This document shows positions 1-64,000 of a stretch of DNA of 64,000 nucleotides, piece after piece. The notes under the pieces are model-generated. The model was not told the origin of the DNA, ran no database searches, and saw only the letters and a list, made by a program, of their open reading frames with translations. The DNA comes from an uncultured Pelagibacteraceae bacterium (GTDB lineage: Bacteria > Pseudomonadota > Alphaproteobacteria > Pelagibacterales > AG-422-B15): contig CACCAS010000006.1 of the NCBI GenBank assembly GCA_902544065.1, positions 1 through 64,000 on the forward strand. Direction: 5' to 3'. The number at the start of each line of letters is the position of its first letter. The first letter of the stretch is position 1. The translations under genes and the position numbers were made by a program.

Positions 1-1143
1 TATTTGTTTAAATACAAACAATCCCCTCTCGTCACAAGCTATACTGTCTCCCGTTGATAAATAACTTATAGAGGACACTCTTATTCTTTTATTTAAATAG
101 GATTTTCTTTTAAAAAAATTATTTGTGAATAATTTAATATTCTCATAATTTACGGTGCTAGGATTTAATTCGTTAGAAATTGCAGCAACTTTTAATGATT
201 GATATTCAAGCGGATCGCTATTTGAGCTTAAGTTTATTTTATTAGAAATATAGCCTTCTCTGATAGCTGTGTATGAAATAACTACTTGCTTAGCAGAGGC
301 CTTATTTATTATTTCCATCGCGACCTTGGCTGCGTATCGTATAAATGGTGTTTTATCTTTTGTAATTAATGAATATTGTTGCAAATCCTTTTTTTTAAAA
401 TTTGAAACTTCTTCAAGCATTGATACAAAGTTGTCAAAATCAGGTTTGAAATGATGAATGACTTTGAGAGGATAGCTGTACTTATCAAAATATAATTTAA
501 CTAAAGCTCTCCACGTGCCGCCTGTAAGGATTACCCTTTTAAACTTATTTTCATTAAGCCATTCAGTATGCCGTAGAGAGTTTTTGAATTTTTCTATTAT
601 TTTTTTATTTTTAGTTTTTGCTCTGTGAACACCTAGAGGCAAAGACAATGTATTCATTATTTCTTTCTTTTTAACTTCTGCGAGTTCTAAGCTGCCACCG
701 CCAAGATCGGCAACGAGACCACTTGATTTTTTTAGGCCAACAATACACCCCATGGCAGAAAATTTTGCTTCTTCATCGCCAGTTAATACATGTATTTTCT
801 TTTTAAAAATATTTTCTACATCAGCAACAAATGATTCTCTATTTTCAGCAACACGGACAGCTTCTGTTGCAAAAATTTCAAAATTTTTAATATTTGATGA
901 GTCTATCAATTCCTTTATATAATAGAACGCATTCATTGCTCTTTTTATAGAGTCTTTATTAAGCTTATTGTTTTTAATTAGATCTTTACCTAACCCACAT
1001 GAAATTTTTTTATTAAAAATAGCTATCTGATTATACCTAAAGTTTTCAAAAATTTGAAAACGAACTGTATCAGAGCCAATATCGATTATTGCAATACGTT
1101 CGTCTTTAAAAAATAATTTTTTTTTGGGAATTAAATTATTCAT
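1..1143 (-). CDS. ppx: Exopolyphosphatase / guanosine pentaphosphate phosphatase (Ppx/GppA), 3' end cut by window edge
   Basis: Reading the minus strand from the ATG at 1141-1143 gives an open frame of 381 codons to base 1 with no stop, so the C-terminus lies outside the window. The product begins MNNLIPKKK and shows the actin-like ATPase fold signatures of Ppx/GppA: AIIDIGSDTVRF near residue 20, ATEAVR, VADLGGGSLEL and LTGGTWRAL. The family hydrolyses inorganic polyphosphate from chain ends (or pppGpp) in the cytoplasm. The start overlaps the ppk1 stop by 8 bases, so the two are very probably co-transcribed as ppk1-ppx. Typical length is about 300-510 residues, so roughly a quarter may be missing if it is the long form. 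Confidence 0.9.
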   Translation of the reverse strand, partial: MNNLIPKKKLFFKDERIAIIDIGSDTVRFQIFENFRYNQIAIFNKKISCGLGKDLIKNNKLNKDSIKRAMNAFYYIKELIDSSNIKNFEIFATEAVRVAENRESFVADVENIFKKKIHVLTGDEEAKFSAMGCIVGLKKSSGLVADLGGGSLELAEVKKKEIMNTLSLPLGVHRAKTKNKKIIEKFKNSLRHTEWLNENKFKRVILTGGTWRALVKLYFDKYSYPLKVIHHFKPDFDNFVSMLEEVSNFKKKDLQQYSLITKDKTPFIRYAAKVAMEIINKASAKQVVISYTAIREGYISNKINLSSNSDPLEYQSLKVAAISNELNPSTVNYENIKLFTNNFFKRKSYLNKRIRVSSISYLSTGDSIACDERGLFVFKQI

Positions 1144-3265
1144 AACGCATCAGAGAGAGTAGTTTCTTCGGCTTTCTATTTCCTTTTAATTTTCCTCTAC
1201 CTGATAAACTTGGATTTGACATGAAGTATTTATGTGCATTAAACGTCTTACCTTTTTGTTTAACTCTTTTGTATGTGCCATCATCGTTCATCATCCACGT
1301 TTGCTCATTGTCTAGAAAATTGGCAACCATTATTTGATTCAGTATTTGTTCATGGACAGTGGAGTTCTTTATGGGGGTTAATATTTCAACTCTTCTATCC
1401 AGATTTCTAGGCATAAGATCAGCTGATCCAATTAAAACGGTGTTATTTTTTGATGGTATATTAGATTCGTTTGCAAAACAGAAGATTCTAGCATGCTCCA
1501 AATACCGGCCAATGATACTTTTAACAACAATATTTTCAGAAAGTTTTTTAACTCCTGGTCTTAAGCAGCAAATTCCTCTAATGAATAATTCAATTTTTAC
1601 TCCCGCTGCAGAAGCCTCATAAAGCTTGGAGATCATTTGAGGGTCAACCAAAGAGTTCATTTTAAGCCAGATACCAGATGGTTTACTTTTCTTTGCATTT
1701 TTAATTTCATTATCAATCATTGCATTAATTTGATTTCGCATTGCGGGTGGAGAGAGCACTATATCATTTAATTTCATTGGAGAAGCATACCCAGTCATGT
1801 AATTAAAGATTCTCTCAATGTCTTTGCAGATTTTTTCATCTGCCGTAAATAATGACAGGTCTTCATAAGTTTTAGCATTTTTTGGATGATAGTTTCCTGT
1901 GCCTACATGTACATAGCTTTTTAATTTGCCTGCTTCTCTTCTGATAATTAGACTTGCCTTTGCATGCGTCTTCAATTGAGCGAAACCATATACAATTTGA
2001 ACTCCTGATTTCTCCATTTGATTGGCAAGAGCTAAATTAGATTCCTCATCAAATCTTGCTTTGATTTCAACAACAGCTGTAACACTCTTGCCGTTATCTG
2101 CTGCTTTTGTAAGGGCTTTTATAATAGGACTATCAGCAGTGGTTCTGTAAATCGTTTGTTTAATAGCTACTACTTTTGGATCTATAGCAGCCTGATTTAA
2201 ATAATCAACTACAACATCAAAAGTTTCATATGGATGATGGACAACAAAATCTTTTGATCTGATGGCAGCAAAACAATTATTATCAAATTGCTTTAACCTT
2301 TCAACAGGTCTTGATATGAATTTTTTAAATTTTAATTTTGGTCTATTTAAATTATGAATCTGCGATAAATCTTGTAAACCAACATGCTTTGATAGAGCAA
2401 TGACTTGCGCATCTTTAAGATTCAAATTTTTTTTTAAAAAGTTTTTCTTTTTAGATGATATGTTTTTTAAAATTTCTAGCCTTACTATTTCCCCTCTTTT
2501 TCTTTTTGTTAAAGCTTTTTCAAAATATTTAATAACATCTTCATCATCCTCATATTCGTAATCGATATCACTGTCTCTTATGACTCTGAATATTGCACTA
2601 TCCAACAATTTAGAATTTGGGAATAGATCTTTAAAAAAATATCTAATAATATCTTCAACAAATAAATAGTATTCTTTTTTACCTTCTTGAATAAACACAA
2701 GTCTGTTTAATGCTCGCGGAACAATGATTACCGAATTAAACGGTTTATTTGAACCTCCTGCCACTAAACTCAATGAAATACACAGTCCTTCATTTGGAAT
2801 AAATGGAAATGGATGCACTGGGTCAATTGAAATTGGCGTTAATATAGGCAGTATTTCTTCATTAAAAAGTTTCTTTAGATTTTTTCTCAATCTTATATTT
2901 AATTTATTAGGCGTAATATGAATTATTTTTTCTGCATTTAATTCTCTAACAAGCTTTCTAAAAGAAACATCCTGATTCTTAAATATTTTTGCAGATGCAT
3001 TTTGTGCTGCTTTTAATTGCTGATGTCCAGTCATGCCGTCATGGCTTATTTTGTTTGGATTATTTTCTATTTCATCCAAAAGACTTGGTATTCTTACCAT
3101 ATAAAATTCGTCCAGATTACTTGCAGAAATTGAGAGAAAATTAACTCTTTCGATTAACGGCACTTTAGCATCATTAGCCTCATCTAAAACTCTTTGGTTA
3201 AAAAGAAGCCATGATAATTCTCTGTTTAAGAACTTATTGTCTGAATTTGTATTTTTTCTTATCAT
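1136..3265 (-). CDS. ppk1: Polyphosphate kinase 1
   Basis: PPK1 reversibly transfers the ATP gamma phosphate onto polyphosphate. The 709-residue product has the family's length and order: an N-terminal helical domain beginning NKFLNRELSWLLFNQRVL, a head domain, and two phospholipase-D-like catalytic domains. LKTHAKASLIIRR contains the expected phosphorylated histidine and YVHVGTGNYHPKNAK follows. I start at ATG 3263-3265 (MIRKNTNSDNKFLNREL), because the 36 extra upstream codons of the open frame run through the oppositely transcribed sixA and do not resemble the family. The stop overlaps the ppx start. Together with ppx, sixA, plcP and agt this makes a phosphorus-metabolism neighbourhood. Confidence 0.95.
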   Translation of the reverse strand: MIRKNTNSDNKFLNRELSWLLFNQRVLDEANDAKVPLIERVNFLSISASNLDEFYMVRIPSLLDEIENNPNKISHDGMTGHQQLKAAQNASAKIFKNQDVSFRKLVRELNAEKIIHITPNKLNIRLRKNLKKLFNEEILPILTPISIDPVHPFPFIPNEGLCISLSLVAGGSNKPFNSVIIVPRALNRLVFIQEGKKEYYLFVEDIIRYFFKDLFPNSKLLDSAIFRVIRDSDIDYEYEDDEDVIKYFEKALTKRKRGEIVRLEILKNISSKKKNFLKKNLNLKDAQVIALSKHVGLQDLSQIHNLNRPKLKFKKFISRPVERLKQFDNNCFAAIRSKDFVVHHPYETFDVVVDYLNQAAIDPKVVAIKQTIYRTTADSPIIKALTKAADNGKSVTAVVEIKARFDEESNLALANQMEKSGVQIVYGFAQLKTHAKASLIIRREAGKLKSYVHVGTGNYHPKNAKTYEDLSLFTADEKICKDIERIFNYMTGYASPMKLNDIVLSPPAMRNQINAMIDNEIKNAKKSKPSGIWLKMNSLVDPQMISKLYEASAAGVKIELFIRGICCLRPGVKKLSENIVVKSIIGRYLEHARIFCFANESNIPSKNNTVLIGSADLMPRNLDRRVEILTPIKNSTVHEQILNQIMVANFLDNEQTWMMNDDGTYKRVKQKGKTFNAHKYFMSNPSLSGRGKLKGNRKPKKLLSLMRYE

Positions 3266-3275
3266 TATTAAAGTG

Positions 3276-3791
3276 ATGAAGCATTTATATCTATTGAGAC
3301 ACGCTAAATCAAGTTGGGATGATCCTAGTTTAACTGATTTTGAGAGACCTCTTTCAAAAAGAGGAAAAAACAATTGTAATAAAATTGAAACATTTCTTTC
3401 ACAAAAAAAAATAATACCTGATATTTCCTATGTTTCATCTGCAAGAAGAACTGTCGACACATTTAATTTAGTTCTTGGTAAAACACTAAGGACAAGCTCG
3501 AAGGTTGTTTTTAGCAAGAAATTATATTTATGTGACGAAATCTATCTTTTTGACTTAATCAAAAACACTGAAAATAATTATTCAAATCTTTTAATTGTTA
3601 ATCATGAACCAACAATTCGAAATTTAACAATTGATTTAAGTGCGCCCTCTCAAGATGAGAAATATTTAAATATTAAAAATAAATTTCCTACAGGAAGTCT
3701 TGCAATACTCAAATCTGATTTAAAAGATTGGAGTGAATTAAAATATAATTCATTTAAAGTTACAGATTTTGTTCGACCTAGATTCTTATAG
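3276..3791 (+). CDS. sixA: Phosphohistidine phosphatase SixA-like (histidine phosphatase family)
   Basis: The 171-residue protein starts MKHLYLLRHAKSSWDD, which contains the RHG/RHA catalytic motif of the histidine phosphatase superfamily in the short form typical of SixA; FERPLSKRGKNN and LIVNHEPTIRNL (second catalytic His) follow. SixA removes phosphate from phosphohistidine on phosphotransfer proteins; the substrate here is unknown. The ATG at 3276 was chosen because homology begins there, and the 13 upstream codons would overlap ppk1. Only 10 bases separate its start from the divergent ppk1 start, which leaves no room for a conventional promoter or leader between them. Confidence 0.85.
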   Translation: MKHLYLLRHAKSSWDDPSLTDFERPLSKRGKNNCNKIETFLSQKKIIPDISYVSSARRTVDTFNLVLGKTLRTSSKVVFSKKLYLCDEIYLFDLIKNTENNYSNLLIVNHEPTIRNLTIDLSAPSQDEKYLNIKNKFPTGSLAILKSDLKDWSELKYNSFKVTDFVRPRFL

Positions 3792-3938
3792 ATTATATTG
3801 ATGCAGCGTAATCAATTATGCTATTTTGAATTTTTATTAATACATCGTTATCGGAGGTTGATTTTATCCAATTATTATTTTTTATTTAAAATTTATTAAG
3901 ATGAATACTGTATAAAAAAATTTTTTTTCGAAGTGTTG

Positions 3939-4946
3939 TTATTTTGCAACGCGTGATACAGTTTGATGTGACAAAAACAGCTTAGAAACCTCCTGCCAAT
4001 CAAACTTTTTACTATAATTTATACAATCTGTACGACTCACTTTTCTCGCCTTATCAATTGAATTAATTAAATTATGATCAAGACAATTATGTTTAAAATT
4101 ATCAAAAACATCAATTGGACCTGGAACAGGATATGCGGCCACAGGAAGTCCACTGGCGAGAGCCTCGATCATGACCATTCCAAACGTATCTGTTTTACTT
4201 GGAAATACAAAGATATCTGAAGATGCATAGCACTGGGCCAGTTCATTTCCTTTCTTCGCTCCTACAAAAACTGCATCAGTATATTTTTTTTCTAATTTTT
4301 TCTTAGAGGGTCCATCACCTACAAGTAGTTTTGTGCCTTTTAAATTTAATTTAAGAAAATCTTCTAATGATTTTTCCTTAGATATTCTTCCTACATATAA
4401 ATAAATTGGTTTTTCTAAATTGAGATCAATCTTGTTCTTCGGATTAAAAGCTTTTATATCAACGCCCCTGGACCATTTAACTGTCCTTTTAATTCCATGT
4501 GAATTAAGTTCATCTATAATTGAATTAGAGGATACCATTACTGCGCTAGAATTTTTGTGAAACCATTTCAAAATTTTATATGTAAAAGATACAGGTATCT
4601 TAGCCATCGTGTTTATATATTCAGGAAATTTTGTACAATACGAGGTTGTAAACGCATAATTATTCTTTGAACAATAATTCCTAACCGCTAAGCCAATAGG
4701 TCCCTCTGTAGCAACGTGTATAAAGTCAGGCTTAAACTTCTCAATGATCACGCCAATTTTGAACCAATGATTAATCGCAAGTTTTATTTCAGGATAAATA
4801 ATCAGTGGAATTGTAATAAATTTATCTGGAGTTATGTACCTAACCTCATGTCCTTGACTTGTAAGTTCATCACCAAGTGTTTGATAAGTTCTAACAACAC
4901 CATTTATTTGAGGGAGCCATGCGTCTGATGCGATGAGTATTTTCAA
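3939..4946 (-). CDS. agt: GT4-family glycosyltransferase, probable Agt-type glycolipid synthase
   Basis: The 335-residue product has the GT-B fold pattern of family GT4: N-terminal MKILIASDAWLPQINGVVRT, FIHVATEGPIGLAVR, then the nucleotide-sugar site YLYVGRISKEKS, LVGDGPSKKKL and PSKTDTFGMVMIEALASGLP. It starts with TTG directly after the plcP stop (zero spacing), so translation is probably coupled. In SAR11 and Agrobacterium the glycosyltransferase beside plcP (Agt) attaches hexose or glucuronic acid to diacylglycerol, making glycolipids that replace phospholipids under phosphate limitation. That role rests on family plus neighbour. A mannosyltransferase acting on another lipid is the main alternative. 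Confidence 0.8.
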   Translation of the reverse strand: MKILIASDAWLPQINGVVRTYQTLGDELTSQGHEVRYITPDKFITIPLIIYPEIKLAINHWFKIGVIIEKFKPDFIHVATEGPIGLAVRNYCSKNNYAFTTSYCTKFPEYINTMAKIPVSFTYKILKWFHKNSSAVMVSSNSIIDELNSHGIKRTVKWSRGVDIKAFNPKNKIDLNLEKPIYLYVGRISKEKSLEDFLKLNLKGTKLLVGDGPSKKKLEKKYTDAVFVGAKKGNELAQCYASSDIFVFPSKTDTFGMVMIEALASGLPVAAYPVPGPIDVFDNFKHNCLDHNLINSIDKARKVSRTDCINYSKKFDWQEVSKLFLSHQTVSRVAK

Positions 4947-5765
4947 TTAACTTAATACCTTTACGGAGTCCTTATGTTTGTTGATAATTTCATACTTTTC
5001 AGCGATATCTTTCCAGAAAAGAATTTCCATTGATCCATCAAAATTTTCTATCATAAAGGAGCAACTTTCTACCCAGTCCCCATCATTATAGTAATGAACT
5101 CCATTTATTATTCGATGTGAAGCATGGTGAATATGTCCGCAAATAACTCCTTTTAGATTTTTCTTTTTTGCATAACCTGCAACTATTTCTTCGTACTTAT
5201 TAATGTAAGAAACAGCATTTTTTACTTTTAATTTTAGATACTTTGAAAGCGACCAATATTTCAAACCCAATAATAATCTTAATTGATTAAATCTTCTATT
5301 TAGCCATAAAGCTAAATCGTATGCGCTAGCGCCAAGATGGGCTAACCAGGGTGCGATATTGATAATTGAGTCAAATTTGTCTCCATGCAGTATAAGATAT
5401 TCAGATCCATCTACTGTCTTATGTTTGATTTCATTAACTACTCTAATTTCGCCTAGTGTTATTGGCACAAATTTTCTAACAAGCTCATCATGATTTCCTG
5501 ATACATAAAACACTTTAGTTCCATGTCGTGCTTTTCTTAGAATTTTTTGTATTACATCACTGTGACTTTGTGGCCAGTACCATCTATTTTTAAGTCGCCA
5601 CCCATCTATAATATCTCCAACTAAGTATAGGTAATCTGATCTGGTATTTTTTAAAAAATCAAGCAACTGTTCAGCTTGACAGCCTTTTGACCCTAAATGA
5701 ATATCTGAAATAAATATGGAACGATATTTTAAGAGAGGAATAACATTATTTTTTTCGTTGACCAT
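4947..5765 (-). CDS. plcP: Metallophosphoesterase of the PlcP / LpxH-like family, probable phospholipase C
   Basis: This 272-residue calcineurin-like phosphoesterase carries the metal ligands in order: FISDIHLGSKGCQAEQ, YLVGDIIDGWRLKNRWYWPQ, VSGNHDE, LILHGDKFD and VICGHIHHA. Annotation pipelines often call the family UDP-2,3-diacylglucosamine diphosphatase (LpxH-like). The GCQAE and WYWPQSHSDV stretches resemble the alphaproteobacterial PlcP group, which releases diacylglycerol from phospholipids under phosphate starvation. It is followed without a gap by a GT4 glycosyltransferase, the arrangement known for plcP-agt. A Pho-box-like sequence lies about 80 bases upstream. The lipid A alternative (LpxH/LpxI) is less likely given the partner gene. 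Confidence 0.8.
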   Translation of the reverse strand: MVNEKNNVIPLLKYRSIFISDIHLGSKGCQAEQLLDFLKNTRSDYLYLVGDIIDGWRLKNRWYWPQSHSDVIQKILRKARHGTKVFYVSGNHDELVRKFVPITLGEIRVVNEIKHKTVDGSEYLILHGDKFDSIINIAPWLAHLGASAYDLALWLNRRFNQLRLLLGLKYWSLSKYLKLKVKNAVSYINKYEEIVAGYAKKKNLKGVICGHIHHASHRIINGVHYYNDGDWVESCSFMIENFDGSMEILFWKDIAEKYEIINKHKDSVKVLS

Positions 5766-5845
5766 AAATTTGGTAAAAAAGAATCGATCTTCATTACATT
5801 ACCAATAATTTATGAAAGATTTGTTAAGCCATACTTTCTAGAAAT

Positions 5846-5884
5846 CTGTCATAAAATTTTAATATTCTTGTAATTTTTATGACA
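5846..5884 (-). promoter_or_regulatory. Pho-box-like site upstream of plcP-agt
   Basis: CTGTCATAAAATTTTAAT at 5846-5863 has a perfect first PhoB half-site (CTGTCAT), a 4-base A-rich spacer and a degenerate second half (4 of 7). A further half-site, TGTCAT on the minus strand, lies at 5879-5884. The known Pho box is two CTGTCAT-like 7-mers separated by 4 bases. The site is 81-119 bases upstream of the plcP start, a plausible activator position. Only one half-site is perfect in each case, so this is a candidate and not a certain call. Confidence 0.45.
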
Positions 5885-6053
5885 AAATTAAAAATTATAA
5901 TTTAATCATTGAGTAACTAGACAGAAGACTGAACTTCCACATTTAATCCTCCACCCTTCCAAATATAAATGGGGAAGTTCTTCTCTTATTTCAATTAGGG
6001 TATTTGTATATTGGGATCATTATAAGAAAAAAGAGGAAAAATCAGGATTTTAT

Positions 6054-6091
6054 AAAAAAAAAGACCCGTCCAAGTATAAATTGAACAGGTC
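6054..6091 (-). terminator. Rho-independent terminator after the small membrane gene
   Basis: On the minus strand GACCTGTTCAA (6091-6081) and TTGGACGGGTC (6073-6063) form an uninterrupted 11-bp stem, counting G:U pairs, with a 7-base loop and a run of nine T (6062-6054). It sits just downstream of the stop at 6105-6107. Confidence 0.85.
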
Positions 6092-6104
6092 CTTAATTTA
6101 TAGA

Positions 6105-6293
6105 TTAAGTATGTTTAAAATGTTCTACCAATTCATGGATAATTAATACAGCTCCTAAGATGATTAAGATTATTTCAGTAATTGATTTATTGTTAATCAG
6201 TCTCACCAATGCAGGAAATAGAAATGAAATTGCAAAGATTGATGTAATTGAAATTAGATGATGAAAACCAAATAATGTAAATTCTGACGTCAT
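6105..6293 (-). CDS. Small membrane protein, YwaF/TIGR02206-like N-terminal fragment or short relative
   Basis: A 62-residue product with two hydrophobic segments (about residues 11-31 and 38-55). FGFHHLISITSIFAISF resembles the start of YwaF/TIGR02206 integral membrane proteins, whose full length is above 200 residues, and the second segment ends in HELVEH. It could be a truncated remnant or a genuine short member. A strong terminator directly follows the stop, which argues that it is a defined transcription unit. No obvious partner; the divergent or upstream zinc genes are over 100 bases away. Function unknown. Confidence 0.5.
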   Translation of the reverse strand: MTSEFTLFGFHHLISITSIFAISFLFPALVRLINNKSITEIILIILGAVLIIHELVEHFKHT

Positions 6294-6414
6294 ATCTTTA
6301 ATAGATTCAGGACTTTAAATTATTCTAAATAATAAATCGAAATCAATAAATAAGTATAAGAATTTAAATAATTCACATTTTTGAAACATTTAAATGTGTT
6401 ATTTAATGTATTGT

Positions 6415-7059
6415 TTAGTAGCTTTGATCTATTTTTTTTAAAAATGAAGAATGGTCTAACCTAAGTAATATTGACGGCCCATTTAATGCTTCATCGGGCG
6501 TACGGTGCAATATGCCTTCACGAAAGCCTCTGAACACTGCAACATCCCATTGACGTACGTGTCTTAAGGCTGATTTATCTTTTACAATATGCTCATTAGG
6601 CTCACCGCTTTCAAAAGCAGTTCGATCTGCGGCCATATCAGGTATCCACTCAGTCCCTCTCCCAGCATAAGTTACAAGCAACCGTTTTGGAACATTGTCT
6701 ACATGATATCGACTGCATCCACGCTTGGTACCAAGCCAAAATGCAACATCTTTAATGTTCTCAAGTTCACAAAATGACTTGCATACGTCTTCCATATCAC
6801 TAAGCCATTGTTTGAAAAATTCATTGGCTCTCAACTCTGGAGAAAGAGTATTTTCAAGCAGCTTTGCTATATCTGATTTTGCAAAGAGTTTACTGACAGC
6901 TCCTGATACTTGAAAAGGTTTCTTCATTAATTCATTGAAGAACTCATCCCCACCAGTAAGAGCATTTCTCTCTACAATCCCAAGCTTGTATTGAAACTTA
7001 TTGAAGTTTTTTAGAGACTCAAGATTGTCAGTTAAAAAAATTCCCTCTGGATTTCTCAT
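6415..7059 (-). CDS. DUF1826 domain protein, zinc-associated
   Basis: The 214-residue soluble protein has the recognisable DUF1826 core: DVAFWLGTKRGCSRYHVDN, VPKRLLVTYAGRGTEWIPD and AVFRGFREGILHRTP. The biochemical function of the family is not known to me. It is often found beside zinc transport and Zur-regulated genes. Here it lies 24 bases downstream of znuA on the same strand, so it is probably co-transcribed from the Zur-box promoter near 8213. The conserved Cys and His in GCSRYHVD, plus later His residues, could bind metal; that is inference. Confidence 0.85.
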   Translation of the reverse strand: MRNPEGIFLTDNLESLKNFNKFQYKLGIVERNALTGGDEFFNELMKKPFQVSGAVSKLFAKSDIAKLLENTLSPELRANEFFKQWLSDMEDVCKSFCELENIKDVAFWLGTKRGCSRYHVDNVPKRLLVTYAGRGTEWIPDMAADRTAFESGEPNEHIVKDKSALRHVRQWDVAVFRGFREGILHRTPDEALNGPSILLRLDHSSFLKKIDQSY

Positions 7060-7083
7060 TGACTGCCTTATCTTGATAAACTC

Positions 7084-8178
7084 CTAGCAACTTTCAAATG
7101 ATGATGCCATATCACTTATAAGATCAAAATACAGATCTTTTCCAGGCTCTAGTTCAGCTCCTAACGGATCAAGAACTGCAGCCTTTACGCCTGTGTCACT
7201 AGCAATTGTTTCAGCAATACTTGGATTAAACTGAGGCTCAGAGAATAGGCAGTTAACGCCCTCGTGTTCAATGACCTCTCTAATTTCAGCAAGTTGCTTA
7301 GCACCTGGCAATACTTCAGGATTTACTGTGAGTGCACCGATTACTTCGATTCCAAAACGTTGCTCAAAATATTGATAAGCATCATGGAATACAACATAAG
7401 TGGCATCCTTATTTATCTTGCCTCTTGTATCATTTATAAGTTGATCAAGTTCATTAAGAGCTTTGGCTGCATTTGCATCATATTTTGATGCATTTGCAGG
7501 ATCAATTTCTGACATTTCTTTTGCTGCTATTTGAACAATAGTCTTTGCAATTTCAGGATCTAGCCAAAAGTGAATATCAAATTCACCATGGTTATGACCG
7601 TCATGATGTGCGTGCTCGTCATGTTCGTCACCATGCTCGTCATGTTCGTCACCATGTTCTTCGTGTTCGTCATGTTCGTCACCATGTTCTTCGTGTTCGT
7701 CACCATGTTCTTCGTGTTCGTCATGTTCTTCGTGTTCGTCATGCTCGTCATGTTCATCACCGTGCTCATCATGATCATCATGTTCATCACCATGATCGTC
7801 ATGATCATCAAATACATTTTTTTCCCTAAATTTGAGCATTTCAATATCTTCTGATTCCATCAATGTTACTTGCTTTGCATCTTTTGCAATTGACTCAAGA
7901 GGTGTCTCTAGAAATGACTCCAAGTCCTCGCCAATCCAGAACACAATATCTGCTTCTTGAAGCATTGTTGCGTGGGAAGGCTTCAATTGAAAAGTATGTG
8001 GTGAAGAACTGCCATCTACTAATAAGCCAGGCGTTCCTACTCCATCCATTACATAGCTAATTAATGAATGTATCGGCTTAATTGATGCTACAACTTTTGT
8101 TTCAGCTTTTGCGAAAGAAATAAACGTTAATAGTGAAATAGTTGATAAGATTAATCCAAATTTAAGTTGTAATTTCAT
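7084..8178 (-). CDS. znuA: High-affinity zinc ABC transporter substrate-binding protein ZnuA, with long His-rich repeat
   Basis: The 364-residue periplasmic protein has a signal peptide (residues 1-25, ending FAKAE). It has the ZnuA/TroA-family zinc ligands: His in VASIKPIHSLI, SPHTFQLKPSHA, DIHFWLDPEI and VVFHDAYQYF. Between residues about 124 and 198 it carries an unusually long H/D/E/G-rich segment with dozens of EHD, EHG and EEH units; ZnuA proteins usually have a shorter His-rich loop. The last residue is Cys. It is divergent from znuCB-zur across a 72-base gap containing a Zur box and is followed by the DUF1826 gene. Role: captures Zn(II) for the ZnuBC membrane complex. Confidence 0.95.
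   Translation of the reverse strand: MKLQLKFGLILSTISLLTFISFAKAETKVVASIKPIHSLISYVMDGVGTPGLLVDGSSSPHTFQLKPSHATMLQEADIVFWIGEDLESFLETPLESIAKDAKQVTLMESEDIEMLKFREKNVFDDHDDHGDEHDDHDEHGDEHDEHDEHEEHDEHEEHGDEHEEHGDEHDEHEEHGDEHDEHGDEHDEHAHHDGHNHGEFDIHFWLDPEIAKTIVQIAAKEMSEIDPANASKYDANAAKALNELDQLINDTRGKINKDATYVVFHDAYQYFEQRFGIEVIGALTVNPEVLPGAKQLAEIREVIEHEGVNCLFSEPQFNPSIAETIASDTGVKAAVLDPLGAELEPGKDLYFDLISDMASSFESC
7585..7809 (-). repeat. Tandem-repeat tract encoding the ZnuA His/Asp/Glu segment
   Basis: About 225 bases built from variants of 9-, 12- and 15-base units (GAACATGACGAA, GAACATGGTGAC and similar on the minus strand) encode ZnuA residues 124-198. Adjacent units are nearly identical at the DNA level, so slippage could change the length in frame because every unit is a multiple of three. 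The tract also keeps other frames open, producing spurious overlapping frames. Confidence 0.85.
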
Positions 8179-8211
8179 AGATATATTGCTTTCATAATAG
8201 TTTGAGTATAG

Positions 8212-8226
8212 CGTTATATTATAACA
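8212..8226. promoter_or_regulatory. Zur box between znuA and znuC
   Basis: GTTATATTATAAC at 8213-8225 is a perfect 13-base palindrome. With its flanks it matches the proteobacterial Zur core TGTTATANTATAACA at 14 of 15 positions. It lies 34 bases upstream of znuA and 26 bases upstream of znuC, so one site can repress both divergent units. The zur gene is in the znuCB operon. Confidence 0.85.
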
Positions 8227-8250
8227 TAATTATTTAGCAAGCATTTTTTC

Positions 8251-9000
8251 ATGATAGACAATGACCTTTTAGTAAAAGTATCTGATGCCGGTTTGTATAA
8301 GGATGGTAAATGGCTTGTGAAGGGTGTAAATTTAAATATTACAAAAGGAAAAATTGTTACTTTAATTGGTCCAAACGGGTCAGGCAAAACCACGACTGCT
8401 AAAATAGCTCTCGGTCTTTACAAAAACATTGAGGGCACTGTTGAAAGATTAACAAATAAAATTTCTTACGTACCACAAAAAGTTTCAATTGACTGGACAT
8501 TGCCTGTAAGAGTTATTGATTTTATGGTCTTAACTCAGGACCTTCGAGATCAAGAAATAAACGATGCTCTTAACTTAACAGGCGTTGAGCACCTTAAAAA
8601 TAATAATCTGAGAGAATTATCAGGTGGTGAATTTCAAAGAGTTCTTCTGGCAAGAGCGATTGCAAAGAAGCCCGACCTTTTGGTGCTTGATGAGCCTGTG
8701 CAGGGTGTCGATTTTACAGGTGAAGTTGAATTATACGCGTTGATAAAAAAAATATCCGAAACACTTCAGTGTGGAATACTGTTAATTTCACACGATCTTC
8801 ATGTTGTTATGTCTGCTACGGACTATGTCGTTTGTCTTAATGGGCATGTTTGCTGCTCAGGAACGCCATTAGCTGTTGCTCAAAACAAAGAATATAAAGA
8901 ACTATTTGGAGAAAAATCATCTCATCTTCTTTCTCTCTATGAACATGAGCATGATCATGTTCATGACTCAGATGGTAACATCATTAAAGAGGCAAAATAA
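8251..9000 (+). CDS. znuC: Zinc ABC transporter ATP-binding protein ZnuC
   Basis: The 249-residue ATPase has Walker A GPNGSGKTT, the Q-loop region ISYVPQKVSIDWTLP, signature LSGGEFQR, Walker B LLVLDEPVQGVD and the H-loop histidine in LISHDLHVV. The C-terminal tail EHEHDHVHDSDGN is His-rich, as in some ZnuC proteins. It forms the energising subunit of ZnuABC at the inner membrane. It is followed one base later by znuB and preceded by the Zur box shared with znuA. No clear Shine-Dalgarno sequence is seen before the ATG. Confidence 0.95.
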   Translation: MIDNDLLVKVSDAGLYKDGKWLVKGVNLNITKGKIVTLIGPNGSGKTTTAKIALGLYKNIEGTVERLTNKISYVPQKVSIDWTLPVRVIDFMVLTQDLRDQEINDALNLTGVEHLKNNNLRELSGGEFQRVLLARAIAKKPDLLVLDEPVQGVDFTGEVELYALIKKISETLQCGILLISHDLHVVMSATDYVVCLNGHVCCSGTPLAVAQNKEYKELFGEKSSHLLSLYEHEHDHVHDSDGNIIKEAK

Positions 9001-9001
9001 T

Positions 9002-9793
9002 ATGTTTGATGACTTTTTGTTTAGGGCACTGATCGCTGGTATTGGAATTGCCTTAGTTACCGGTCCTCTAGGATGCTTTGTTGTATGGCGGAGACTTTCA
9101 TTCTTTGGGGATACACTAGCGCATTCAGCATTGTTAGGTGTAATATTATCGATATCATTTGATATAAACATTTCACTATCAATATTCGCTGTTTCATCAT
9201 TAGTTGCATTAATTTTATTGAGATTACAAAATACAACAAATTTAGCAGGCGATGCACTACTGGGGCTCCTCTCACACTCATCTTTAGCCATTGGGTTACT
9301 AGTCTTAGGGTTTTTATCATTCATAAGGTTTGATATCATGGGGGTACTGTTTGGAGATATACTGTCGGTAAATGTAAATGACTTGATCATCATATGGGCA
9401 GGTGGTGCAATAATACTTTTCGTATTATGGCTAATATGGAAACCTTTATTTGCCTCAACGGTAAATTATGAGTTGGCTGAAGCTGAGGGCATGAATCCAA
9501 AACGAGTTAACGCTATATTTACAATATTATTGGCAGCTCTTATTGCAATTTCTATCAAAATGGTAGGTCTTCTCTTAATAACTGGGATGCTGATTATTCC
9601 ATGTGCAATGGCGCGTAATTTATCAAATAATCCCAAACAAATGGTTGTTTTGTCAATTATTGGAGGATTATTATCAGTATTTGTTGGACTTTATGCATCC
9701 TTCGAAATCAATACATCATCGGGCCCTACTATTGTCACAGTTGCAATAATTTTATTTATTTTATCATTATCCAGAATTAGAAAAAAATATTAA
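9002..9793 (+). CDS. znuB: Zinc ABC transporter permease ZnuB
   Basis: A 263-residue ABC-3 family permease with about eight membrane segments. It starts MFDDFLFRALIAGIGIAL at ATG 9002, one base after the znuC stop. Family landmarks are WRRLSFFGDTLAHSALLGV, which corresponds to the conserved GD-AHS motif, and MKMVGLLLITGMLIIPCAMA-type sequence near residue 210. The open frame extends further upstream inside znuC, but those 42 codons do not belong. Partner of ZnuA and ZnuC; the next gene is zur, 11 bases downstream. Confidence 0.95.
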   Translation: MFDDFLFRALIAGIGIALVTGPLGCFVVWRRLSFFGDTLAHSALLGVILSISFDINISLSIFAVSSLVALILLRLQNTTNLAGDALLGLLSHSSLAIGLLVLGFLSFIRFDIMGVLFGDILSVNVNDLIIIWAGGAIILFVLWLIWKPLFASTVNYELAEAEGMNPKRVNAIFTILLAALIAISIKMVGLLLITGMLIIPCAMARNLSNNPKQMVVLSIIGGLLSVFVGLYASFEINTSSGPTIVTVAIILFILSLSRIRKKY

Positions 9794-9804
9794 AATAGCA
9801 AGCA

Positions 9805-10206
9805 ATGGAAAATAAACAGAAACCACTGTCCAAAAATCAAAAGATCATTCTTGAATACATTCAAAAAAACAAGAAGCCTGTTAAAGCGTATTCCATTTTA
9901 TCTAATGTACAAAAAAAAGGCATCAATGCTCCACCTCAAGTTTACAGAGCTTTAGATAAGTTAATTGAAATTGGTAAAATTCATAAAGTAGAAAGTCAAA
10001 ATTCATTTGTTGCATGCAAAACTTCAGATTGTGAAACACCTCATGCTACTGCATTTTCAATATGTGATAGTTGTGATGAAGTCTCGGAAATAAATGACCC
10101 TAAACTCTTTAAATATTTATTAGATTTTAAGGATAATAGTGGAATCAAATTTGACGGCTACAATCTAGAATTCTTTGGTACTTGTAAATCTTGCGAAACA
10201 TCTTGA
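9805..10206 (+). CDS. zur: Zinc uptake regulator Zur (Fur family)
   Basis: The 133-residue protein has an N-terminal winged helix (LSKNQKIILEYIQ to QVYRALDKLIEIGKIHKVES) and a C-terminal metal-binding dimerisation half with DCETPHATAFSICDSCDEV and FFGTCKSCETS, giving the paired CxxC structural zinc site of Fur-family members. Length and Cys pattern fit Zur, not Fur or PerR, and the operon with znuCB supports it. It should repress the Zur boxes at 8212-8226 and 10231-10247 when zinc is sufficient, and is itself autoregulated through the first. Confidence 0.93.
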   Translation: MENKQKPLSKNQKIILEYIQKNKKPVKAYSILSNVQKKGINAPPQVYRALDKLIEIGKIHKVESQNSFVACKTSDCETPHATAFSICDSCDEVSEINDPKLFKYLLDFKDNSGIKFDGYNLEFFGTCKSCETS

Positions 10207-10230
10207 AGCAAAAATCATCCATTAATTGAA

Positions 10231-10247
10231 TTGTTATATAATAACAA
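10231..10247. promoter_or_regulatory. Zur box upstream of the ZrgA-like operon
   Basis: TTGTTATATAATAACAA has 7-base inverted arms around a central ATA and matches the Zur core GTTATANTATAAC at 12 of 13 positions. It lies 61 bases before the DUF2796 gene start, placing the second uptake set under the same regulator. Confidence 0.8.
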
Positions 10248-10308
10248 TTTTATCTAGATAAAATATTTTTTTAACGATAGTATATTTTTTTTTCAAATAG
10301 AGGCTCAT

Positions 10309-10884
10309 ATGAAATACATAATCTATATATTACTCTCATTTAATTTAATGACTTTTGCAATCAGCGCTGAAGAAACGAGACAAGTTGATAAGCACGAACA
10401 TGGCGTGGGTGAGTTAAATATTGCCGTTGAAGGATCGACAATTGAGTTTGAATTTATGATACCTGGAGCCGATATTGTAGGTTTTGAATATGTTGCAAAA
10501 AGTGACGAAGACATTGCTAAAATTAATCAAGCTTTGGAAACATTTGATGATTATACAAATATATTCACTCTACCAAGTAATAGTCTTTGCGAATTAAACG
10601 GTCAGAAAGTTGCTTTAAAGGAAGAAGATGAGCACGATGACCACGATGACCATGACGAACACGATGACCATGATGAGCATGCTGAAGAAAATCATAATGA
10701 GTTTTATGCAAAATATTCATTTGAATGCGGCAATATAAACGCCATTAAAGAGGTAAATTTTCCTTATTTTGCTACTTTCACGAATTCTGGTGAGTTAGAG
10801 GTTCAGTTTATTTCAAATATGGGGTCTACTAGCTTTGAGGTAGAAGGAGATGAGCCTTTAATTAACACAGATGGAAAAATCTAA
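10309..10884 (+). CDS. zrgA: ZrgA-like zinc uptake protein (DUF2796), periplasmic
   Basis: The 191-residue product has a signal peptide (MKYIIYILLSFNLMTFAISA) and the DUF2796 opening KHEHGVGELNIAVEG, followed by IEFEFMIPGADIVGFE. A His/Asp-rich segment (residues about 107-130, EDEHDDHDDHDEHDDH) precedes the conserved second half with FECGNINAI and FTNSGELEVQF. In Vibrio cholerae ZrgA belongs to a Zur-regulated zinc import system distinct from ZnuABC. A good GAGG ribosome-binding site precedes the ATG. It overlaps the next gene (ABC ATPase) by 14 bases. Confidence 0.88.
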   Translation: MKYIIYILLSFNLMTFAISAEETRQVDKHEHGVGELNIAVEGSTIEFEFMIPGADIVGFEYVAKSDEDIAKINQALETFDDYTNIFTLPSNSLCELNGQKVALKEEDEHDDHDDHDEHDDHDEHAEENHNEFYAKYSFECGNINAIKEVNFPYFATFTNSGELEVQFISNMGSTSFEVEGDEPLINTDGKI

Positions 10885-11572
10885 TTTGAATGAAAAAACG
10901 ATACAAATTAATTCTGTAAAGTTTCATTGGTCAAATAAAAGCAAATTTAAACTTCATATTCCAGAACTATCAGTCGACAAAGGAGAAAAAGTATTGCTTT
11001 TGGGCGAGAGCGGTTCGGGTAAAACAACCCTGCTCTCACTTATCTGTGGGTTTTTAACTCCCCTTTCAGGAAACATACAATTGAATGAAAAGCTGATTAA
11101 TGACTTATCAGCGACAAAAAGAGATCAATATAGATCAGACAATATTGGCATTATATTTCAGCAATTTAATTTACTGCCGTATGCAAATGTCATTGATAAT
11201 ATTTTGTTGCCACTTTATTTTTCAAAATTAAGGTCAGCAAACATTAGTAATCAAAGAGAAACCGCAATTAGTATTTGTCAATCTTTACGTTTGCCTGAAG
11301 ACGTTGTTAATATGAAAGCAAGTGAATTAAGCGTGGGTCAACAACAAAGGGTTGCTGTTGCAAGAGCATTAATTGGAAATCCTCCATTAGTCATAGCAGA
11401 TGAACCTACATCCTCTTTGGATACAGACGCACAAACTATATTTCTGGATTTAATGTTCTCTCAAGTTGCAAGCAGCAATTCAACCTTATTAATGGTTTCT
11501 CATGATAAATCTTTAAGCTCTAAGTTTGATAGAGTTATAGATATGAAAAATGTCTCTGTGAAAGAACAATAA
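10871..11572 (+). CDS. ABC transporter ATP-binding protein of the ZrgA-type zinc locus (LolD/MacB-like)
   Basis: A 233-residue ATPase of the MacB/LolD group: Walker A LLGESGSGKTT, Q-loop GIIFQQFNLLPY, signature LSVGQQQR, Walker B VIADEPTSSLD and H-loop MVSHDKSL. It overlaps the ZrgA-like gene by 14 bases and is 2 bases from the FtsX-type permease, so the three form one operon. Zrg-type loci include such an ATPase-permease pair. By fold it is expected to work as a mechanotransmission unit on a periplasmic or lipid-linked substrate, not as a classic importer. Zinc specificity is inferred from context. Confidence 0.85.
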   Translation: MEKSNLNEKTIQINSVKFHWSNKSKFKLHIPELSVDKGEKVLLLGESGSGKTTLLSLICGFLTPLSGNIQLNEKLINDLSATKRDQYRSDNIGIIFQQFNLLPYANVIDNILLPLYFSKLRSANISNQRETAISICQSLRLPEDVVNMKASELSVGQQQRVAVARALIGNPPLVIADEPTSSLDTDAQTIFLDLMFSQVASSNSTLLMVSHDKSLSSKFDRVIDMKNVSVKEQ

Positions 11573-11574
11573 AG

Positions 11575-12825
11575 ATGCTTTTAAAACTTACCTTTAATTC
11601 TTTGTATGCAAGATTATTAACCGTTGGTATGACGGTTTTTGCCATATCCTTATCTTTAATGTTGTACATGAGCGTTGAAAAGTTAAGAACATCTGCTTAC
11701 ACAAGCTTCACTGATACGATCTCTCAAACTGACCTAATAGTTGGCGCAAGAACGAGTTCTGTTCAGTTACTTCTATATTCAGTCTTTAGAATTGGAAATG
11801 CTACAAACAACATAACTTGGGAAAGTTATGAAGATGTTATAAATAAAAAAGAAGTTGCATGGTCTGTGCCTATCTCTCTTGGAGATAGTCATAAAGGTTT
11901 TAGAGTTATGGGTACCAATAGTGAATTTTTTAAGCGATATAAATTTAGGGGTGGACAATCAATTGAATTAGAAAAAGGCAACAACCTAGATGACTTATAC
12001 GATGTCATAATAGGCGCAGGAGTAGCAGAAAAACTAAATTACTCGGTGGGAACTCCACTCATTGTATCTCACGGACTACAATCATTTTCAGATCACGATG
12101 ATCAACCTTTTAAAGTTTCAGGTATTCTTGCTAAAACTGGAACACCAGTCGACAATACAGTTATCGTAAGCTTGGAAGCAATTGAAGCTATTCATGTAGA
12201 CTGGTCTACTGGAGCTAAAATTCCAGGGCAAATAACTCCTGTAGAAGAAATTCGTCAGATGGACCTCTCCCCTAAAAATATCACGGCAGCATTAATTGGG
12301 GTAAATTCAAAATTGCAAATATTTCAATTACAACGATGGATTAATGAGTATCCAGAGGAGTCATTAAGTTCAATTTTACCTGGAGTTGCTCTTCAAGAAC
12401 TGTGGAGGATCGTTGGCGTTGTTGAAAATCTACTACTTGGAATCTCCGTAACTGTTATTTTTACAACACTCATTGGTATGACGGCCATTATATTTTCAAG
12501 CTTAAATGAGAGAAGACGTGAAATGGCTATTTGGCGAGCAATGGGAGCATCGCCTAAAGTTGTTATAGGTCTTTTAATGCTTGAAGCGTTCATTATCTCA
12601 GTGATGAGTATAATTGTAAGTATTGTCATGCTGTTCCTAACTTTATACGTATTGCAACCATGGATTGACAATACTTATGGAATATTAGTTAATATTGAAA
12701 CGCTATCTGTAAAAGATATTTATATTTTTATGTTATTTATTATAGCAGCTTCATTGGTAAGTCTGATCCCCGCAATCAGAGCCTATTGGTTTTCAATTAA
12801 TGACGGTATGACAATTAAAATATGA
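11575..12825 (+). CDS. FtsX/MacB-family permease of the ZrgA-type zinc locus
   Basis: The 416-residue protein shows an N-terminal membrane segment (about residues 14-32), a long periplasmic region and three C-terminal membrane segments. SLNERRREMAIWRAMGASPKVVI is the FtsX-domain hallmark loop. The periplasmic region contains FSDHDDQPFKVSGILAKTGTP, also typical of these permeases. It pairs with the ATPase directly upstream, and its TGA overlaps the ATG of the DUF3299 gene (ATGA). Together with the DUF2796 protein it resembles the Vibrio Zrg system. Confidence 0.85.
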   Translation: MLLKLTFNSLYARLLTVGMTVFAISLSLMLYMSVEKLRTSAYTSFTDTISQTDLIVGARTSSVQLLLYSVFRIGNATNNITWESYEDVINKKEVAWSVPISLGDSHKGFRVMGTNSEFFKRYKFRGGQSIELEKGNNLDDLYDVIIGAGVAEKLNYSVGTPLIVSHGLQSFSDHDDQPFKVSGILAKTGTPVDNTVIVSLEAIEAIHVDWSTGAKIPGQITPVEEIRQMDLSPKNITAALIGVNSKLQIFQLQRWINEYPEESLSSILPGVALQELWRIVGVVENLLLGISVTVIFTTLIGMTAIIFSSLNERRREMAIWRAMGASPKVVIGLLMLEAFIISVMSIIVSIVMLFLTLYVLQPWIDNTYGILVNIETLSVKDIYIFMLFIIAASLVSLIPAIRAYWFSINDGMTIKI

Positions 12826-13316
12826 AAACTCAACTATCAAAGAGTATTTCCCTAAGCATTAAATGTTTAGTGCTTACTTCAACAATTTTACTTTCATCTT
12901 TTTCTTACGCATCTGAACCTAAAGAAATTGATTGGGAAGACTTGATCCCATGGACTGCAATGTTTAATCCATCTGAAGTTAAATTTAACAAAAAATTAGA
13001 TGACAAAGAAGTCAGAATACCAGGGTATATTCTGCCCTTAGATATAATTGGACGAGAGATAAACACTTTCTTGCTCGTGCCTTACATTGGAGCATGTATA
13101 CATGTCCCCGCTCCTGCTCCTAATCAGATTGTTTATGTTGAAACCAAAAAACCATGGGAAGGACTTGCTTGGTGGGAACCTGTGTACGTTACAGGCAAGA
13201 TTAAAATTGAAAACCATAACATTGAAGAGCTTGCAGTTGTTGGATATGAGCTTATAGCCGATGACGTTGAATATTATAGGGGAACAACTGGCACGCACGG
13301 CTTTTTTGACTGGTAA
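12822..13316 (+). CDS. DUF3299 secreted protein, zinc-locus associated
   Basis: The 164-residue protein has an N-terminal signal sequence (hydrophobic residues 12-28, cleavage likely after FSYAS). The DUF3299 core follows: EIDWEDLIPW, EVRIPGYILPLDI, FLLVPYIGACIHVPAPAPNQ and VYVTGKI. DUF3299 proteins frequently accompany an ABC ATPase/FtsX permease and DUF2796 in zinc loci; their molecular role is not established. Invariant Cys and His in GACIHVPAP could bind metal. It is translationally coupled to the permease gene through an ATGA overlap. Confidence 0.85.
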   Translation: MKTQLSKSISLSIKCLVLTSTILLSSFSYASEPKEIDWEDLIPWTAMFNPSEVKFNKKLDDKEVRIPGYILPLDIIGREINTFLLVPYIGACIHVPAPAPNQIVYVETKKPWEGLAWWEPVYVTGKIKIENHNIEELAVVGYELIADDVEYYRGTTGTHGFFDW

Positions 13317-13394
13317 TTCGCTATAAATAAGCAATTACCAAACTAAACAATCTATGTGCTTGTAAAGAGGTAAAAATTTAAATAAAAATCCTAT

Positions 13395-13628
13395 ATGCAA
13401 AATATTTCAATACCTGACATCATTGCTAATCTCAAAGGCAGAAGAGGCTATGAAGAGAAAAAAGCTAAGAAGCTTGGCTATGATTGTTTAGAAAAATACT
13501 TTGAGGACAAACTAGCTAACGAAGCGCAACTTCTCGCTGAAAATGAAATAAAAGAAGAAGAATTGCTCGCCGAAAAAAAAGCACAACAAGCTGCCCATGC
13601 AGGTAAAAAAACCTGCGGTTGCTGTTAA
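13395..13628 (+). CDS. Small charged protein with C-terminal CGCC motif
   Basis: A 77-residue soluble protein, family not recognised. N-terminal half PDIIANLKGRRGYEEKKAKKLGY is basic, residues about 38-65 are Glu/Ala/Lys-rich and look helical or coiled-coil, and it ends AGKKTCGCC. The terminal Cys cluster could bind zinc or copper. It follows the DUF3299 gene by 78 bases on the same strand and precedes a terminator, so it may be the last gene of the zinc operon. No second Zur box was seen before it. No strong Shine-Dalgarno sequence is adjacent to the ATG. Confidence 0.65.
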   Translation: MQNISIPDIIANLKGRRGYEEKKAKKLGYDCLEKYFEDKLANEAQLLAENEIKEEELLAEKKAQQAAHAGKKTCGCC

Positions 13629-13667
13629 TATTTTTTCATAAAATAAAACTAGTCTGTAATTAAATAA

Positions 13668-13699
13668 GGACCCAGACTTAAAGCCTGAGCCCTTTTTTT
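13668..13699. terminator. Terminator hairpin between convergent genes
   Basis: GGACCCAGAC (13668-13677) and GCCTGAGCCC (13683-13692) flank a 5-base loop. On the minus strand all ten pairs form if G:U is allowed; on the plus strand three are A:C mismatches. The plus strand has TTTTTTT after the hairpin and the minus strand TTATTT. It probably serves both the zinc operon and the convergent membrane genes. Confidence 0.7.
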
Positions 13700-13705
13700 A
13701 TTAAC

Positions 13706-14131
13706 TTATGACCAGAGAACGTTTGAACCGATGCGTTGACCAGATCTAGTATAAACAACTAGGGTTCCAAGCCAAACAAGGCCTTGCATAACTAATGGCG
13801 CTGAAATCCCACCACCACCTTCTTGTGTCATCGTAATCCAGAGCGCTCTCAAGAACAATAAGGCTGTAAGAGTTACCATAACTCTATAGTAAACTGCGCA
13901 TTCTTGAGGAGTTGCTAGCAATGCAAATATATTTCCTATGGCAAGAGCTAAATAAATAGTTCCAATTAATCCCATCCAGAAATAGCCAGCTTGACCTTGT
14001 TCTAGTCCACCTGATCGATCAACAAAGGCTTCCGCATTCATCGGGTTTAAAAACATAAAGCTATACGTTAAAGCAACAAAAGCTACTAAACTTAGTATAA
14101 CTACCGTAGGCGTATCATTATTTTTTATCAT
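13706..14131 (-). CDS. Four-segment membrane protein, unknown
   Basis: A 141-residue protein with four hydrophobic segments (about residues 8-28, 48-70, 82-100, 108-126), no recognised family. Loops include DRSGGLEQGQAGYFWMG and TQEGGGGIS. It follows the 271-residue membrane gene at 14142 by 10 bases, in the same direction. Spacing of segments is similar to each half of that protein, suggesting a one-unit relative of a two-unit protein; this is by eye only. Operon with 14142 likely. Confidence 0.7.
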   Translation of the reverse strand: MIKNNDTPTVVILSLVAFVALTYSFMFLNPMNAEAFVDRSGGLEQGQAGYFWMGLIGTIYLALAIGNIFALLATPQECAVYYRVMVTLTALLFLRALWITMTQEGGGGISAPLVMQGLVWLGTLVVYTRSGQRIGSNVLWS

Positions 14132-14141
14132 TATGTATCTC

Positions 14142-14957
14142 CTATGCTTTGCTTTGATTTCTAAAGAACAATATCACCGATCCAACAAAGAAAGTGGTGA
14201 TAAACAACCCTAAAAGAGAATTCCCATCATCGCCGCTGAAATTATTTCTTATCATAAAGTTTAACATGCCAACAAACATTAATGTAGATTGCATTAACCC
14301 TACAACGATCATAGTCATGCTGTAACCTGCTCTCATTTGATACAAGAGAGTAAGAACCCACGATAAAGATATAAACATCATGGCCATTGAAAAGTATTGA
14401 GCCTCAGCGGACATAATTAAAAAAGGTGAATCTTCTATTAATCCTTCTGGTCTTATAAAATAAATAACTACATTAAATGCGTTGCCTATAAGACCGAGAA
14501 ACAGAAGAACTTTAGTTACCATATCATCAGTTCCAAAATAACTATCTGCTTTTGGAATATCGAATGGGTTTCTTGGCAATCCTGATCGTGCACGTGCAAT
14601 AATTAAACCGAGCAGACCAATGGAAACCATAATAATACCCGCATAATTTCCGCTATTTTGAGCTGGTGTTATATTCCAATAAATACCAAAAGCTAAAAAA
14701 GGAACAGCAAATGCAAAGAATGCCCTGTCTAAGCCTTTATACCCCATATATATAATGCCTGTAATCATTCCGGCATTGGCTACTCCAAACCAAAATAAAA
14801 ACACTTTGAGAGTGTCTATGTCAGGATTTGTAGTAGGATCATCGTATCGCATAAGCAATACGTCTGGATCAAAAATCATCATCGCGGCATACATGAAAGC
14901 AATAAAAAAACTTACTCCCATTGCAATATCGACAATGCGGTCATCAGTCTTAAACAT
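14142..14957 (-). CDS. Eight-segment membrane protein, unknown
   Basis: A 271-residue integral membrane protein with roughly eight hydrophobic segments arranged as two sets of four, separated by the polar stretch LPRNPFDIPKADSYFGTDDM. No family recognised. A strong Shine-Dalgarno sequence (AAAGGGGAAATTT) precedes the ATG, so expression may be high. It is divergent from livH across a 162-base AT-rich gap and upstream of the smaller membrane gene at 13706. No conserved charged transport motif was identified. Confidence 0.7.
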   Translation of the reverse strand: MFKTDDRIVDIAMGVSFFIAFMYAAMMIFDPDVLLMRYDDPTTNPDIDTLKVFLFWFGVANAGMITGIIYMGYKGLDRAFFAFAVPFLAFGIYWNITPAQNSGNYAGIIMVSIGLLGLIIARARSGLPRNPFDIPKADSYFGTDDMVTKVLLFLGLIGNAFNVVIYFIRPEGLIEDSPFLIMSAEAQYFSMAMMFISLSWVLTLLYQMRAGYSMTMIVVGLMQSTLMFVGMLNFMIRNNFSGDDGNSLLGLFITTFFVGSVILFFRNQSKA

Positions 14958-15119
14958 AAATTTCCCCTTTAGTTAAATAAAAGTAGATTTTGCCAATGTT
15001 TCAATCAAAAAAAAAGTTAAATTTTTAGTAGAATTTATCTAATTACTATAATTTTTTTATAGGTTATAGTTCTTATTAATAAAATCTAATTTTAATGTAA
15101 GGCTTTAGGTAATTAGTAT

Positions 15120-16001
15120 ATGCAATTGATTCAGTTAATAATTGATGGTGTAGCATCCGGATGTATTTACGGACTAGTGGCACTGGGTTTTGTGCTTATC
15201 TATAAAGCAACAGAAACTATAAATTTTGCACAGGGTGATATTTTAATGCTCGGTGCCTTTGTCGCCTTCTCGTTAATAGGTGTTTTAGGCATGGATTACA
15301 TCATGGGATTCGCTCTTACTGTTGTAATTATTGCTGTATTCGGATTTTTTCTAGATTCAGTTGTCGTAAGACAAATTATCGGCCAGCCTCCATTTGCAAC
15401 TGTTATGTTGACCATAGGAATAGGATTTATTTTAAGAGGTTTTGCTTCAATTTACTGGGGAACTGATATCTTTTCATTCAGCACGCCCTTTTCAGGAAAG
15501 ATAACTGAGTTTAATGGCCTTATTATCTCATATGTTAATTTATCTATAATCATCGGGACTGTTATTTTGGTTTTAGTTCTCTATCTTTTTTTTACATTTT
15601 CAAGAATTGGTGTTGCCATGCGTGCGTCCTCTGAAAATCAATTAGCGGCATATTATATGGGTATCCCAGTTAAATTTATTTTCTCGTTAATTTGGTCAAT
15701 ATCTGCAGCTACTGCCGCCATTGCTGGCGTATTGCTTGCACCGATAACACTGGTAGATACGTCGATCTCACTGATCGGACTAAAAGCATTTGCCGCCGCA
15801 GTACTTGGTGGATTTGGATCTATACCTGGCGCAATAGTAGGAGGGATAATCATTGGTATCGTTGAACAGCTTTGTGGCACCTATGAGAATTATTTATTTG
15901 AAGGCATCAGAGAAATTTCTGCCTACTTAGTGCTGATCTTAACGTTAATTATTTATCCGCGTGGATTATTTTCAGATAAAGCTGAGGTTAAAAAAGTTTA
16001 A
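15120..16001 (+). CDS. livH: Branched-chain amino acid-type ABC transporter permease LivH
   Basis: The 293-residue permease has about eight membrane segments and starts with the LivH-typical QLIIDGVASGCIYGLVALGF and LIYKATETINFAQGD. Later it has ASSENQLAAYYMGIPV and AAAVLGGFGSIPGAIVGG. It partners LivM and LivG, which follow with TAATG overlaps. The substrate is not certain to be amino acids, because the binding proteins and LivF lie 13-18 kb away beside an acyl-CoA synthetase and AtuA. Confidence 0.93.
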   Translation: MQLIQLIIDGVASGCIYGLVALGFVLIYKATETINFAQGDILMLGAFVAFSLIGVLGMDYIMGFALTVVIIAVFGFFLDSVVVRQIIGQPPFATVMLTIGIGFILRGFASIYWGTDIFSFSTPFSGKITEFNGLIISYVNLSIIIGTVILVLVLYLFFTFSRIGVAMRASSENQLAAYYMGIPVKFIFSLIWSISAATAAIAGVLLAPITLVDTSISLIGLKAFAAAVLGGFGSIPGAIVGGIIIGIVEQLCGTYENYLFEGIREISAYLVLILTLIIYPRGLFSDKAEVKKV

Positions 16002-17074
16002 TGAGATTTATTTTTAAAACAAATTACGCTCAGGATATTAACATTGCACGGCACAGTGGTGATCGCTTTTGGTATTCATTGTTAATTATATTAATGCTTG
16101 CGATGCCACTCCTCATTGATGATTTTTATTTAGGTGAGATTTCCTATGTGTGTATTTTAGCTATCGCAGGAATTGGATTAATGATCTTATCTGGTTACAC
16201 GGGACTTGCCTCTCTTGGTCATGCAGCATTCCTAGGTATAGGAGCTTACACACATGCATTTTTACTTACGAATGGAATTCCATTTTTTGCCTCCATTCCA
16301 ATAGTTGTAATAGTTTCATTTATGGTTGGCGCACTGATAGGCATACCTATACTTCGTTTAACAGGCATGTACTTAGCAATTGCAACGCTTGCTTTATGTT
16401 TTATTGCTGAACATGTCTTTATTAAATGGGAACATTTTACTGGAGGAAACAGAGGAATGCCAGTTCCTCAGCCTGAAATTATGGGAATGAGTTTCTACGA
16501 CAGTGCTACCTTTTATTATGTTTGTTTAGCTTTTTTAATTCTCTCCATGTTTGCAGCTATAAATATATTAAGATCACCCACTGGCAGAGCTTTTGTAGCC
16601 ATTAGAGACAGTGAAATAGCTGCCCAAAGTCTTGGAGTAAATTTAGGTTTATACAAGGCTTTATCTTTTGCTATATCTGGAGCTTTTACTGGACTAGCTG
16701 GAGCGTTACTTGCACACTACATTGGATATCTAGCGCCAGACATCTTTAATATTTTCTTATCACTAACATTGCTTCTTTTGATTGTTGTAGGGGGAATGGG
16801 AAGTCTTCATGGAACAGTGTTTGGAGCAATTTTTGTAGGCTACCTTCCTCAATTAATTGCAATATGCAGAGATTATTTACCAAGTTCAATAGGTTCACAG
16901 CCAGGACTAGAGCCTATGCTTTTTGGACTGATACTTGTTCTTTTCATTCTTTATGAACCGCTAGGTATCTATGGTCGTTGGGTAAAAGTAAAACTATTTT
17001 TTCAGTTATTTCCTACATACAAGAAACAAACGTTCAAGAAACAAAAAGTATTTACGAAATCGGATAGAGTATAA
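16001..17074 (+). CDS. livM: Branched-chain amino acid-type ABC transporter permease LivM
   Basis: A 357-residue permease with around ten membrane segments. Landmarks are GLMILSGYTGLASLGHAAFLGIGAY-type sequence at residues 60-85, LRLTGMYLAIATLAL, FVAIRDSEIAAQSLGVN (the LivM cytoplasmic EAA-like loop) and VVGGMGSLHGTVFGA. The first 30 residues and a basic C-terminal tail of about 25 residues extend the core. Start and stop overlap livH and livG by one base each (TAATG), indicating coupled translation. Confidence 0.93.
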   Translation: MRFIFKTNYAQDINIARHSGDRFWYSLLIILMLAMPLLIDDFYLGEISYVCILAIAGIGLMILSGYTGLASLGHAAFLGIGAYTHAFLLTNGIPFFASIPIVVIVSFMVGALIGIPILRLTGMYLAIATLALCFIAEHVFIKWEHFTGGNRGMPVPQPEIMGMSFYDSATFYYVCLAFLILSMFAAINILRSPTGRAFVAIRDSEIAAQSLGVNLGLYKALSFAISGAFTGLAGALLAHYIGYLAPDIFNIFLSLTLLLLIVVGGMGSLHGTVFGAIFVGYLPQLIAICRDYLPSSIGSQPGLEPMLFGLILVLFILYEPLGIYGRWVKVKLFFQLFPTYKKQTFKKQKVFTKSDRV

Positions 17075-17832
17075 TGAGTTTATTTGAAGTTAAAAATATC
17101 ACTGTTTCCTTTGGTGGAGTCAAAGCATTAAATAATGTCTCATTTACAGTTGATAAAGGTGAAATATTTACAATCATTGGGCCAAATGGAGCAGGTAAAT
17201 CTACTCTCTTTAATGTCATCAGTCGGATCTATGAACCAAGCAATGGTGAAATTTTCTTTGATGGGGAAAATATTTCAAAGATCAAACCACATAACATTTC
17301 ATCACTTGGCATTGCCAGAACATTCCAAAATTTAGAACTGTTTGAAAATGCAACTGTTCTTCAAAATATGTTGTTAGGACGTCATATTTACAAAAAAACT
17401 AATATTCTATCTGAAATATTATTTACAAATAAAACCAGACAACAAGAACGTGAGCACAGATTAAAAATTGAAGAAGTTATAGACTTTCTAGATTTACAAC
17501 ACTACCGAGATACACTAATCAATGGCCTTCCTTATGGTGTAAGAAAAAATGTAGAATTAGCCCGTGCTCTCTGCACTGCTCCTAAACTACTATTGCTTGA
17601 TGAGCCCTCTTCTGGCTTAACTAATGAAGAAACGAATGATTTGGGCTTCTGGATAAAAGACATTCAAAGCCTTCTTGGCATAACGATAATTATGATTGAA
17701 CATGATATGAGCTTTGTTAATAAAGTTTCAGATCGCATTTTAGCATTGAACTATGGAGAGATACTAGCATCAGGCTTGCCTAGTGAGATAAAAGAAAATG
17801 CTGATGTTAAACAGGCGTATATGGGGGAGTAA
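17074..17832 (+). CDS. livG: Branched-chain amino acid-type ABC transporter ATP-binding protein LivG
   Basis: The 252-residue ATPase has Walker A GPNGAGKST, FQNLELFENATVLQNM (Q-loop area), the divergent signature LPYGVRKNVELARAL, Walker B LLLLDEPSSGL and MIEHDMSFV. It ends KQAYMGE, a common LivG ending. It is the last gene of livHMG. The partner ATPase LivF is at 32493, on the opposite strand. The final 21 coding bases recur at 19393-19413 with one synonymous difference. Confidence 0.93.
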   Translation: MSLFEVKNITVSFGGVKALNNVSFTVDKGEIFTIIGPNGAGKSTLFNVISRIYEPSNGEIFFDGENISKIKPHNISSLGIARTFQNLELFENATVLQNMLLGRHIYKKTNILSEILFTNKTRQQEREHRLKIEEVIDFLDLQHYRDTLINGLPYGVRKNVELARALCTAPKLLLLDEPSSGLTNEETNDLGFWIKDIQSLLGITIIMIEHDMSFVNKVSDRILALNYGEILASGLPSEIKENADVKQAYMGE

Positions 17833-17834
17833 AT
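17812..17834 (+). repeat. Direct repeat copy 1 (3' end of livG)
   Basis: CAGGCGTATATGGGGGAGTA followed by AAT: the last six codons of livG, its stop and two further bases. It matches 19393-19415 at 22 of 23 positions, and the one difference (GAG/GAA) is synonymous in this frame. The copies are 1,581 bases apart and bracket the arylsulfotransferase-like gene. Confidence 0.9.
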
Positions 17835-17956
17835 TCTTCTATTCAACGAATTAGCTGCAACTTTTAACTCCCACTTTGTTAAATTTTTTTTTACAAATAG
17901 TTTTATGAAACAAAAATGTAATAAATTCTTAACAATTTATAAATAAAGTTATTTAT

Positions 17957-19219
17957 ATGAAATTTTGTAAATTAATAATCACAATTATTTTTATTCTCTA
18001 TTCTGGTCCTAGTCAGGCTAGCAAATGGGATATTTTTTCTAATCCAAATGAAGAAGTTCTGAAATGCTTTAAAAGTAATGGTTTAGAAGAAAGTGAAATC
18101 AAATTCTTAGAAAACGGTCGACCAGACGAAAAACCATTAAGAAAAAAAGCAAAAGAGGTTATTCAATCATGTAAAAAAATATGGAAGAAAAATGGAAATA
18201 ATGTTGCTAGCAGTGAACAAGATCCTCAGATTTTTAAAACCTCCCCTTTTGGTAAAGATCTGCAATTATTAGTATATGAAGCTAATAAAATTCAGGAAGG
18301 AACATTTTTACTAGTTGTCCCTCAAAAAAATTCACACGGTCGAGTAGTGGAAATTACTAATAATGCTGAAATCGTTTGGCAATACAATGGGGATAGCTCA
18401 TTTGGAAGATTAGATGATGCTAAATTCACAAATAAAAACACAATTTTAATCGCCGCTGAAAAAGGGGTTTATGAGATAGATAGAGAAGGCAAAGTAATTT
18501 GGTCTTACAAAACTAAAGTAAGTCATGATGTTGATAAGTTATCGAACGAAAATGTCCTTATAAATTACGCATGGGGTCCTAAAGGAAGTAAAAAAATCAT
18601 CGAAGTTGATAACAATAAAAACGTTGTGTGGAGTTGGGATGGCATGAAGACTCATAACATTGCTCCATTTGCAGATGCATATGCGTCGGATTCAAAAACT
18701 ACTGGTTCAGGTAAAACTTGGATACACAATAATGGTGTGACTGCGCTTGCAGATGATACTTTTTTAATCTCCATGCGTGATTTTCAAGAAATTATTTGGA
18801 TTAATAGAGAGGCTGAGATCATAAAAAAATATATTTTTAATTGTAACAAGAAAAAAAGAGCTCTTTTGACCTCTGGAGAGATAAGAGGATGCAATCCTCA
18901 CGAGCCTCAACAACTTCAAAATGGCAATATAGTAGTTGGTTTAAGGAATCCTGATAGAGCTATTGAGTTTAATCCTGAGACAGATAAAATCGTTTGGCAA
19001 TGGCGAGCCCCTAAGAGTAAGGCATACGGAACAATAAGGGACGTTGATAAATTGAAAAATGGTAATTTTATGGTTGTTACTGGAAGTCATTTACTTGAAA
19101 TAAACTCAAATGGAGAAGTTGTTTTAGATATTGGTGCAAAAGAGTCTTTAAGCCAAGATCATAGAATACTTTACAAAGCTCAGAAAATTTATCCTGATGG
19201 CACTTTTTCACATGATTAA
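17957..19219 (+). CDS. Secreted arylsulfotransferase (ASST)-like beta-propeller protein
   Basis: The 420-residue protein has a signal peptide (MKFCKLIITIIFILYSGPSQA) and a short helical region, then repeated propeller-blade motifs such as VVEITNNAEIVWQYNGDS, VYEIDREGKVIWSYKT and AIEFNPETDKIVWQWRAP. WIHNNGVTALADDTFLISMR corresponds to the W-H-N-x-V motif region of the arylsulfotransferase family. The enzyme class moves sulfuryl groups between phenols, but many marine members have unknown substrates. It sits alone between livG and a convergent gene and is flanked by a direct repeat of the livG end, consistent with insertion. Confidence 0.75.
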   Translation: MKFCKLIITIIFILYSGPSQASKWDIFSNPNEEVLKCFKSNGLEESEIKFLENGRPDEKPLRKKAKEVIQSCKKIWKKNGNNVASSEQDPQIFKTSPFGKDLQLLVYEANKIQEGTFLLVVPQKNSHGRVVEITNNAEIVWQYNGDSSFGRLDDAKFTNKNTILIAAEKGVYEIDREGKVIWSYKTKVSHDVDKLSNENVLINYAWGPKGSKKIIEVDNNKNVVWSWDGMKTHNIAPFADAYASDSKTTGSGKTWIHNNGVTALADDTFLISMRDFQEIIWINREAEIIKKYIFNCNKKKRALLTSGEIRGCNPHEPQQLQNGNIVVGLRNPDRAIEFNPETDKIVWQWRAPKSKAYGTIRDVDKLKNGNFMVVTGSHLLEINSNGEVVLDIGAKESLSQDHRILYKAQKIYPDGTFSHD

Positions 19220-19315
19220 TACTTTGTGAGATTAATTAAATTATTTTGAGTTGCGAAAGAGAGTATTGGTTGTTTCTAATTCGCTTGCGTACTGTCCTAT
19301 ACGAGCCTGTACAAG

Positions 19316-19381
19316 ACTGTACGTCTATGAATGAAAGTATAGATAATTTTGTTGCTATGCCTACTTTCGACGTCGTACAGT
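19316..19381. repeat. Inverted repeat in an atypical intergenic segment
   Basis: ACTGTACG at 19316-19323 and CGTACAGT at 19374-19381 are exact inverted copies 50 bases apart. A partly similar ACTGTCCTATACGAG lies at 19291-19305. The stretch 19284-19400 is richer in CG dinucleotides than its surroundings. Confidence 0.6.
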
Positions 19382-19392
19382 AACGCGTGACT

Positions 19393-19415
19393 CAGGCGTA
19401 TATGGGGGAATAAAT
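19393..19415 (+). repeat. Direct repeat copy 2 (livG 3' end-like)
   Basis: CAGGCGTATATGGGGGAATA followed by AAT, equal to the livG end except one base. Read in the livG frame it gives RVTQAYMGE and a stop, preceded by a stop eight codons earlier, so it is only a relic of a livG-like 3' end or a duplication footprint. Confidence 0.85.
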
Positions 19416-19427
19416 CTAAAATATACT

Positions 19428-19988
19428 TTATTTGATAAATCCTATTTCCTTAACAAAAAGTTCAGCTTCATGATCCCTTCCAAAAGCAACAATGCCAATA
19501 GATGTTATTTTTGTAGGATTAATGTTTTTTGCCAAAAGAAAACCTGATTTTTCAAAATCTCTTATAGGTAGTACAAACTCGTTAAAGTTCTCATTAACTG
19601 TAAATTCAGAAGCATAATATTGCCAAGGAAGTATTGTGCCTGTTGTTCTTAAGAAAATATAATATTTTTGACTATTGCCTTTAGCCACAAGTTTTACTGA
19701 GTTAGCATTTTCTAAATTGACATCCTTAAGATCTCTTCTGATTTGTATAAAACCACCATTGTTCTCAGTGGAAACATTGCCCTTTAAAACAGCAATAACC
19801 TCTTCTTCAATAATATTATATTCGACATTGCCAGTTGAAACACCGCCCATTACGTCGTCTGCTATGTATCTCCACTGCTCATTATTGCTAAAATTATCTT
19901 TGAACATGTCCTGGGCAATACTCGTTTTTCCAATTATAACAGAAATAAATACAGCAAATGAAATTGATAAAATACTATTATTTTTCAT
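19428..19988 (-). CDS. CIA30 family protein, exported
   Basis: The 186-residue protein has a signal peptide (residues 1-25, ending TSIAQ) and the CIA30 (complex I intermediate-associated protein 30) jelly-roll fold: WRYIADDVMGGVSTGNVEY, LKGNVSTENNGGFIQIRRDL, YIFLRTTGTILPWQYYASEF and ITSIGIVAFGR. In bacteria the family is of uncertain role and is often secreted; it is likely a carbohydrate- or ligand-binding domain and not a complex I factor here. It is convergent with the arylsulfotransferase-like gene and 30 bases downstream of a membrane gene. Confidence 0.8.
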   Translation of the reverse strand: MKNNSILSISFAVFISVIIGKTSIAQDMFKDNFSNNEQWRYIADDVMGGVSTGNVEYNIIEEEVIAVLKGNVSTENNGGFIQIRRDLKDVNLENANSVKLVAKGNSQKYYIFLRTTGTILPWQYYASEFTVNENFNEFVLPIRDFEKSGFLLAKNINPTKITSIGIVAFGRDHEAELFVKEIGFIK

Positions 19989-20018
19989 ACACTTATTAAT
20001 ACTTAAATATCTAAACTC

Positions 20019-20795
20019 TTAAATTGTTCTTACAATATATAATACCCAAGTTGGTATGATTAAAATCCAATATCCATACATCCACATTATTCCAACCACG
20101 CCACCCCAATCAGATTGTTCATAACTAACTTTTCTCTCATGAAATGAATTATTAAGCTCCATTTTCATTTTTTCTTTATTGAATTGCATTGATTGATTTT
20201 GAATATCTTTGTTGCCCTTAATCCTGTTTAAAATTGATTTAAGATGAAATACTTGCCATGGCAGATACAAAATACCAAAGATGATATTTAAGATTACGAG
20301 TATATTATGGTCACTGGAGATGTTACTATTTAACAAAATAATGCTGCAAATACTGTTGAATAAAAAAATAATGAACCAGCCTGATTCCTCATAAAAATAA
20401 AATTTCTCATATTTAATTAAGATAGCACCCCAACAAAAGAATTGTGAAATTGTTACTTGTAATACCATCAGCCATGATAAAACTGTAATAATCATATACT
20501 CTTCATCATTAATAATTCTCAGTACATGGCTGAACATAAAGATATAAGTGACTTCAACAATTGTTACTAAAAATCTAGTTATAAATACAGATGATAAAAT
20601 TGAATCAAATAAGACTGCTTTTGAAGCATAGTTAACAGGAAACATGCATCGATAGGCTGAAATCAGTAACAGGAATTGCGCGGGTACTAAAATCCACAAA
20701 TTATCTGTTGCATCAAGGTATGCGAAAGTTCCCCAAAGTAGAATTAAATTTGATATGACCCCCACTCTCAAAAAATTGAGTAAATTTTTGTACAT
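20019..20795 (-). CDS. Multi-pass membrane protein, unknown
   Basis: A 258-residue protein with about six hydrophobic segments in the first 165 residues, a basic, polar stretch (HLKSILNRIKGNKDIQNQ to YEQSDWGG, about residues 178-230) and a final membrane segment. No family recognised. It lies 5 bases downstream of the DoxX-like gene and probably shares its transcript with that gene and the membrane gene at 21196. Confidence 0.65.
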   Translation of the reverse strand: MYKNLLNFLRVGVISNLILLWGTFAYLDATDNLWILVPAQFLLLISAYRCMFPVNYASKAVLFDSILSSVFITRFLVTIVEVTYIFMFSHVLRIINDEEYMIITVLSWLMVLQVTISQFFCWGAILIKYEKFYFYEESGWFIIFLFNSICSIILLNSNISSDHNILVILNIIFGILYLPWQVFHLKSILNRIKGNKDIQNQSMQFNKEKMKMELNNSFHERKVSYEQSDWGGVVGIMWMYGYWILIIPTWVLYIVRTI

Positions 20796-20800
20796 ATCTT

Positions 20801-21193
20801 TTAATTTCCTATTTTGTATTTACCAGGATGCACTGCTGAAAGAATTAATAAACCAGCAATAATCCCTGTATTTTTTACAAAATTTTGCAACTCGTGTCGT
20901 TGCTCAAGACCTGACTCCATGTTCCAGAAATCATGCATGTAATAATTGATAATGATGGTTAAAATTGCGAGACTAAAAGCTGAAAACTTTGAAAATTTTC
21001 CTATTAGTATTGCAATGGCACAAGCTGCCTGAATAACAATTGTCATGACTAGCGCTATCTCCGTATATGGCACTTCATGATTGAACATATATTCCAGTGT
21101 CAGATTGTAATTAAATATCTTGAAGACGGCTCCAAACACAAGAAAGTAGATACCTATAATTATCCTACCAATTAATAAATTAATATTACTCAA
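20801..21193 (-). CDS. DoxX-family membrane protein
   Basis: The 130-residue protein has four membrane segments and the DoxX-like opening LIGRIIIGIYFLVFGAVFKIF, with NYYMHDFWNMESGLEQRHELQ-type sequence between segments 3 and 4 and FVKNTGIIAGLLIL. DoxX-like proteins are small quinone- or redox-associated membrane proteins of varied role. It is two bases downstream of the gene at 21196 and five bases upstream of the gene at 20019, forming a tight membrane-protein operon next to a PQQ-type dehydrogenase. Confidence 0.75.
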   Translation of the reverse strand: MSNINLLIGRIIIGIYFLVFGAVFKIFNYNLTLEYMFNHEVPYTEIALVMTIVIQAACAIAILIGKFSKFSAFSLAILTIIINYYMHDFWNMESGLEQRHELQNFVKNTGIIAGLLILSAVHPGKYKIGN

Positions 21194-21195
21194 AA

Positions 21196-21729
21196 CTAAT
21201 CATTCCAATTCATATATTTTTTACAGTTTACAGGAGTTTCGGATAAATAGCTAAATCCTTCTTGCCAAATATATTCAGCGTTTAAACAGCATTCTAACAT
21301 TTCTTTGCTTGCGCTATGTTGCTGGTAACAAATATTCTCAAGAGGCATTCTTTTTTGATGATTAAATATTTCTAGTCCGAAAATTATTACGGATGAAATA
21401 ATTAGGAATAGTATTCCAAAAATAAGTGTTAATCTTTTAAATTTATTGATTGCCTTATCAAAGTAAAAAAAATAACCAAATGGGATAATTAAAAAAATAA
21501 TTATTATTAAGAAAAGAGCATAGTCTGGAACGAGGTATTGTATGTTTACTTCATTTTCAAAATAATAATCAATAAAAGGTATATAGGTCAGAAAGGCTAG
21601 ATAGACTAACCATGAGAATAACAATATTGATTTAATGTTAATAAGTGTTTTGCTGGCCTTTCGAGTGATGGCAAAATATGGAAGCAGATAAAAGAGTAGA
21701 ATTTTAGAAATTAAATAAACATAAAACAT
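21196..21729 (-). CDS. Membrane protein with Cys-rich C-terminal tail, unknown
   Basis: A 177-residue protein with four hydrophobic segments and a periplasmic or cytoplasmic C-terminal tail holding five cysteines (ICYQQHSASKEMLECCLNAE and VNCKKYMNW). No family recognised. The ATG overlaps the stop of the sugar dehydrogenase gene by one base, so the two are coupled. The tail could carry disulfides or a cofactor. The pairing with a secreted PQQ-type dehydrogenase and a DoxX-like protein hints at a small periplasmic redox chain, which is inference. Confidence 0.65.
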   Translation of the reverse strand: MFYVYLISKILLFYLLPYFAITRKASKTLINIKSILLFSWLVYLAFLTYIPFIDYYFENEVNIQYLVPDYALFLIIIIFLIIPFGYFFYFDKAINKFKRLTLIFGILFLIISSVIIFGLEIFNHQKRMPLENICYQQHSASKEMLECCLNAEYIWQEGFSYLSETPVNCKKYMNWND

Positions 21730-22805
21730 TACATTTTAACTAATTTCCATATTCCGCTGTTGTCATCATCTATAATGACAAATATTTCACCAGAATTATT
21801 TTGCTCAACATCACGTAATCGCCCCATACCTTCTATTAAGACAGTTTCATTAGACGCCTTACCATCATTAAAATCTAAACTAATTAGCCGTTGGGCTTTT
21901 AAGCTCGTTAAAATGACTTTATCTTTTAACTCTGGAAAAAGATTACCTTTATAAAAGGTCATATCACTTACCGCAATTGAAGGGATCCATCTATAAATTG
22001 GTTTAAGCAGACCCTCTTTCCACGCACTGCCATCGCCAATTATGGAACCATCATAGTCAGTTCCGCCCCATGCTACATCCATCCAGCCATAATTAGTGCC
22101 TTTTACAACCTCACCAAAGAAGTCACCCCCTTTTGGTCCGTGGTTTGTGATATAAATTGAATTATCATTTGAATTTAATGCTATTCCTTGAGGATTCCTT
22201 AATCCAATTTGGTAAACTTCTGGGAGCCAGTCTGGCATAGTTGAATATGGATTATCCTCAGGTGATGATCCATCTCGATTTATTCTAATAATCTTTCCTA
22301 TATGATTTGTAGGGTCTTGAGTAAAGCTGCCTTGTGCTCTCTCGCCTACACTTGCATACAAAAGATCTTCTTTGATCATTAATCGGGAGCCCCAATGTAT
22401 ATTATCCCAAAGCGGCGGCTGTGACTGAAAAATATTTTGCAAATTAACCAATTCATTGTCTTGAATAAACCCTCTTGCAATAGATGTACTAGTTTTGTCA
22501 TTGCCCATGTCTTCTGTATAACTGACAAATATTTCTTCATTGCTGTACAAGATATCAAGCATTCCTGCTTGCCAATGAGGTTGGACAACTTTGAGTTCAT
22601 GATCAAAATTGATTACTTCTTTTGTTTTCAAATTAATTCTTAAAATTTCACCAGTTTTTTGAGTGAGGAACAATTCATTGTCATTGATGAAACTCATGCC
22701 CCATGGCTTAGTCAAATTATCGATTACTTTTTCAAGCTTATACTCTGATGCATATGAAATTGATGAAAATAAAATGTATATAAAAATGGTTATTAATATT
22801 CTCAT
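21729..22805 (-). CDS. PQQ-dependent sugar dehydrogenase family protein (YliI/GDH-B-like), exported
   Basis: The 358-residue beta-propeller protein has a signal peptide (MRILITIFIYILFSSISYAS) and family motifs LTKPWGMSFINDNELFLTQK, HWQAGMLDI, YASVGERAQGSF, GKIIRINRDG, VYQIGLRNPQGIAL and WGGTDYDGS. Members oxidise aldose sugars or serve as soluble aldose dehydrogenases with PQQ in the periplasm. No PQQ biosynthesis gene is in the window, so cofactor supply is unknown. It is coupled to the Cys-rich membrane gene downstream and 5 bases from the DUF2237 gene upstream. Confidence 0.85.
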   Translation of the reverse strand: MRILITIFIYILFSSISYASEYKLEKVIDNLTKPWGMSFINDNELFLTQKTGEILRINLKTKEVINFDHELKVVQPHWQAGMLDILYSNEEIFVSYTEDMGNDKTSTSIARGFIQDNELVNLQNIFQSQPPLWDNIHWGSRLMIKEDLLYASVGERAQGSFTQDPTNHIGKIIRINRDGSSPEDNPYSTMPDWLPEVYQIGLRNPQGIALNSNDNSIYITNHGPKGGDFFGEVVKGTNYGWMDVAWGGTDYDGSIIGDGSAWKEGLLKPIYRWIPSIAVSDMTFYKGNLFPELKDKVILTSLKAQRLISLDFNDGKASNETVLIEGMGRLRDVEQNNSGEIFVIIDDDNSGIWKLVKM

Positions 22806-22810
22806 AATTA

Positions 22811-23194
22811 TTAATTGATTTTATTGACTGCAAATTCTTCAAGTTGATCTTTTGTCACATAAGATAGCGCATTTAAATGACAACTCTCTAAATATACACG
22901 AGGTGCTACTCCAGCATCGTAAGCCTCTTTCCATCTGAGGGCACATAAGCACCATCGATCACCTTCTTTTAAACCAGGAAAATTAAATTCAGGTCTTGGC
23001 GTAGATAAATCATTTCCCATTGCTTTACTGAAAGTAAGAAAATCCTCTGTGATTTCAGCACAGACTACATGACTTCCAAAGTCGTGTTCATCGGTGTTGC
23101 AAAAACCATCGCGAAAATATCCAGTCACTGGATCATGACAACAGGCTTCTATTTTATCCCCAAATATATTGATAACTTCTGCTTTGCTCATCAA
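22811..23194 (-). CDS. DUF2237 family protein
   Basis: The 127-residue soluble protein matches DUF2237 closely along its length: VINIFGDKIEACCHDPVTGY, FRDGFCNTDEHDFGSHVVCA, NDLSTPRPEFNFPGLKEGDR and WCLCALRWKEAYDAG. The conserved cysteines and histidines suggest metal or redox chemistry, but function is unknown. The start may be the second Met (23191). It is followed 5 bases later by the sugar dehydrogenase gene and preceded 6 bases upstream by a small membrane gene. Confidence 0.9.
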   Translation of the reverse strand: MMSKAEVINIFGDKIEACCHDPVTGYFRDGFCNTDEHDFGSHVVCAEITEDFLTFSKAMGNDLSTPRPEFNFPGLKEGDRWCLCALRWKEAYDAGVAPRVYLESCHLNALSYVTKDQLEEFAVNKIN

Positions 23195-23200
23195 GTTAAA

Positions 23201-23416
23201 TTAGGTCATAAGGTATATATTTCCAACTATAAACAACGGTATTTGAAGCCCAAAATTGGTTAATATAGCTCTATCCGCCGTCATATATCCCACAGCGGTC
23301 CAACCAATGGCTCCTGTTCCGTGAACAAATATATTTAATGGGTAAATGTTAAGATTTGTTAGTAAAATTCCTACAAGTATAAAGCAAGTACTGCCCCATT
23401 TAATATAATTAACCAT
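23201..23416 (-). CDS. Small two-segment membrane protein, DUF6552-like
   Basis: A 71-residue protein with segments at about 7-32 and 50-70. IKWGSTCFILVGILLTNLNI and GWTAVGYMTADRAILTNFG resemble a small alphaproteobacterial membrane family (DUF6552, from memory). ATG is preceded by a good SD-like AGGAGTAAATT. It heads the 19428-23416 minus-strand run and may be part of the DUF2237 transcript. Confidence 0.65.
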   Translation of the reverse strand: MVNYIKWGSTCFILVGILLTNLNIYPLNIFVHGTGAIGWTAVGYMTADRAILTNFGLQIPLFIVGNIYLMT

Positions 23417-23502
23417 AATTTACTCCTATTTATTTTTTCAAAGTATTATAACATTACTCTCATAATTTTATAAATTTACAATACTCTAACTATAGGAGCA
23501 TC

Positions 23503-24483
23503 ATGATTAAAACGAAAATTACAGAAATGTTTGGAATTGAACATCCAATTATACAAGGTGGAATGCACTACGTTGGTTTTGCTGAAATGGCAGCTGCAGT
23601 TTCTAATGCAGGTGCACTTGGTATTATCACCGGCTTAACACAAGAGTCCCCAAAAGCTCTAGCAAATGAAATAGCAAGATGTCATGATATGACTGACAAA
23701 CCTTTTGGAGTGAATCTAACTTTCTTGCCTGGATTTGCTAATCCTGATTATCCTGGATACATTGAGTCTATCGTTAAAGGAGGAGTAAAAATTGTTGAAA
23801 CAGCTGGAAGAAGTCCAGAAAAATTTATGCCTTTATTAAAAGATGCTGGCATAAAAGTAATTCACAAATGTACTTCTGTTAGGCATTCCCTAAAGGCTGA
23901 AAAAATTGGTTGTGATGCAGCAAGTGTTGATGGTTTTGAATGTGGAGGCCATCCAGGTGAAGATGATATTCCTAACATGATCCTACTGCCTAGAGCTTAT
24001 GAAGAATTAACAATTCCTTTTGTGGCTTCAGGTGGCATGGGTAACGGACAGCAATTAGTTGCCGCGCTTGCAATGGGCGCTGAAGGCATAAACATGGGAA
24101 CACGATTTATTGCAACGAAAGAAGCTCCTGTTCATCAAAACGTTAAAGATGCGCTTGTAAATGCCAGCGAACTTGATACCGAACTGATTATGAGACCTCT
24201 TAGAAATACTGAGAGAGTTCTTAAAAATGATGCAGTTACTCGCATTTTAGATAAGGAAAAAGAACAGGGCGATAATCTTCAGATTCAAGATATTTTTGGC
24301 GAGGTTGCTGGAGTATATCCAAAAATTATGCAAGAGGGAACGATGGAAGCAGGCGCTTGGAGTTGTGGGATGGTTGCAGGATTGATACACGATATTCCAA
24401 CATGCAAAGAACTTGTGGATAGGATTATCTCAGATGCAGAAAGCATTATTAATGATCGACTATCAAAAGTAAAAATTGCTTAA
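23503..24483 (+). CDS. Nitronate monooxygenase / 2-nitropropane dioxygenase family FMN enzyme
   Basis: The 326-residue TIM-barrel flavoprotein has FGIEHPIIQGGMHYVGFAEM at its start, AVSNAGALGIITG, PFGVNLTF, IGCDAASVDGFECGGHPGED, VASGGMGNGQQLVAALAMGA and GTRFIATKEAP, all typical of the NPD family. Members oxidise nitronates or act as related FMN-dependent oxidoreductases such as enoyl-ACP reductase-like enzymes. A good ribosome-binding site (TAGGAGCATC) precedes the ATG. It neighbours a winged-helix gene and a convergent catabolic operon with enoyl-CoA hydratase, consistent with a small-acid degradation role. Confidence 0.9.
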   Translation: MIKTKITEMFGIEHPIIQGGMHYVGFAEMAAAVSNAGALGIITGLTQESPKALANEIARCHDMTDKPFGVNLTFLPGFANPDYPGYIESIVKGGVKIVETAGRSPEKFMPLLKDAGIKVIHKCTSVRHSLKAEKIGCDAASVDGFECGGHPGEDDIPNMILLPRAYEELTIPFVASGGMGNGQQLVAALAMGAEGINMGTRFIATKEAPVHQNVKDALVNASELDTELIMRPLRNTERVLKNDAVTRILDKEKEQGDNLQIQDIFGEVAGVYPKIMQEGTMEAGAWSCGMVAGLIHDIPTCKELVDRIISDAESIINDRLSKVKIA

Positions 24484-24537
24484 ATATTAGTACCAATTTT
24501 AACTATTTTTTTACTACCAAGATACACTAGTAATTCT

Positions 24538-24939
24538 GTGCAAATGACTACTGATAAAGACAGAATTGTTGCGTCAATCGAAAGATCTCTAAAGTTTTAT
24601 GAGTATGAACTAACGGTTCCGTTGACTAATTTTATTTTCAGAACGCCACTGCACTGGAACGTAATGCTCATCATTGCGCTTGCAACATTTAAAGATGAGT
24701 ATGTTACTTCTTTTCAAGACATTTGTAAGTCAATACCCTCTAAAGTGGGATCAAAATCTTCAATTCAATCAATTATAGAAAATGGTATTCAGGAAGGTTT
24801 TATATTTAAGGCACCGTTAATAAAAGATATGAGAATTAAATCGCTTACTCTTACAGATAAAGCAAAGAAAGATTTTGAAGCCTGGTTAAAAGCTGACTCT
24901 GAAACTTATACACCACTAGCCTCATCGGCACCGTTTTAA
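24538..24939 (+). CDS. Small winged-helix (MarR/PadR-like) putative transcription regulator
   Basis: The 133-residue protein has the helical layout of a winged-helix regulator: LHWNVMLIIALATFKDEYVT, SFQDICKSIPSKVGSKSSIQ and SIIENGIQEGFIFKAP, then a wing-like LIKDMRIKSLTLTDKAKKDF. Family identity is moderate by eye. Start could be GTG 24538 or ATG 24544 (MTTDKDRIVAS). It lies between the nitronate monooxygenase and the convergent TIGR03084 gene, so it may regulate the neighbouring catabolic genes. Confidence 0.65.
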   Translation: MQMTTDKDRIVASIERSLKFYEYELTVPLTNFIFRTPLHWNVMLIIALATFKDEYVTSFQDICKSIPSKVGSKSSIQSIIENGIQEGFIFKAPLIKDMRIKSLTLTDKAKKDFEAWLKADSETYTPLASSAPF

Positions 24940-24941
24940 AT

Positions 24942-25763
24942 TTATCGAATTACTTTTTTTCTAGTTCCTGGTTCAGGTGGTTTTTCAGCTCCTCCTGCAA
25001 AGCACTGAGCGATAGACATCCATTCATTTGCGACATCTCCCACTAGTTTTAAGTTAACATCTTTTATATTTCGTACTTGGGTAACAACTTGACAAAATTC
25101 TTCAGCTAATCCCTCTATTATATTTTCATTTGCTGCATCATTGAATTCCCAAATCTCTCCCGATGGTGAGGTCAGCTTTAAATATGGAGTATCTTTTGGT
25201 AATGGCTTTTGATGAACTGTGTAACACCACTTAAATGTATTATTTCCGATAATAACGATATTCTTAATTCTATCTTCATTAATACGATCAACGCCAAGTG
25301 TGTCATAAAGTTCTTGCGCGTGTGCCCATGTTTCCATGTGTCTTGCACTTATTGAGGACCGGGCACTCATATCAGGTCCCATCCATTTAACTCTTTTTTT
25401 TGGATCTGCAACAGCAAACCTTGTTGTCATATCTTCATAATAATTTTTCCAGATGTCTAATAATTCTTTTCCTTGCTTACCTTTTGTAATAGTTTCTTCA
25501 AATTGGTTCATAGTTGCTCCTCTGCCTAGCATTTCAAGTGCTGCGTTTGCAAAATTTTTCCACTCCTCGCCGTCTTTTAGTGACAAGTCTGCAGCATGAT
25601 TCCATACATGAAGGTGACCAATTACATTATTAATTGTCCATCCTTTAAATTGAGTTTTTTCATTAAAATCATTGTCTGATAGATTTGACAGTAAATCGTA
25701 TACTGCATTACTTTCTTCGCAGAAATCATAAGCTTGTTGTAAAGATATTTTAGTATCAGTCAT
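24942..25763 (-). CDS. TIGR03084 family metal-binding protein (DinB/MDMPI fold)
   Basis: Starting at ATG 25761-25763 the protein is 273 residues. The N-terminal DinB/maleylpyruvate isomerase-like domain has TQFKGWTINNVIGHLHVWNH, with HxxxH metal ligands, followed by WMGPDMSARSSISARHMETW and AHAQELYDTLG. TIGR03084 proteins are actinobacterial and alphaproteobacterial; their reaction is not established but they occur with acyl-CoA catabolism genes. The ATG overlaps the stop of the enoyl-CoA hydratase gene (ATGA), so the pair is coupled. Confidence 0.88.
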   Translation of the reverse strand: MTDTKISLQQAYDFCEESNAVYDLLSNLSDNDFNEKTQFKGWTINNVIGHLHVWNHAADLSLKDGEEWKNFANAALEMLGRGATMNQFEETITKGKQGKELLDIWKNYYEDMTTRFAVADPKKRVKWMGPDMSARSSISARHMETWAHAQELYDTLGVDRINEDRIKNIVIIGNNTFKWCYTVHQKPLPKDTPYLKLTSPSGEIWEFNDAANENIIEGLAEEFCQVVTQVRNIKDVNLKLVGDVANEWMSIAQCFAGGAEKPPEPGTRKKVIR

Positions 25764-26566
25764 TTTGACCACTTTGGCTTTCTTTTTTCAATAAATGAAG
25801 ATATTCCCTCTTTACCTTCATCACTCAACATTCTCTCAGCAAATCCCTTTGCTGCAAATTCTATCATTTCTTTTCGTGTTAAGTGTCGCGTAGCTAAAAC
25901 AATTTCTTTTGTAACTGCGTTTGCTCCAGGTGCACATTTGAGAACACCTTTCTTTATATCAGACTCTATAACCTTTAAATCATCAGCATCTTTTGCAACA
26001 AAATCAGCTAAACCCATTTCATGTGCTTCTTTTCCAGTGAACCTTGCTGCTGTCAGCATAATTCTTCTAGCTTTTGCAAGGCCAATTCTTTGCGATACAA
26101 ATGGTGCAATTTGCGCGGGAGGAATACCAAGTGTTGTTTCAGTTAAAGCAAATTTACAGTCTTCCGTTACAACAACAATATCACCGGCACATAACATTCC
26201 TAGCCCACCAGCCATGGCAGCTCCTTCAGCCAACATGACTACTGGTTTGGGATATGAGTTAATCATATCAAAAAATAATCCTGTCATTTCACTCGCATGA
26301 TGCACATCTTTCAACCCTTGCTCACCTCCCTGGAAACCTGTTTTAAACATCTTTAAATCACCTCCAGCACAAAATATGCCCCCTTCACCTCTAAGAGTGA
26401 CGCCTCTAACACTCAAATCGTCTCTGACGGCATCAAAAACATTTTTTATGTCTGCGGTAAGTTCTTCTGTAAGAGCATTTCGCTTTTCAGGTTGATTAAA
26501 TGAAATGGTTAACCATTCATCTTCTGATTGTACATTACAAGCTTTGGTATTTGGTAAATCACTCAT
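25760..26566 (-). CDS. Enoyl-CoA hydratase/isomerase family protein
   Basis: The 268-residue crotonase-fold protein has FNQPEKRNALTEEL, GEGGIFCAGGDLKMF (oxyanion-hole loop), EGAAMAGGLGMLCAGDIVV and FALTETTLGIPPAQIAPFV, with Glu in the catalytic region. It would hydrate or isomerise a 2-enoyl-CoA or act on another acyl-CoA. Translationally coupled to TIGR03084 downstream; eight bases after the FAD monooxygenase stop. With the FadD-like synthetase and AtuA further upstream, it fits degradation of a carboxylic acid via CoA esters. Confidence 0.92.
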   Translation of the reverse strand: MSDLPNTKACNVQSEDEWLTISFNQPEKRNALTEELTADIKNVFDAVRDDLSVRGVTLRGEGGIFCAGGDLKMFKTGFQGGEQGLKDVHHASEMTGLFFDMINSYPKPVVMLAEGAAMAGGLGMLCAGDIVVVTEDCKFALTETTLGIPPAQIAPFVSQRIGLAKARRIMLTAARFTGKEAHEMGLADFVAKDADDLKVIESDIKKGVLKCAPGANAVTKEIVLATRHLTRKEMIEFAAKGFAERMLSDEGKEGISSFIEKRKPKWSK

Positions 26567-26573
26567 GCTAAAT

Positions 26574-27701
26574 TTATATCAGTTTTTCTAAAGTATCGTA
26601 ATTATAAATATTCTTGGTTCTTCTCATAGCTATATTTGTATTTTTTAGTAAGTAGTCTCTGACATTTTTTAAAAGAGGGTTAGACAGATGATTAACATAT
26701 CCTTGAAGTGCGGATGAACTTTTTATGTAATTAACTCTTTTTCTTCTAAGGTCATTATATTTCTCTTGTGCCAAGTCATAACTTGGTAATTTTAAAAGTA
26801 GCTTGCCAAGAACAAAAGCATCTTCAAAGGCCATTGCCCCACCCTGCCCTAAAAAAGGCATCATTGGATGAGCAGAATCTCCTAAGAGTGTAATATTACC
26901 TTTTGAAAAATTATTTAATTTATCTCGATCATATAAACCCCATCGAAATACTTTTTCTGAAGATTTAAACAATGAATGTATAAAATCTCCGTAATCAGAT
27001 AAATCGGTTATTAATTGATCGTGAGTACCCTCTTCTCTCCATGACTCGTTATTTTTATAATTATTCTTAATGACTCCTATAAAACTTGTTTCAAGAGAAT
27101 TATTGATAGGATAGCAGACAATATGACTTCTTGGTCCAAGGTAAATGTTTATTCTTTTGCTATCCGACGTACCGATGCCTCTCCATGCAGTATATCCAGT
27201 AAATCTCGGTAAATCATTTTTGATGTAATTTGATCTTACAAAGGATTTAATTCCATCACAGCCAGCAATAAAATCAATACGGTCTTCATTTCCGTTTTGA
27301 AAAAGAAGCTCCTTCTCGTTTTTAATCTCAACTAGCTCATGTGAAAATTCTATTTTTCCACCAAGTGATATATATTTATCTAGCAGATGTTTGATTAATA
27401 TCTTTCTATTTGTAGTGATAAGCTTACCAAATTCACTTACATTAACTTCTCTGATTACTTTACCAACATTGTCTCTCCATACAATATCAATTGGAAGACA
27501 GGATTCTTTTTCAACTTTTTCTAAAATTTCTAGTTCATCTAATAAACGAATAATATTAGGAGAAAGGGAAATGCCAGCACCATGGTTACTTGGACCGTCT
27601 GACTTCTCATATATTGTACAATTTTTTGAATCCTTTGCTAATATGCAGCCTAAAGTAAGGCCAGATATCCCAGCGCCAATGATTCCAATCTTATTTGTCA
27701 T
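26574..27701 (-). CDS. FAD-dependent monooxygenase (PHBH/UbiH group A)
   Basis: A 375-residue flavoprotein hydroxylase with the Rossmann dinucleotide motif IGIIGAGISGLTLGCILA at residues 4-21, FIAGCDGIKSFVR (DG fingerprint) and LLGDSAHPMMPFLGQGGAMA (GD motif binding FAD ribityl). Members hydroxylate aromatic or quinone-like substrates with NAD(P)H and oxygen. The start overlaps the thiamine pyrophosphokinase stop by four bases. Its association with enoyl-CoA hydratase and TIGR03084 suggests a catabolic step; substrate unknown. Confidence 0.9.
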   Translation of the reverse strand: MTNKIGIIGAGISGLTLGCILAKDSKNCTIYEKSDGPSNHGAGISLSPNIIRLLDELEILEKVEKESCLPIDIVWRDNVGKVIREVNVSEFGKLITTNRKILIKHLLDKYISLGGKIEFSHELVEIKNEKELLFQNGNEDRIDFIAGCDGIKSFVRSNYIKNDLPRFTGYTAWRGIGTSDSKRINIYLGPRSHIVCYPINNSLETSFIGVIKNNYKNNESWREEGTHDQLITDLSDYGDFIHSLFKSSEKVFRWGLYDRDKLNNFSKGNITLLGDSAHPMMPFLGQGGAMAFEDAFVLGKLLLKLPSYDLAQEKYNDLRRKRVNYIKSSSALQGYVNHLSNPLLKNVRDYLLKNTNIAMRRTKNIYNYDTLEKLI

Positions 27702-28312
27702 TCTGTCTCAATAAATAAAATTAGTTTTTCCTCTGATTTAATCAAACATTTATCAGAAATAATTCGATTACTTATACCATGAGAAAATGAATTTAGTTTT
27801 TGATCAGATAAATTATATTCAAGGCCTGATGTTGTAATTTTATTATCAGAAATCAAAGAGATCATAGATAAATTTCTGTATTTTTTTTCTAAAATTTCTT
27901 TACTTCCATTAACAAACAATATCTGAAAGAAATTTGTAACTATTTCAATATTAAAAATATCTGAATATTGTTGCGCAATCATAATGTTGGCTAAGTTATG
28001 GTCGTCTCTTTCGCCTGTTGCACCAATTATGTAAATATTTTTAATATTTTGAACAATGCAGTAATCAAGTGACTTCTCAAGATCAGTTTTATTTTGATTT
28101 TCCTCATTCACTATAGTGCTATTAGGACTAGCTGTATTAATTTCTACTGTATCCAAGTCACCAATAATGACATCTGGTTCAACATCTAATTCTCTGAAGA
28201 AACTTAAATTTGAATCAACACAAATTCTTAGAGTATTTTGTACAATGAGTTGCTTTGCATAATTTGAAACAGGTTTTTCACCGTTTGCAACTAAGACAGC
28301 TGATTCACTCAA
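27698..28312 (-). CDS. Thiamine pyrophosphokinase
   Basis: The 204-residue protein shows the TPK catalytic domain: ICVDSNLSFF, PDVIIGDLDTVE, NQNKTDLEKSLDYC and IIGATGERDDHNLANI, followed by a short beta-rich thiamine-binding half (SHGISNRII). It transfers pyrophosphate from ATP to thiamine, giving thiamine diphosphate. Start codon is TTG, 11 bases after the binding-protein stop. Position inside a transporter and catabolism operon is odd; in related genomes TPK sits beside thiamine transporters, so the binding protein neighbours deserve a look, although they are of the Liv type. Confidence 0.85.
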   Translation of the reverse strand: MSESAVLVANGEKPVSNYAKQLIVQNTLRICVDSNLSFFRELDVEPDVIIGDLDTVEINTASPNSTIVNEENQNKTDLEKSLDYCIVQNIKNIYIIGATGERDDHNLANIMIAQQYSDIFNIEIVTNFFQILFVNGSKEILEKKYRNLSMISLISDNKITTSGLEYNLSDQKLNSFSHGISNRIISDKCLIKSEEKLILFIETE

Positions 28313-28323
28313 AATTATAGCAC

Positions 28324-29496
28324 TCAGTAATTGATTGGGCCTGAGATTACTTTGAACCTCTCGTCTTGAACCTGGAAAAAATATGAAATATTACTTCCTT
28401 GTCTTTTATTTTCATTAAACGTCACTGATCCAAGTTTTAATGGATCTTCAAAATCTTCTAATGTCTCCAACGCAGCGATAAAGGACTCAACAGTTAAGTC
28501 TTGGCCAGCTCTTTTTATGCCCTCAACGACCATATCAGCAAAAATGTATCCATAAATCGCCCCTGTGTTTGGCTCAGTGCCATATAATGAATTGAATGAG
28601 TCCCACCATGCTCTCTCATCACTATTGGCTGTATCATAATATGGAAAGACGAGAGAATTTAAACAGTATAAGCCGTTCATGACGCCATTTGGCTGTTCTG
28701 CAACGACCGTATAGTAACTTGCTGAAGTAGCCACAAAATCTACATCCGTCCAATTAATTTCTTTTGACTTCATGAAAGGCAGTATGGTCGTTCGCACTAT
28801 CGTGCCCATAGCAACCAAATCACAACCTGCATTTGATAGTTTCTTAATTTGAGCGGTGAAATCAGTATCAGTTGGCTTTGCAGAAGCGCTTTCAACAATT
28901 GTCATTCCCATTGCCTTAACTTGATCGTAGGCAGCATCTACGATCTCTTGTCCAAAATCTGTATCCTCATAAAGTATGCATACAGACTCACGATTATTAT
29001 TTTCAACCAAATACTTAATACCTGTTCTAATTTGATCATAATAAGTTGAACCAGATGTAAATTTTAATCGATCAAAAGGATCAAACATTGATCGTGCAGC
29101 CGTAAGCGGAAATAAGTTAGGAACGTTCATCGCTAATTGATCAGTCATCACAGCATTATTCATGGGTGTGCCCAATGATCCCATCATAAATGCAATTTTA
29201 TCTTTTCTGAGTAACTTATTGGCAGCTTGCACTGCTCTTGGCACAGTATATTGGTGGTCTTCAACAATAAATTTAATTGTTCTACCAAACGCTCCGCCGT
29301 TTTCATTGAATTCATTAAAACGCATGTTGGCACCATCGACACTTTGCTTTCCAATCATTGATGCGGGACCACTTATGTCTGTATGCATACCAATGAGTAT
29401 CTGATCAGAACTGATCCCTTGATCAGCTAATAATTCATTAGATAAAAAAATAAATAAAAAGACCGATGAAAGAGTCTTTAAAATTTTAGTATTCAT
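28324..29496 (-). CDS. Liv-type ABC transporter substrate-binding protein (copy 2)
   Basis: The 390-residue periplasmic-binding protein has a signal peptide (residues 1-24, ending LLADQ) and the LivK/Leu-Ile-Val-BP-like fold: ILIGMHTDISGPASMIGKQS, MRFNEFNENGGAFGRTIKFI, VPRAVQAANKLL and MMGSLGTPMNNAVMTDQL. It is a paralogue of the gene at 29486, with the same GISGPxS and VPRAVQAANKL motifs. The ATG overlaps the stop of that gene by 11 bases. The ligand is not predictable; the SLGTPMNNA and ADQGVSNN-type regions are of the ABC-type aromatic/carboxylic acid group rather than classic amino acids, which is inference. Confidence 0.9.
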   Translation of the reverse strand: MNTKILKTLSSVFLFIFLSNELLADQGISSDQILIGMHTDISGPASMIGKQSVDGANMRFNEFNENGGAFGRTIKFIVEDHQYTVPRAVQAANKLLRKDKIAFMMGSLGTPMNNAVMTDQLAMNVPNLFPLTAARSMFDPFDRLKFTSGSTYYDQIRTGIKYLVENNNRESVCILYEDTDFGQEIVDAAYDQVKAMGMTIVESASAKPTDTDFTAQIKKLSNAGCDLVAMGTIVRTTILPFMKSKEINWTDVDFVATSASYYTVVAEQPNGVMNGLYCLNSLVFPYYDTANSDERAWWDSFNSLYGTEPNTGAIYGYIFADMVVEGIKRAGQDLTVESFIAALETLEDFEDPLKLGSVTFNENKRQGSNISYFFQVQDERFKVISGPINY

Positions 29497-30646
29497 ATTT
29501 CATACTGTCGGCACGAACAAACCTACCACCTTCTACAACAAATAAATATGCGTCACTTGAACCCAAATGTTTGTCCGGACCCCAAGATAAAGTTGACTCA
29601 CCAAAAGGCATCTCATAATTATCAATTGACTCTAATCCTCTCGTGAAAGAGTCTACATTCAAATCACTTCCAGCAATTTCAATCGCCTTCGCAGTAATAT
29701 CTGCATACATATATCCGTAAGCTGATCCAATATTAGGGCTGTTTCCGTAAATACCTTCATATTTATCTATCCAATTACAAACCCATTCATCACAATTTTC
29801 TCTGCTTGGTGTATCAAATTGAGCAAATGTATAAAAGCCATCGGTAACTCCATCAGGTTGACTTGCAATTACCGGGTGAAAACTTGCTACCTGACCAAAA
29901 AATAAAGCGTCCCAGCCCATTTGCCTAGCTTTTGTATAAGCTAATATCGTATCCTTTACGATAGTGCCCACAGCAACAGCTTCACAGTCAGCATTTTTAA
30001 GTTTTGTTATCTGTGCAGTCAAATCAGTATCGGTTGGTTTGTTTGTAGTTTTTTCATGCAAAGACATATTCATTTCTTCCAACTGATCCACTACTCCATC
30101 ATATGTCTCTTGTCCAAAATCGTTATCTTGATAAAGAACGCAAATTTTATTCTTCTTTTTAACCTCTACAGCCCACTTAACTCCAGATCTTATTTGATCG
30201 TAATACGTTGATAAAGCACCAAATTTTAATTTGTGAAATGGTTCTGCCATTGAACGCGCAGACGACAATGGAAATAAGTTGGGTATATTTTTTTGTTCTT
30301 GAAGTTGAAACACTGCATTGTTCATGGGTGTGCCCAAGCTTGCTAACATTAAAAATATTTTATCTTTATTAATTAACTTGTTTGCCGCTTGAACTGCTCT
30401 TGGAACTTGATATTGATGATCTTCAGCTACAAGCTTTAAAGTTCTACCATTAATTCCACCAGCCTTATTGATTTCATCAATTCTCATCTTAGCACCTTCT
30501 ACAGAATATTTTCCAAATGATGAGACGGGACCACTAATATCCGTATGCATGCCAAGCATGATCTCATTATTGCTAACACCTTGATCAGCAAAGCTTGAGG
30601 ATGAGTAAATAAGTAAGATTGAAACAAAAGTTAATAATTTTTTCAT
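29486..30646 (-). CDS. Liv-type ABC transporter substrate-binding protein (copy 1)
   Basis: The 386-residue protein has a signal peptide (MKKLLTFVSILLIYSSSSFA) and the same binding-protein fold as the next gene: IMLGMHTDISGPVSSFGKYS, MRIDEINKAGGINGRTLKLV, VPRAVQAANKLINKDKIF and SLGTPMNNAVFQLQ. The two copies are clearly paralogous throughout, so a tandem duplication is likely, with specificity diverged between them. They follow the FadD-type gene by 50 bases and precede TPK. The permeases that should serve them, LivHMG, are on the other strand at 15120-17832. Confidence 0.92.
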   Translation of the reverse strand: MKKLLTFVSILLIYSSSSFADQGVSNNEIMLGMHTDISGPVSSFGKYSVEGAKMRIDEINKAGGINGRTLKLVAEDHQYQVPRAVQAANKLINKDKIFLMLASLGTPMNNAVFQLQEQKNIPNLFPLSSARSMAEPFHKLKFGALSTYYDQIRSGVKWAVEVKKKNKICVLYQDNDFGQETYDGVVDQLEEMNMSLHEKTTNKPTDTDLTAQITKLKNADCEAVAVGTIVKDTILAYTKARQMGWDALFFGQVASFHPVIASQPDGVTDGFYTFAQFDTPSRENCDEWVCNWIDKYEGIYGNSPNIGSAYGYMYADITAKAIEIAGSDLNVDSFTRGLESIDNYEMPFGESTLSWGPDKHLGSSDAYLFVVEGGRFVRADSMKYEY

Positions 30647-30696
30647 AAACTACCCCTATAATTGTGAAGAAATACTAATGAGATCGTAGCTGAAAA

Positions 30697-32520
30697 TCAA
30701 GCAGATTGATACATTTGATCAATTACAGAACTGTACTTATCATTAATGAATTTGCGTTTTAATTTCATTGTTGGCGTAAGCTCATCATCCTCAGCTGTTA
30801 GCTGGGTATCAATAAGTGAGAATTTCTTGATCTGCTCTACATTGGCAAATTTTTTATTCACTGAAGATACTTCATTATCAATGAGTTCAACAATATCCTT
30901 TGATTTACATAAACTTTCAAAGTTTGAAAAAGGAATATCATTATCTTGAGCATGCTTAACTACATTCTCTTCATCGATCATGATTAAGCAAGATAGGAAT
31001 TTTCTTTTATCACCTATTACAACTGCATCTGAAATAAAAGGGCTGAACTTTAATTGGTTTTCAAGTTCAGAAGGTGAAATATTTTTTCCACCCGCAGTTA
31101 TGATTATATCTTTTTTCCTGTCAGTTATTTTGAGATAACCATAATTATCAATTTCACCAACGTCTCCTGTATGCAGCCATCCATCGGATAACGTTTCGCT
31201 AGTTTGTTCTGGTTTATTTAAGTATCCGTGAAATACGCCGGGACCCTTAAATAAAATTTCACCATCTTTTGCAATCCTTACTTCAGAGCCATTTACTGCT
31301 CTACCAACAAAGCCAACTTTAATCTGCCTATCATAAAAAATAGTTCCAAGTCCTGCAGTTTCAGTCATGCCCCACCCTTCTCTTAGATCAATGCCTAATG
31401 ACAAGTACCAACTAATTAAATCTGGCGAGATAGGTGCGGCGCCACTAAAAGCAAATCTGCAGTCGTTTAAACCTAATAATTTTTTAATATTTTTTAAAAC
31501 AAACTGGTTGCATATAAAGAACGATAAACTTAAGAACAATGGAGGCTTTTCTCCATTTAATAAATAATCTTTATGACGACTTCCTACTTTAATAGATAAC
31601 TCATAAAATAATTTTCCAAAATAGGTGGCATCTTTCATCAATATGATAATCGAGGAATAAAATTTCTCCCAAATTCTTGGAACTGCAATAAACACCGCTG
31701 GCGATACTTCACGTATATTTTCTGGAACTGTTTCTATGCTCTCGGCAAAATTTACAACAGACCCATATAGCAGAGGGCCCATTACCGAAACTGATCTTTC
31801 TAAAATATGGCAAAGAGGTAAAAATGATAGTTGGTTTTCACCTTCAGCTGTTCCAAAGACTTCCTTAGAGGCTCTAATATTGTAAAGAATATTTTGATTT
31901 GAAATCATGGCGCCCTTTGGTGGACCTGTAGTACCTGATGTGTAAACTAATATTGCAATGTCTTCAGGCTCAACCTGGTTCATGAGATCAGTCCACAGAT
32001 CAGGTTTTTTTGCGTGTAATTCCGCTCCAATACTTATGAAATCATCATAACTCATGACTTGTGAGTCAGTAAAGTTATGCAACCCCTCCATATCGTAAAC
32101 AATAATTTTTTCAAGCGTTGGGCACTCAGACCGAACCTCTAAAATTTTGTCTAGCTGTTCTTCATTTTCGGCAAAATAAAATTTTGTTTTGGAGTCATTG
32201 ACTAAGTATTTTATCTGCGCCGCTGAATCAGTTGTATAGACTCCGCTTGATATGCCACCAGATCCGATAGCTCCCATATCTGTATAAAGCCATTCAGGAT
32301 TACCCTCACTCGCAATAGATACTACTTCCCCTTTTTTCAATCCGAGAGAGTGCAAAGCAAGTCCCGTATTTCGGGCTTGTAATCCATACTTTTCCCAAGA
32401 AATAGTCTGCCAAATACCTAAATCTTTTTCTCGCATCGCCGTTTTTTGGTGACGCCTCTTTACAGAGTCCCAAAATAATTGCGGTATGGTTTCTATCTCC
32501 ACATTTTTTTCTTTTTCCAA
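30697..32520 (-). CDS. AMP-dependent acyl-CoA synthetase (long-chain FadD-like)
   Basis: The 607-residue ANL enzyme has the P-loop VYTSGTTGPPKGAM, GWGMTETAGLGT, HTGDVGEIDNYGYLKITDRK and DIIITAGGKNISPSE. It activates carboxylic acids to acyl-CoA using ATP. It starts inside livF by 28 bases, so it is coupled with the transporter ATPase. FadD-type synthetases embedded in Liv-like transporter operons are known in alphaproteobacteria and usually imply that the imported ligand is a carboxylic acid activated on entry. Confidence 0.93.
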   Translation of the reverse strand: MEKEKNVEIETIPQLFWDSVKRRHQKTAMREKDLGIWQTISWEKYGLQARNTGLALHSLGLKKGEVVSIASEGNPEWLYTDMGAIGSGGISSGVYTTDSAAQIKYLVNDSKTKFYFAENEEQLDKILEVRSECPTLEKIIVYDMEGLHNFTDSQVMSYDDFISIGAELHAKKPDLWTDLMNQVEPEDIAILVYTSGTTGPPKGAMISNQNILYNIRASKEVFGTAEGENQLSFLPLCHILERSVSVMGPLLYGSVVNFAESIETVPENIREVSPAVFIAVPRIWEKFYSSIIILMKDATYFGKLFYELSIKVGSRHKDYLLNGEKPPLFLSLSFFICNQFVLKNIKKLLGLNDCRFAFSGAAPISPDLISWYLSLGIDLREGWGMTETAGLGTIFYDRQIKVGFVGRAVNGSEVRIAKDGEILFKGPGVFHGYLNKPEQTSETLSDGWLHTGDVGEIDNYGYLKITDRKKDIIITAGGKNISPSELENQLKFSPFISDAVVIGDKRKFLSCLIMIDEENVVKHAQDNDIPFSNFESLCKSKDIVELIDNEVSSVNKKFANVEQIKKFSLIDTQLTAEDDELTPTMKLKRKFINDKYSSVIDQMYQSA

Positions 32521-33266
32521 CGTCTTTCCCCTCTTATTCCTTCATCTTGTTGGCCAAGATAAAATTCTTTAATATCTTCTTTTTCGAGCAATTCTTTACT
32601 ATTGCCTTCCATGACTATTCTTCCCAACTCTAAAACGTAACCAAAATCAGAGTTGCTTAATGCAATATTCGCATTTTGTTCAACCAGTAATATTGTAGTT
32701 TTCAATTCTTTATTGATCCTGATTATAATTTCAAAAATTTCTTTAACAAGTTTTGGTGACAAACCTAATGAAGGTTCATCTAAAAGCATAATTTCTGGCT
32801 TACTCATTAATGCTCGACTAATGCAAAGCATTTGCTGTTCGCCGCCAGAAAGTAATCCAGCAGGCTGATTTTTTCTTTCCTTAAGAATGGGGAAGTAATC
32901 ATACACCTGCTCTATGTCTTTCTGTATACCTTTTCTATCACTTCTAGTGTAGGCGCCCATTTCAAGGTTTTCTAAAACTGAGCAGTATGGGAATACTTCT
33001 CTTCCTTCAGGTGCATGGCTCATGCCTAATCGAAGTATCTTATCAGGATCTTTTTTTTGTATTTCACTTCCACTCAAAAATACTTTTCCCTTTCTAGGAT
33101 CTATGGCACCTGAAATTGTCTTTAAAATAGTCGTCTTACCTGCTCCGTTTGAACCTAATATTGTTACGATTGATCCCTCTTGAACTTGAAAACTAACACC
33201 CCTGATTGCCATAATAGGTCCATAAAAAGTTTCAATATTTTCTACATTTAGCAAAGGTTCTGACAT
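32493..33266 (-). CDS. livF: Branched-chain amino acid-type ABC transporter ATP-binding protein LivF
   Basis: From ATG 33264-33266 the protein is 257 residues: MSEPLLNVENIETFYGP, Walker A ILGSNGAGKTT, Q-loop MSHAPEGREVFPY, signature LSGGEQQML, Walker B IMLLDEPSLGLSP and VEQNANIAL. The tail ERRWKKKKMWR is basic. The start is three bases beyond the AtuA stop, and its 3' end overlaps the acyl-CoA synthetase gene by 28 bases. It is the likely second ATPase for LivHMG at 15120-17832. Confidence 0.93.
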   Translation of the reverse strand: MSEPLLNVENIETFYGPIMAIRGVSFQVQEGSIVTILGSNGAGKTTILKTISGAIDPRKGKVFLSGSEIQKKDPDKILRLGMSHAPEGREVFPYCSVLENLEMGAYTRSDRKGIQKDIEQVYDYFPILKERKNQPAGLLSGGEQQMLCISRALMSKPEIMLLDEPSLGLSPKLVKEIFEIIIRINKELKTTILLVEQNANIALSNSDFGYVLELGRIVMEGNSKELLEKEDIKEFYLGQQDEGIRGERRWKKKKMWR

Positions 33267-33268
33267 TA

Positions 33269-35056
33269 TCAATCCATCAATTTTTTAGGTATAGGAATTA
33301 TTTGATCTAGTAGTATTTGTGCGTAAGCTTTCCCTTGAGGGTCATTCCTTAAACTAGCAGGCCCGCCGCCACCGAGAACATCATTGAGTATAAAATTAAT
33401 AGAATTGGATCCAGGCAATAAATATTTTTCAACCGATCCTTCTAAAAAGTTCTTAAAACATTTCATGACTACATCTTCAGTTAAATAATTACATATTGCA
33501 GGATAAAATTTAGGATCTCTTGAAATGATTCCTATATTCGCTTTGTTTCCTTTATCTCCACTTCGTCCATATGCAACTTCAATTAGAGGAACATCAATAA
33601 ACTTTTCATCTTTTGAGTCAAATGCTGGGTTTTCAGGTTTTTCTATTTCAGACATATTAAATTCTTTAGGTTGATGAACTGCAAACTCTTTATTTGAACC
33701 TCCTAAATCTATGGAAACTTTTACATCTTCTTTGTTAACCATAAAAGAAAACAATCTTATAATTGGCGAGGGTTTAGGTCTGCCTCCAACAAAGCCTGAT
33801 AATCCTGGTGGTGTTGCTAATCCTAATCCAACAGACTCTTTCAATAATATGCCTACTGCTCTGATATCTTGATGTTTGGCTGCAAACTTTAAAACAACTT
33901 CTCTGTTTTCTGCATTTTGACCTTTATTACTATATTGGCTGTTATCACCAATGATTTCAATGCTTGTTTCATCAAAGTCAGGAATATTCATCATCCGCAT
34001 AATCATTTTTGCTCTTTCAAATATTGCTTCACCATAAGTTCTTGCTTTTTTTGCTGCATTAATGCCCACAAATGAACAGACATGGCCTGCTCTAAAGCCA
34101 TCGGCATATGTTGCACACACTTTATATTGTTGAGGTGCAGGATATCCTTTTGCACCCGATACTCTAACTGTATCTTTTTCAATTTCAGAAATAATAACGT
34201 TTGAGAAATCACAGACTACATCTGGAAGTATATATGCTTGAGGATCACCAATTTCATATAACATTTGCTCTGCGACAGTTCCAAAACTGACTAATCCGGA
34301 TGTATTATTTGATTTTGTACAAATGAATTCTCCATTTTCAGATACATCAACTATGGGGTAACCAATCATGTGGAGATTTTTTGAAGAAAGTTCCCAATCT
34401 GTAAAATTTCCTCCTGTGCTTTGCGTGCCACATTCAATAATATGTCCCGCTAAGCTTCCAGAAGCCAATTTATCATACTCATGTTCTTTCCAGCCAAAAG
34501 TGTGGATGCAAGCAGCTAAAGTTACAGCACTATCCACACTTCTCCCTGTAATTACTATATCTGCACCATCATTGAGCGCTTGCGCAATTGGGAATGCTCC
34601 TAGGTATGCGTTGATGCTTGCAATCTTATCTACCTCTGGAAATTTTTCATCTGAGTACATTTCTAGTATACCGCTATCTAAAAATTTATCTTTATGTTCA
34701 AGGAGATCATCGCCCAATACAACGGCAACTTTTAAATCTAAATTAAGTTCTTTTATTAGTGCTCGAATAGCTTCTGCACACGCTTGAGGATTAACTCCAC
34801 CTGCGTTACTAAGAATTTTGACTTTTTGATCAGCAATTTGCTTCAAGTTTAGTTTCATTACACTTGAAACAAAATCAATGGCATAACCTTTTGAAGAATC
34901 TTTTGCTCTAGCTCGAGCCATAATAGACATGGTTATTTCAGCAAGATAGTCATAAACAATAAAATCAAGGTTATTTCCATTTAACAATTGAGGAGTTGCT
35001 ACTACAGAGTCACCCCAAAAGCCGCTTGCTCCACCAATTCTAAGTTGTTTAGACAT
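33269..35056 (-). CDS. Acyclic terpene utilization AtuA family protein (DUF1446) with ferredoxin-fold C-terminal domain
   Basis: The 595-residue product matches the AtuA-like family: IGGASGFWGDSVVATPQLL at the start, AEITMSIMARARAKD, DIVITGRSVDSAVTLA, GAKGYPAPQQYKVCATY and FVGGRPKPSPI, then a C-terminal domain with VAYGRSGDKGNKANIGII and NFLEGSVEKY. AtuA belongs to acyclic terpene (citronellol/geraniol) degradation loci in Pseudomonas, where its exact role is unclear, and many marine bacteria carry it with CoA-dependent catabolism. It heads the minus-strand operon that continues through livF and the acyl-CoA synthetase. Confidence 0.9.
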   Translation of the reverse strand: MSKQLRIGGASGFWGDSVVATPQLLNGNNLDFIVYDYLAEITMSIMARARAKDSSKGYAIDFVSSVMKLNLKQIADQKVKILSNAGGVNPQACAEAIRALIKELNLDLKVAVVLGDDLLEHKDKFLDSGILEMYSDEKFPEVDKIASINAYLGAFPIAQALNDGADIVITGRSVDSAVTLAACIHTFGWKEHEYDKLASGSLAGHIIECGTQSTGGNFTDWELSSKNLHMIGYPIVDVSENGEFICTKSNNTSGLVSFGTVAEQMLYEIGDPQAYILPDVVCDFSNVIISEIEKDTVRVSGAKGYPAPQQYKVCATYADGFRAGHVCSFVGINAAKKARTYGEAIFERAKMIMRMMNIPDFDETSIEIIGDNSQYSNKGQNAENREVVLKFAAKHQDIRAVGILLKESVGLGLATPPGLSGFVGGRPKPSPIIRLFSFMVNKEDVKVSIDLGGSNKEFAVHQPKEFNMSEIEKPENPAFDSKDEKFIDVPLIEVAYGRSGDKGNKANIGIISRDPKFYPAICNYLTEDVVMKCFKNFLEGSVEKYLLPGSNSINFILNDVLGGGGPASLRNDPQGKAYAQILLDQIIPIPKKLMD

Positions 35057-35119
35057 ATTTTAAGATTATATATTTTTTTGTAATAATAAGTTAATTAAAT
35101 TAATATTCTAATACTAATT

Positions 35120-35515
35120 ATGAGCTTTATTAAATCAATCAATAATGCGTTTGTGAAATGCTTTGACTTTAAAACGAGAGCAACTCGTTCAGAGTTTTGG
35201 TACTTTTATTTATTCACGACAGTCGTTGGTTTTATAGGCTTACAATTTGATCAATTATTTGAATTACAGATACTTGGAATTGATCTAAATAACGCACCAG
35301 GAACCATTATGTTAGGCCCCATTTATATTTTTTTATACTTCTTATTCATGTTGCCTAGTATTGCTCTATATATTCGGAGGCTTCACGATACCAATAGATC
35401 AGGTTGGTGGCTGTTGATTGTTATTGTTCCCTTCATTGGAATAATTACATTAATTTTCTTTCTCTGTCTTAAAGGAAGCGAAAACCAAAATGATTTTGGT
35501 GCGCCATCATACTAG
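35120..35515 (+). CDS. DUF805 membrane protein
   Basis: A 131-residue protein with three or four membrane segments and the DUF805 signature: CFDFKTRATRSEFWYFYLFT near the start, IALYIRRLHDTNRSGWWLL in the middle and FLCLKGSENQNDFG near the end. Members are small inner-membrane proteins of unknown role. It is divergent from the AtuA operon across 63 bases and convergent with the flavin reductase-like gene. Confidence 0.9.
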   Translation: MSFIKSINNAFVKCFDFKTRATRSEFWYFYLFTTVVGFIGLQFDQLFELQILGIDLNNAPGTIMLGPIYIFLYFLFMLPSIALYIRRLHDTNRSGWWLLIVIVPFIGIITLIFFLCLKGSENQNDFGAPSY

Positions 35516-35526
35516 CTAATAAGTCG

Positions 35527-35997
35527 TTAGTCCTTGAGACTCTGATACTTACTTCTGTAATAAATAAGTGGCTTCTTGCTGTCATCAGTCTCTAAATTTT
35601 GAACCTGGCCTATAACCAGCACATGATCAGCTATATCAATTTGTTGAAAAACTGATAACTCGATATGACCTAAAGTATCGTTCAAAATGATATTTTTATT
35701 CTTAGAGATCGAATGTTGAGTTTTATTAACCTTCTCTGGGTCTTTTGTAGCAAATAAACGAGATATTTCTTCTTGTTCTCGCGATAAAAAATTAATGGCA
35801 AAAGTGTTATTTTTTAAAAAATCAACATGATCAGTTTCTGTTTTATAGATATTAAAAATGATTAATGGTGGGCTGAGACTTAAAGAAGAAAATGAATTTA
35901 TAGTGAACCCACTTGAGTGTGATGTGGCAACAGCAACGCCTGTTGCAAATGAGCCAAAAGCTTTTTTCAGCGCTGTATTATCAAAATCTGATGACAT
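35527..35997 (-). CDS. Flavin reductase-like FMN-binding protein
   Basis: The 156-residue flavin reductase-like domain protein has ALKKAFGSFATGVAVATSHS, FTINSFSSLSLSPPLIIFNI, FAINFLSREQEEISRLFA and VLVIGQVQNLE. Related enzymes supply reduced FMN to two-component monooxygenases. The partner oxygenase is not obvious in this window; the FAD monooxygenase at 26574 is a single-component type. The desaturase gene is 26 bases upstream on the same strand and probably shares its transcript. Confidence 0.85.
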   Translation of the reverse strand: MSSDFDNTALKKAFGSFATGVAVATSHSSGFTINSFSSLSLSPPLIIFNIYKTETDHVDFLKNNTFAINFLSREQEEISRLFATKDPEKVNKTQHSISKNKNIILNDTLGHIELSVFQQIDIADHVLVIGQVQNLETDDSKKPLIYYRSKYQSLKD

Positions 35998-36023
35998 AGA
36001 TATAAAAAATTGATGATGAACAG

Positions 36024-36974
36024 TTAAACTATTACTGATTTTAGTAAAGAGATATATCCATCTTTTATTTCAATTTCTTGCTTATGTCCCTTTTTAAGAA
36101 GCAACTTATGAGCCTCCTTTAGTTTATAGCAGGGAACAAACATAAGTAAGTGATGTTCTAGGTGATAATTTACATAATATGGCGCAACAAATGTCCTTTC
36201 TAGAAAATTTGCATACGTAGTTCTGGCGTTGTTAAAATCATTACAGTCATCTTTTACTCCAGCATGTTCAGCTATGTTTCGAATACGTAAAAAAAGTTGA
36301 AAGAATGTTAACAAGGGAAGAAGCCAAAACGCAAAATAATACCACCACTGACCAACAACACTAAAAGATATAAAAATAATTAAATTTGAAATGAGTATCC
36401 CAAAAAGTACATTCTTAGACTGAAATCCAGTAATTTTTTTCCCATCATCCTTTTTTGTGTCGTTTGTTAATAGTGTTTTAAAAATTAATTCATATCGCTG
36501 AACAAGACCAGATATCCCAAAAATGTCTCTGAGTATTTTTCTAACAAAACTAAATTTGTTAACTGGGAATGGCTTTGACAAACTCAAATCAGGATCATCA
36601 GGAGTTTGTGTGTGTCGATGATGAGCTAAATGATAATGTCTATAGCCGTATGTATCTGACCATACAGGAAAAGCACAAATCCACTGGGATAGAACGTTAT
36701 TATTTTTCGTATTGTTAACTATTAATCCATGTGCACCCTCATGCATTAAAATTGCAAGACCTAATTGCCTTCCAGCAATGACGATAACAGCGGCAATAAA
36801 TGTGAAGGGGTTTGGAACAAGTGTATAAACGATAATAGAAGCAAATATAACAATCCATGCGTGCAGCAGTAAACCGATACCTTTAATATCTTTTTTTTCT
36901 CTTAAATACGAAATTTCACTTTCAGATAAAATTTGATTTGGCTTAATAGTTGGTGTTAAAGTTTTACTCATCAT
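36024..36974 (-). CDS. Membrane fatty acid desaturase family protein
   Basis: A 316-residue integral membrane di-iron protein with the three His boxes: LMHEGAHGL, HLAHHRHTQTPDDPDL and HLEHHLLMFVPCY. Four or more hydrophobic segments surround them. The family includes acyl-lipid desaturases and carotenoid hydroxylases/ketolases; the first is more likely given length and box spacing. Start may be the first or second Met. Together with cfa at 38663 it suggests acyl-chain modification of membrane lipids. Confidence 0.85.
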   Translation of the reverse strand: MMSKTLTPTIKPNQILSESEISYLREKKDIKGIGLLLHAWIVIFASIIVYTLVPNPFTFIAAVIVIAGRQLGLAILMHEGAHGLIVNNTKNNNVLSQWICAFPVWSDTYGYRHYHLAHHRHTQTPDDPDLSLSKPFPVNKFSFVRKILRDIFGISGLVQRYELIFKTLLTNDTKKDDGKKITGFQSKNVLFGILISNLIIFISFSVVGQWWYYFAFWLLPLLTFFQLFLRIRNIAEHAGVKDDCNDFNNARTTYANFLERTFVAPYYVNYHLEHHLLMFVPCYKLKEAHKLLLKKGHKQEIEIKDGYISLLKSVIV

Positions 36975-37154
36975 TAATATTATATAAGAAGATATATAAG
37001 ATTTTTAATATTAATTTTATAATTAAAATAATTATTCAATATATTCAGTAGTTTAATAAATTTTATTCAAATAAATGTAAAGTTTAATACTAATAACTAT
37101 CCTGGTTTAAAAGTTCATATCAAATACAATTTTTCTAAAAAAAAGGATCACATT

Positions 37155-37874
37155 ATGAAGAAAACAGTCGTTAAATTAACAACATTAATAACCTTATTCA
37201 TATTCAGTATAAGTACAAGTCATGCTTTGGTATTGGATTTGTATGCTGTATCTGGAGTGAACACTCCAGAGAAGAGAGCTGGAATGATAGAGGGATTTGA
37301 AAATTTCAAAAATCTTGCAGAAAATGGTGGAGCTAGCTGGATAGATTTTACTCTTAGCATGAAAATAAAAGGTGACGGGTATAATGAAACTTTACTCTTC
37401 GCTGCAGTTTATGAAAATAATAGTGAAATGATGAAAACGAATGCTTTATTTGCAACTAATCAGCCTTGGTTTGATAATAATTTTAATATCGAGACAGATC
37501 AAGTTGTTAACGCAGTTTTTCAAACTCCTCCAGGTGTTGAAGTTGATTATGACGGAGCAGAGGTTGGTAACACACTCTGGTATGGACTAATTAATGTCAC
37601 AGACTTCCTGAACTTCGTGAATAGATTTCCACAAATGCCAGATAAAATGGCTGAGAGCGGAATAGAAGGTCAACTTGGATTAGTAAGCTGTTCTATTTGC
37701 CCTGCATCTATGGGAGAAACTACACACATGATGTTTTTAAGCAATGATACCCTTGAGGATATGGGCAGTGATTTAGATAGTTTTGACTTTGCTATGCAAA
37801 GGTGGTTTTACAGCAATATAAGACCATTCGTTGAGCAAGTTGATACTGGCATGAATATGGTTATAGCTAACTAG
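37155..37874 (+). CDS. Exported protein, tandem paralogue 1, unknown family
   Basis: The 239-residue protein has a signal peptide (residues 1-25, ending STSHA). No family recognised. It is homologous to the next gene over its full length: a GGA motif then SMKxxGD, AxYEN-MM, WF, VGNT--Y, N-F--FP, CSICPASMG, W-Y-N-RPF and VD-G. The pattern (two repeats of a MM--A--A-N--WF helix and a beta sheet) resembles a two-domain ferredoxin-like / dimeric alpha-beta barrel. Two cysteines in CSIC could hold a disulfide, metal or haem. Good SD (AAAAAGGATCACATT) before the ATG. Confidence 0.75.
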   Translation: MKKTVVKLTTLITLFIFSISTSHALVLDLYAVSGVNTPEKRAGMIEGFENFKNLAENGGASWIDFTLSMKIKGDGYNETLLFAAVYENNSEMMKTNALFATNQPWFDNNFNIETDQVVNAVFQTPPGVEVDYDGAEVGNTLWYGLINVTDFLNFVNRFPQMPDKMAESGIEGQLGLVSCSICPASMGETTHMMFLSNDTLEDMGSDLDSFDFAMQRWFYSNIRPFVEQVDTGMNMVIAN

Positions 37875-37909
37875 TAAGTTAAATTTTTTAAATCATAAAG
37901 GAGAAAAAT

Positions 37910-38623
37910 ATGAATTTTTTTAAAGTAATCTTTATTGCAATATCATTTTTAATTTTTTCATCAATATCATCAAAAGCATATGTTTTTGATACTTGGACAG
38001 TTGAGGGTGTAACGAGCCCAGCAGACTTAGCACAGGCAACTATAGCATTTAAAGAAAAAGCAATGGCTGGTGGGGCTAAGTATGCAAACATAAGGGCTTC
38101 AATGAAAGTTCGAGGTGATCGTTCAAATGATACAGGTTTTGTGATTGCAACATATGAAAATTATGAGGACATGATGGAAACTGCAGCTATCGTTGCACAA
38201 AATCCAAGTTGGTTTGCTTCAACTTATGGCGCCATTGAAGTACAAGGTACAATGATAACATCGGCAACTTACGGAAATAATCAACCTTTAAATAACAATA
38301 CTGAGGGAGTAGGAAATACTGTTGGATATAACATTGTTGAAGTTTTAGATGGTGTTAATTTTATATTGAATTTTCCAAAATTTCAAAAGTTGATGGCAGA
38401 TCTTGGCGCTCCAGCGGCATTTGATTACGCTTTCTGTTCAACTTGTGGAGCTGAGATAAGACCAGGTGAGGCTGTAATATGGGGAGCTTCTGCAACTATG
38501 GAAGATGCCGGTAAAACAATGGAGATCTTTGCGTCACAAGAGGCTCAATCATGGATTTATAGAAATATGCGCCCGTTCTTAAATATAGTTGATAGCGGGG
38601 TACATACCTACCTTACAGAATAA
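37910..38623 (+). CDS. Exported protein, tandem paralogue 2, unknown family
   Basis: A 237-residue exported protein with a signal peptide (residues 1-23, ending SSKAY), paralogous to the gene 36 bases upstream. Conserved with it are GGAKYANIRASMKVRGD, ATYENYEDMMETAAIVAQ, WFASTYG, GVGNTVGYNI, LNFPKFQKLMADLG, FCSTCGAEIRPGE and RNMRPFLNIVD. The CSTC motif matches CSIC in paralogue 1, and is the only conserved cysteine pair. Excellent SD (AAAGGAGAAAAAT). The two genes are probably one operon. The function is unknown. Confidence 0.75.
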   Translation: MNFFKVIFIAISFLIFSSISSKAYVFDTWTVEGVTSPADLAQATIAFKEKAMAGGAKYANIRASMKVRGDRSNDTGFVIATYENYEDMMETAAIVAQNPSWFASTYGAIEVQGTMITSATYGNNQPLNNNTEGVGNTVGYNIVEVLDGVNFILNFPKFQKLMADLGAPAAFDYAFCSTCGAEIRPGEAVIWGASATMEDAGKTMEIFASQEAQSWIYRNMRPFLNIVDSGVHTYLTE

Positions 38624-38636
38624 TTATTAAGATACT

Positions 38637-38656
38637 CCCGCGCTAGCGTGCGCGGG
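38637..38656. terminator. GC-rich hairpin between convergent genes
   Basis: CCCGCGC (38637-38643) and GCGCGGG (38650-38656) form a 7-bp all-GC stem with a 6-base loop, placed between convergent genes ending at 38623 and 38663. No T-run follows on either strand, so it is not a standard intrinsic terminator, though its position fits a bidirectional stop or mRNA 3' end stabiliser. Confidence 0.5.
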
Positions 38657-38662
38657 GGCAAA

Positions 38663-39850
38663 CTAATTTGTAAGCATGTAGTCTCTTTTATCAGGGAGTG
38701 TCTTTTTATTTTTAGATAATTGTAATTGATATACAACTAATCCAGACTCTTCAAAAGATGCTTGAGAACACGAGAGATAAAAATCCCACATACGGCAAAA
38801 TTTTTCGTCATATAGCTCTTTTACTTTATCTATATTGTCATAGAAATTGTAACGCCAACGCTTCAGCGTTTCTGCGTAATGGAATCTTAGTACTTGAACA
38901 TCAGCTAAAGCTAATCCAGATTTTTCTACGCGAGTCATTGTTTCGCTCAATGCAGGGATATATCCACCAGGAAAAATATATTTTTCAATCCAGGGGTCAT
39001 TATTTGTAGGTTCTGTGAGTCTCCCAATAGTATGAATTAGGGCAACTCCAGTATCATTAAGTAAATCATAAACTTTATTAAAGAATTCTTGATAATGTGC
39101 AGTCCCAACATGCTCAAACATGCCAACAGATACAATCCTATCATAAGTCTCATTAACGTTACGATAGTCTTGCAACCTGTATTCAACTTTATCCAACTTT
39201 TCAGTAATTTTTCTCTGTTTTGCATAAGCAATTTGTTCTTCTGATAAAGTCACTCCGACGACATTGACATTTGATTTTTTATATATATGAGCAGCCATTC
39301 CACCCCATCCGCATCCAATGTCTAAAACTGATTGCCCTTCTTCCAAAAGTAATTTCTTAGAGATTAACTCCTTTTTATTAATCTGAGCCTGTTCCAATGT
39401 ATCATTTGGTGAATTAAAATATGCACAAGAATATTGTCTATCGGGATCTAGAAATAATTCATACAATTTATCAGATAAGTCATAATGATGAGCAACATTA
39501 TGTTTTGACTTAGTGATGTAGTTACTTGTTCTGATTTTGTTTTGTATTATCCTAACGATTTTAGATAATTTCATGACCCAATGGTCAATCTCACTACTAG
39601 TATTCAAGAAAATAAGTTTTAGAAAATCATGTATTCGACCTTCTTCAACAATCATTGAGCCATCCATATAACTTTCACCAAAATGAACAGAGGGATTAAT
39701 AAGAAGCCTTAGTTCAGAAAAACTATTTGTTGTGCGAATACGTATTGGTTCTCCTGAACCATCACCGTATGTGTTTAATTCACCATTAGGACTAATCCAG
39801 GTTAAGTTGCCGACCTTAATGATTTTTCCAAGAAGACTTTTTGTAATCAT
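38663..39850 (-). CDS. cfa: Cyclopropane-fatty-acyl-phospholipid synthase
   Basis: The 395-residue SAM-dependent methyltransferase has SKHNVAHHYDLSDKLYELFL, YSCAYFNSPNDTLEQAQ, VLDIGCGWGGMAAHI (SAM motif I), VTLSEEQIAYAKQR and GMFEHVGTAHYQEFF, the canonical Cfa signatures. It adds a methylene bridge to double bonds of membrane phospholipid acyl chains. The N-terminal about 120 residues form the typical lipid-binding domain. It lies near a membrane desaturase, so the two could act in sequence. No neighbouring operon partner. Confidence 0.94.
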   Translation of the reverse strand: MITKSLLGKIIKVGNLTWISPNGELNTYGDGSGEPIRIRTTNSFSELRLLINPSVHFGESYMDGSMIVEEGRIHDFLKLIFLNTSSEIDHWVMKLSKIVRIIQNKIRTSNYITKSKHNVAHHYDLSDKLYELFLDPDRQYSCAYFNSPNDTLEQAQINKKELISKKLLLEEGQSVLDIGCGWGGMAAHIYKKSNVNVVGVTLSEEQIAYAKQRKITEKLDKVEYRLQDYRNVNETYDRIVSVGMFEHVGTAHYQEFFNKVYDLLNDTGVALIHTIGRLTEPTNNDPWIEKYIFPGGYIPALSETMTRVEKSGLALADVQVLRFHYAETLKRWRYNFYDNIDKVKELYDEKFCRMWDFYLSCSQASFEESGLVVYQLQLSKNKKTLPDKRDYMLTN

Positions 39851-39894
39851 GCAGAAATTAAATAATGAGTTTGTGAATTTATCAATAATAAAAA

Positions 39895-40965
39895 TTAATC
39901 CTGCTTTTCAGTCAAAAAAACTAATATTTTACTGTCTTGATCAATCCCACACTCACTATATTTTTGCGCTTCTGTAATTGCAGCATATCCAGCGCCACCT
40001 GATGGCGTGGTTGTTAAATCATTTTCGTCTAAGTCGCCAAGTGAATTCTCTGCATCTTCATCTTCAATAGTAATGAAATGAGTACAAGTTATAGCTAATG
40101 AGGAAAGAGCTTTTAATGAGGGACTTTTACAGTCAAGTCTTCCCATGTTAGATACGCCTCCTGTCACAGTAGTAGCTTTTCCTGCATTTATTGACTCTTG
40201 TAATACTGGGGCCTTTGTTGGCTCAACAATAATTATTTTTGGTTTATTTCCAAAATACTTGCGTGCCAACGATGCCATGGATGCTGGAAAGCCTCCAACG
40301 CCTGCCTGTAAAAATATATGAGTAGGTATTTCTGAACATTTATCATATGCCTCTGCTGCTAGAACTAGATATCCCTGCATAACTTGGAGACCATAATCAT
40401 AGCCATCCCAAGTCACATCAGATAAGAGAAACCAATTATTTTCTTCGGCTGCATTCTGCGCTCCCTGTAAACTTTCTTCATAATCATCACCGTGAATTAC
40501 AACCTCAGCACCATAACTTCGAATTCTGTCGGCAAATGTAGGAGGAACATTTTTTGACAAATAAATAACTGCCCTAGCCCCAAATATTCGTGCGCCTGCG
40601 GCTAAGGATAATCCATGGTTACCTGCGCTAGCCGAGACATACGTTTCTCCAGACAAACTCTTTTTCCAGTCATCATCTGATTTTTCTTTAGCAACTTTTT
40701 TAGCAGCATGAGATGCAATAACAAAAGTAGCGCCCAAAGCCTTGAAACTTCCAAGACCCATTCGATTTCTTTCATCCTTCAACCAGAGTTTATTAATTCC
40801 CAAATTACTTGCCAACGCATCAGAGGTTATTAAGGGAGTTTCAGCAGCAACAGGGCACATTGCCAATAATTTTCTCACTGCTTCTACATCTGTGCTAACT
40901 GGATCATTCCCACTTTCTGAGGGAAAACCTTTTTGAAAAAAAGGATTAACAATTAACTTTTTCAT
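39895..40965 (-). CDS. PLP-dependent diaminopropionate ammonia-lyase-like enzyme
   Basis: The 356-residue fold-type II PLP enzyme has KDERNRMGLGSFKALGATFV with the PLP lysine in SFKALG, SASAGNHGLSLAAGARIFGA, VIHGDDYEESLQGAQNAAEE, TWDGYDYGLQVMQGYLVLA and LQAGVGGFPASMASLA. This order matches diaminopropionate ammonia-lyase (YgeX/DpaL), usually about 400 residues, so it is a little short. It would convert 2,3-diaminopropionate to pyruvate and ammonia. It is divergent by 32 bases from a secreted metzincin-like gene. Confidence 0.85.
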   Translation of the reverse strand: MKKLIVNPFFQKGFPSESGNDPVSTDVEAVRKLLAMCPVAAETPLITSDALASNLGINKLWLKDERNRMGLGSFKALGATFVIASHAAKKVAKEKSDDDWKKSLSGETYVSASAGNHGLSLAAGARIFGARAVIYLSKNVPPTFADRIRSYGAEVVIHGDDYEESLQGAQNAAEENNWFLLSDVTWDGYDYGLQVMQGYLVLAAEAYDKCSEIPTHIFLQAGVGGFPASMASLARKYFGNKPKIIIVEPTKAPVLQESINAGKATTVTGGVSNMGRLDCKSPSLKALSSLAITCTHFITIEDEDAENSLGDLDENDLTTTPSGGAGYAAITEAQKYSECGIDQDSKILVFLTEKQD

Positions 40966-40997
40966 TTTATATAATGAAGGTTAACAGATTTAATTAA

Positions 40998-41888
40998 ATG
41001 AAGATATTTATAAAATATTCAATTATTGCCCTAATTTTTCTTACAACAAATGTGAATTCTTCCGATGAAAAAGTAGGAAGAAATTTCATTGATTTAGAAG
41101 ATATTGATGATGGCTATAATATTCACGTAATGTACGTCATACCAGCTGATGGTGTGGATAAAGAGTATGACATAAACAGCAAGATCAGTATGTTACTTTA
41201 TCAAATTGATAAATGGTTTAATTCAAAAACAAAAGAAAGATTATATACAGATGGACAGAATTTAAAATTTGATCGTAAAGAGGATGGCAAGATAGATATA
41301 ACTTTTTTAAGGCTTGAAAAAGAAGATAGCGAAATTTCAAAAGAAGGTATTCAGGCCGTAAATCTACTTCAACCAGCAATAAGCTCTCATGGCTTCAATG
41401 ATCCAAAAAAAGTTTATTTTATTATTTATGGTGGATCTAACCGAGATGTCTGCGCTTCATCACAGCTGCCTAGTTATGCAACTGAGGGAGTAATTGCAAA
41501 TACTGCAGCTCTATATTATCCTGGCAAAAGAAGCGGCTCTTGTATTGAAAACAACGGAGGCTTTAAACCTGAATTCAATGAAACGGCAAAAGCAGCGTTG
41601 CACGAAATTTTACACGTATTAGGAGCTGTTCCGCAATGTGCGGAAGATCATTTAGTTTTTAAAAATGAAGGAACGATTAATGACGGAATTGGTGGTCACA
41701 TATCTATACCCGGCGATATTATGTATAGCGTGCAGAGTAATGTTACTTACGATAAAGCAAAACACCTCGATTACAAAAGTACAAACTACTATAATCACAA
41801 AAACCCCAACTGTTTAGACATCGCAAAAAGCAAATACGTTACTCCAACAGTACTTGACTCCCAATTACCTAGTTTTGGCAAAAGGTAG
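40998..41888 (+). CDS. Secreted zincin-like metalloprotease-related protein
   Basis: A 296-residue exported protein (signal residues 1-20, ending VNSS). ALHEILHVLGAVPQCAEDH contains an HExxHxxG zinc-binding motif, and GDIMYS downstream could be a Met-turn, as in metzincins. The third ligand of classic metzincins (HExxHxxGxxH) is replaced here, with the next His six residues further on. Several cysteines (CASSQ, CIENN, CAEDH, CLDI) could form disulfides. Probably a periplasmic or extracellular peptidase; substrate unknown. Confidence 0.7.
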   Translation: MKIFIKYSIIALIFLTTNVNSSDEKVGRNFIDLEDIDDGYNIHVMYVIPADGVDKEYDINSKISMLLYQIDKWFNSKTKERLYTDGQNLKFDRKEDGKIDITFLRLEKEDSEISKEGIQAVNLLQPAISSHGFNDPKKVYFIIYGGSNRDVCASSQLPSYATEGVIANTAALYYPGKRSGSCIENNGGFKPEFNETAKAALHEILHVLGAVPQCAEDHLVFKNEGTINDGIGGHISIPGDIMYSVQSNVTYDKAKHLDYKSTNYYNHKNPNCLDIAKSKYVTPTVLDSQLPSFGKR

Positions 41889-41889
41889 G

Positions 41890-42531
41890 CTATCCTATCA
41901 TGGTTGAAGAGCGCATTATAATTTGTTGCTCCATTGTAGCAGTGACTGGTTGCTTGAAATAAAATTTTTCATTCTCTTCTTTCCAGCCATCAAAAGCCTT
42001 ACCCATATCGTCGAAATTTTCAAAGCCCATTGTATAGGCCATCATGCCAGTGTAGCGTTGACTAGCATTAACTTGCCACAACCTGACTTGAGCTCCGTGC
42101 TTTTCTTGAAATTCTTTTGCAGTCTGGCACGACTGAACAAACTTAGCCATGTTACCTTGATGTTGGATTAACTTATACATAACAATGACAGTTACATTAC
42201 CAATTAATCCAGCTCCCTTTTCGAAACCTTTCATTTCTACCATTTCCATTGTATCAATAATTCGTCCAGATCCAGATGCTACAGTTTTCGCATACCATGC
42301 CTGTAATTCAGGATCACTAATCAGCTTTTCCTGTGCTGCGCCATAATCTGAATAATTATCAAACATTGACACTGTATAAACCTCAATGTCTTGAGTGCCT
42401 GAGTGACTAACTCTTACTCCAGTTGGTATACCTTTATCATTCATTAATTTAATACCTTCTTTTGAGAGGGAAATAAATTCCATCTCTTTACCTGGTATTG
42501 CTGTTGAAACTTGACTTCTCGCGATTGCCAT
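41890..42531 (-). CDS. Two-domain dimeric alpha-beta barrel (ABM/NIPSNAP-like) protein
   Basis: A 213-residue cytosolic protein that seems to be an internal duplication: MFDNYSDYGAAQEKLISDPE with LQAWYAK in half 1, and MGFENFDDMGKAFDGWKEEN with EKFYFK in half 2. These are the helix-2 regions of small ferredoxin-like ABM/NIPSNAP-type domains. Such proteins serve as monooxygenases, stress proteins or ligand binders. A strong SD (TAAGGAGATTTTTT) precedes the ATG. The layout recalls the exported paralogues at 37155 and 37910. Role unknown. Confidence 0.7.
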   Translation of the reverse strand: MAIARSQVSTAIPGKEMEFISLSKEGIKLMNDKGIPTGVRVSHSGTQDIEVYTVSMFDNYSDYGAAQEKLISDPELQAWYAKTVASGSGRIIDTMEMVEMKGFEKGAGLIGNVTVIVMYKLIQHQGNMAKFVQSCQTAKEFQEKHGAQVRLWQVNASQRYTGMMAYTMGFENFDDMGKAFDGWKEENEKFYFKQPVTATMEQQIIMRSSTMIG

Positions 42532-42638
42532 AAAAAATCTCCTTAAAAAATAGGTTATTTAAATTTACTTTTATTAAGATTTTATGAAACTTAGAAAATA
42601 AAAAACTACCAAAATATATAACTTTATATTGAGTCTAT

Positions 42639-43145
42639 TTAGGGGATGGGCGTGTAGTTGTATCTAACATACATTTGTTGATAACAAAGTTTGCCTGTCT
42701 TCATGGCATAGTCTTGATGATAGTCTTCGGCAGGATAAAATTTAGCAGCCTCTCTTATTTCAGTAACTACAGGATTTTCATGGATATCCATTGCGTCAAT
42801 TAGTTTAATTTTATTTTTTATAATATTTTTTTGTTCATCATTATTGTAAAAAATTACTGATTTGTATTGTTCACCAATATCTGGACCTTGACGATTTAGT
42901 GTTGTTGGGTCGTGCATAATGAAAAAGGCATCGATAAGCGTATCAAAAGTCACTTCACTTGTATCATAGTCTATTTTTACGACTTCTACATGGCCCGTTT
43001 CGCCAGTTAATACATCTTCATAACGTGGATTTTCAAGTGATCCGCCAGCGTATCCTGACGTGGCATTTAATACCCCAGGCATATCTTCATAAAGCGCTTC
43101 AACACCCCAAAAGCAACCTGCACCTACAATTAATGAAGCCAGCAT
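42639..43145 (-). CDS. msrA: Peptide methionine sulfoxide reductase A
   Basis: A 168-residue protein with the catalytic motif GAGCFWGVEALY near its start, then TSGYAGGSLENPRYEDV, TGETGHVEVVKIDYD, FFIMHDPTTLNRQGPDIGEQ, YKSVIFYNNDEQ and AEDYHQDYAMK. It reduces methionine-S-sulfoxide. I start at ATG 43143-43145 (MLASLIVGAGCFWG), as the two upstream codons (TTG TGT) are unlikely. Stand-alone gene; its R-epimer counterpart msrB lies in the suf operon at 48792. Confidence 0.93.
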   Translation of the reverse strand: MLASLIVGAGCFWGVEALYEDMPGVLNATSGYAGGSLENPRYEDVLTGETGHVEVVKIDYDTSEVTFDTLIDAFFIMHDPTTLNRQGPDIGEQYKSVIFYNNDEQKNIIKNKIKLIDAMDIHENPVVTEIREAAKFYPAEDYHQDYAMKTGKLCYQQMYVRYNYTPIP

Positions 43146-43185
43146 ACACAATGATATAAATTGAAAATTTAAAATTCAATGAATA

Positions 43186-44289
43186 TTAACGCTCAGCAAT
43201 GAGCATTTCATCGTAAAACCAGAGCCCATCATTATCTCGAATAACTTTTTCTACGCACTCAATATAGCTTTGGTCAGCTTCTTTTTCTTTTACCATCTGA
43301 TCACTTATTTGAGCAACATAAGTACAGGCGTTCCAGGCAGAAAATACTAAAGAAGTTGAAATACCACTATTTATTTCATTTGGCTGAGACCTTAATTCGT
43401 ATTTAAAGATTTCTGGATCTCTAAATTGGATTGGGTTTTTTACGTCATCGTTCAAATTATTTTTCATATAATGAATTATATCATGACCCTTATTTGGAAA
43501 AGGATCTTCCTCTGGCCATAATTCATTGATTGCTTTCATTCCTGGATCTCCACCATAAGAATGAAAAACTGCTAATTTTCCATTTAGCGCTAGTATGTCA
43601 GTCATTGGCATAATCACTGACTTTACTTTTTTTTCTACTGAAGCGCGTGACCTATATGCTTGTGATACGATAACTAGATCAAACTCATTGATTGAGTTTT
43701 CAATATTCGGAATTACTTGTTCTAGAGAAAATTCTTGGTCTTTTCTATAAATGGTCAAAACCGAAGGTTTTTCATAAGTTGTGTTTCCGGCTTTATTTTG
43801 CTCAACTCTCCAATTTTCTTTTAGCAAAGGACCAAGCTGTCTCAGTTGCTGATAGAACCCAAATGATGAATTGCCTTCAAGAGAGATGTTGCTCCAGTTC
43901 ATATTCTTTTGCTTATCAGCATTGTTTGATTTTAAGTAACCAGCTTCTGAGTAATGTAAATTAGAAATCACGAAAACCATGTTTGGATGTTCAACAAAGC
44001 GATCTGCCAGTTTTTCAATTGTTAGTCTGGCATCTTCCATGCTTACGTCCTTACAAGATACATAGATAGGTATGGTAGGAAATTTTTGATGACAAATACG
44101 TAACACATTCATTAACACTGCCCCATCTCCAACACCAGCATCAAATATTTTTAAAGCTGGTTTTGAAGGTTTCAGTTCATTAATTAGATGCGATAACTTT
44201 TCTGAAATAATAGCCTTTTCGTTTGTTGTTGTAACAAACAAAAGATATCTTTGTCGGTTGTCAAAAAATTTAACCTCATTAGCCATCAT
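43186..44289 (-). CDS. Class I SAM-dependent methyltransferase-like protein, unknown substrate
   Basis: A 367-residue soluble protein. LKIFDAGVGDGAVLMNVLR fits SAM-binding motif I, ISCKDVSMEDAR-like sequence (YVSCKDVSMEDARLTIEKL) a motif II region, and FDLVIVSQAYRSRASV with LNGKLAVFHSYGGDPGM resembles motifs IV-VI. No named family recognised; the length and C-terminal WFYDEMLIAER extend beyond the core. It lies divergent from the DUF1192 gene and upstream of msrA by 41 bases. Start may be Met1 or Met2. Confidence 0.65.
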   Translation of the reverse strand: MMANEVKFFDNRQRYLLFVTTTNEKAIISEKLSHLINELKPSKPALKIFDAGVGDGAVLMNVLRICHQKFPTIPIYVSCKDVSMEDARLTIEKLADRFVEHPNMVFVISNLHYSEAGYLKSNNADKQKNMNWSNISLEGNSSFGFYQQLRQLGPLLKENWRVEQNKAGNTTYEKPSVLTIYRKDQEFSLEQVIPNIENSINEFDLVIVSQAYRSRASVEKKVKSVIMPMTDILALNGKLAVFHSYGGDPGMKAINELWPEEDPFPNKGHDIIHYMKNNLNDDVKNPIQFRDPEIFKYELRSQPNEINSGISTSLVFSAWNACTYVAQISDQMVKEKEADQSYIECVEKVIRDNDGLWFYDEMLIAER

Positions 44290-44313
44290 TTATCTTAACA
44301 ACTCTTGAAAAAA

Positions 44314-44511
44314 ATGGAACACTTCTATTGTATGGATATTGATGAATTAGAGCCAGTTATTAAAACAAAAGATGTTGATTTTGATACCTTGAGTATTGAG
44401 GAATTAAATGAATATATTTTAGAACTTGAAAAAGAAATTGAAAAAGCAAAGCAGTATATTTCATCAAAAGGCAAAGATCGACTTAACGCCGAGGAATTAT
44501 TCAAAAAATGA
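44314..44511 (+). CDS. DUF1192 family small protein
   Basis: A 65-residue protein, or 59 from the later Met at 44332. The DUF1192 pattern is clear: MDIDELEPVIKTKDVDFDTL then SIEELNEYILELEKEIEKAK and a C-terminal RLNAEELFKK. It is a small acidic helical protein of alphaproteobacteria, function unknown. ATGA overlap with the next gene (44508) indicates coupling. The open frame could begin nine bases earlier at a TTG, but ATG 44314 is more natural. Confidence 0.85.
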   Translation: MEHFYCMDIDELEPVIKTKDVDFDTLSIEELNEYILELEKEIEKAKQYISSKGKDRLNAEELFKK

Positions 44512-44735
44512 TAAATCGATACGGCATGGTTCCTGCAGCATTTTTTCTGTTTGTTTTTGCAATTTTTTTTACAACACTTTTCCCATCGCCACACAAAACA
44601 TGCATTGATAAGAATATGATTGTTTTGGATAACTTAGATAGAGAAAAATATTCAGAACAAGAAATAGTTAATTTTGGAAAATCAATAGGAACTGGCTGCA
44701 ATGAAGACACTTCGTATCAACTTACAGCCAATTAG
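44508..44735 (+). CDS. Small exported or membrane-anchored protein, unknown
   Basis: A 75-residue protein with one hydrophobic segment (residues about 8-25, PAAFFLFVFAIFFTTLFP) followed by a short soluble part containing two cysteines (KTCIDKN and GTGCNED). No family recognised. Coupled to the DUF1192 gene by an ATGA overlap. The two Cys could form a disulfide in the periplasm. Convergent with the gene at 44743. Confidence 0.6.
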   Translation: MINRYGMVPAAFFLFVFAIFFTTLFPSPHKTCIDKNMIVLDNLDREKYSEQEIVNFGKSIGTGCNEDTSYQLTAN

Positions 44736-44742
44736 AATCTGA

Positions 44743-45036
44743 TTAATTAGGAAAGTCCGTTAGCGCATCGTCTGACAAAATTGTCATTACCGTTGTCTCT
44801 GTTAGGGCCCCAGCTTCTTGACGAGCTTTTGTGAGTTCTTCATCATTTTTAAAAGCCATTAAGCCGTCCTTGCTCTCATAATGCATGATTACAACCATAG
44901 AATTATCATCTTCTGCGTGAGCTCCTGCATAAAGTACTTTTCCTTTAAATCCTTTTATTTTTTCTGCGTTGGCTTCTGCCATTGCTTTCCATGATTTAAA
45001 GCCCTTTGATAGCTTTTGAGTTAACATTACATACAT
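44743..45036 (-). CDS. Small antibiotic-biosynthesis-monooxygenase-like (ABM) domain protein
   Basis: A 97-residue single-domain protein. YVMLTQKLSKGFKSWKAMAE, VLYAGAHAEDDNSMVVIMHY and MAFKNDEELTKARQEAG follow the beta-alpha-beta-beta-alpha pattern of dimeric alpha-beta barrel proteins; MHYESKDGLMAF is the usual helix-2 region. Enzymatic role unknown. Second in a minus-strand run of four small proteins (46186-44743) with good SD sequences, which looks like one operon. Confidence 0.7.
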   Translation of the reverse strand: MYVMLTQKLSKGFKSWKAMAEANAEKIKGFKGKVLYAGAHAEDDNSMVVIMHYESKDGLMAFKNDEELTKARQEAGALTETTVMTILSDDALTDFPN

Positions 45037-45052
45037 ATATTATTCTCCTTCT

Positions 45053-45430
45053 TTATGATTCCATTGATGCAATAACTTCTGCATTAAATGACATTTCAGA
45101 TTGATATTCAGCCATACCTGCCATCTTTTCAGCTGCAGGATATGACTGCCACAACTCAAAATGTTTCATGGCCCCTTGATCAGTCACATACACTTCATGC
45201 AAAGAGTAAATTGTTTTTCCTGACGGTCCCTTTGCTAAGTCATTGTCAATGTATTCAGGTGCCTTAGAAACAGAATAGTCAACAATTCTTGGCTCATCAT
45301 TGCCAGAAAGATTATGAGTTTCTCTCATCCATACTTCATGCTCAGCAAAGAAACTTTCAACTTCTGATTTCTTATCTTCTGGAACAATCCATTGGGTGGT
45401 TAGGGTATATTGTGATTTATTTGTTGTCAT
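45053..45430 (-). CDS. Dimeric alpha-beta barrel small protein, unknown
   Basis: A 125-residue protein starting at ATG 45428-45430 (MTTNKSQYTLTTQWIV), chosen because a GGGGAGAAT SD, lying in the cupin 3' end, sits just before it; five upstream codons would overlap that gene. YTLTTQWIVPEDKKSEVESF and SLHEVYVTDQGAMKHFELWQ follow the ABM/NIPSNAP-like fold. Two bases from the cupin stop, so coupled. Confidence 0.65.
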   Translation of the reverse strand: MTTNKSQYTLTTQWIVPEDKKSEVESFFAEHEVWMRETHNLSGNDEPRIVDYSVSKAPEYIDNDLAKGPSGKTIYSLHEVYVTDQGAMKHFELWQSYPAAEKMAGMAEYQSEMSFNAEVIASMES

Positions 45431-45432
45431 AA

Positions 45433-45783
45433 TTATTCTCCCCATTTACCTGCGAATTCATATACTACAGCAGGATCATTGCCAACAACCCATCCATCGT
45501 GTCCAGGGGCAATAGAATATGCATCACCCGCAGAGTAACTCATTTCTGTTCCGTCATTATGCTTTACTGCAACTGTTCCACTTACAATAACGCCAAGATG
45601 TGTTGCTTGGCAGCTATCCGTACCAACCGTTGGCTTAATATCATTTGACCATTTCCATCCAGGCTCAAGGGATAACTTCATAATCCTTTGTCCACCGACG
45701 TTGACAGCTTCAATTTTTGCATTGTTAAAATTATCATTAACTTCATCAGCATTGCTAAAGCTTTTCACTTCTACATTAGTCAT
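45433..45783 (-). CDS. Cupin-domain protein
   Basis: A 116-residue single cupin: LEPGWKWSNDIKP, CQATHLGVIVSGTVAVKHND, GTEMSYSAGDAYSIAPGHDG and WVVGNDPAVVYEFAG. The metal-ligand pattern of cupin motif 1 is partial (only His in CQATHLG), motif 2 has PGHDGWV. Probably a small-molecule binding or isomerase-type cupin. Strong SD before the ATG (GGAAAGGGATAG). Between the SnoaL-like and ABM-like genes in the same operon. Confidence 0.8.
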   Translation of the reverse strand: MTNVEVKSFSNADEVNDNFNNAKIEAVNVGGQRIMKLSLEPGWKWSNDIKPTVGTDSCQATHLGVIVSGTVAVKHNDGTEMSYSAGDAYSIAPGHDGWVVGNDPAVVYEFAGKWGE

Positions 45784-45805
45784 ATTTCTATCCCTTTCCG
45801 AATGC

Positions 45806-46186
45806 TTACTTCGTCATCGCGTTATATGCAGTCAAGGTATCATCAAAAGTCATCATGACTTTCATTTTATCATCTTCCACTTCAAAATAGTGGCCGAACA
45901 TTGTATCCATACCTTCCGCTGTTCCTTTTACAATAACAAAAACCTTGTTACCTTCACTTATCATTGAGACTGGTTTAACCATAAAATTATTCCAGTATTC
46001 TGGTATCTTCATCATATTAGCTATAAAATTTTCTTTCCCCTCATGCACTCCAGCTAGTGGGTGTTTGTCATTATCGCCAGGGAAGGTCCATGTTATGTGA
46101 TCGTGAACCACATCATTAAAAAATGCTTCCATATCTCCTGCGCCAAAAAGATCATAGCCTTTCTGAACAACTTCTTTTGCATCCAT
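45806..46186 (-). CDS. SnoaL-like / NTF2-fold protein
   Basis: A 126-residue protein with the SnoaL/ketosteroid isomerase-like NTF2 layout: VVQKGYDLFGAGDMEAFFND, VVHDHITWTFPGDNDKHPLA and GVHEGKENFIANM, followed by MISEGNKVFVIVKGTAEGMD. Such proteins act as isomerases, hydrolases or binding proteins. It opens the minus-strand four-gene run (SD CAGGAGACAAAA) and is divergent from an SDR gene, 143 bases away; together they might process one small molecule. Confidence 0.8.
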   Translation of the reverse strand: MDAKEVVQKGYDLFGAGDMEAFFNDVVHDHITWTFPGDNDKHPLAGVHEGKENFIANMMKIPEYWNNFMVKPVSMISEGNKVFVIVKGTAEGMDTMFGHYFEVEDDKMKVMMTFDDTLTAYNAMTK

Positions 46187-46329
46187 TTTTGTCTCCTGAT
46201 TTTAATTGTTTATTAAGAGCTTTTTCAGCATAAAGCTGTTATACCCTTTGAAAAAAATTTATTATGTACTACTTTTATTAATTATTTATGACGAATTTTT
46301 ATACCTTTTTTTAAAGATAGGAGAAATTA

Positions 46330-47190
46330 ATGGCTGACTTAAAAGGAAAAACTCTTTTCATTACTGGTGCTACTCGTGGGATCGGTTATGCAATAGCTGA
46401 AAAAGCCGCCAAGGATGGTGCTAACATCGCCATAATTGCAAAAACAACGGAACCTCATCCAAAATTGCCTGGAACTATTCATACGGCTGCTGAGGATCTC
46501 ATCAAAGCAGGTGGTAATGCAATTGGAATAAAAACTGATATTAGATTTGAAGATCAAGTTATTGATGCCGTGAATAAAACAGTAGAGACTTTTGGAGGAA
46601 TTGACATCTGTATTAACAATGCAAGCGCTATTAGCCTTACACCAACTTTAAACACAGATATGAAAAAGTATGATTTGATGCATAATATTAATACACGTGG
46701 AACGTTTATGGTTTCAAAATCATGTATTCCACACTTAAAAAAAGGAAATAACCCTCACATATTAAATCTAGGTCCACCATTAAATATGCAAAGTCAATGG
46801 TTCAGTCCTCATGTTGCATATACAATGGCAAAATACGGTATGAGCATGTGCACTCTTGGCATGTCAGAAGAGTTAAAGTCTGCTGGTATTGCAGTAAATT
46901 CACTATGGCCAAGAACTATGATCGATACCGCTGCTGTAAATAATATATTAGCTGCGTCCATGGATGATCAGGGCAAAAGTAAATGTAGAACTCCAGCTAT
47001 TATGGGCGATGCTGCTTATATTATTTTAACTCAAGACTCTAAAAAGTTTACAGGAAATATGTGTGTCGATGACAGCACATTAATACACTCAGGTAAGTCT
47101 GATTTATCAGAATATTTAGCAACGCCAGATGCTGAGCCATTTCCAGATTTCTTTGTAAATGATAATGACGGAGAAATTAAATTAGATTAA
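46330..47190 (+). CDS. Short-chain dehydrogenase/reductase (HSDL2-like subfamily)
   Basis: A 286-residue SDR with the NAD(P)-binding TGATRGIGYAIAEKA, NNASA (INNASAISLT), catalytic Tyr-Lys in YTMAKYGMS and the preceding Ser-less LNLGPPLN region. The HSDL2-like group has HTAAEDLIKAGGNAIGIKTD and AVNSLWPRTMIDTAAVNNI, both present. Substrate is unknown; mammalian HSDL2 is linked to fatty acid metabolism. Good SD (AAGATAGGAGAAATTA). Divergent from the SnoaL-like gene. Confidence 0.85.
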   Translation: MADLKGKTLFITGATRGIGYAIAEKAAKDGANIAIIAKTTEPHPKLPGTIHTAAEDLIKAGGNAIGIKTDIRFEDQVIDAVNKTVETFGGIDICINNASAISLTPTLNTDMKKYDLMHNINTRGTFMVSKSCIPHLKKGNNPHILNLGPPLNMQSQWFSPHVAYTMAKYGMSMCTLGMSEELKSAGIAVNSLWPRTMIDTAAVNNILAASMDDQGKSKCRTPAIMGDAAYIILTQDSKKFTGNMCVDDSTLIHSGKSDLSEYLATPDAEPFPDFFVNDNDGEIKLD

Positions 47191-47204
47191 TTGATCTAAC
47201 CTAT

Positions 47205-47318
47205 ATGGAACAATTTAATTTCAAGCAGTTTATGCAAATACTGTATAGAATTTTAACATTTCCTATGATGGCTTTGATGATCTTTTTAGTTCTTCTAGCT
47301 TTTTTGTATATTTTCTAG
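47205..47318 (+). CDS. Very small single-segment membrane protein (37 residues)
   Basis: Reading the gap after the SDR gene gives an open frame of 37 codons, MEQFNFKQFMQILYRILTFP followed by a hydrophobic stretch of about 17 residues ending LYIF. It starts 14 bases after the SDR stop on the same strand, so it could be co-transcribed. No SD is obvious. No family recognised. It is retained because of its clear amphipathic-plus-membrane pattern, but it may be fortuitous. Confidence 0.4.
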   Translation: MEQFNFKQFMQILYRILTFPMMALMIFLVLLAFLYIF

Positions 47319-47325
47319 TTTAAAT

Positions 47326-47499
47326 TCAGTCGTCATATCTTTTAGTGTTGCATGAAGGAATTGTTGTATCATAAGTACTTTGCTGTTCGCCAGAACAACA
47401 AGGATCAATATTAATTTTGCAATTTGGACACTGATAGTGACCATGAACTTCAATAGGGTTCACTTTCTTGCTGCACCACATGCAGTCAGTAAGAATCAT
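47326..47499 (-). CDS. Small zinc-ribbon protein (57 residues)
   Basis: The minus strand from ATG 47497-47499 encodes 57 residues with MILTDCMWCSKKVNPIEVHG, then HYQCPNCKINIDPCCSG. CxxC (CMWC) and CxxC (CPNC) pairs plus CC form a zinc ribbon. The second half has TIPSCNTKRYDD. Similar short zinc-ribbon proteins are common in marine alphaproteobacteria (from memory). Too short for usual gene callers, but the cysteine pattern makes it credible. Probably co-oriented with the membrane gene at 47514, whose stop lies 14 bases upstream. Confidence 0.65.
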   Translation of the reverse strand: MILTDCMWCSKKVNPIEVHGHYQCPNCKINIDPCCSGEQQSTYDTTIPSCNTKRYDD

Positions 47500-47513
47500 A
47501 GATAATCATACTA

Positions 47514-48137
47514 CTAACTGTTCTTTTTATAAAAATAAATTGATATGATATAAAATAAAGGCGTACCAATTAACCATGCGGATTGAGATTGTAATGTAAT
47601 TTCACGTTCTCCAAATGACATGATGGTTGGATTGAAAAATGATCCTAACGGCATTAACGGTGCCCATGATAACAATGCATCGCCTCCTACTTGATTATGA
47701 TAAATTATTGCCTCAACTATAAAATTTTGCCCCATAAACCAAATAAAAAAGACAGTAAAAAATAAATAACTAAACTTTTGATAATTTTCAGCTTTCTTAG
47801 GAAATAGCCAGTATACCAATATGATTGCGAACCAAACTATTCCCGTATCGGCTAGTGAGTTTATTAGCCAGTTAATATGCAAAGGTATCGCACAGCTGAG
47901 TGCTTCTGAGCGCCTTAGTGTAACTTCGTCACCATCTAAAATACCGTAATTTACCCATAATTCCCATCCAAAGGCAGCTATTAAAAATGTAGATATAAGA
48001 GTAAAAGTGATCCACTTTTGCATTTGATTTTTATAAAATAAATAAGCTGCTAAGAGTAAAGGAGCTAAGGCTGATGAATAAACGACAATTACTCTTCTCC
48101 ACTCAACGCTGTCTAAACCACAATCAAGCAACCACAT
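47514..48137 (-). CDS. Multi-pass membrane protein, unknown
   Basis: A 207-residue protein with about six hydrophobic segments. Conserved-looking features are LDCGLDSVEWRRVIVVYSSA, FGWELWVNYGILDGDEVTLR and RSEALSCAIPLHINWLINSL, plus PLMPLGSFFNP. No family recognised. It follows the small gene at 48140 by two bases and may be co-transcribed with it and with the zinc-ribbon gene downstream. Confidence 0.7.
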   Translation of the reverse strand: MWLLDCGLDSVEWRRVIVVYSSALAPLLLAAYLFYKNQMQKWITFTLISTFLIAAFGWELWVNYGILDGDEVTLRRSEALSCAIPLHINWLINSLADTGIVWFAIILVYWLFPKKAENYQKFSYLFFTVFFIWFMGQNFIVEAIIYHNQVGGDALLSWAPLMPLGSFFNPTIMSFGEREITLQSQSAWLIGTPLFYIISIYFYKKNS

Positions 48138-48139
48138 CG

Positions 48140-48295
48140 TTAGATGTTACTTATAACTAAATATAATATAATTGATGCTGCAACAATTGAGTACCAGGTG
48201 ATAACCCAGTTTCTAGCTACGTTAGGATTAATGTCTTTCTTTTTTTCAAGGTCTTCTTTTTTTTGATATGGACCTAATTTTTCGTAAAATTTCAT
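48140..48295 (-). CDS. Small C-terminally anchored membrane protein (51 residues)
   Basis: The minus strand from ATG 48293-48295 reads MKFYEKLGPYQKKEDLEKKK, then DINPNVARNWVITWYSIVAA and a hydrophobic end. It has a basic, charged N-terminal half and one membrane segment (about residues 32-49). No family recognised. It ends two bases before the start of the 207-residue membrane gene, with the same orientation, and begins 38 bases after the tRNA-Lys 3' end. Confidence 0.6.
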   Translation of the reverse strand: MKFYEKLGPYQKKEDLEKKKDINPNVARNWVITWYSIVAASIILYLVISNI

Positions 48296-48333
48296 ATTTA
48301 AAATTTGTTTTATTTATTCAGTAGCGATTTATT

Positions 48334-48409
48334 TGGTATGCCCGCTCGGGTTCGAACCGAGGACAACTCCCTTAAAAGGGGAGTGCTCTACCAACTGAGC
48401 TACGGGCAC
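48334..48409 (-). tRNA. tRNA-Lys (anticodon UUU), CCA encoded
   Basis: The 76-base minus-strand sequence folds into a cloverleaf: acceptor GTGCCCG/CGGGCAT (first pair G:U), D arm GCTCAGTTGGTAGAGC, anticodon stem CTCCC/GGGAG with loop CTTTTAA giving anticodon TTT, T arm CTCGG/CCGAG with loop TTCGAAC. Discriminator A and CCA are encoded. It sits between the suf operon and the small membrane genes. Confidence 0.97.
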
Positions 48410-48476
48410 ATATTCACATTTATATATACGAATATTAGCTAAATATATACGTATTTTTGTATTTCAAGTAGATATC

Positions 48477-48785
48477 TCACATCATATCTAATTCAAGTCT
48501 AGCGATTTCTGACATGCGTGACATATCCCAAGGAGGATCCCATACTAAGTCGACACTCACATTGTTTACACCAGGTACATCGACTACTGCTTGTTTAACT
48601 TTTTTAGGCATTTCATCTGCGACAGGACAATGGGGGGTAGTTAAAGTCATGTGAATCAAAACATCATTAGTTGGTGAAACTTCACATTTATAAATCAATC
48701 CTAATTCATAAATATCAACAGGAATTTCAGGGTCAAATACTGTCTTGAGAGCGTCAATAATTTTTTGATCTTCTAGCTTTTCCAT
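48477..48785 (-). CDS. sufT: SUF system Fe-S assembly protein SufT (DUF59/MIP18)
   Basis: The 102-residue DUF59 protein has IIDALKTVFDPEIPVDIYEL, GLIYKCEVSPTNDVLIHMTL, TTPHCPVADEMPKKV and WDPPWDMSRMSEIARLELDM. This matches the MIP18/SufT family used in Fe-S protein maturation, where the conserved Cys in TTPHCPV is functionally important. It ends the suf operon, six bases after msrB. Confidence 0.92.
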   Translation of the reverse strand: MEKLEDQKIIDALKTVFDPEIPVDIYELGLIYKCEVSPTNDVLIHMTLTTPHCPVADEMPKKVKQAVVDVPGVNNVSVDLVWDPPWDMSRMSEIARLELDMM

Positions 48786-48791
48786 TAATTA

Positions 48792-49373
48792 CTAATTGAA
48801 AAGTTTGACAAAAATACCGTACCCATTTTCATCTAGTTCATCTACAGGTATAAATTTTAATGAAGCGGAATTAATGCAATATCTAAGGCCTGTTTCTGTT
48901 GGCCCATCATTAAATAGATGTCCTAAATGAGCATCTCCGTATTCACTTCTAACTTCTGTTCTCGTCATGCCAAGTGATTTATCAATAATTTCGACTATCT
49001 CTGTTCCATTGATTGGGCGATCAAAGCTTGGCCACCCTGTTCCTGAGTCAAACTTATCTAAAGATGAGAATAGTGGCTCTCCAGAGATAATATCAACATA
49101 AATACCTTTCTCTTTGCTATCCCAATACTCATTTGCAAAAGGTCTCTCTGTGCCATCGTTCAGGGCAACAGCCCTCTGTTCTTCGGTTAGCTTGCTTATT
49201 GCTTCAGCTCTTTCCTCAGGTGTTGCTGAACACCAAAATGGAGTATCAATTACATCTACTTTAGTCATATCGTATCCTTCTAATTCAACTTCTGAAAAAG
49301 CATTATTACTATACAACAACTGTAAAACAATAAATAGAAGTAATAAGGCTATATATACAGGATATAATCTCAT
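48792..49373 (-). CDS. msrB: Membrane-anchored methionine sulfoxide reductase B
   Basis: The 193-residue protein has an N-terminal signal anchor (residues about 5-22, [16 protein letters not shown]) and the MsrB domain: [60 protein letters not shown] and [11 protein letters not shown], with the catalytic Cys in RYCINSA. The two CxxC zinc-site pairs of zinc-type MsrB are missing (here DIIS and EYGD), so this is a zinc-free form. It lies within the suf operon between sufU and sufT and acts on methionine-R-sulfoxide at the periplasmic face. Confidence 0.92.
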
Positions 49374-49376
49374 AAT

Positions 49377-49811
49377 CTATTCTTTCAAAGCATTTTTAAA
49401 AGTATGCCAAGCAAGTGTTGCACACTTAACTCTCATAGGAAAATCTTTGACACCTTTAAGAGCGTAAAGAGAATCATCTTCATCAATAGTGCTAAGTGAA
49501 TCTTCAGAACCCTTGACCAGGTCAGTAAAATCTTTAAACATATTTTCTGCATAGGACAGTTTTTTACCTTTTAATTTTTCAGTCATGAGTGAAGCAGATG
49601 CTACTGAAATAGCACATCCTTCTCCTGAAAATTTAATATCTTTTATAATATCATCACCATCAACAAATAACGTAAGACTTACCTTATCTCCACATAATGG
49701 GTTATGTCCGTGAGCACTTTTATTGTGAGTTTCACATTCGCCAAAATTTCTAGGCTCTTTACCGTGATCGAGAATTATTTCTTGATACAATTCTTTGAGT
49801 AATTCATTCAT
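49377..49811 (-). CDS. sufU: Fe-S cluster scaffold SufU (IscU-like)
   Basis: A 144-residue scaffold-type protein with the three conserved cysteines and their contexts: HNPLCGDKVSLTLF, FSGEGCAISVASASLM and FPMRVKCATLAWHTFKNAL. The intervening MTEKLKGKKLSYAENMFKDF fits SufU insertions. It accepts sulfur from SufS. The start overlaps the sufS stop (ATGA), four bases upstream of msrB. Confidence 0.93.
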   Translation of the reverse strand: MNELLKELYQEIILDHGKEPRNFGECETHNKSAHGHNPLCGDKVSLTLFVDGDDIIKDIKFSGEGCAISVASASLMTEKLKGKKLSYAENMFKDFTDLVKGSEDSLSTIDEDDSLYALKGVKDFPMRVKCATLAWHTFKNALKE

Positions 49812-51040
49812 TTTATAAAAAATTCCTTACATTTAATTAATGCATTTATAAAAATATCAACTTCTTCAACAGTGTTATACACCCCAAAAGATAATCTAGA
49901 CGTTGAATTGACACCCAGATGTTTCATGAGTGGCTGACAACAATGGTGCCCTGCTCTCACAGCAATTCCCTCGACATCTAAAAATGAAGAAACTTCATGT
50001 GAATGAATATTTTCTATATTAAATGAAATAATTGAATTCCTGTTATCACCATCGCCATAAATTTTTACAAAGTCAAGTTCGCTAATTTTTTCATAAGCGT
50101 ACTTTGTTAACTCTTCTTCATGATTAATTATGTTCTCTATGCCTATATTATTCATATAGTCTATCGCTATACCCAAGCCATGAGCCTCAGCAATTGGAGG
50201 TGTACCTGCCTCATATTTTGCAGGTAATTCAGCATAGGAAACTTTATCAGTTGTTACCTCGCCAATCATTCCTCCACCACCTTGGTAAGGTGGCATTTCT
50301 TTTAGAAGATTCTCTTTTCCATAGAGTATTCCAATACCTGATGGTCCATATGTTTTATGACCCGAAAATACAAAAAAATCACATTCAAGTTTTTGTACAT
50401 CAATTTTTAAGTGTGCAGCTGACTGGCATCCGTCTAGTAAAATTGCTACATTGTTTTTTTTACAAATACTCGAGACTTTTTCGTCTATCTTGCTTCCATA
50501 AACATTAGAAAGATGGGTCAAGGCAGCAATTTTGGTTTTAGAAGTTATTAGACTTTCAAAGTGATTAACATCAATCTCTCCAGACTCAGTTATGTTTGCA
50601 AATTTAATTACCACTCCGTACTTATCTCTTAAAAAATACCAAGGTATTAAATTTGAGTGATGTTCCATTAGAGATAATATAATTTCATCTCCAGCACTCA
50701 TAAATTTGTCATAAAATGTTTGCGCGACAAGATTTATGCTCTCCGTTGCACTTTTTGTGAAAATTATTTCATTTTCTGATTTAGCGTTTATGAAATTTTG
50801 TACTTTGTTTCTAGCATCTTCATACCGTAATGTTGACTCTACTGACAGCGTATGAACACCTCTACTTACATTTGAATAGTGACTTTTGTAAAATTGATTT
50901 AGTTCATCAATGACTACTTGTGGCTTTTGCGCAGAAGCAGCCGTATCAAAGTATACTAAATCCTTTGTCTTAAGAATTTTTTTAGAAAGTATTGGAAAAT
51001 CGTTTCTAATGTCTTTATGTATAGTTTTAACTTTATTCAT
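49808..51040 (-). CDS. sufS: Cysteine desulfurase SufS
   Basis: The 410-residue PLP enzyme starts at ATG 51038-51040 (MNKVKTIHKDIRNDFPILSK), since the open frame's extra codons TTG-CTA-ACA lie in the sufD 3' end. It has YFDTAASAQKPQVVID, FTKSATESINLVAQ, LSLMEHHSNLIPW, CDFFVFSGHKTYGPSG (PLP Lys in GHKTYGP) and RAGHHCCQPLM with the catalytic Cys. It is a group II (SufS/CsdB) desulfurase that mobilises sulfur from cysteine for SufU. Confidence 0.95.
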   Translation of the reverse strand: MNKVKTIHKDIRNDFPILSKKILKTKDLVYFDTAASAQKPQVVIDELNQFYKSHYSNVSRGVHTLSVESTLRYEDARNKVQNFINAKSENEIIFTKSATESINLVAQTFYDKFMSAGDEIILSLMEHHSNLIPWYFLRDKYGVVIKFANITESGEIDVNHFESLITSKTKIAALTHLSNVYGSKIDEKVSSICKKNNVAILLDGCQSAAHLKIDVQKLECDFFVFSGHKTYGPSGIGILYGKENLLKEMPPYQGGGGMIGEVTTDKVSYAELPAKYEAGTPPIAEAHGLGIAIDYMNNIGIENIINHEEELTKYAYEKISELDFVKIYGDGDNRNSIISFNIENIHSHEVSSFLDVEGIAVRAGHHCCQPLMKHLGVNSTSRLSFGVYNTVEEVDIFINALIKCKEFFIK

Positions 51041-51042
51041 TG

Positions 51043-51963
51043 TTAGCAATTTTGATTAATGTAATTCCTTGCTTTGGCTTGCATTTGTACATTTTCAATT
51101 TTATTTAAAAATTCACTGAGAAAACCCTGCATATATAATTTTTCTGCGTCGTTCTTTTCTATTCCTCGCGATGCAAGATAAAAAAGCACTGTGTCATCTG
51201 GTTTACCTGAGGCAGCCCCATGAGAGCAAACGACATCATCATTATTAATTTCTAAGATTGGAGTTAGATTTATTTTTGACTCATCAGACATAACTAAACC
51301 TTTACTTATTTGACTTGATACCGTGTTTGAACAATCATCATCTACAAAAACCTTTCCTTTAAATGTGACATTAGATTTACCTCGTGAAACTGTTTTGAAA
51401 GAACAATCAGATACAGCTGACTGTGACATGTGAGAAATATTAAGTTGATTTTTACAGTTAGTAGATTCTGCAATCACCACTCCACTACCAATATATTTAG
51501 AATTCTTTTCGTTTAATGAAATTTTAGTAATATTAGACATTTCTTTTGAGCCATTTGAGAAGTTAAAATCTTTGAAAATACAGTTTGATTGAAGATCACA
51601 ATTGTGAGCAAAAGAGTTCTTTGTTGATACATTGAATTTGTTAAATCTGTATAGTTCAAATACAGAATTTGGTCTCATGATGGTATTCATTTTAATATCA
51701 GTAGTACCTTCATAGTTTGCTTCATCTAAAAACTCCAGTGAAGCATTATCCTGGATTTGAAGATTGATAGTTGCTTTGATATCTTGTTTTTTATTACATG
51801 TTAAATGAATACGATTATTGATTTTAGATTTTTCAATTTCAATATCTATAACGGGACCGTTCTCATTGTTTGAACAGTTTATCTTTATTTCATCAGAAGA
51901 ATTCTGAATATTAATCTTTTCAGATATTTCTATAATACAATCTAAAGAACTGGCTGACTTCAT
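51043..51963 (-). CDS. sufD: SUF Fe-S assembly scaffold subunit SufD
   Basis: A 306-residue beta-helix protein. The C-terminal half shows the SufBD core: VFVDDDCSNTVSSQISKGLV, INLTPILEINNDDVVCSHGA and ASGKPDDTVLFYLASRGIEK, with the family SHGA motif. It partners SufB and SufC in the SufBCD complex. The start overlaps sufC stop by four bases (ATGA). It is short compared with SufD proteins of about 420 residues, mainly in the N-terminal part. Confidence 0.92.
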   Translation of the reverse strand: MKSASSLDCIIEISEKINIQNSSDEIKINCSNNENGPVIDIEIEKSKINNRIHLTCNKKQDIKATINLQIQDNASLEFLDEANYEGTTDIKMNTIMRPNSVFELYRFNKFNVSTKNSFAHNCDLQSNCIFKDFNFSNGSKEMSNITKISLNEKNSKYIGSGVVIAESTNCKNQLNISHMSQSAVSDCSFKTVSRGKSNVTFKGKVFVDDDCSNTVSSQISKGLVMSDESKINLTPILEINNDDVVCSHGAASGKPDDTVLFYLASRGIEKNDAEKLYMQGFLSEFLNKIENVQMQAKARNYINQNC

Positions 51964-52694
51964 TTAACTTCATACCCTTCGTTATCGATTCTTGAAGCTA
52001 AAGATTTATCTCCAGACTCTATTATAGATCCATCACCAAAAACGTGGACATGATCAGGTACGATATATTCTAGCAGTCTCAAGTAATGAGTTATTATTAA
52101 GAATGACCTTTTTCCGTCTCTCAACTTATTTACAGCTTCTGAAGTGCTTTTAAGTGCGTCAACATCCAGCCCAGAATCTGTCTCATCCATTATAATTAAA
52201 CTTGGGTCGAGCAAGTCCATTTGAAGTACTTCATTTTTCTTTTTTTCTCCACCCGAGAAACCTGCGTTTACAAATCTGCTGTGCATATCCATAGGAATAT
52301 TTAAGTTTTTTGATTTTTCTTTTAGTATTTTTAAAAACTCACCTGCATCTATTGGATTTTCTCCACGAGATTTTCTATGTGCATTTAGAATTTGCTTTAG
52401 ATAAGACGCGTTTGTAACACCAGGTAGTTCTATCGGATACTGAAAGGCTAAGAATAATCCGAGTAAAGATCTTTCATAAGGGTCTTTTGCTATTAAGTCT
52501 TCATTCTTGAAGTCTACATTTCCAGCTTCAACTAAATAATTAGGCTTTCCAGCTAGTGTATGTGCAATTGTACTTTTACCCGAACCATTAGGACCCATAA
52601 TTGCATGAACTTCACCTGGACCAATTTTTAAATTAAGATTTTTAATAATCTGTTTGTCTTCGACCGATACGTCTAGATTTTTAATTTCTAACAT
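51960..52694 (-). CDS. sufC: Fe-S assembly ATPase SufC
   Basis: From ATG 52692-52694 the ATPase is 244 residues: MLEIKNLDVSVEDKQIIKNL, Walker A IMGPNGSGKST, LLGLFLAFQYPIELPGVTN, signature FSGGEKKKNEVLQM, Walker B LIIMDETDSGLDVDAL and IITHYLRLLEYI. It energises the SufBCD complex. I prefer this Met to the upstream Met at 52715, because GGA at -7 precedes it and only one base then separates it from the sufB stop. Confidence 0.95.
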   Translation of the reverse strand: MLEIKNLDVSVEDKQIIKNLNLKIGPGEVHAIMGPNGSGKSTIAHTLAGKPNYLVEAGNVDFKNEDLIAKDPYERSLLGLFLAFQYPIELPGVTNASYLKQILNAHRKSRGENPIDAGEFLKILKEKSKNLNIPMDMHSRFVNAGFSGGEKKKNEVLQMDLLDPSLIIMDETDSGLDVDALKSTSEAVNKLRDGKRSFLIITHYLRLLEYIVPDHVHVFGDGSIIESGDKSLASRIDNEGYEVK

Positions 52695-52695
52695 A

Positions 52696-54138
52696 TTATC
52701 CAACACTTCCTTCAAGACTTATACTAACAAGTTTTTGGGCTTCAACTGCAAATTCCATTGGAAGTTGTTGCAATACTTCTTTGCAAAAACCATTAACAAT
52801 TAAACTTTGCGCTTCTTCAGCGTCCAAACCTCTTTGCATACAATAAAATAATTGATCGTCACTTATTTTAGAAGTCGTGGCCTCATGCTCTAATGATGAG
52901 GTATTGGAATTATTTTCTGTTAGAGGAATAGTATTGGCTTTGCAATTACTGCCTACTAGCAAGGAGTCGCATTGAGTATAATTTTTAGAATTTTCAGCTT
53001 TTCTATGAAAATTAACTAAACCTCTATATGTATTTGAGGACTTACCTGCTGATATTCCCTTTGAGACAATTCTACTCTTAGTATTTTTGCCTAAATGAAT
53101 CATTTTAGTGCCTGTATCAGCTTGCTGATGATTATTGGTTATGGCAACTGAATAAAACTCACCAGTTGAATTGTCACCTCTTAGAATACAACTTGGATAT
53201 TTCCATGTTATCGCCGACCCAGTTTCAATTTGTGTCCATGATATTTTTGAGTTTTTTCCTTTGCAGAGACCCCTTTTAGTAACAAAATTGTATATCCCGC
53301 CTTTGCCATTTTCGTCACCTGGATACCAGTTCTGAACTGTCGAATACTTAATCTCTGCATTATCAAGCGCTACCAATTCAACATTTGCTGCATGCAATTG
53401 ATTTTCGTCTCTCATTGGAGCTGTGCAGCCTTCAAGATAACTAACATAACTACCTTCATCTGCAATTATGAGTGTTCTCTCAAATTGACCTGTTTCAGAG
53501 GCATTAATTCTGAAGTATGTTGAAAGTTCCATAGGGCATTTAACATTTTTAGGAATGTAAACAAATGATCCATCACTAAATACTGCTGAATTTAAAGTTG
53601 CGTAAAAATGATCTGTTACAGGAATTACTGAGCCAATATATTTTTTTACTAAATCAGGATGCTTTTGTATTGCCTCAGAAATTGGACAAAATATAACGCC
53701 TATTTCATTCAACTTTTCTTTAAAAGTGGTTGCAACTGATACGCTATCAAACACAGCATCGACTGCTACACCAGCTAATGCCTCTTGCTCTTTCAGAGGT
53801 ATTCCTAACTTTTCATACGTTTCTAAAAGCTTAGGATCTACTTCTTCAAGTGATTTAGGCTTTTCTTTAAAATCTTTGGGAGATGAATAGTAATATAAAT
53901 CTTGAAAATCAATGTCAGCAATATTTGCGCGAGCCCATTTTGGCACCTCCATACTTTTTAATCGCTCATATGCTGCTAATCTCCATTCAAGCATCCATTC
54001 AGGTTCATTTTTTTTACTAGAAATTAGCTTAATCACACTTTCGTTAAGACCTTTTGGAATTTTTTCATCTTCAATCTCAGTAACGAATCCATATTTATAA
54101 GCATCTTGCTTAAAATTCTCTTTATTAACTTTATTCAC
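52696..54138 (-). CDS. sufB: Fe-S assembly scaffold subunit SufB
   Basis: The 480-residue protein has the SufB features: [80 protein letters not shown] and [20 protein letters not shown], with the C-terminal [20 protein letters not shown] motif. It scaffolds Fe-S cluster assembly with SufC and SufD. Overlaps the iscR stop by 8 bases. Confidence 0.95.
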
Positions 54139-54574
54139 CTTTTACTCTCCTCTCTTCAGAAATGCTATAACCTGCAGTCAAATCACTTAAATAAACCGAG
54201 TTTAGATAATTTCCAATTACACCCTCTAAATTTTCCCAGAAGTTATGAGTCAAGCATTTTTTGCCTGTACCCGAACAAGAGGATTTTGGATCATTACCAC
54301 AACCAGTAGTTTTTATTTGCTCGTCAATAGCATTGAAAATATCAAGTATTCTAATTTCATCAGACTCTTTATTAAGCTTATAGCCACCACCAGGACCTTT
54401 CTGACTTTTGACAAGTTTTGCTCTTTTTAAATCATTAAAAATTTGCTCAAGATATGAAAGTGAAATATTTTGCCTAACTGAAACATGAGACAAATTGCAG
54501 GGAGCATCCTCACCAAATTTAGCAACATCCACCATTGCTAAAACTGCGTATCTTCCTTTTGATGTAATTTTCAT
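54131..54574 (-). CDS. iscR: Rrf2-family Fe-S regulator IscR
   Basis: A 147-residue Rrf2 protein: [20 protein letters not shown], winged helix with [20 protein letters not shown] and [20 protein letters not shown], and the three Fe-S ligand cysteines in [20 protein letters not shown]. The spacing of Cys fits IscR. It controls Fe-S biogenesis according to cluster supply. It lies between cysE and sufB on the same strand, downstream of a near-consensus IscR box at 55315-55339, indicating autoregulation. Confidence 0.94.
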
Positions 54575-55252
54575 TTACTTTTCCTTTATTATTTTCTCTA
54601 AGTCTTCAATTCTCTCTTGAAGTTCTTTATTATCTTTTTGTATCTGATCAACAATCGCAGTTCTACTGTCATCTCCTTTACTTAACCCATAAGCTCTAAA
54701 TTTCTTTTTCCCAGTTGAGTTAGCAACTATTGTATATCTTGCAGGGTTTCCAATTACACTTCTATTAGGATCAATATTTGTTGTAACAACTGAGTTTGAA
54801 CCAACCTTTGAATTTTGTCCTATTGTAATTGGTCCTAAGATCTGGGCGCCAGATCCCACAGTAACTTTATCTTCTAGTGTTGGATGTCTTTTTTTTTCTT
54901 TTTGGCTTGCACTATCTTCATTTGGAGAAATGCCTCCAAGAGTAACGCCATGGTATATTGTTACATCGTTGCCTATCTCAGCAGTTTCACCAATGACCAC
55001 CCCCATTCCATGATCAATGAAGAAACGAGCTCCTATTTTTGAGCCGGGGTGAATTTCGATTCCAGTTATCAACCTACCTAAATAAGAAATTACTTTTGCA
55101 AAAAATTGAAGCCTTAAAGACCACAAGAAATTAGACAGGCGATATATGCCAATAGCATGCAGGCCAGGAGAGGTGAAAAACACATCAATCCTCCCTTTTG
55201 CAGCTGGATCTCTCTCAATATAAGAGTCAATTAAATCAATGATTTTACTCAT
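54575..55252 (-). CDS. cysE: Serine O-acetyltransferase (CysE/EpsC type)
   Basis: A 225-residue left-handed beta-helix acetyltransferase: [75 protein letters not shown] and [22 protein letters not shown]-terminal coiled segment ([20 protein letters not shown]) is added. It makes O-acetylserine for cysteine, which SufS then uses as sulfur donor. Directly upstream of iscR (stop and start adjacent), so cysteine synthesis is in the suf operon. Confidence 0.94.
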
Positions 55253-55314
55253 TTTAAAAAAAAGCCTTGAATTTTAAATAATAAATTTAGTATACCGTCT
55301 CAGAGGTTACATAT

Positions 55315-55339
55315 AATAACCTACTAATTTAGTCAACTA
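55315..55339. promoter_or_regulatory. IscR type 1 binding site upstream of cysE-iscR-suf
   Basis: On the minus strand the 25 bases from 55339 to 55315 read ATAGTTGACTAAATTAGTAG then GTTAT, fitting the IscR type 1 motif ATASYYGACTRWWWYAGTCR-RSTAT at 23 of 25 positions. It lies 63 bases upstream of cysE and 15 bases upstream of the plus-strand hydrolase start. TTGACT within the box may be the -35 element, with a weak -10-like TATGTA 17 bases on. Confidence 0.8.
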
Positions 55340-55353
55340 TCTAGTCATTAAAT

Positions 55354-56016
55354 ATGAATAATCAAGTGAAAGAAGTAGTTTTTACTGGTCCAGATGGCAA
55401 ACTTGTAGGTAAGTACAAAAAAGGTCAATCTCTAAATCCTCCTGTTGCTCTAATTATTCACCCCCATCCTTTATATGGAGGCACTATGAATAACCCAATC
55501 GTAATGGACTTATTTTCTATATTTGACTCATTAGGTTTCTCTATTTTTAGGTTTAACCTAAGAGGTGTTGGGAAAAGTGAAGGTAAATTCGATAATGGTC
55601 TTGGAGAACTTGCGGATGCTGCTGCAGGGTTAGATTGGATACAGAGACAGAATCCTAATACAAATCAATGTTGGGTCGCTGGCTTTTCATTTGGTGCACT
55701 ACTTTGCATGCAATTATTGATGAGAAGGCCAGAGATCACCAGATTTATAAGCGTGTCGCCGCAACCAAATCTTTACGACTTCAATTTTTTAGCACCTTGC
55801 CCAGCTTCAGGATTAATTGTACAAGGTAAAAAAGATGAAATGGTCTCATCTGAAGAAACTGCTCGACTAGCAGAAAAATTAAAATCACAGAAAAATATCA
55901 CAGTTGATTATGAAGAAATTTCTGGAGCAAACCATTTTTATGATAACGAACAAGATAGATTAGAAAAAGTTGTAAGAAAGTACATTGAAAAAGAGTTGAA
56001 CTCTAAATATCGTTAA
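55354..56016 (+). CDS. Alpha/beta hydrolase (short dienelactone hydrolase-like)
   Basis: A 220-residue protein with LIIHPHPLYGGTMNNPIVMD, FRFNLRGVGKSEGKFDNG, nucleophile elbow AGFSFGALLCMQL (Ser in GFSFG), VQGKKDEMVSSEE (acid Asp) and GANHFYDNEQD (His), the complete catalytic triad of the family. Close relatives occur throughout alphaproteobacteria as 'alpha/beta hydrolase'. The IscR box overlaps its promoter region, so it may be coregulated with suf. Convergent with anmK, ending directly at its stop. Confidence 0.88.
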   Translation: MNNQVKEVVFTGPDGKLVGKYKKGQSLNPPVALIIHPHPLYGGTMNNPIVMDLFSIFDSLGFSIFRFNLRGVGKSEGKFDNGLGELADAAAGLDWIQRQNPNTNQCWVAGFSFGALLCMQLLMRRPEITRFISVSPQPNLYDFNFLAPCPASGLIVQGKKDEMVSSEETARLAEKLKSQKNITVDYEEISGANHFYDNEQDRLEKVVRKYIEKELNSKYR

Positions 56017-57099
56017 TTAATTTACCTTACCGCCTGATACAGCATATTTTACTCCTGTAGTACTAGGAAATGAAATTGGAAGGTCTTTAATTCTTCTAAT
56101 GCCCAAATAAGCAAATGCCTGTGACTCAATAAAATCTGAATTTAAATTTAAATGATCAGCAGTTGATAATTTACCTCTAAAAGTTTCCTGCATTAGATTG
56201 ACCACATATTTGTTTCTGGACCCGCCCCCCGATACTATTAAATATTTCGCGTTAAATCTATGAGCCTCTTTTATTATTGAAAGCGCAGTAAATGCTGAAA
56301 TTGTTGCACAAGCATCGTTAAAATTTAATTTCATAAATGGATTAAGAGAAAAATAATTACGATCTAAAGATTTATTCTCTTTTTTTCGGAAATATTTATC
56401 ACCCATTAATCTATTGAGAATTTTTGTATTTGCCTTTCCTTTTAAGGAATGCGTACCGCCTTTATCAAAATCAATTTTTTTCTTTTGAAACATATACTGA
56501 TCTAGAAGACACATGCCTGGACCAGTGTCATAAGCATAAATATGCTTTTGATCATCTATAACTGTTATGTTGGATACGCCACCAATATTGACAAAACATA
56601 CTGGCGGAGTAATTTTTAATTTTTGCGCAAGCAATTGGTGAAATATTGGAGTAAGTGGAGCACCCTGCCCCCCCAAAGACAAATCTTTTTGTCTGAAATC
56701 ACTTACAATAGGTAATTTAAAAATACTTTTAATTTTTAGTTCGTCACAAAGTTGAATTGATGATTTATTTATAGGGTCATGAAATATAGTTTGACCATGT
56801 AATGCGATCAAATCTATCTTTGATAAATTCTGTTCTTTTAGAAAATTTTTGAGTGCAGTAATATATTCAAAAGTCACTAATTCTTCAGTGCTACTAATAA
56901 GTGCTAATGAGTGCTTAGAGACTGAAAACGAATCCACAAGTTTTGATAAAATTGTTTTTGTAGATTTCCTATAATTATAAAACTTTGATTTAATGTGTTT
57001 ATAAGATTTTTTGCCATCTGATAAAATAAGAGAGATATCAATGCCATCCATAGAAGTACCGCTCATTACCCCAACAGCTAAAAACTTATTCTTAATCAT
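56017..57099 (-). CDS. anmK: Anhydro-N-acetylmuramic acid kinase
   Basis: A 360-residue sugar kinase: AVGVMSGTSMDGIDISLILS at the N-terminus (phosphate-binding loop), IALHGQTIFHDP, SDFRQKDLSLGGQGAPLTPI, VNIGGVSNITVID, YDTGPGMCLLDQYM and IVSGGGSRNKYVVNL. It phosphorylates 1,6-anhydroMurNAc during peptidoglycan recycling. Divergent from tyrS across 53 bases, a common pairing of the two genes in many proteobacteria. Confidence 0.95.
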   Translation of the reverse strand: MIKNKFLAVGVMSGTSMDGIDISLILSDGKKSYKHIKSKFYNYRKSTKTILSKLVDSFSVSKHSLALISSTEELVTFEYITALKNFLKEQNLSKIDLIALHGQTIFHDPINKSSIQLCDELKIKSIFKLPIVSDFRQKDLSLGGQGAPLTPIFHQLLAQKLKITPPVCFVNIGGVSNITVIDDQKHIYAYDTGPGMCLLDQYMFQKKKIDFDKGGTHSLKGKANTKILNRLMGDKYFRKKENKSLDRNYFSLNPFMKLNFNDACATISAFTALSIIKEAHRFNAKYLIVSGGGSRNKYVVNLMQETFRGKLSTADHLNLNSDFIESQAFAYLGIRRIKDLPISFPSTTGVKYAVSGGKVN

Positions 57100-57152
57100 A
57101 TATTTTGTATAATCATTGCAAATAATTTATATATTAGTGAAAAATAAAGAAA

Positions 57153-58394
57153 ATGACATTAATTGAAGAATTAAAATTTCGTGGTTTCCTTAATCAGTGT
57201 ACCAATGAAGAAACTTTGAATGAAATAATTAATTCAAACAAAATAAAATTTTATATCGGTTTTGATTGTACGGCTAAATCCTTACATGTAGGAAGTCTTA
57301 TTCAAATTATGATAATGAGGCTATTTCAAAAGTATGGCCATACACCTATTGTTCTTATCGGGAAAGGTACAACACGAATAGGAGATCCATCAGGCAAAGA
57401 TGAAACAAGAAAAATACTATCTGATGATGAAATAGACTTGAATGCGAAAAATCTAAAACAGGTCTTTGATAGATTTCTTTTATCAGATAATGAGGATTCT
57501 AAATGGATAACTAGAGATAATTCTGAATGGTTAGACAAACTAAATTACGTCAACTTCCTAAGAGATTATGGCAAACATTTTACAATTAATAAAATGTTAA
57601 GCTTTGATAGTGTTAAAATTAGACTTGATAGAGAACAGTCACTTAATTTTGTTGAATTTAATTATATGATATTTCAAGCTTACGATTTCTTTGAATTAAA
57701 TAATAGAGACAACTGCATCCTTCAAATAGGCGGATCAGATCAATGGGGTAATATTGTAAATGGCGTTGAGTTAATAAAAAGGGCAAGTGGTATGGAAACT
57801 TTTGGATTAACTACCCCTTTATTGACTAATGCTAATGGAGATAAAATGGGTAAAACAGCAGACGGAGCCGTATGGCTTAATGAAGATATGTTATCTGCAT
57901 ATGATTATTGGCAGTTTTGGAGAAACACAGATGACCGAGACGTTATAAGGTTTTTAAAACTATTTACTGATCTAGGCAAAAAAGAAATTGAGACTATAGA
58001 AAGAGAAAATGCCGATAATATTAATGAAACCAAAATAATATTAGCCAACGAAGCCACGGCTATGCTTCATGGTTTTGATGAGGCAAAAAAATCTCAAGAA
58101 ACCGCTAAAGATATTTTTACAAATAATAATCTAGATGCAGATTTGCCGACCATAAAACTAAAATCTGAAGAATTAAATTATGAAGTCCTACTTTCTGATC
58201 TTATTTTAAGAATGAACTTTGCTTCTTCAAAATCTGCCAGCAGGAAACTTATTCGAGGCAATGCAGTAAAAATTGATAAAGAACTAATAAAAGACGAACA
58301 TTTTTCAATAAACACATTACTAAGCGATAGCTCAAGTGGACTTGTCATCAGCGTTGGCAAAAAAAAATACTTTCGGGTTATTGCTATTGAATAA
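57153..58394 (+). CDS. tyrS: Tyrosyl-tRNA synthetase
   Basis: The 413-residue class I synthetase has YIGFDCTAKSLHVGSLIQIM with the HxGS variant of the HIGH motif, KGTTRIGDPSGKDETRKIL, QIGGSDQWGNIVNGVEL and NGDKMGKTADGAVWL (KMSKS-type loop), then a C-terminal S4 domain (SASRKLIRGNAVKIDKELI). Bacterial TyrRS is around 410 residues. It ends overlapping the convergent AsmA-like gene by 11 bases. Confidence 0.96.
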   Translation: MTLIEELKFRGFLNQCTNEETLNEIINSNKIKFYIGFDCTAKSLHVGSLIQIMIMRLFQKYGHTPIVLIGKGTTRIGDPSGKDETRKILSDDEIDLNAKNLKQVFDRFLLSDNEDSKWITRDNSEWLDKLNYVNFLRDYGKHFTINKMLSFDSVKIRLDREQSLNFVEFNYMIFQAYDFFELNNRDNCILQIGGSDQWGNIVNGVELIKRASGMETFGLTTPLLTNANGDKMGKTADGAVWLNEDMLSAYDYWQFWRNTDDRDVIRFLKLFTDLGKKEIETIERENADNINETKIILANEATAMLHGFDEAKKSQETAKDIFTNNNLDADLPTIKLKSEELNYEVLLSDLILRMNFASSKSASRKLIRGNAVKIDKELIKDEHFSINTLLSDSSSGLVISVGKKKYFRVIAIE

Positions 58395-60843
58395 CTTGAT
58401 TTGAGTTTAATGTTTCTAATGCTCTTTCAATAATACGAGGCTTAATTATTGTGAGTGGGTTGGATGAGACTTCTGGATCTTCGACATCACCTTTTAAACT
58501 AAAGTCAATAGAAAATAGCCCTTCCCCCTCATCACCAATAATAATAGGCCCTATAATTGGTACATTCTGAATTATAGCGTTTACTAAATACATAGGACTT
58601 ATTTCTCCAGACATATTAACTACTGATTTCTCTCGTTGAATTTCCCCATCCATGACTAAGCCAATACTGTCACTTACTGCAAATGCATCAATATTATTAA
58701 ATATTTTTTCATTTTCAGTATAACTAATTTTACCGTAACCAAACCGGATGCCTTCTTCTCCCTCTGCAATACTAACCAAACCTGAAATTGATGGAAGTGA
58801 TAAGATTTTCAATGAAGCAGGTGAATTTATTAACACAAAATCTTTTAGATCAATATCAACTTGAGCATTCATTGTGCTTAAATCTCGAACAGACTTCATT
58901 TTTAACTCCCCATCACTTAAAAGTTTTTTAACGGGATGTCTGTTATTTACAAAATGCGTGATATCGCTTGAACTTATGAGATTAATATCAACTTTTTCGT
59001 TCTTTTCCCGCGAGTAATCTAAAGTATGATCATTGACTCGAGCTTTACTATTTACTGATAAAAGCTCACCTTGTTTTACTATTCCTGCCTTAAAATCAAC
59101 AACTTTCACTCCGCCTGCGAAAATTGCCTTATCTGTTTTTATTTTATAATTCTCTTTTGAAAGATAGTGTTCTTTATTCTTCTTATTAGTAGAAATCTTA
59201 TTCATCGATAAGTCTATCATTTCCCCATAAATAGAAAGATTCAATATTCGCTCAGACAAATCACCTGAAATATCAATTTTCACATTTTGACCATTGTTAA
59301 GCTTTAATGATTCAAGATAGAGATGGTTTGTTTTGGATATTCTTATTTTTCCATCTAATTCAATTTGACTATTAATAGATTTAAAAGTTATCTCACTATC
59401 AATATTGTCTTGTATATTTGAGTTAAATTTAATTTTTAAGGCTTCTTTGTCTAATTTTTTTAGATTTATTTGTCTGAAAAAGGCGTTAATATTCGTTAAA
59501 TCTAACTCACCTTTTATTGTTGGAATTTCGCTAAAAAAGTTGTTTATTTGAATATCATAGTTTATTGATCCCGATGTATAGTTTGGACTTTTATTATCAT
59601 CAAATATAAAATTAGAATTAATAGTTCCTTGTGATTCAATTTTTAAGTTTTTAATTGAACTCTCAATATCATTTGATAACGGATTAAAGTTAAAATTTAA
59701 TACTAAATTATTTTCTTCGTTTAAATTTTTCTGAAAAAAATCTAATGCTTTATTTGTATTTCCCTCTCTTGTCGAAATTGATGTCTTTATATAATCTATA
59801 ACTGCTGTTTTACTTACTGAGGTTATCAAATTTACATTCGAATCCTGAAAGTTGTCATCTACAATTAAATAACTTCCATTTTTGAAAGTAACTTTATCAT
59901 TTTTAAAATTTAAAATTTTGATTTTAAATTTATCATCAAGATTCTCTATATCAATATTATAAGAAGTAACATTTCCAAAATTTTGATAAAATTCATTTGT
60001 TGGCAGAATCTCTTTTAGTTCATAAATACCAGAAAGCTTTAATTTCATACCTTCAACAAAATCTTTTAAAAGTGATTTATTCATAAACTTAAATTCTGAT
60101 GTCAATAAAAAAGACTGCCAACCAATAAACCCTGAAAAAGCTTTATCTAATTCAATATTATTAGATATATTTAGAAGTTTCTTGATTGGCTCTTTTTTTG
60201 CTCTAATTTCTAATTTTTTTTGCCATAATTTTTTTTCTGAGTTGAATTTTAAATAACTTGGTCCAGATATAAATAAATCTCCATAATTTAAGGCCAAAAT
60301 GTCTAATTCCCTGTCCAGAAAATCGTAAGTAAAATGAAGATAAAATTTTTCATTAAACATTTTATTGCCGTTCACTAAAGCTGATGACATATAAACATTT
60401 GGATTTTGCATGTTTCTAAAGGAATTGGCTTTTATTTCTAATATGCTTCTCTGCAAGACGATGTCATTACTGAGCTGAACTGCTTTGATAGCAATCTCGT
60501 CAATCACTACTGTTAAAAGCTGATCTTCATTGTTAAAAAAAAGATCATTTAGGTCAAAATCAATTATGATTTGATTTGCACTAAATGATGTTTCATCACT
60601 GATGAATAAATCTGCTTTTGAAACATCAATAAATAAACCCTTGTCTTGACTATGCGTCAATACGAAGTTATCAGAATTCAGATTGATTTCATATTCAGTC
60701 TTTAAGTATGACGATAGTCTTTGCTCTAAAAAATTTATATTCAACCCTCCAAAGATTACCTTGGCAGTGAGGCCGATAATTAACAGAGTGAACACCGCTA
60801 AGACTGAAAATGTTATATATAAAAATAAAAGTTTTTTACTCAC
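58384..60843 (-). CDS. AsmA/YhdP-like outer-membrane homeostasis protein (DUF3971-related)
   Basis: A 819-residue protein with an N-terminal membrane anchor (LLFLYITFSVLAVFTLLIIG), a long beta-rich periplasmic region of repeated Asn/Ile/Lys-rich strands, and an AsmA-like C-terminal domain: FVLINSPASLKILSLPSISG, IRFGYGKISYTENEKIF, MSGEISPMYLVNAIIQNVPI and IGPIIIGDEGEGLFSIDFSL. Such proteins bridge the periplasm and move phospholipids to the outer membrane. It lies 4 bases from prfB. Base use is strongly AT-rich, as in neighbouring genes. Confidence 0.85.
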   Translation of the reverse strand: MSKKLLFLYITFSVLAVFTLLIIGLTAKVIFGGLNINFLEQRLSSYLKTEYEINLNSDNFVLTHSQDKGLFIDVSKADLFISDETSFSANQIIIDFDLNDLFFNNEDQLLTVVIDEIAIKAVQLSNDIVLQRSILEIKANSFRNMQNPNVYMSSALVNGNKMFNEKFYLHFTYDFLDRELDILALNYGDLFISGPSYLKFNSEKKLWQKKLEIRAKKEPIKKLLNISNNIELDKAFSGFIGWQSFLLTSEFKFMNKSLLKDFVEGMKLKLSGIYELKEILPTNEFYQNFGNVTSYNIDIENLDDKFKIKILNFKNDKVTFKNGSYLIVDDNFQDSNVNLITSVSKTAVIDYIKTSISTREGNTNKALDFFQKNLNEENNLVLNFNFNPLSNDIESSIKNLKIESQGTINSNFIFDDNKSPNYTSGSINYDIQINNFFSEIPTIKGELDLTNINAFFRQINLKKLDKEALKIKFNSNIQDNIDSEITFKSINSQIELDGKIRISKTNHLYLESLKLNNGQNVKIDISGDLSERILNLSIYGEMIDLSMNKISTNKKNKEHYLSKENYKIKTDKAIFAGGVKVVDFKAGIVKQGELLSVNSKARVNDHTLDYSREKNEKVDINLISSSDITHFVNNRHPVKKLLSDGELKMKSVRDLSTMNAQVDIDLKDFVLINSPASLKILSLPSISGLVSIAEGEEGIRFGYGKISYTENEKIFNNIDAFAVSDSIGLVMDGEIQREKSVVNMSGEISPMYLVNAIIQNVPIIGPIIIGDEGEGLFSIDFSLKGDVEDPEVSSNPLTIIKPRIIERALETLNSNQVIQ

Positions 60844-60847
60844 TGTT

Positions 60848-61934
60848 TTATTTTAAATTGGAAAATATTAGTTTGTCTATGTCGCCATCTAATACAGCCT
60901 CTGGATCAGATACTTCATAATTACTTCTTAAATCTTTGACCATTCGATATGGATGCAGGACATAAGATCTTATTTGATTTCCCCAACCAATTTCAGACTT
61001 TTTATCTTCTTTAGCTTTGCGTTCATCATCCATTTTTTGAACTTCTATTTCATACAATTTTGATTTTAATAAATTTATAGCAGTTGCCTTGTTTTTGTGT
61101 TGTGATCTCTCATTTTGACATTGAACAACTATTCCAGTGGGAATATGAGTAATTCTTATTGCACTGTCTGTTGTGTTGACATGTTGACCACCTGCTCCCG
61201 AGGCTCTAAATGTATCAATTCTCATGTCTTTATCTAATAAATTTACTTCAATAGTCTCATCAACAAAAGGGGAAATCCATACACTTGAAAAACTTGTATG
61301 TCTTCTTGAATTTGAATCAAAAGGTGAAATTCTTACAAGTCGATGAATACCTGATTCTCTTTTTAGATAACCAAAAGCAAAGCTTCCTTCTATTAATGCA
61401 GTACATGATTTAATTCCTGCCTCATCACCAAAAGACTCGTACATTAATTTAAAGTTAAATTTTTTCTTTTCAGCCCAACGCATATACATTCTTAAAAGCA
61501 TCTGAGCCCAGTCTTGACTCTCTGTACCACCTGCGCCAGCATGTATCTCTAAATAACAACTTTTACCGTCGGCCTCCCCATTGAATTGTAATTTAAATTC
61601 ATTTTCTTCTAATTCAGCTAAAATATCTCTTATTGAAGTGTAACATTCATTAATAGACACTTCATCAGATTCTTCTTTGGCAAGATTGTAATAATCATTT
61701 ACCTCAGATATTTTACTTTCAAAATCACTTATAAGTTTTATTTTATGTTCATTTTCACTGATGCTCATCATAACTCTTTTAGCTTCATCAGGATCGGACC
61801 AAAAATCTTGATCTTCTGTTTTATTTTTTAGATTAATTAACTGTTTTGATATTTTTTCAGTGTCAAAGATGGCTCCGAATAAAATCTAGTTTTTCATTGG
61901 CCAAACCGATTAAATTTGCAAATTCAATATCCAT
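60848..61934 (-). CDS. prfB: Peptide chain release factor 2 (programmed +1 frameshift)
   Basis: RF2 recognises UGA and UAA stops. The reading frame starts at ATG 61932-61934, reads 23 codons (MDIEFANLIGLANEKLDFIR then SHL) to an in-frame TGA at 61863-61865, and continues in the +1 frame as DTEKISKQLINLKNKTEDQD, FWSDPDEAKRVMMSISENEH and on, giving 361 residues, near the usual length of about 365. SPFDSNSRRHTSFSSVWISP and FRASGAGGQHVNTTDSAIRI (GGQ catalytic motif) are present. SPF is the stop-recognition tripeptide expected for RF2. The true gene is two bases from the PBP1A stop. A gene start at internal Met (61771) is wrong. Confidence 0.96.
61862..61877 (-). other. prfB programmed +1 frameshift site
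   Basis: The minus strand reads CGGAGCCATCTTTGAC: an SD-like CGGAG, a three-base spacer (CAT), then the canonical slippery CTT and TGA-C. Known RF2 autoregulation: low RF2 slows termination at this UGA, permitting the +1 shift of the ribosome on CUU. Confidence 0.9.
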
Positions 61935-61936
61935 TA

Positions 61937-64000
61937 TTAATAAATTAAAAATTCCTTCTCTTCACTGTCCTCTATTTCGATAAATTGAAAACCTTCTGAG
62001 CCTACTAATGTTTCTTTTAGGTTAGAGAGATTATCACTTTTTCCAAATGCTTCATATATTGTTTTAGTATCATTTATTTTATTAGAAATTTGTCCAGTGT
62101 CATAATCAATTTTTATCAATTCTACACCTGCAGGTATTATAAAAGGTAGCGCTTTTTTGTTTTCATAATAATTTTTTATAAAATTTTTAAAGATTGGCAC
62201 TGCAACAGATGACCCAGTCTCTCTTTTACCTAATGACTCAGGAATATCAAACCCGGTATAAACACCAACAATTACATCAGATGTAAAACCAATGAACCAG
62301 GCATCAGTGTTATTGTTTGTAGTGCCAGTTTTCCCTGCAATTTCAATACCATCAATTCTAGTTTTCCTGCCTGTACCTCTATCTACCGCTCCTTTTAAAA
62401 TTGAGACCATTTGATAGGCTTTTTGTGCATCAAAAATAATTTCAGATTGATTAATAATTTTGGGTTTAGGAATTTCCTCTATATAAGGCATGCTACAATT
62501 ATTGCATACAACATGATCATTAATAAAAATATTTTTCCCTCTGCGATCTTGTATCCTATCAATTAAAGTACCTTCAACTTTTTTTCCACCATTTACAAAT
62601 GAAGCATATGCAGTTGTAAGTTTGAAAAGAGACGTTTCACCAGCACCCAAAGCCATAGATAGCACTGAAGGCATGTTTAACATTATGTTCGTTCTCTCAG
62701 CTAATTCTGCTATTTGATCCATACCAAGATATTGAGCAATTCTAATTGTCATTAAATTTCTTGAGTTCTCAATTCCTTTTCTTAATGTTGATGGGCCGTA
62801 AAATTTCTTTCCATAATTTTCAGGCTTCCACTTGGCACGTCCTTTTCCTTGATCTAAAACAAAGGGTGCGTCGAGAATCAAACTATTTGGCTGCAACCCA
62901 TTTTCTAGGGCAGCCATGTACACAAACGGTTTGAACGAAGAACCTGGCTGTCTTTTTGCCTGATATACCCTATTAAAATTACTTTCATTGAAATCAAATC
63001 CACCTGATAACGCAAAAACTCTTCCTGTGTGAGGGTCCATAACGATAATTGCGCCGTTAATTTTTGGAATTTGCTCTAAATTATATAAATTGCCGTTGTT
63101 AACAGATACATGAATAATGTCATTGTGGTTGAAAACTTCATTTGCTTTATTTATATTCGGACCAAGATAACCATTTCCAAGACTCTTTCTTGCCCAATTA
63201 ATGTTTAAAATATGCCCATGTTCAATGTCTTTGCCCTTCAATACTTCTATATCAACCCTTCCTTTTACTTCATCAAGTTTAATAACTTTTGCTAAATAGA
63301 AATTATGTGGCTGGACCTTTCCAATGTATTCATTGAACCAACTTTTATTTGCATTATTATCAATAACTCCTCTATATCCATTTCTTTTATCATATTCTAA
63401 TAAGCCTGATTTTAATGCTAGATCAGCAATACGCTGAGTTGAGGTATCAAGCGATGATCTAACCGAAAGACCTCCTGTATATAGATAATCCTCATCATGT
63501 GTTTTGATTATTTGCTTCCTGATTTCTTCTAAATAGTAATCAGATGAAAAAATAGGTTTCTTTTCGGCAGAAGCAATTTGAATAGTTTTTTTGATAGAGG
63601 CATCATACTCATTCTCAGTAATATATTTATTGACGTACATTCTTTTTAAAACCCAATTTCTTCTAATAAAAGATTTTTCATAATTTTTTTTAGGGTTATA
63701 TCTGCTTGGCGCTTTAGGGAGCGCAGCTAGAAAAGAAACTTCAGATAAATCTAATTCCTCTAAAGATTTGTTAAAATATCTATTCGAAGCAGCTGCGACA
63801 CCATATGTTCCATAGCCTAAATAAATTTGATTTAAATAGAGTTCTAAAATTCTTGATTTTGAGAGAGTTGCGTCAATTTTTATTGCCAATAATGCTTCTT
63901 TTGCTTTTCTACTAAGTGAAAGCTCATCATTTAATAAAAAATTTTTTGCAACTTGCTGTGTAATAGTAGATGCTCCCTCAGGTCTTTTATCTGAAAAGAA
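61937..64000 (-). CDS. mrcA: Penicillin-binding protein 1A (bifunctional transglycosylase/transpeptidase), 5' end cut by window edge
   Basis: The open frame continues unbroken past an internal Met at 63889 to base 64000, so the N-terminus is outside the window. The visible 687 residues start FFSDKRPEGASTITQQVAKN, continue FLLNDELSLSRKAKEALLAI (GT51 transglycosylase) and LELYLNQIYLGYGTYGVAAA, then the transpeptidase with QPGSSFKPFVYMAALENG (SxxK), SRNLMTIRIA (SxN-like) and GKTGTTNNNTDAWF (KTG). It polymerises and cross-links peptidoglycan at the inner membrane. The stop lies two bases before prfB. Confidence 0.95.
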   Translation of the reverse strand, partial: FFSDKRPEGASTITQQVAKNFLLNDELSLSRKAKEALLAIKIDATLSKSRILELYLNQIYLGYGTYGVAAASNRYFNKSLEELDLSEVSFLAALPKAPSRYNPKKNYEKSFIRRNWVLKRMYVNKYITENEYDASIKKTIQIASAEKKPIFSSDYYLEEIRKQIIKTHDEDYLYTGGLSVRSSLDTSTQRIADLALKSGLLEYDKRNGYRGVIDNNANKSWFNEYIGKVQPHNFYLAKVIKLDEVKGRVDIEVLKGKDIEHGHILNINWARKSLGNGYLGPNINKANEVFNHNDIIHVSVNNGNLYNLEQIPKINGAIIVMDPHTGRVFALSGGFDFNESNFNRVYQAKRQPGSSFKPFVYMAALENGLQPNSLILDAPFVLDQGKGRAKWKPENYGKKFYGPSTLRKGIENSRNLMTIRIAQYLGMDQIAELAERTNIMLNMPSVLSMALGAGETSLFKLTTAYASFVNGGKKVEGTLIDRIQDRRGKNIFINDHVVCNNCSMPYIEEIPKPKIINQSEIIFDAQKAYQMVSILKGAVDRGTGRKTRIDGIEIAGKTGTTNNNTDAWFIGFTSDVIVGVYTGFDIPESLGKRETGSSVAVPIFKNFIKNYYENKKALPFIIPAGVELIKIDYDTGQISNKINDTKTIYEAFGKSDNLSNLKETLVGSEGFQFIEIEDSEEKEFLIY

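Follow-up and report, generated by a model that had tools for sequence, protein, structure and literature searches.

Introduction

SAR11-type bacteria are among the most abundant marine cells, and what maintains their coexisting genotypes is an open question. Among the closest described systems are the replacement flexible genomic islands of aquatic prokaryotes, which have been reported to be swapped by homologous recombination and to show substitution peaks at their boundaries (PMC4033161). Wide recombination has been described for SAR11 (PMC7542561), and for the O-chain clusters of Pelagibacterales a long-term preservation of types has been reported, with an arms race judged unlikely and density-dependent selection discussed (PMC11898729). 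As far as these accounts go, the published variable loci of this group are mostly sugar or nutrient islands (PMC11898729, PMC10734472).

Here, we describe a site of one or two genes in an uncultured Pelagibacteraceae bacterium. The window, i.e., the whole stretch of DNA that has been analysed, comprises 64,000 nucleotides. A sequence-only reading of it had pointed to two paralogues with a shared CSxC motif and had regarded them as exported relatives of dimeric alpha-beta barrel proteins. Its observation as a whole has been confirmed, and its interpretation has been partly supported.

Two Paralogues Between a Desaturase and Cfa

The two ORFs, A and B, begin and end exactly where they had been placed before, and the flanking genes are indeed a desaturase and Cfa (Table 1). 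A and B are separated by 35 bases and lie on the plus strand, both flanking genes on the minus strand. With an identity of ~32% (33% over 225 residues, E 1e-33, in a search of the own genome of 1.26 Mb and 18 contigs), their homology is far above chance, as expected from the proposed paralogy, and no third homologue has been found in this genome up to E 10. The strong ribosome-binding sites noted earlier correspond to a purine-rich AGGA-type site ahead of each ORF. Both proteins start with an n-h-c signal peptide, and the export signals extend to the family, in which position -1 is Ala in 41/41 and position -3 Ser in 38/41 members. Upstream of the first gene, a region with a TACAAT-like element shows partial conservation across 25 loci that differ in their alleles (8 A-first, 17 B-first) and may constitute the promoter, and the hairpin that follows B is a candidate terminator.

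Table 1. Features of the A/B site and of its borders (positions in the window).
Feature	Position	Strand	Remarks
Left flank: fatty-acid desaturase	36024..36974	-	PF00487, E 1e-35
5' end of desaturase gene: raised-divergence shoulder, cassette edge	36800..36974	-	
Upstream region, putative promoter: TTTAATACTAATAACTATC element and TACAAT (-10-like)	37083..37130	+	Alignment of 25 upstream regions, consensus 70-90%
ORF A, predicted exported two-domain dimeric alpha-beta-barrel protein	37155..37874	+	239 aa
Signal peptide of A (predicted), ~24 aa, ...STSHA/LVLD	37155..37226	+	-3/-1 positions conserved
CxxC of A = CSIC, residues 179-182	37689..37700	+	
ORF B, paralogue of A, commoner of the two	37910..38623	+	237 aa
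Signal peptide of B (predicted), ~23 aa, ...SSKA/YVFD	37910..37978	+	-3/-1 positions conserved
CxxC of B = CSTC, residues 176-179, end of strand 2 in domain 2	38435..38446	+	
Hairpin between B and Cfa, putative terminator	38637..38656	.	8 B-Cfa spacers, by eye; sequence varies with B type
Right flank: Cfa-type cyclopropane-fatty-acid synthase (methyltransferase)	38663..39850	-	PF02353, E 5e-92

Spread and Conserved Core of the Family

Family members have been found in 33 of 297 genomes of the order, which are a sample of a larger group. Within the genus of the host, 30 of 43 genomes carry a member, and so do 3 of 10 from other genera of its family-level group; among the 297 genomes, the family is found only in this group. 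Profile searches of 385 genomes of the class and 398 of the phylum have each returned a single match, the host's own genome, and a scan of GTDB contigs has confirmed 27 of 80 candidate stretches, corresponding to 26 loci, all of them from Pelagibacteraceae. The 33 positive genomes have at most two family genes each, and every such pair consists of an A and a B.

The mature part of 41 proteins (13 A and 28 B; G100 and G050 left out, and the family alignment cleared of duplicates and of L002, which repeats the window) contains exactly two cysteines, arranged as CxxC followed by P or G. In A and B these are the cysteines of CSIC and CSTC, which had already been recognised as the sole pair. Conservation in homologues, proposed as a check, holds for the cysteine pair in 41/41, but the motif is CxxC(P/G), with CSxC in just 9/41. 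Similarly, the body-plan motifs are all present in both A and B, although one of them, N-RPF, occurs in only 16/41 family members. Together with the CxxC pair, 18 other columns are invariant in the 41 sequences, resulting in a core of 20 (B numbering: A23, D27, G33, A51, G55, A56, K66, G69, D70, Y82, N98, G135, G166, C176, C179, G201, W215, N219, D228, and G230). No column of this alignment is occupied by His in at least 90% of the sequences.

A and B have no significant match in Pfam, NCBIfam, or PADLOC (nothing below E 0.001), and 21 family members (alignment A1) have returned nothing below E 0.001 in Pfam or PHROGs, the best sub-threshold matches of single members being DUF1804 (E 0.0017) and one PHROG (0.0027). 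Zn-ribbon matches to B (E 0.06-0.23) span just ~13 residues at the CxxC knuckle and have been dismissed. By sequence, the PDB has yielded nothing convincing with B alone or with the family profile, and no viral or phage homologue has been found with B, with alignment A1, or by tblastn of phage records with B. A fold search of viral models has given one good match, an antibiotic-biosynthesis-monooxygenase-like Hyperionvirus protein (TM 0.59, E 1e-7), and poorer ones. In the literature on the clade, on 2PGC, on SAR11 barrels, and on allelic or balancing selection in Pelagibacterales/SAR11, as partly judged by titles, the A/B family has not been found. A and B thus represent a family of predicted exported proteins without a Pfam or NCBIfam match, and with no characterised family found, the earlier statement that they belong to no recognised family stands.

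Fold and Structural Relatives

AlphaFold2 models, based on 26 and 27 aligned sequences for B and A, have reached a pLDDT of 85.8 and a pTM of 0.77 for B and 88.9 and 0.80 for A. In both models, a signal helix is followed by two beta-alpha-beta-beta-alpha-alpha-beta domains, and the CxxC is placed at the end of strand 2 in domain 2 or immediately after it. The two beta-alpha-beta-beta-alpha-beta repeats of a two-domain dimeric alpha-beta barrel are seen in the models and in the structural matches, and the exported barrel that had been proposed is thus the fold predicted by confident models and strong matches. The nearest solved structure is 2PGC, a marine metagenome protein (JCVI_PEP_1096685590403) with no function given, which shares the two-domain fold (Foldseek E 5e-12; Z 19.1 over 198 residues at 3.0 A for B, Z 18.4 over 196 residues at 3.0 A for A). 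Despite this strong fold match, 2PGC is only 11-12% identical to A and B and gives no profile match up to E 10.

The next-best fold is that of sulfur oxygenase reductase (SOR, Z 15-16 over ~205 residues), for which iron ligands His86, His90, and Glu114, an essential Cys31, and a CxxC-spaced pair Cys101/Cys104 have been described (PMC7398979). In contrast, A and B have no conserved His and consequently neither a His86/His90 iron site nor a 2-His-1-Glu arrangement; the mature proteins hold the CxxC pair only (41/41), with no third cysteine matching Cys31, and they are ~70 residues shorter and predicted to be exported. Without a conserved His and with only two cysteines, A/B is not a SOR, though SOR-like in build. 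Several uncharacterised or putative monooxygenases are found among the other structural matches. The chlorite dismutase/HemQ superfamily, in which the proximal haem ligand is a histidine, has a two-domain dimeric alpha-beta barrel as well (Z 9-11 to A/B), but A and B have no conserved histidine that is able to take this role.

NIPSNAP (PF07978) and antibiotic biosynthesis monooxygenase-type domains belong to the same fold class. PF07978 is absent up to E 1 from A, B, and the 21 members of A1. The window also contains a NIPSNAP-like two-domain neighbour of 213 aa, by eye without signal peptide (41890-42531, minus strand; PF07978 E 4e-4, below the curated cutoff), whose gene is present in 3/5 near-window loci and in G039 (L107) and in 0/15 clade-2 loci, some of which are short; as a sequence relative of A/B it is unsupported (hhalign E 0.012, probability 4%). 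G039 further encodes, between LivF and AtuA, a 197-aa ORF with a signal-peptide-like start (L107:431-1021) that is unmatched among the window ORFs.

Small ligands are bound or converted by some proteins of related fold (SOR, PenE, HemQ), and in A and B invariant polar strand residues stand beside variable ones. Both features would fit ligand specialisation, in which the types would differ in the small compound, hydrophobic or sulfur-containing, that they bind, and the alleles would track nutrient or chemical niches. As different types occur in genomes with closely similar flanks, we regard this as a tentative explanation.

Hypervariability of the Site

Close relatives differ widely in what they carry here, a point that the sequence-only reading could not have seen. 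Where desaturase and Cfa flank the site on a single contig (31 genomes), both A and B are present in 10 genomes, B alone in 15, A alone in 3, and no family gene in 3. Remnants of B have been detected in the A-Cfa spacer of two A-only genomes (the 3' end of the gene in G023, its two ends in G089), where B has therefore been lost by deletion, and since some cells have lost B or the whole pair, the job is dispensable. With regard to linked genes, which had been named as a further check, adjacency to desaturase and Cfa is common; however, it is positional only, since other contexts and empty sites exist. B is located between a glutaredoxin gene and a gene read by eye as rpsD in a related genus (L103), and it is not followed by Cfa in another one (L032). 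Because of these contexts and the three desaturase-Cfa sites without A/B, a lipid-enzyme partnership as a general rule has been rejected.

At an identity cut of 60% with single linkage, the sequences fall into 5 B types and 2 A types, and cells with closely similar flanks can carry B proteins that are only 40-55% identical. The median pairwise identities of A/B are 55.9/65.7% in 15 clade-2 loci and 55.8/46.4% in 5 clade-1 loci plus the window (A being present in 4 and 3 loci of these groups), whereas the other genes of the 22 syntenic ones have medians of at least 84.5%, except for two substrate-binding protein genes with 69-74% in clade 1; 6 of the 26 loci L032-L057 are unused in this per-gene table. 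Of the 105 clade-2 pairs, 12 combine a Cfa identity of at least 97% with B below 55%, while B is at least 90% identical in 10 and 55-90% identical in 53. Compared with G010, B (42%) and A (66%) rank third and fourth lowest of 88 reciprocal best hits with a median of 95.7%, a comparison that covers 77 kb of the window's contig and the initial 20 kb of a second one. Between G027 and G021, B (55%) is the fourth lowest of 215 (median 98.1%), and the three genes below it are all located in one ~40-kb block (~105-146 kb), outside of which B is the lowest gene.

A single-cell chimera as the source of this variability has been discarded, as the same junctions recur in many separate assemblies. One 3.1-kb contig of G050 (L030/L052), in which the LivF frame is joined in frame to mature B (L052:235-1470), is probably an amplification chimera; it has been cut to the last 240 residues for the alignment and kept out of trees and pair counts.

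The pattern of presence and absence may also be viewed in terms of biotic recognition, in which phage, bacteriocins, or contact-dependent toxins target the proteins or are blocked by them, so that rare types are favoured, old alleles are kept, and deletions can pay. The predicted export of the proteins, the different alleles in cells with closely similar flanks, the 3/31 sites with neither gene, and the B deletion remnants in 2/3 A-only genomes are all consistent with it; furthermore, changed phage sensitivity has been proposed as the reward for replacement islands (PMC4033161), and density-dependent negative selection by phage has been discussed for Pelagibacterales O-chain diversity (PMC11898729). 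On the other hand, a soluble periplasmic barrel is no obvious surface receptor, no defence model (A, B, PADLOC) and no phage record (B) has been matched, amino-acid change within types is not in excess, and O-chain cluster swapping in the same order has been judged too slow for an arms race (PMC11898729). We thus consider biotic recognition possible, at about the same likelihood as ligand specialisation.

Exchange and Selection

Divergence of B relative to its neighbours differs strongly between pairs of genomes. In G019/G014 (L042/L055), 11 other genes have a pS of 0.11-0.36 and a pN of 0-0.03, and the Cfa protein is identical, while B shows 0.64/0.331. The opposite has been observed for G081/G031 (L054/L047), which belong to different clades: here, ten other genes have a pS of 0.66-0.78, and B shows 0.39/0.034. 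B can therefore be far older or clearly younger than its neighbours, and B alleles have been exchanged in both directions. The two genes are shuffled independently of each other, as is seen in G081, where a window-like A (90%) stands beside a B resembling the one in G031.

The trees agree with this. In the Cfa tree, nine near-window rows form one group with G061 (support 91/93), whereas in the B tree the six near-window rows that have B fall into four places, and a single clade of near-window B is rejected (AU p 4e-59, 6 vs 21 rows). The near-window group had been set by a Cfa identity of at least 91% before the B tree was built, with G061 (no B on the contig) and G050 left out, and the B tree excludes G100 (a fragment) and G053 (partial Cfa). 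The window B is joined first by those of G008/G018 (87-88% identical), two genomes with a Cfa that shares only 87% identity with the window's, and then by the B of another genus, g3 (96/92), while the B of g2 groups with another B type (100/99). Divergences and trees together show the exchange itself, which would have proceeded by homologous recombination.

The edges of the exchanged segment are visible in four near relatives: identity begins to fall within roughly the initial 170 bases of the desaturase gene, reaches its minimum in B wherever A and B are both comparable, and recovers close to the 3' end of Cfa. Nucleotide identity of the desaturase gene over 4 loci is 50-81% in bins 36800 and 36900, compared to 74-98% in bins 36000-36700, and its pS is raised in some pairs.

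Without any exchange, an ancestral multi-gene array with lineage-specific loss could leave ancient paralogues behind. A and B are old paralogues in tandem in 10/31 sites, and B types seem to predate the genus split, as the groupings of the g3 and g2 B suggest. However, the B of G081/G031 is much younger than the 10 other genes, which requires transfer, and the 33 genomes never hold more than two family genes, pairs being one A and one B. An array of this kind is therefore distinctly improbable.

In 9/11 B pairs, dN/dS is 0.04-0.09 (G031/G049 0.18, G014/G063 0.17), and in 4/6 A pairs it is 0.03-0.11, one further pair having 0.25 and one being saturated; since synonymous sites are near saturation in many pairs, these ratios are rough. 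The mostly low values identify A and B as working genes that are not decaying and show purifying selection on them in most close pairs. They also bear on the idea of weakly constrained, fast-evolving genes in a highly recombining genome without any special selection, which is in line with heavy SAR11 recombination (PMC7542561) and with a ~40-kb block that is divergent elsewhere, but conflicts with the low dN/dS of those nine B pairs and with the 20 invariant columns. Moreover, the pN of 0.38-0.41 between the window B and the B of three near relatives exceeds that of other genes (A apart) between the two clades, 0.04-0.19, and we consider weak constraint unlikely.

Exchange Elsewhere in These Genomes

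The divergent ~40-kb block between G027 and G021 indicates that exchange is not confined to the A/B site. It is located on G027 contig 2 (L127-L129) and is probably a large recombinant tract; of the 30 reciprocal best hits with the lowest identity to G021, 25 lie in it (48-79%). A second variable site within the window comprises two genes read by eye as a membrane protein pair without Pfam match (13709-14131 and 14145-14957, both on the minus strand), which are 30 and 38% identical to their G010 counterparts, the lowest two of the 88 reciprocal best hits, and look replaced; in G027/G021, too, genes that start like this pair have comparatively low identities (69 and 74%). A long-chain acyl-CoA ligase-like gene (by eye; 30697-32520, minus strand) has a pS of 0.68-0.71 to three near relatives, compared to 0.07-0.31 for the adjoining LivF, and looks like a replaced allele, too.

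At positions 1-5765, the window encodes a polyphosphate kinase, a SixA-like phosphatase, a glycosyltransferase, and an LpxH-like hydrolase (by eye) with no match on G010 contig 2, a gene list that resembles the phosphate-related island described for HIMB59 (PMC10734472). G027 contig 2 (L124-L125) carries at ~41-63 kb a run of pilin-like ORFs together with by-eye type IV pilus genes, which has no match on G021 contig 2 and could have a bearing on DNA uptake.

A Fixed Core With Exchangeable Alleles

With somewhat better than even confidence, we regard A and B as periplasmic barrels that bind a ligand or act through thiols, and that combine a fixed core with old alleles maintained over time and traded by homologous recombination. 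According to signal peptides and models, both proteins would be exported by Sec, cleaved by signal peptidase I, and released as soluble periplasmic barrels. The fixed residues D27, K66, D70, Y82, N98, W215, N219, and D228 (B numbering) and the CxxC point to one conserved job. Most likely, the barrel holds a small ligand, and the two cysteines of the CxxC would serve as a thiol pair that is redox-active or binds a metal. The remainder of the protein would exist as several old allelic types, possibly older than the genera that carry them, which may move between lineages as whole coding units through recombination in the conserved flanks, B being sometimes lost by deletion, as its remnants suggest.

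The persistence of old types under purifying selection together with their reshuffling suggests negative frequency-dependent or niche-dependent selection, which might act on the exposed surface or on the pocket and be exerted by, for example, phage, a toxin, or a ligand that varies. In our preferred reading, the function, a small-ligand or thiol one, would be conserved, and variation would be advantageous in an exposed part of the protein; as the driver, ligand specialisation has about the same likelihood as recognition by phage or toxin. A stronger version, in which the site resembles an MHC-like recognition locus, i.e., one exported barrel protein with several ancient allelic types older than the carrier genera, swapped cassette-wise between species because common types are selected against by something outside the cell (a phage, a toxin, or a neighbour), appears doubtful to us.

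Comparison With Known Systems

The variety at the A/B site suggests that something outside the cell may favour it, and the site bears on the question of how so many SAR11-type genotypes can coexist. With the same fold, a similar upstream region, a fixed CxxC core, and deeply different alleles, it offers a small testable handle. Like the replacement flexible genomic islands, it presents alternative versions at the same site in related strains and a substitution peak at a boundary, the 5' end of the desaturase gene; the difference is that such islands are described as gene clusters with different genes (PMC4033161), whereas the A/B site holds one or two homologous genes. Compared to the O-chain clusters, the site is smaller, with one or two genes, and a single fold and its core are retained throughout.
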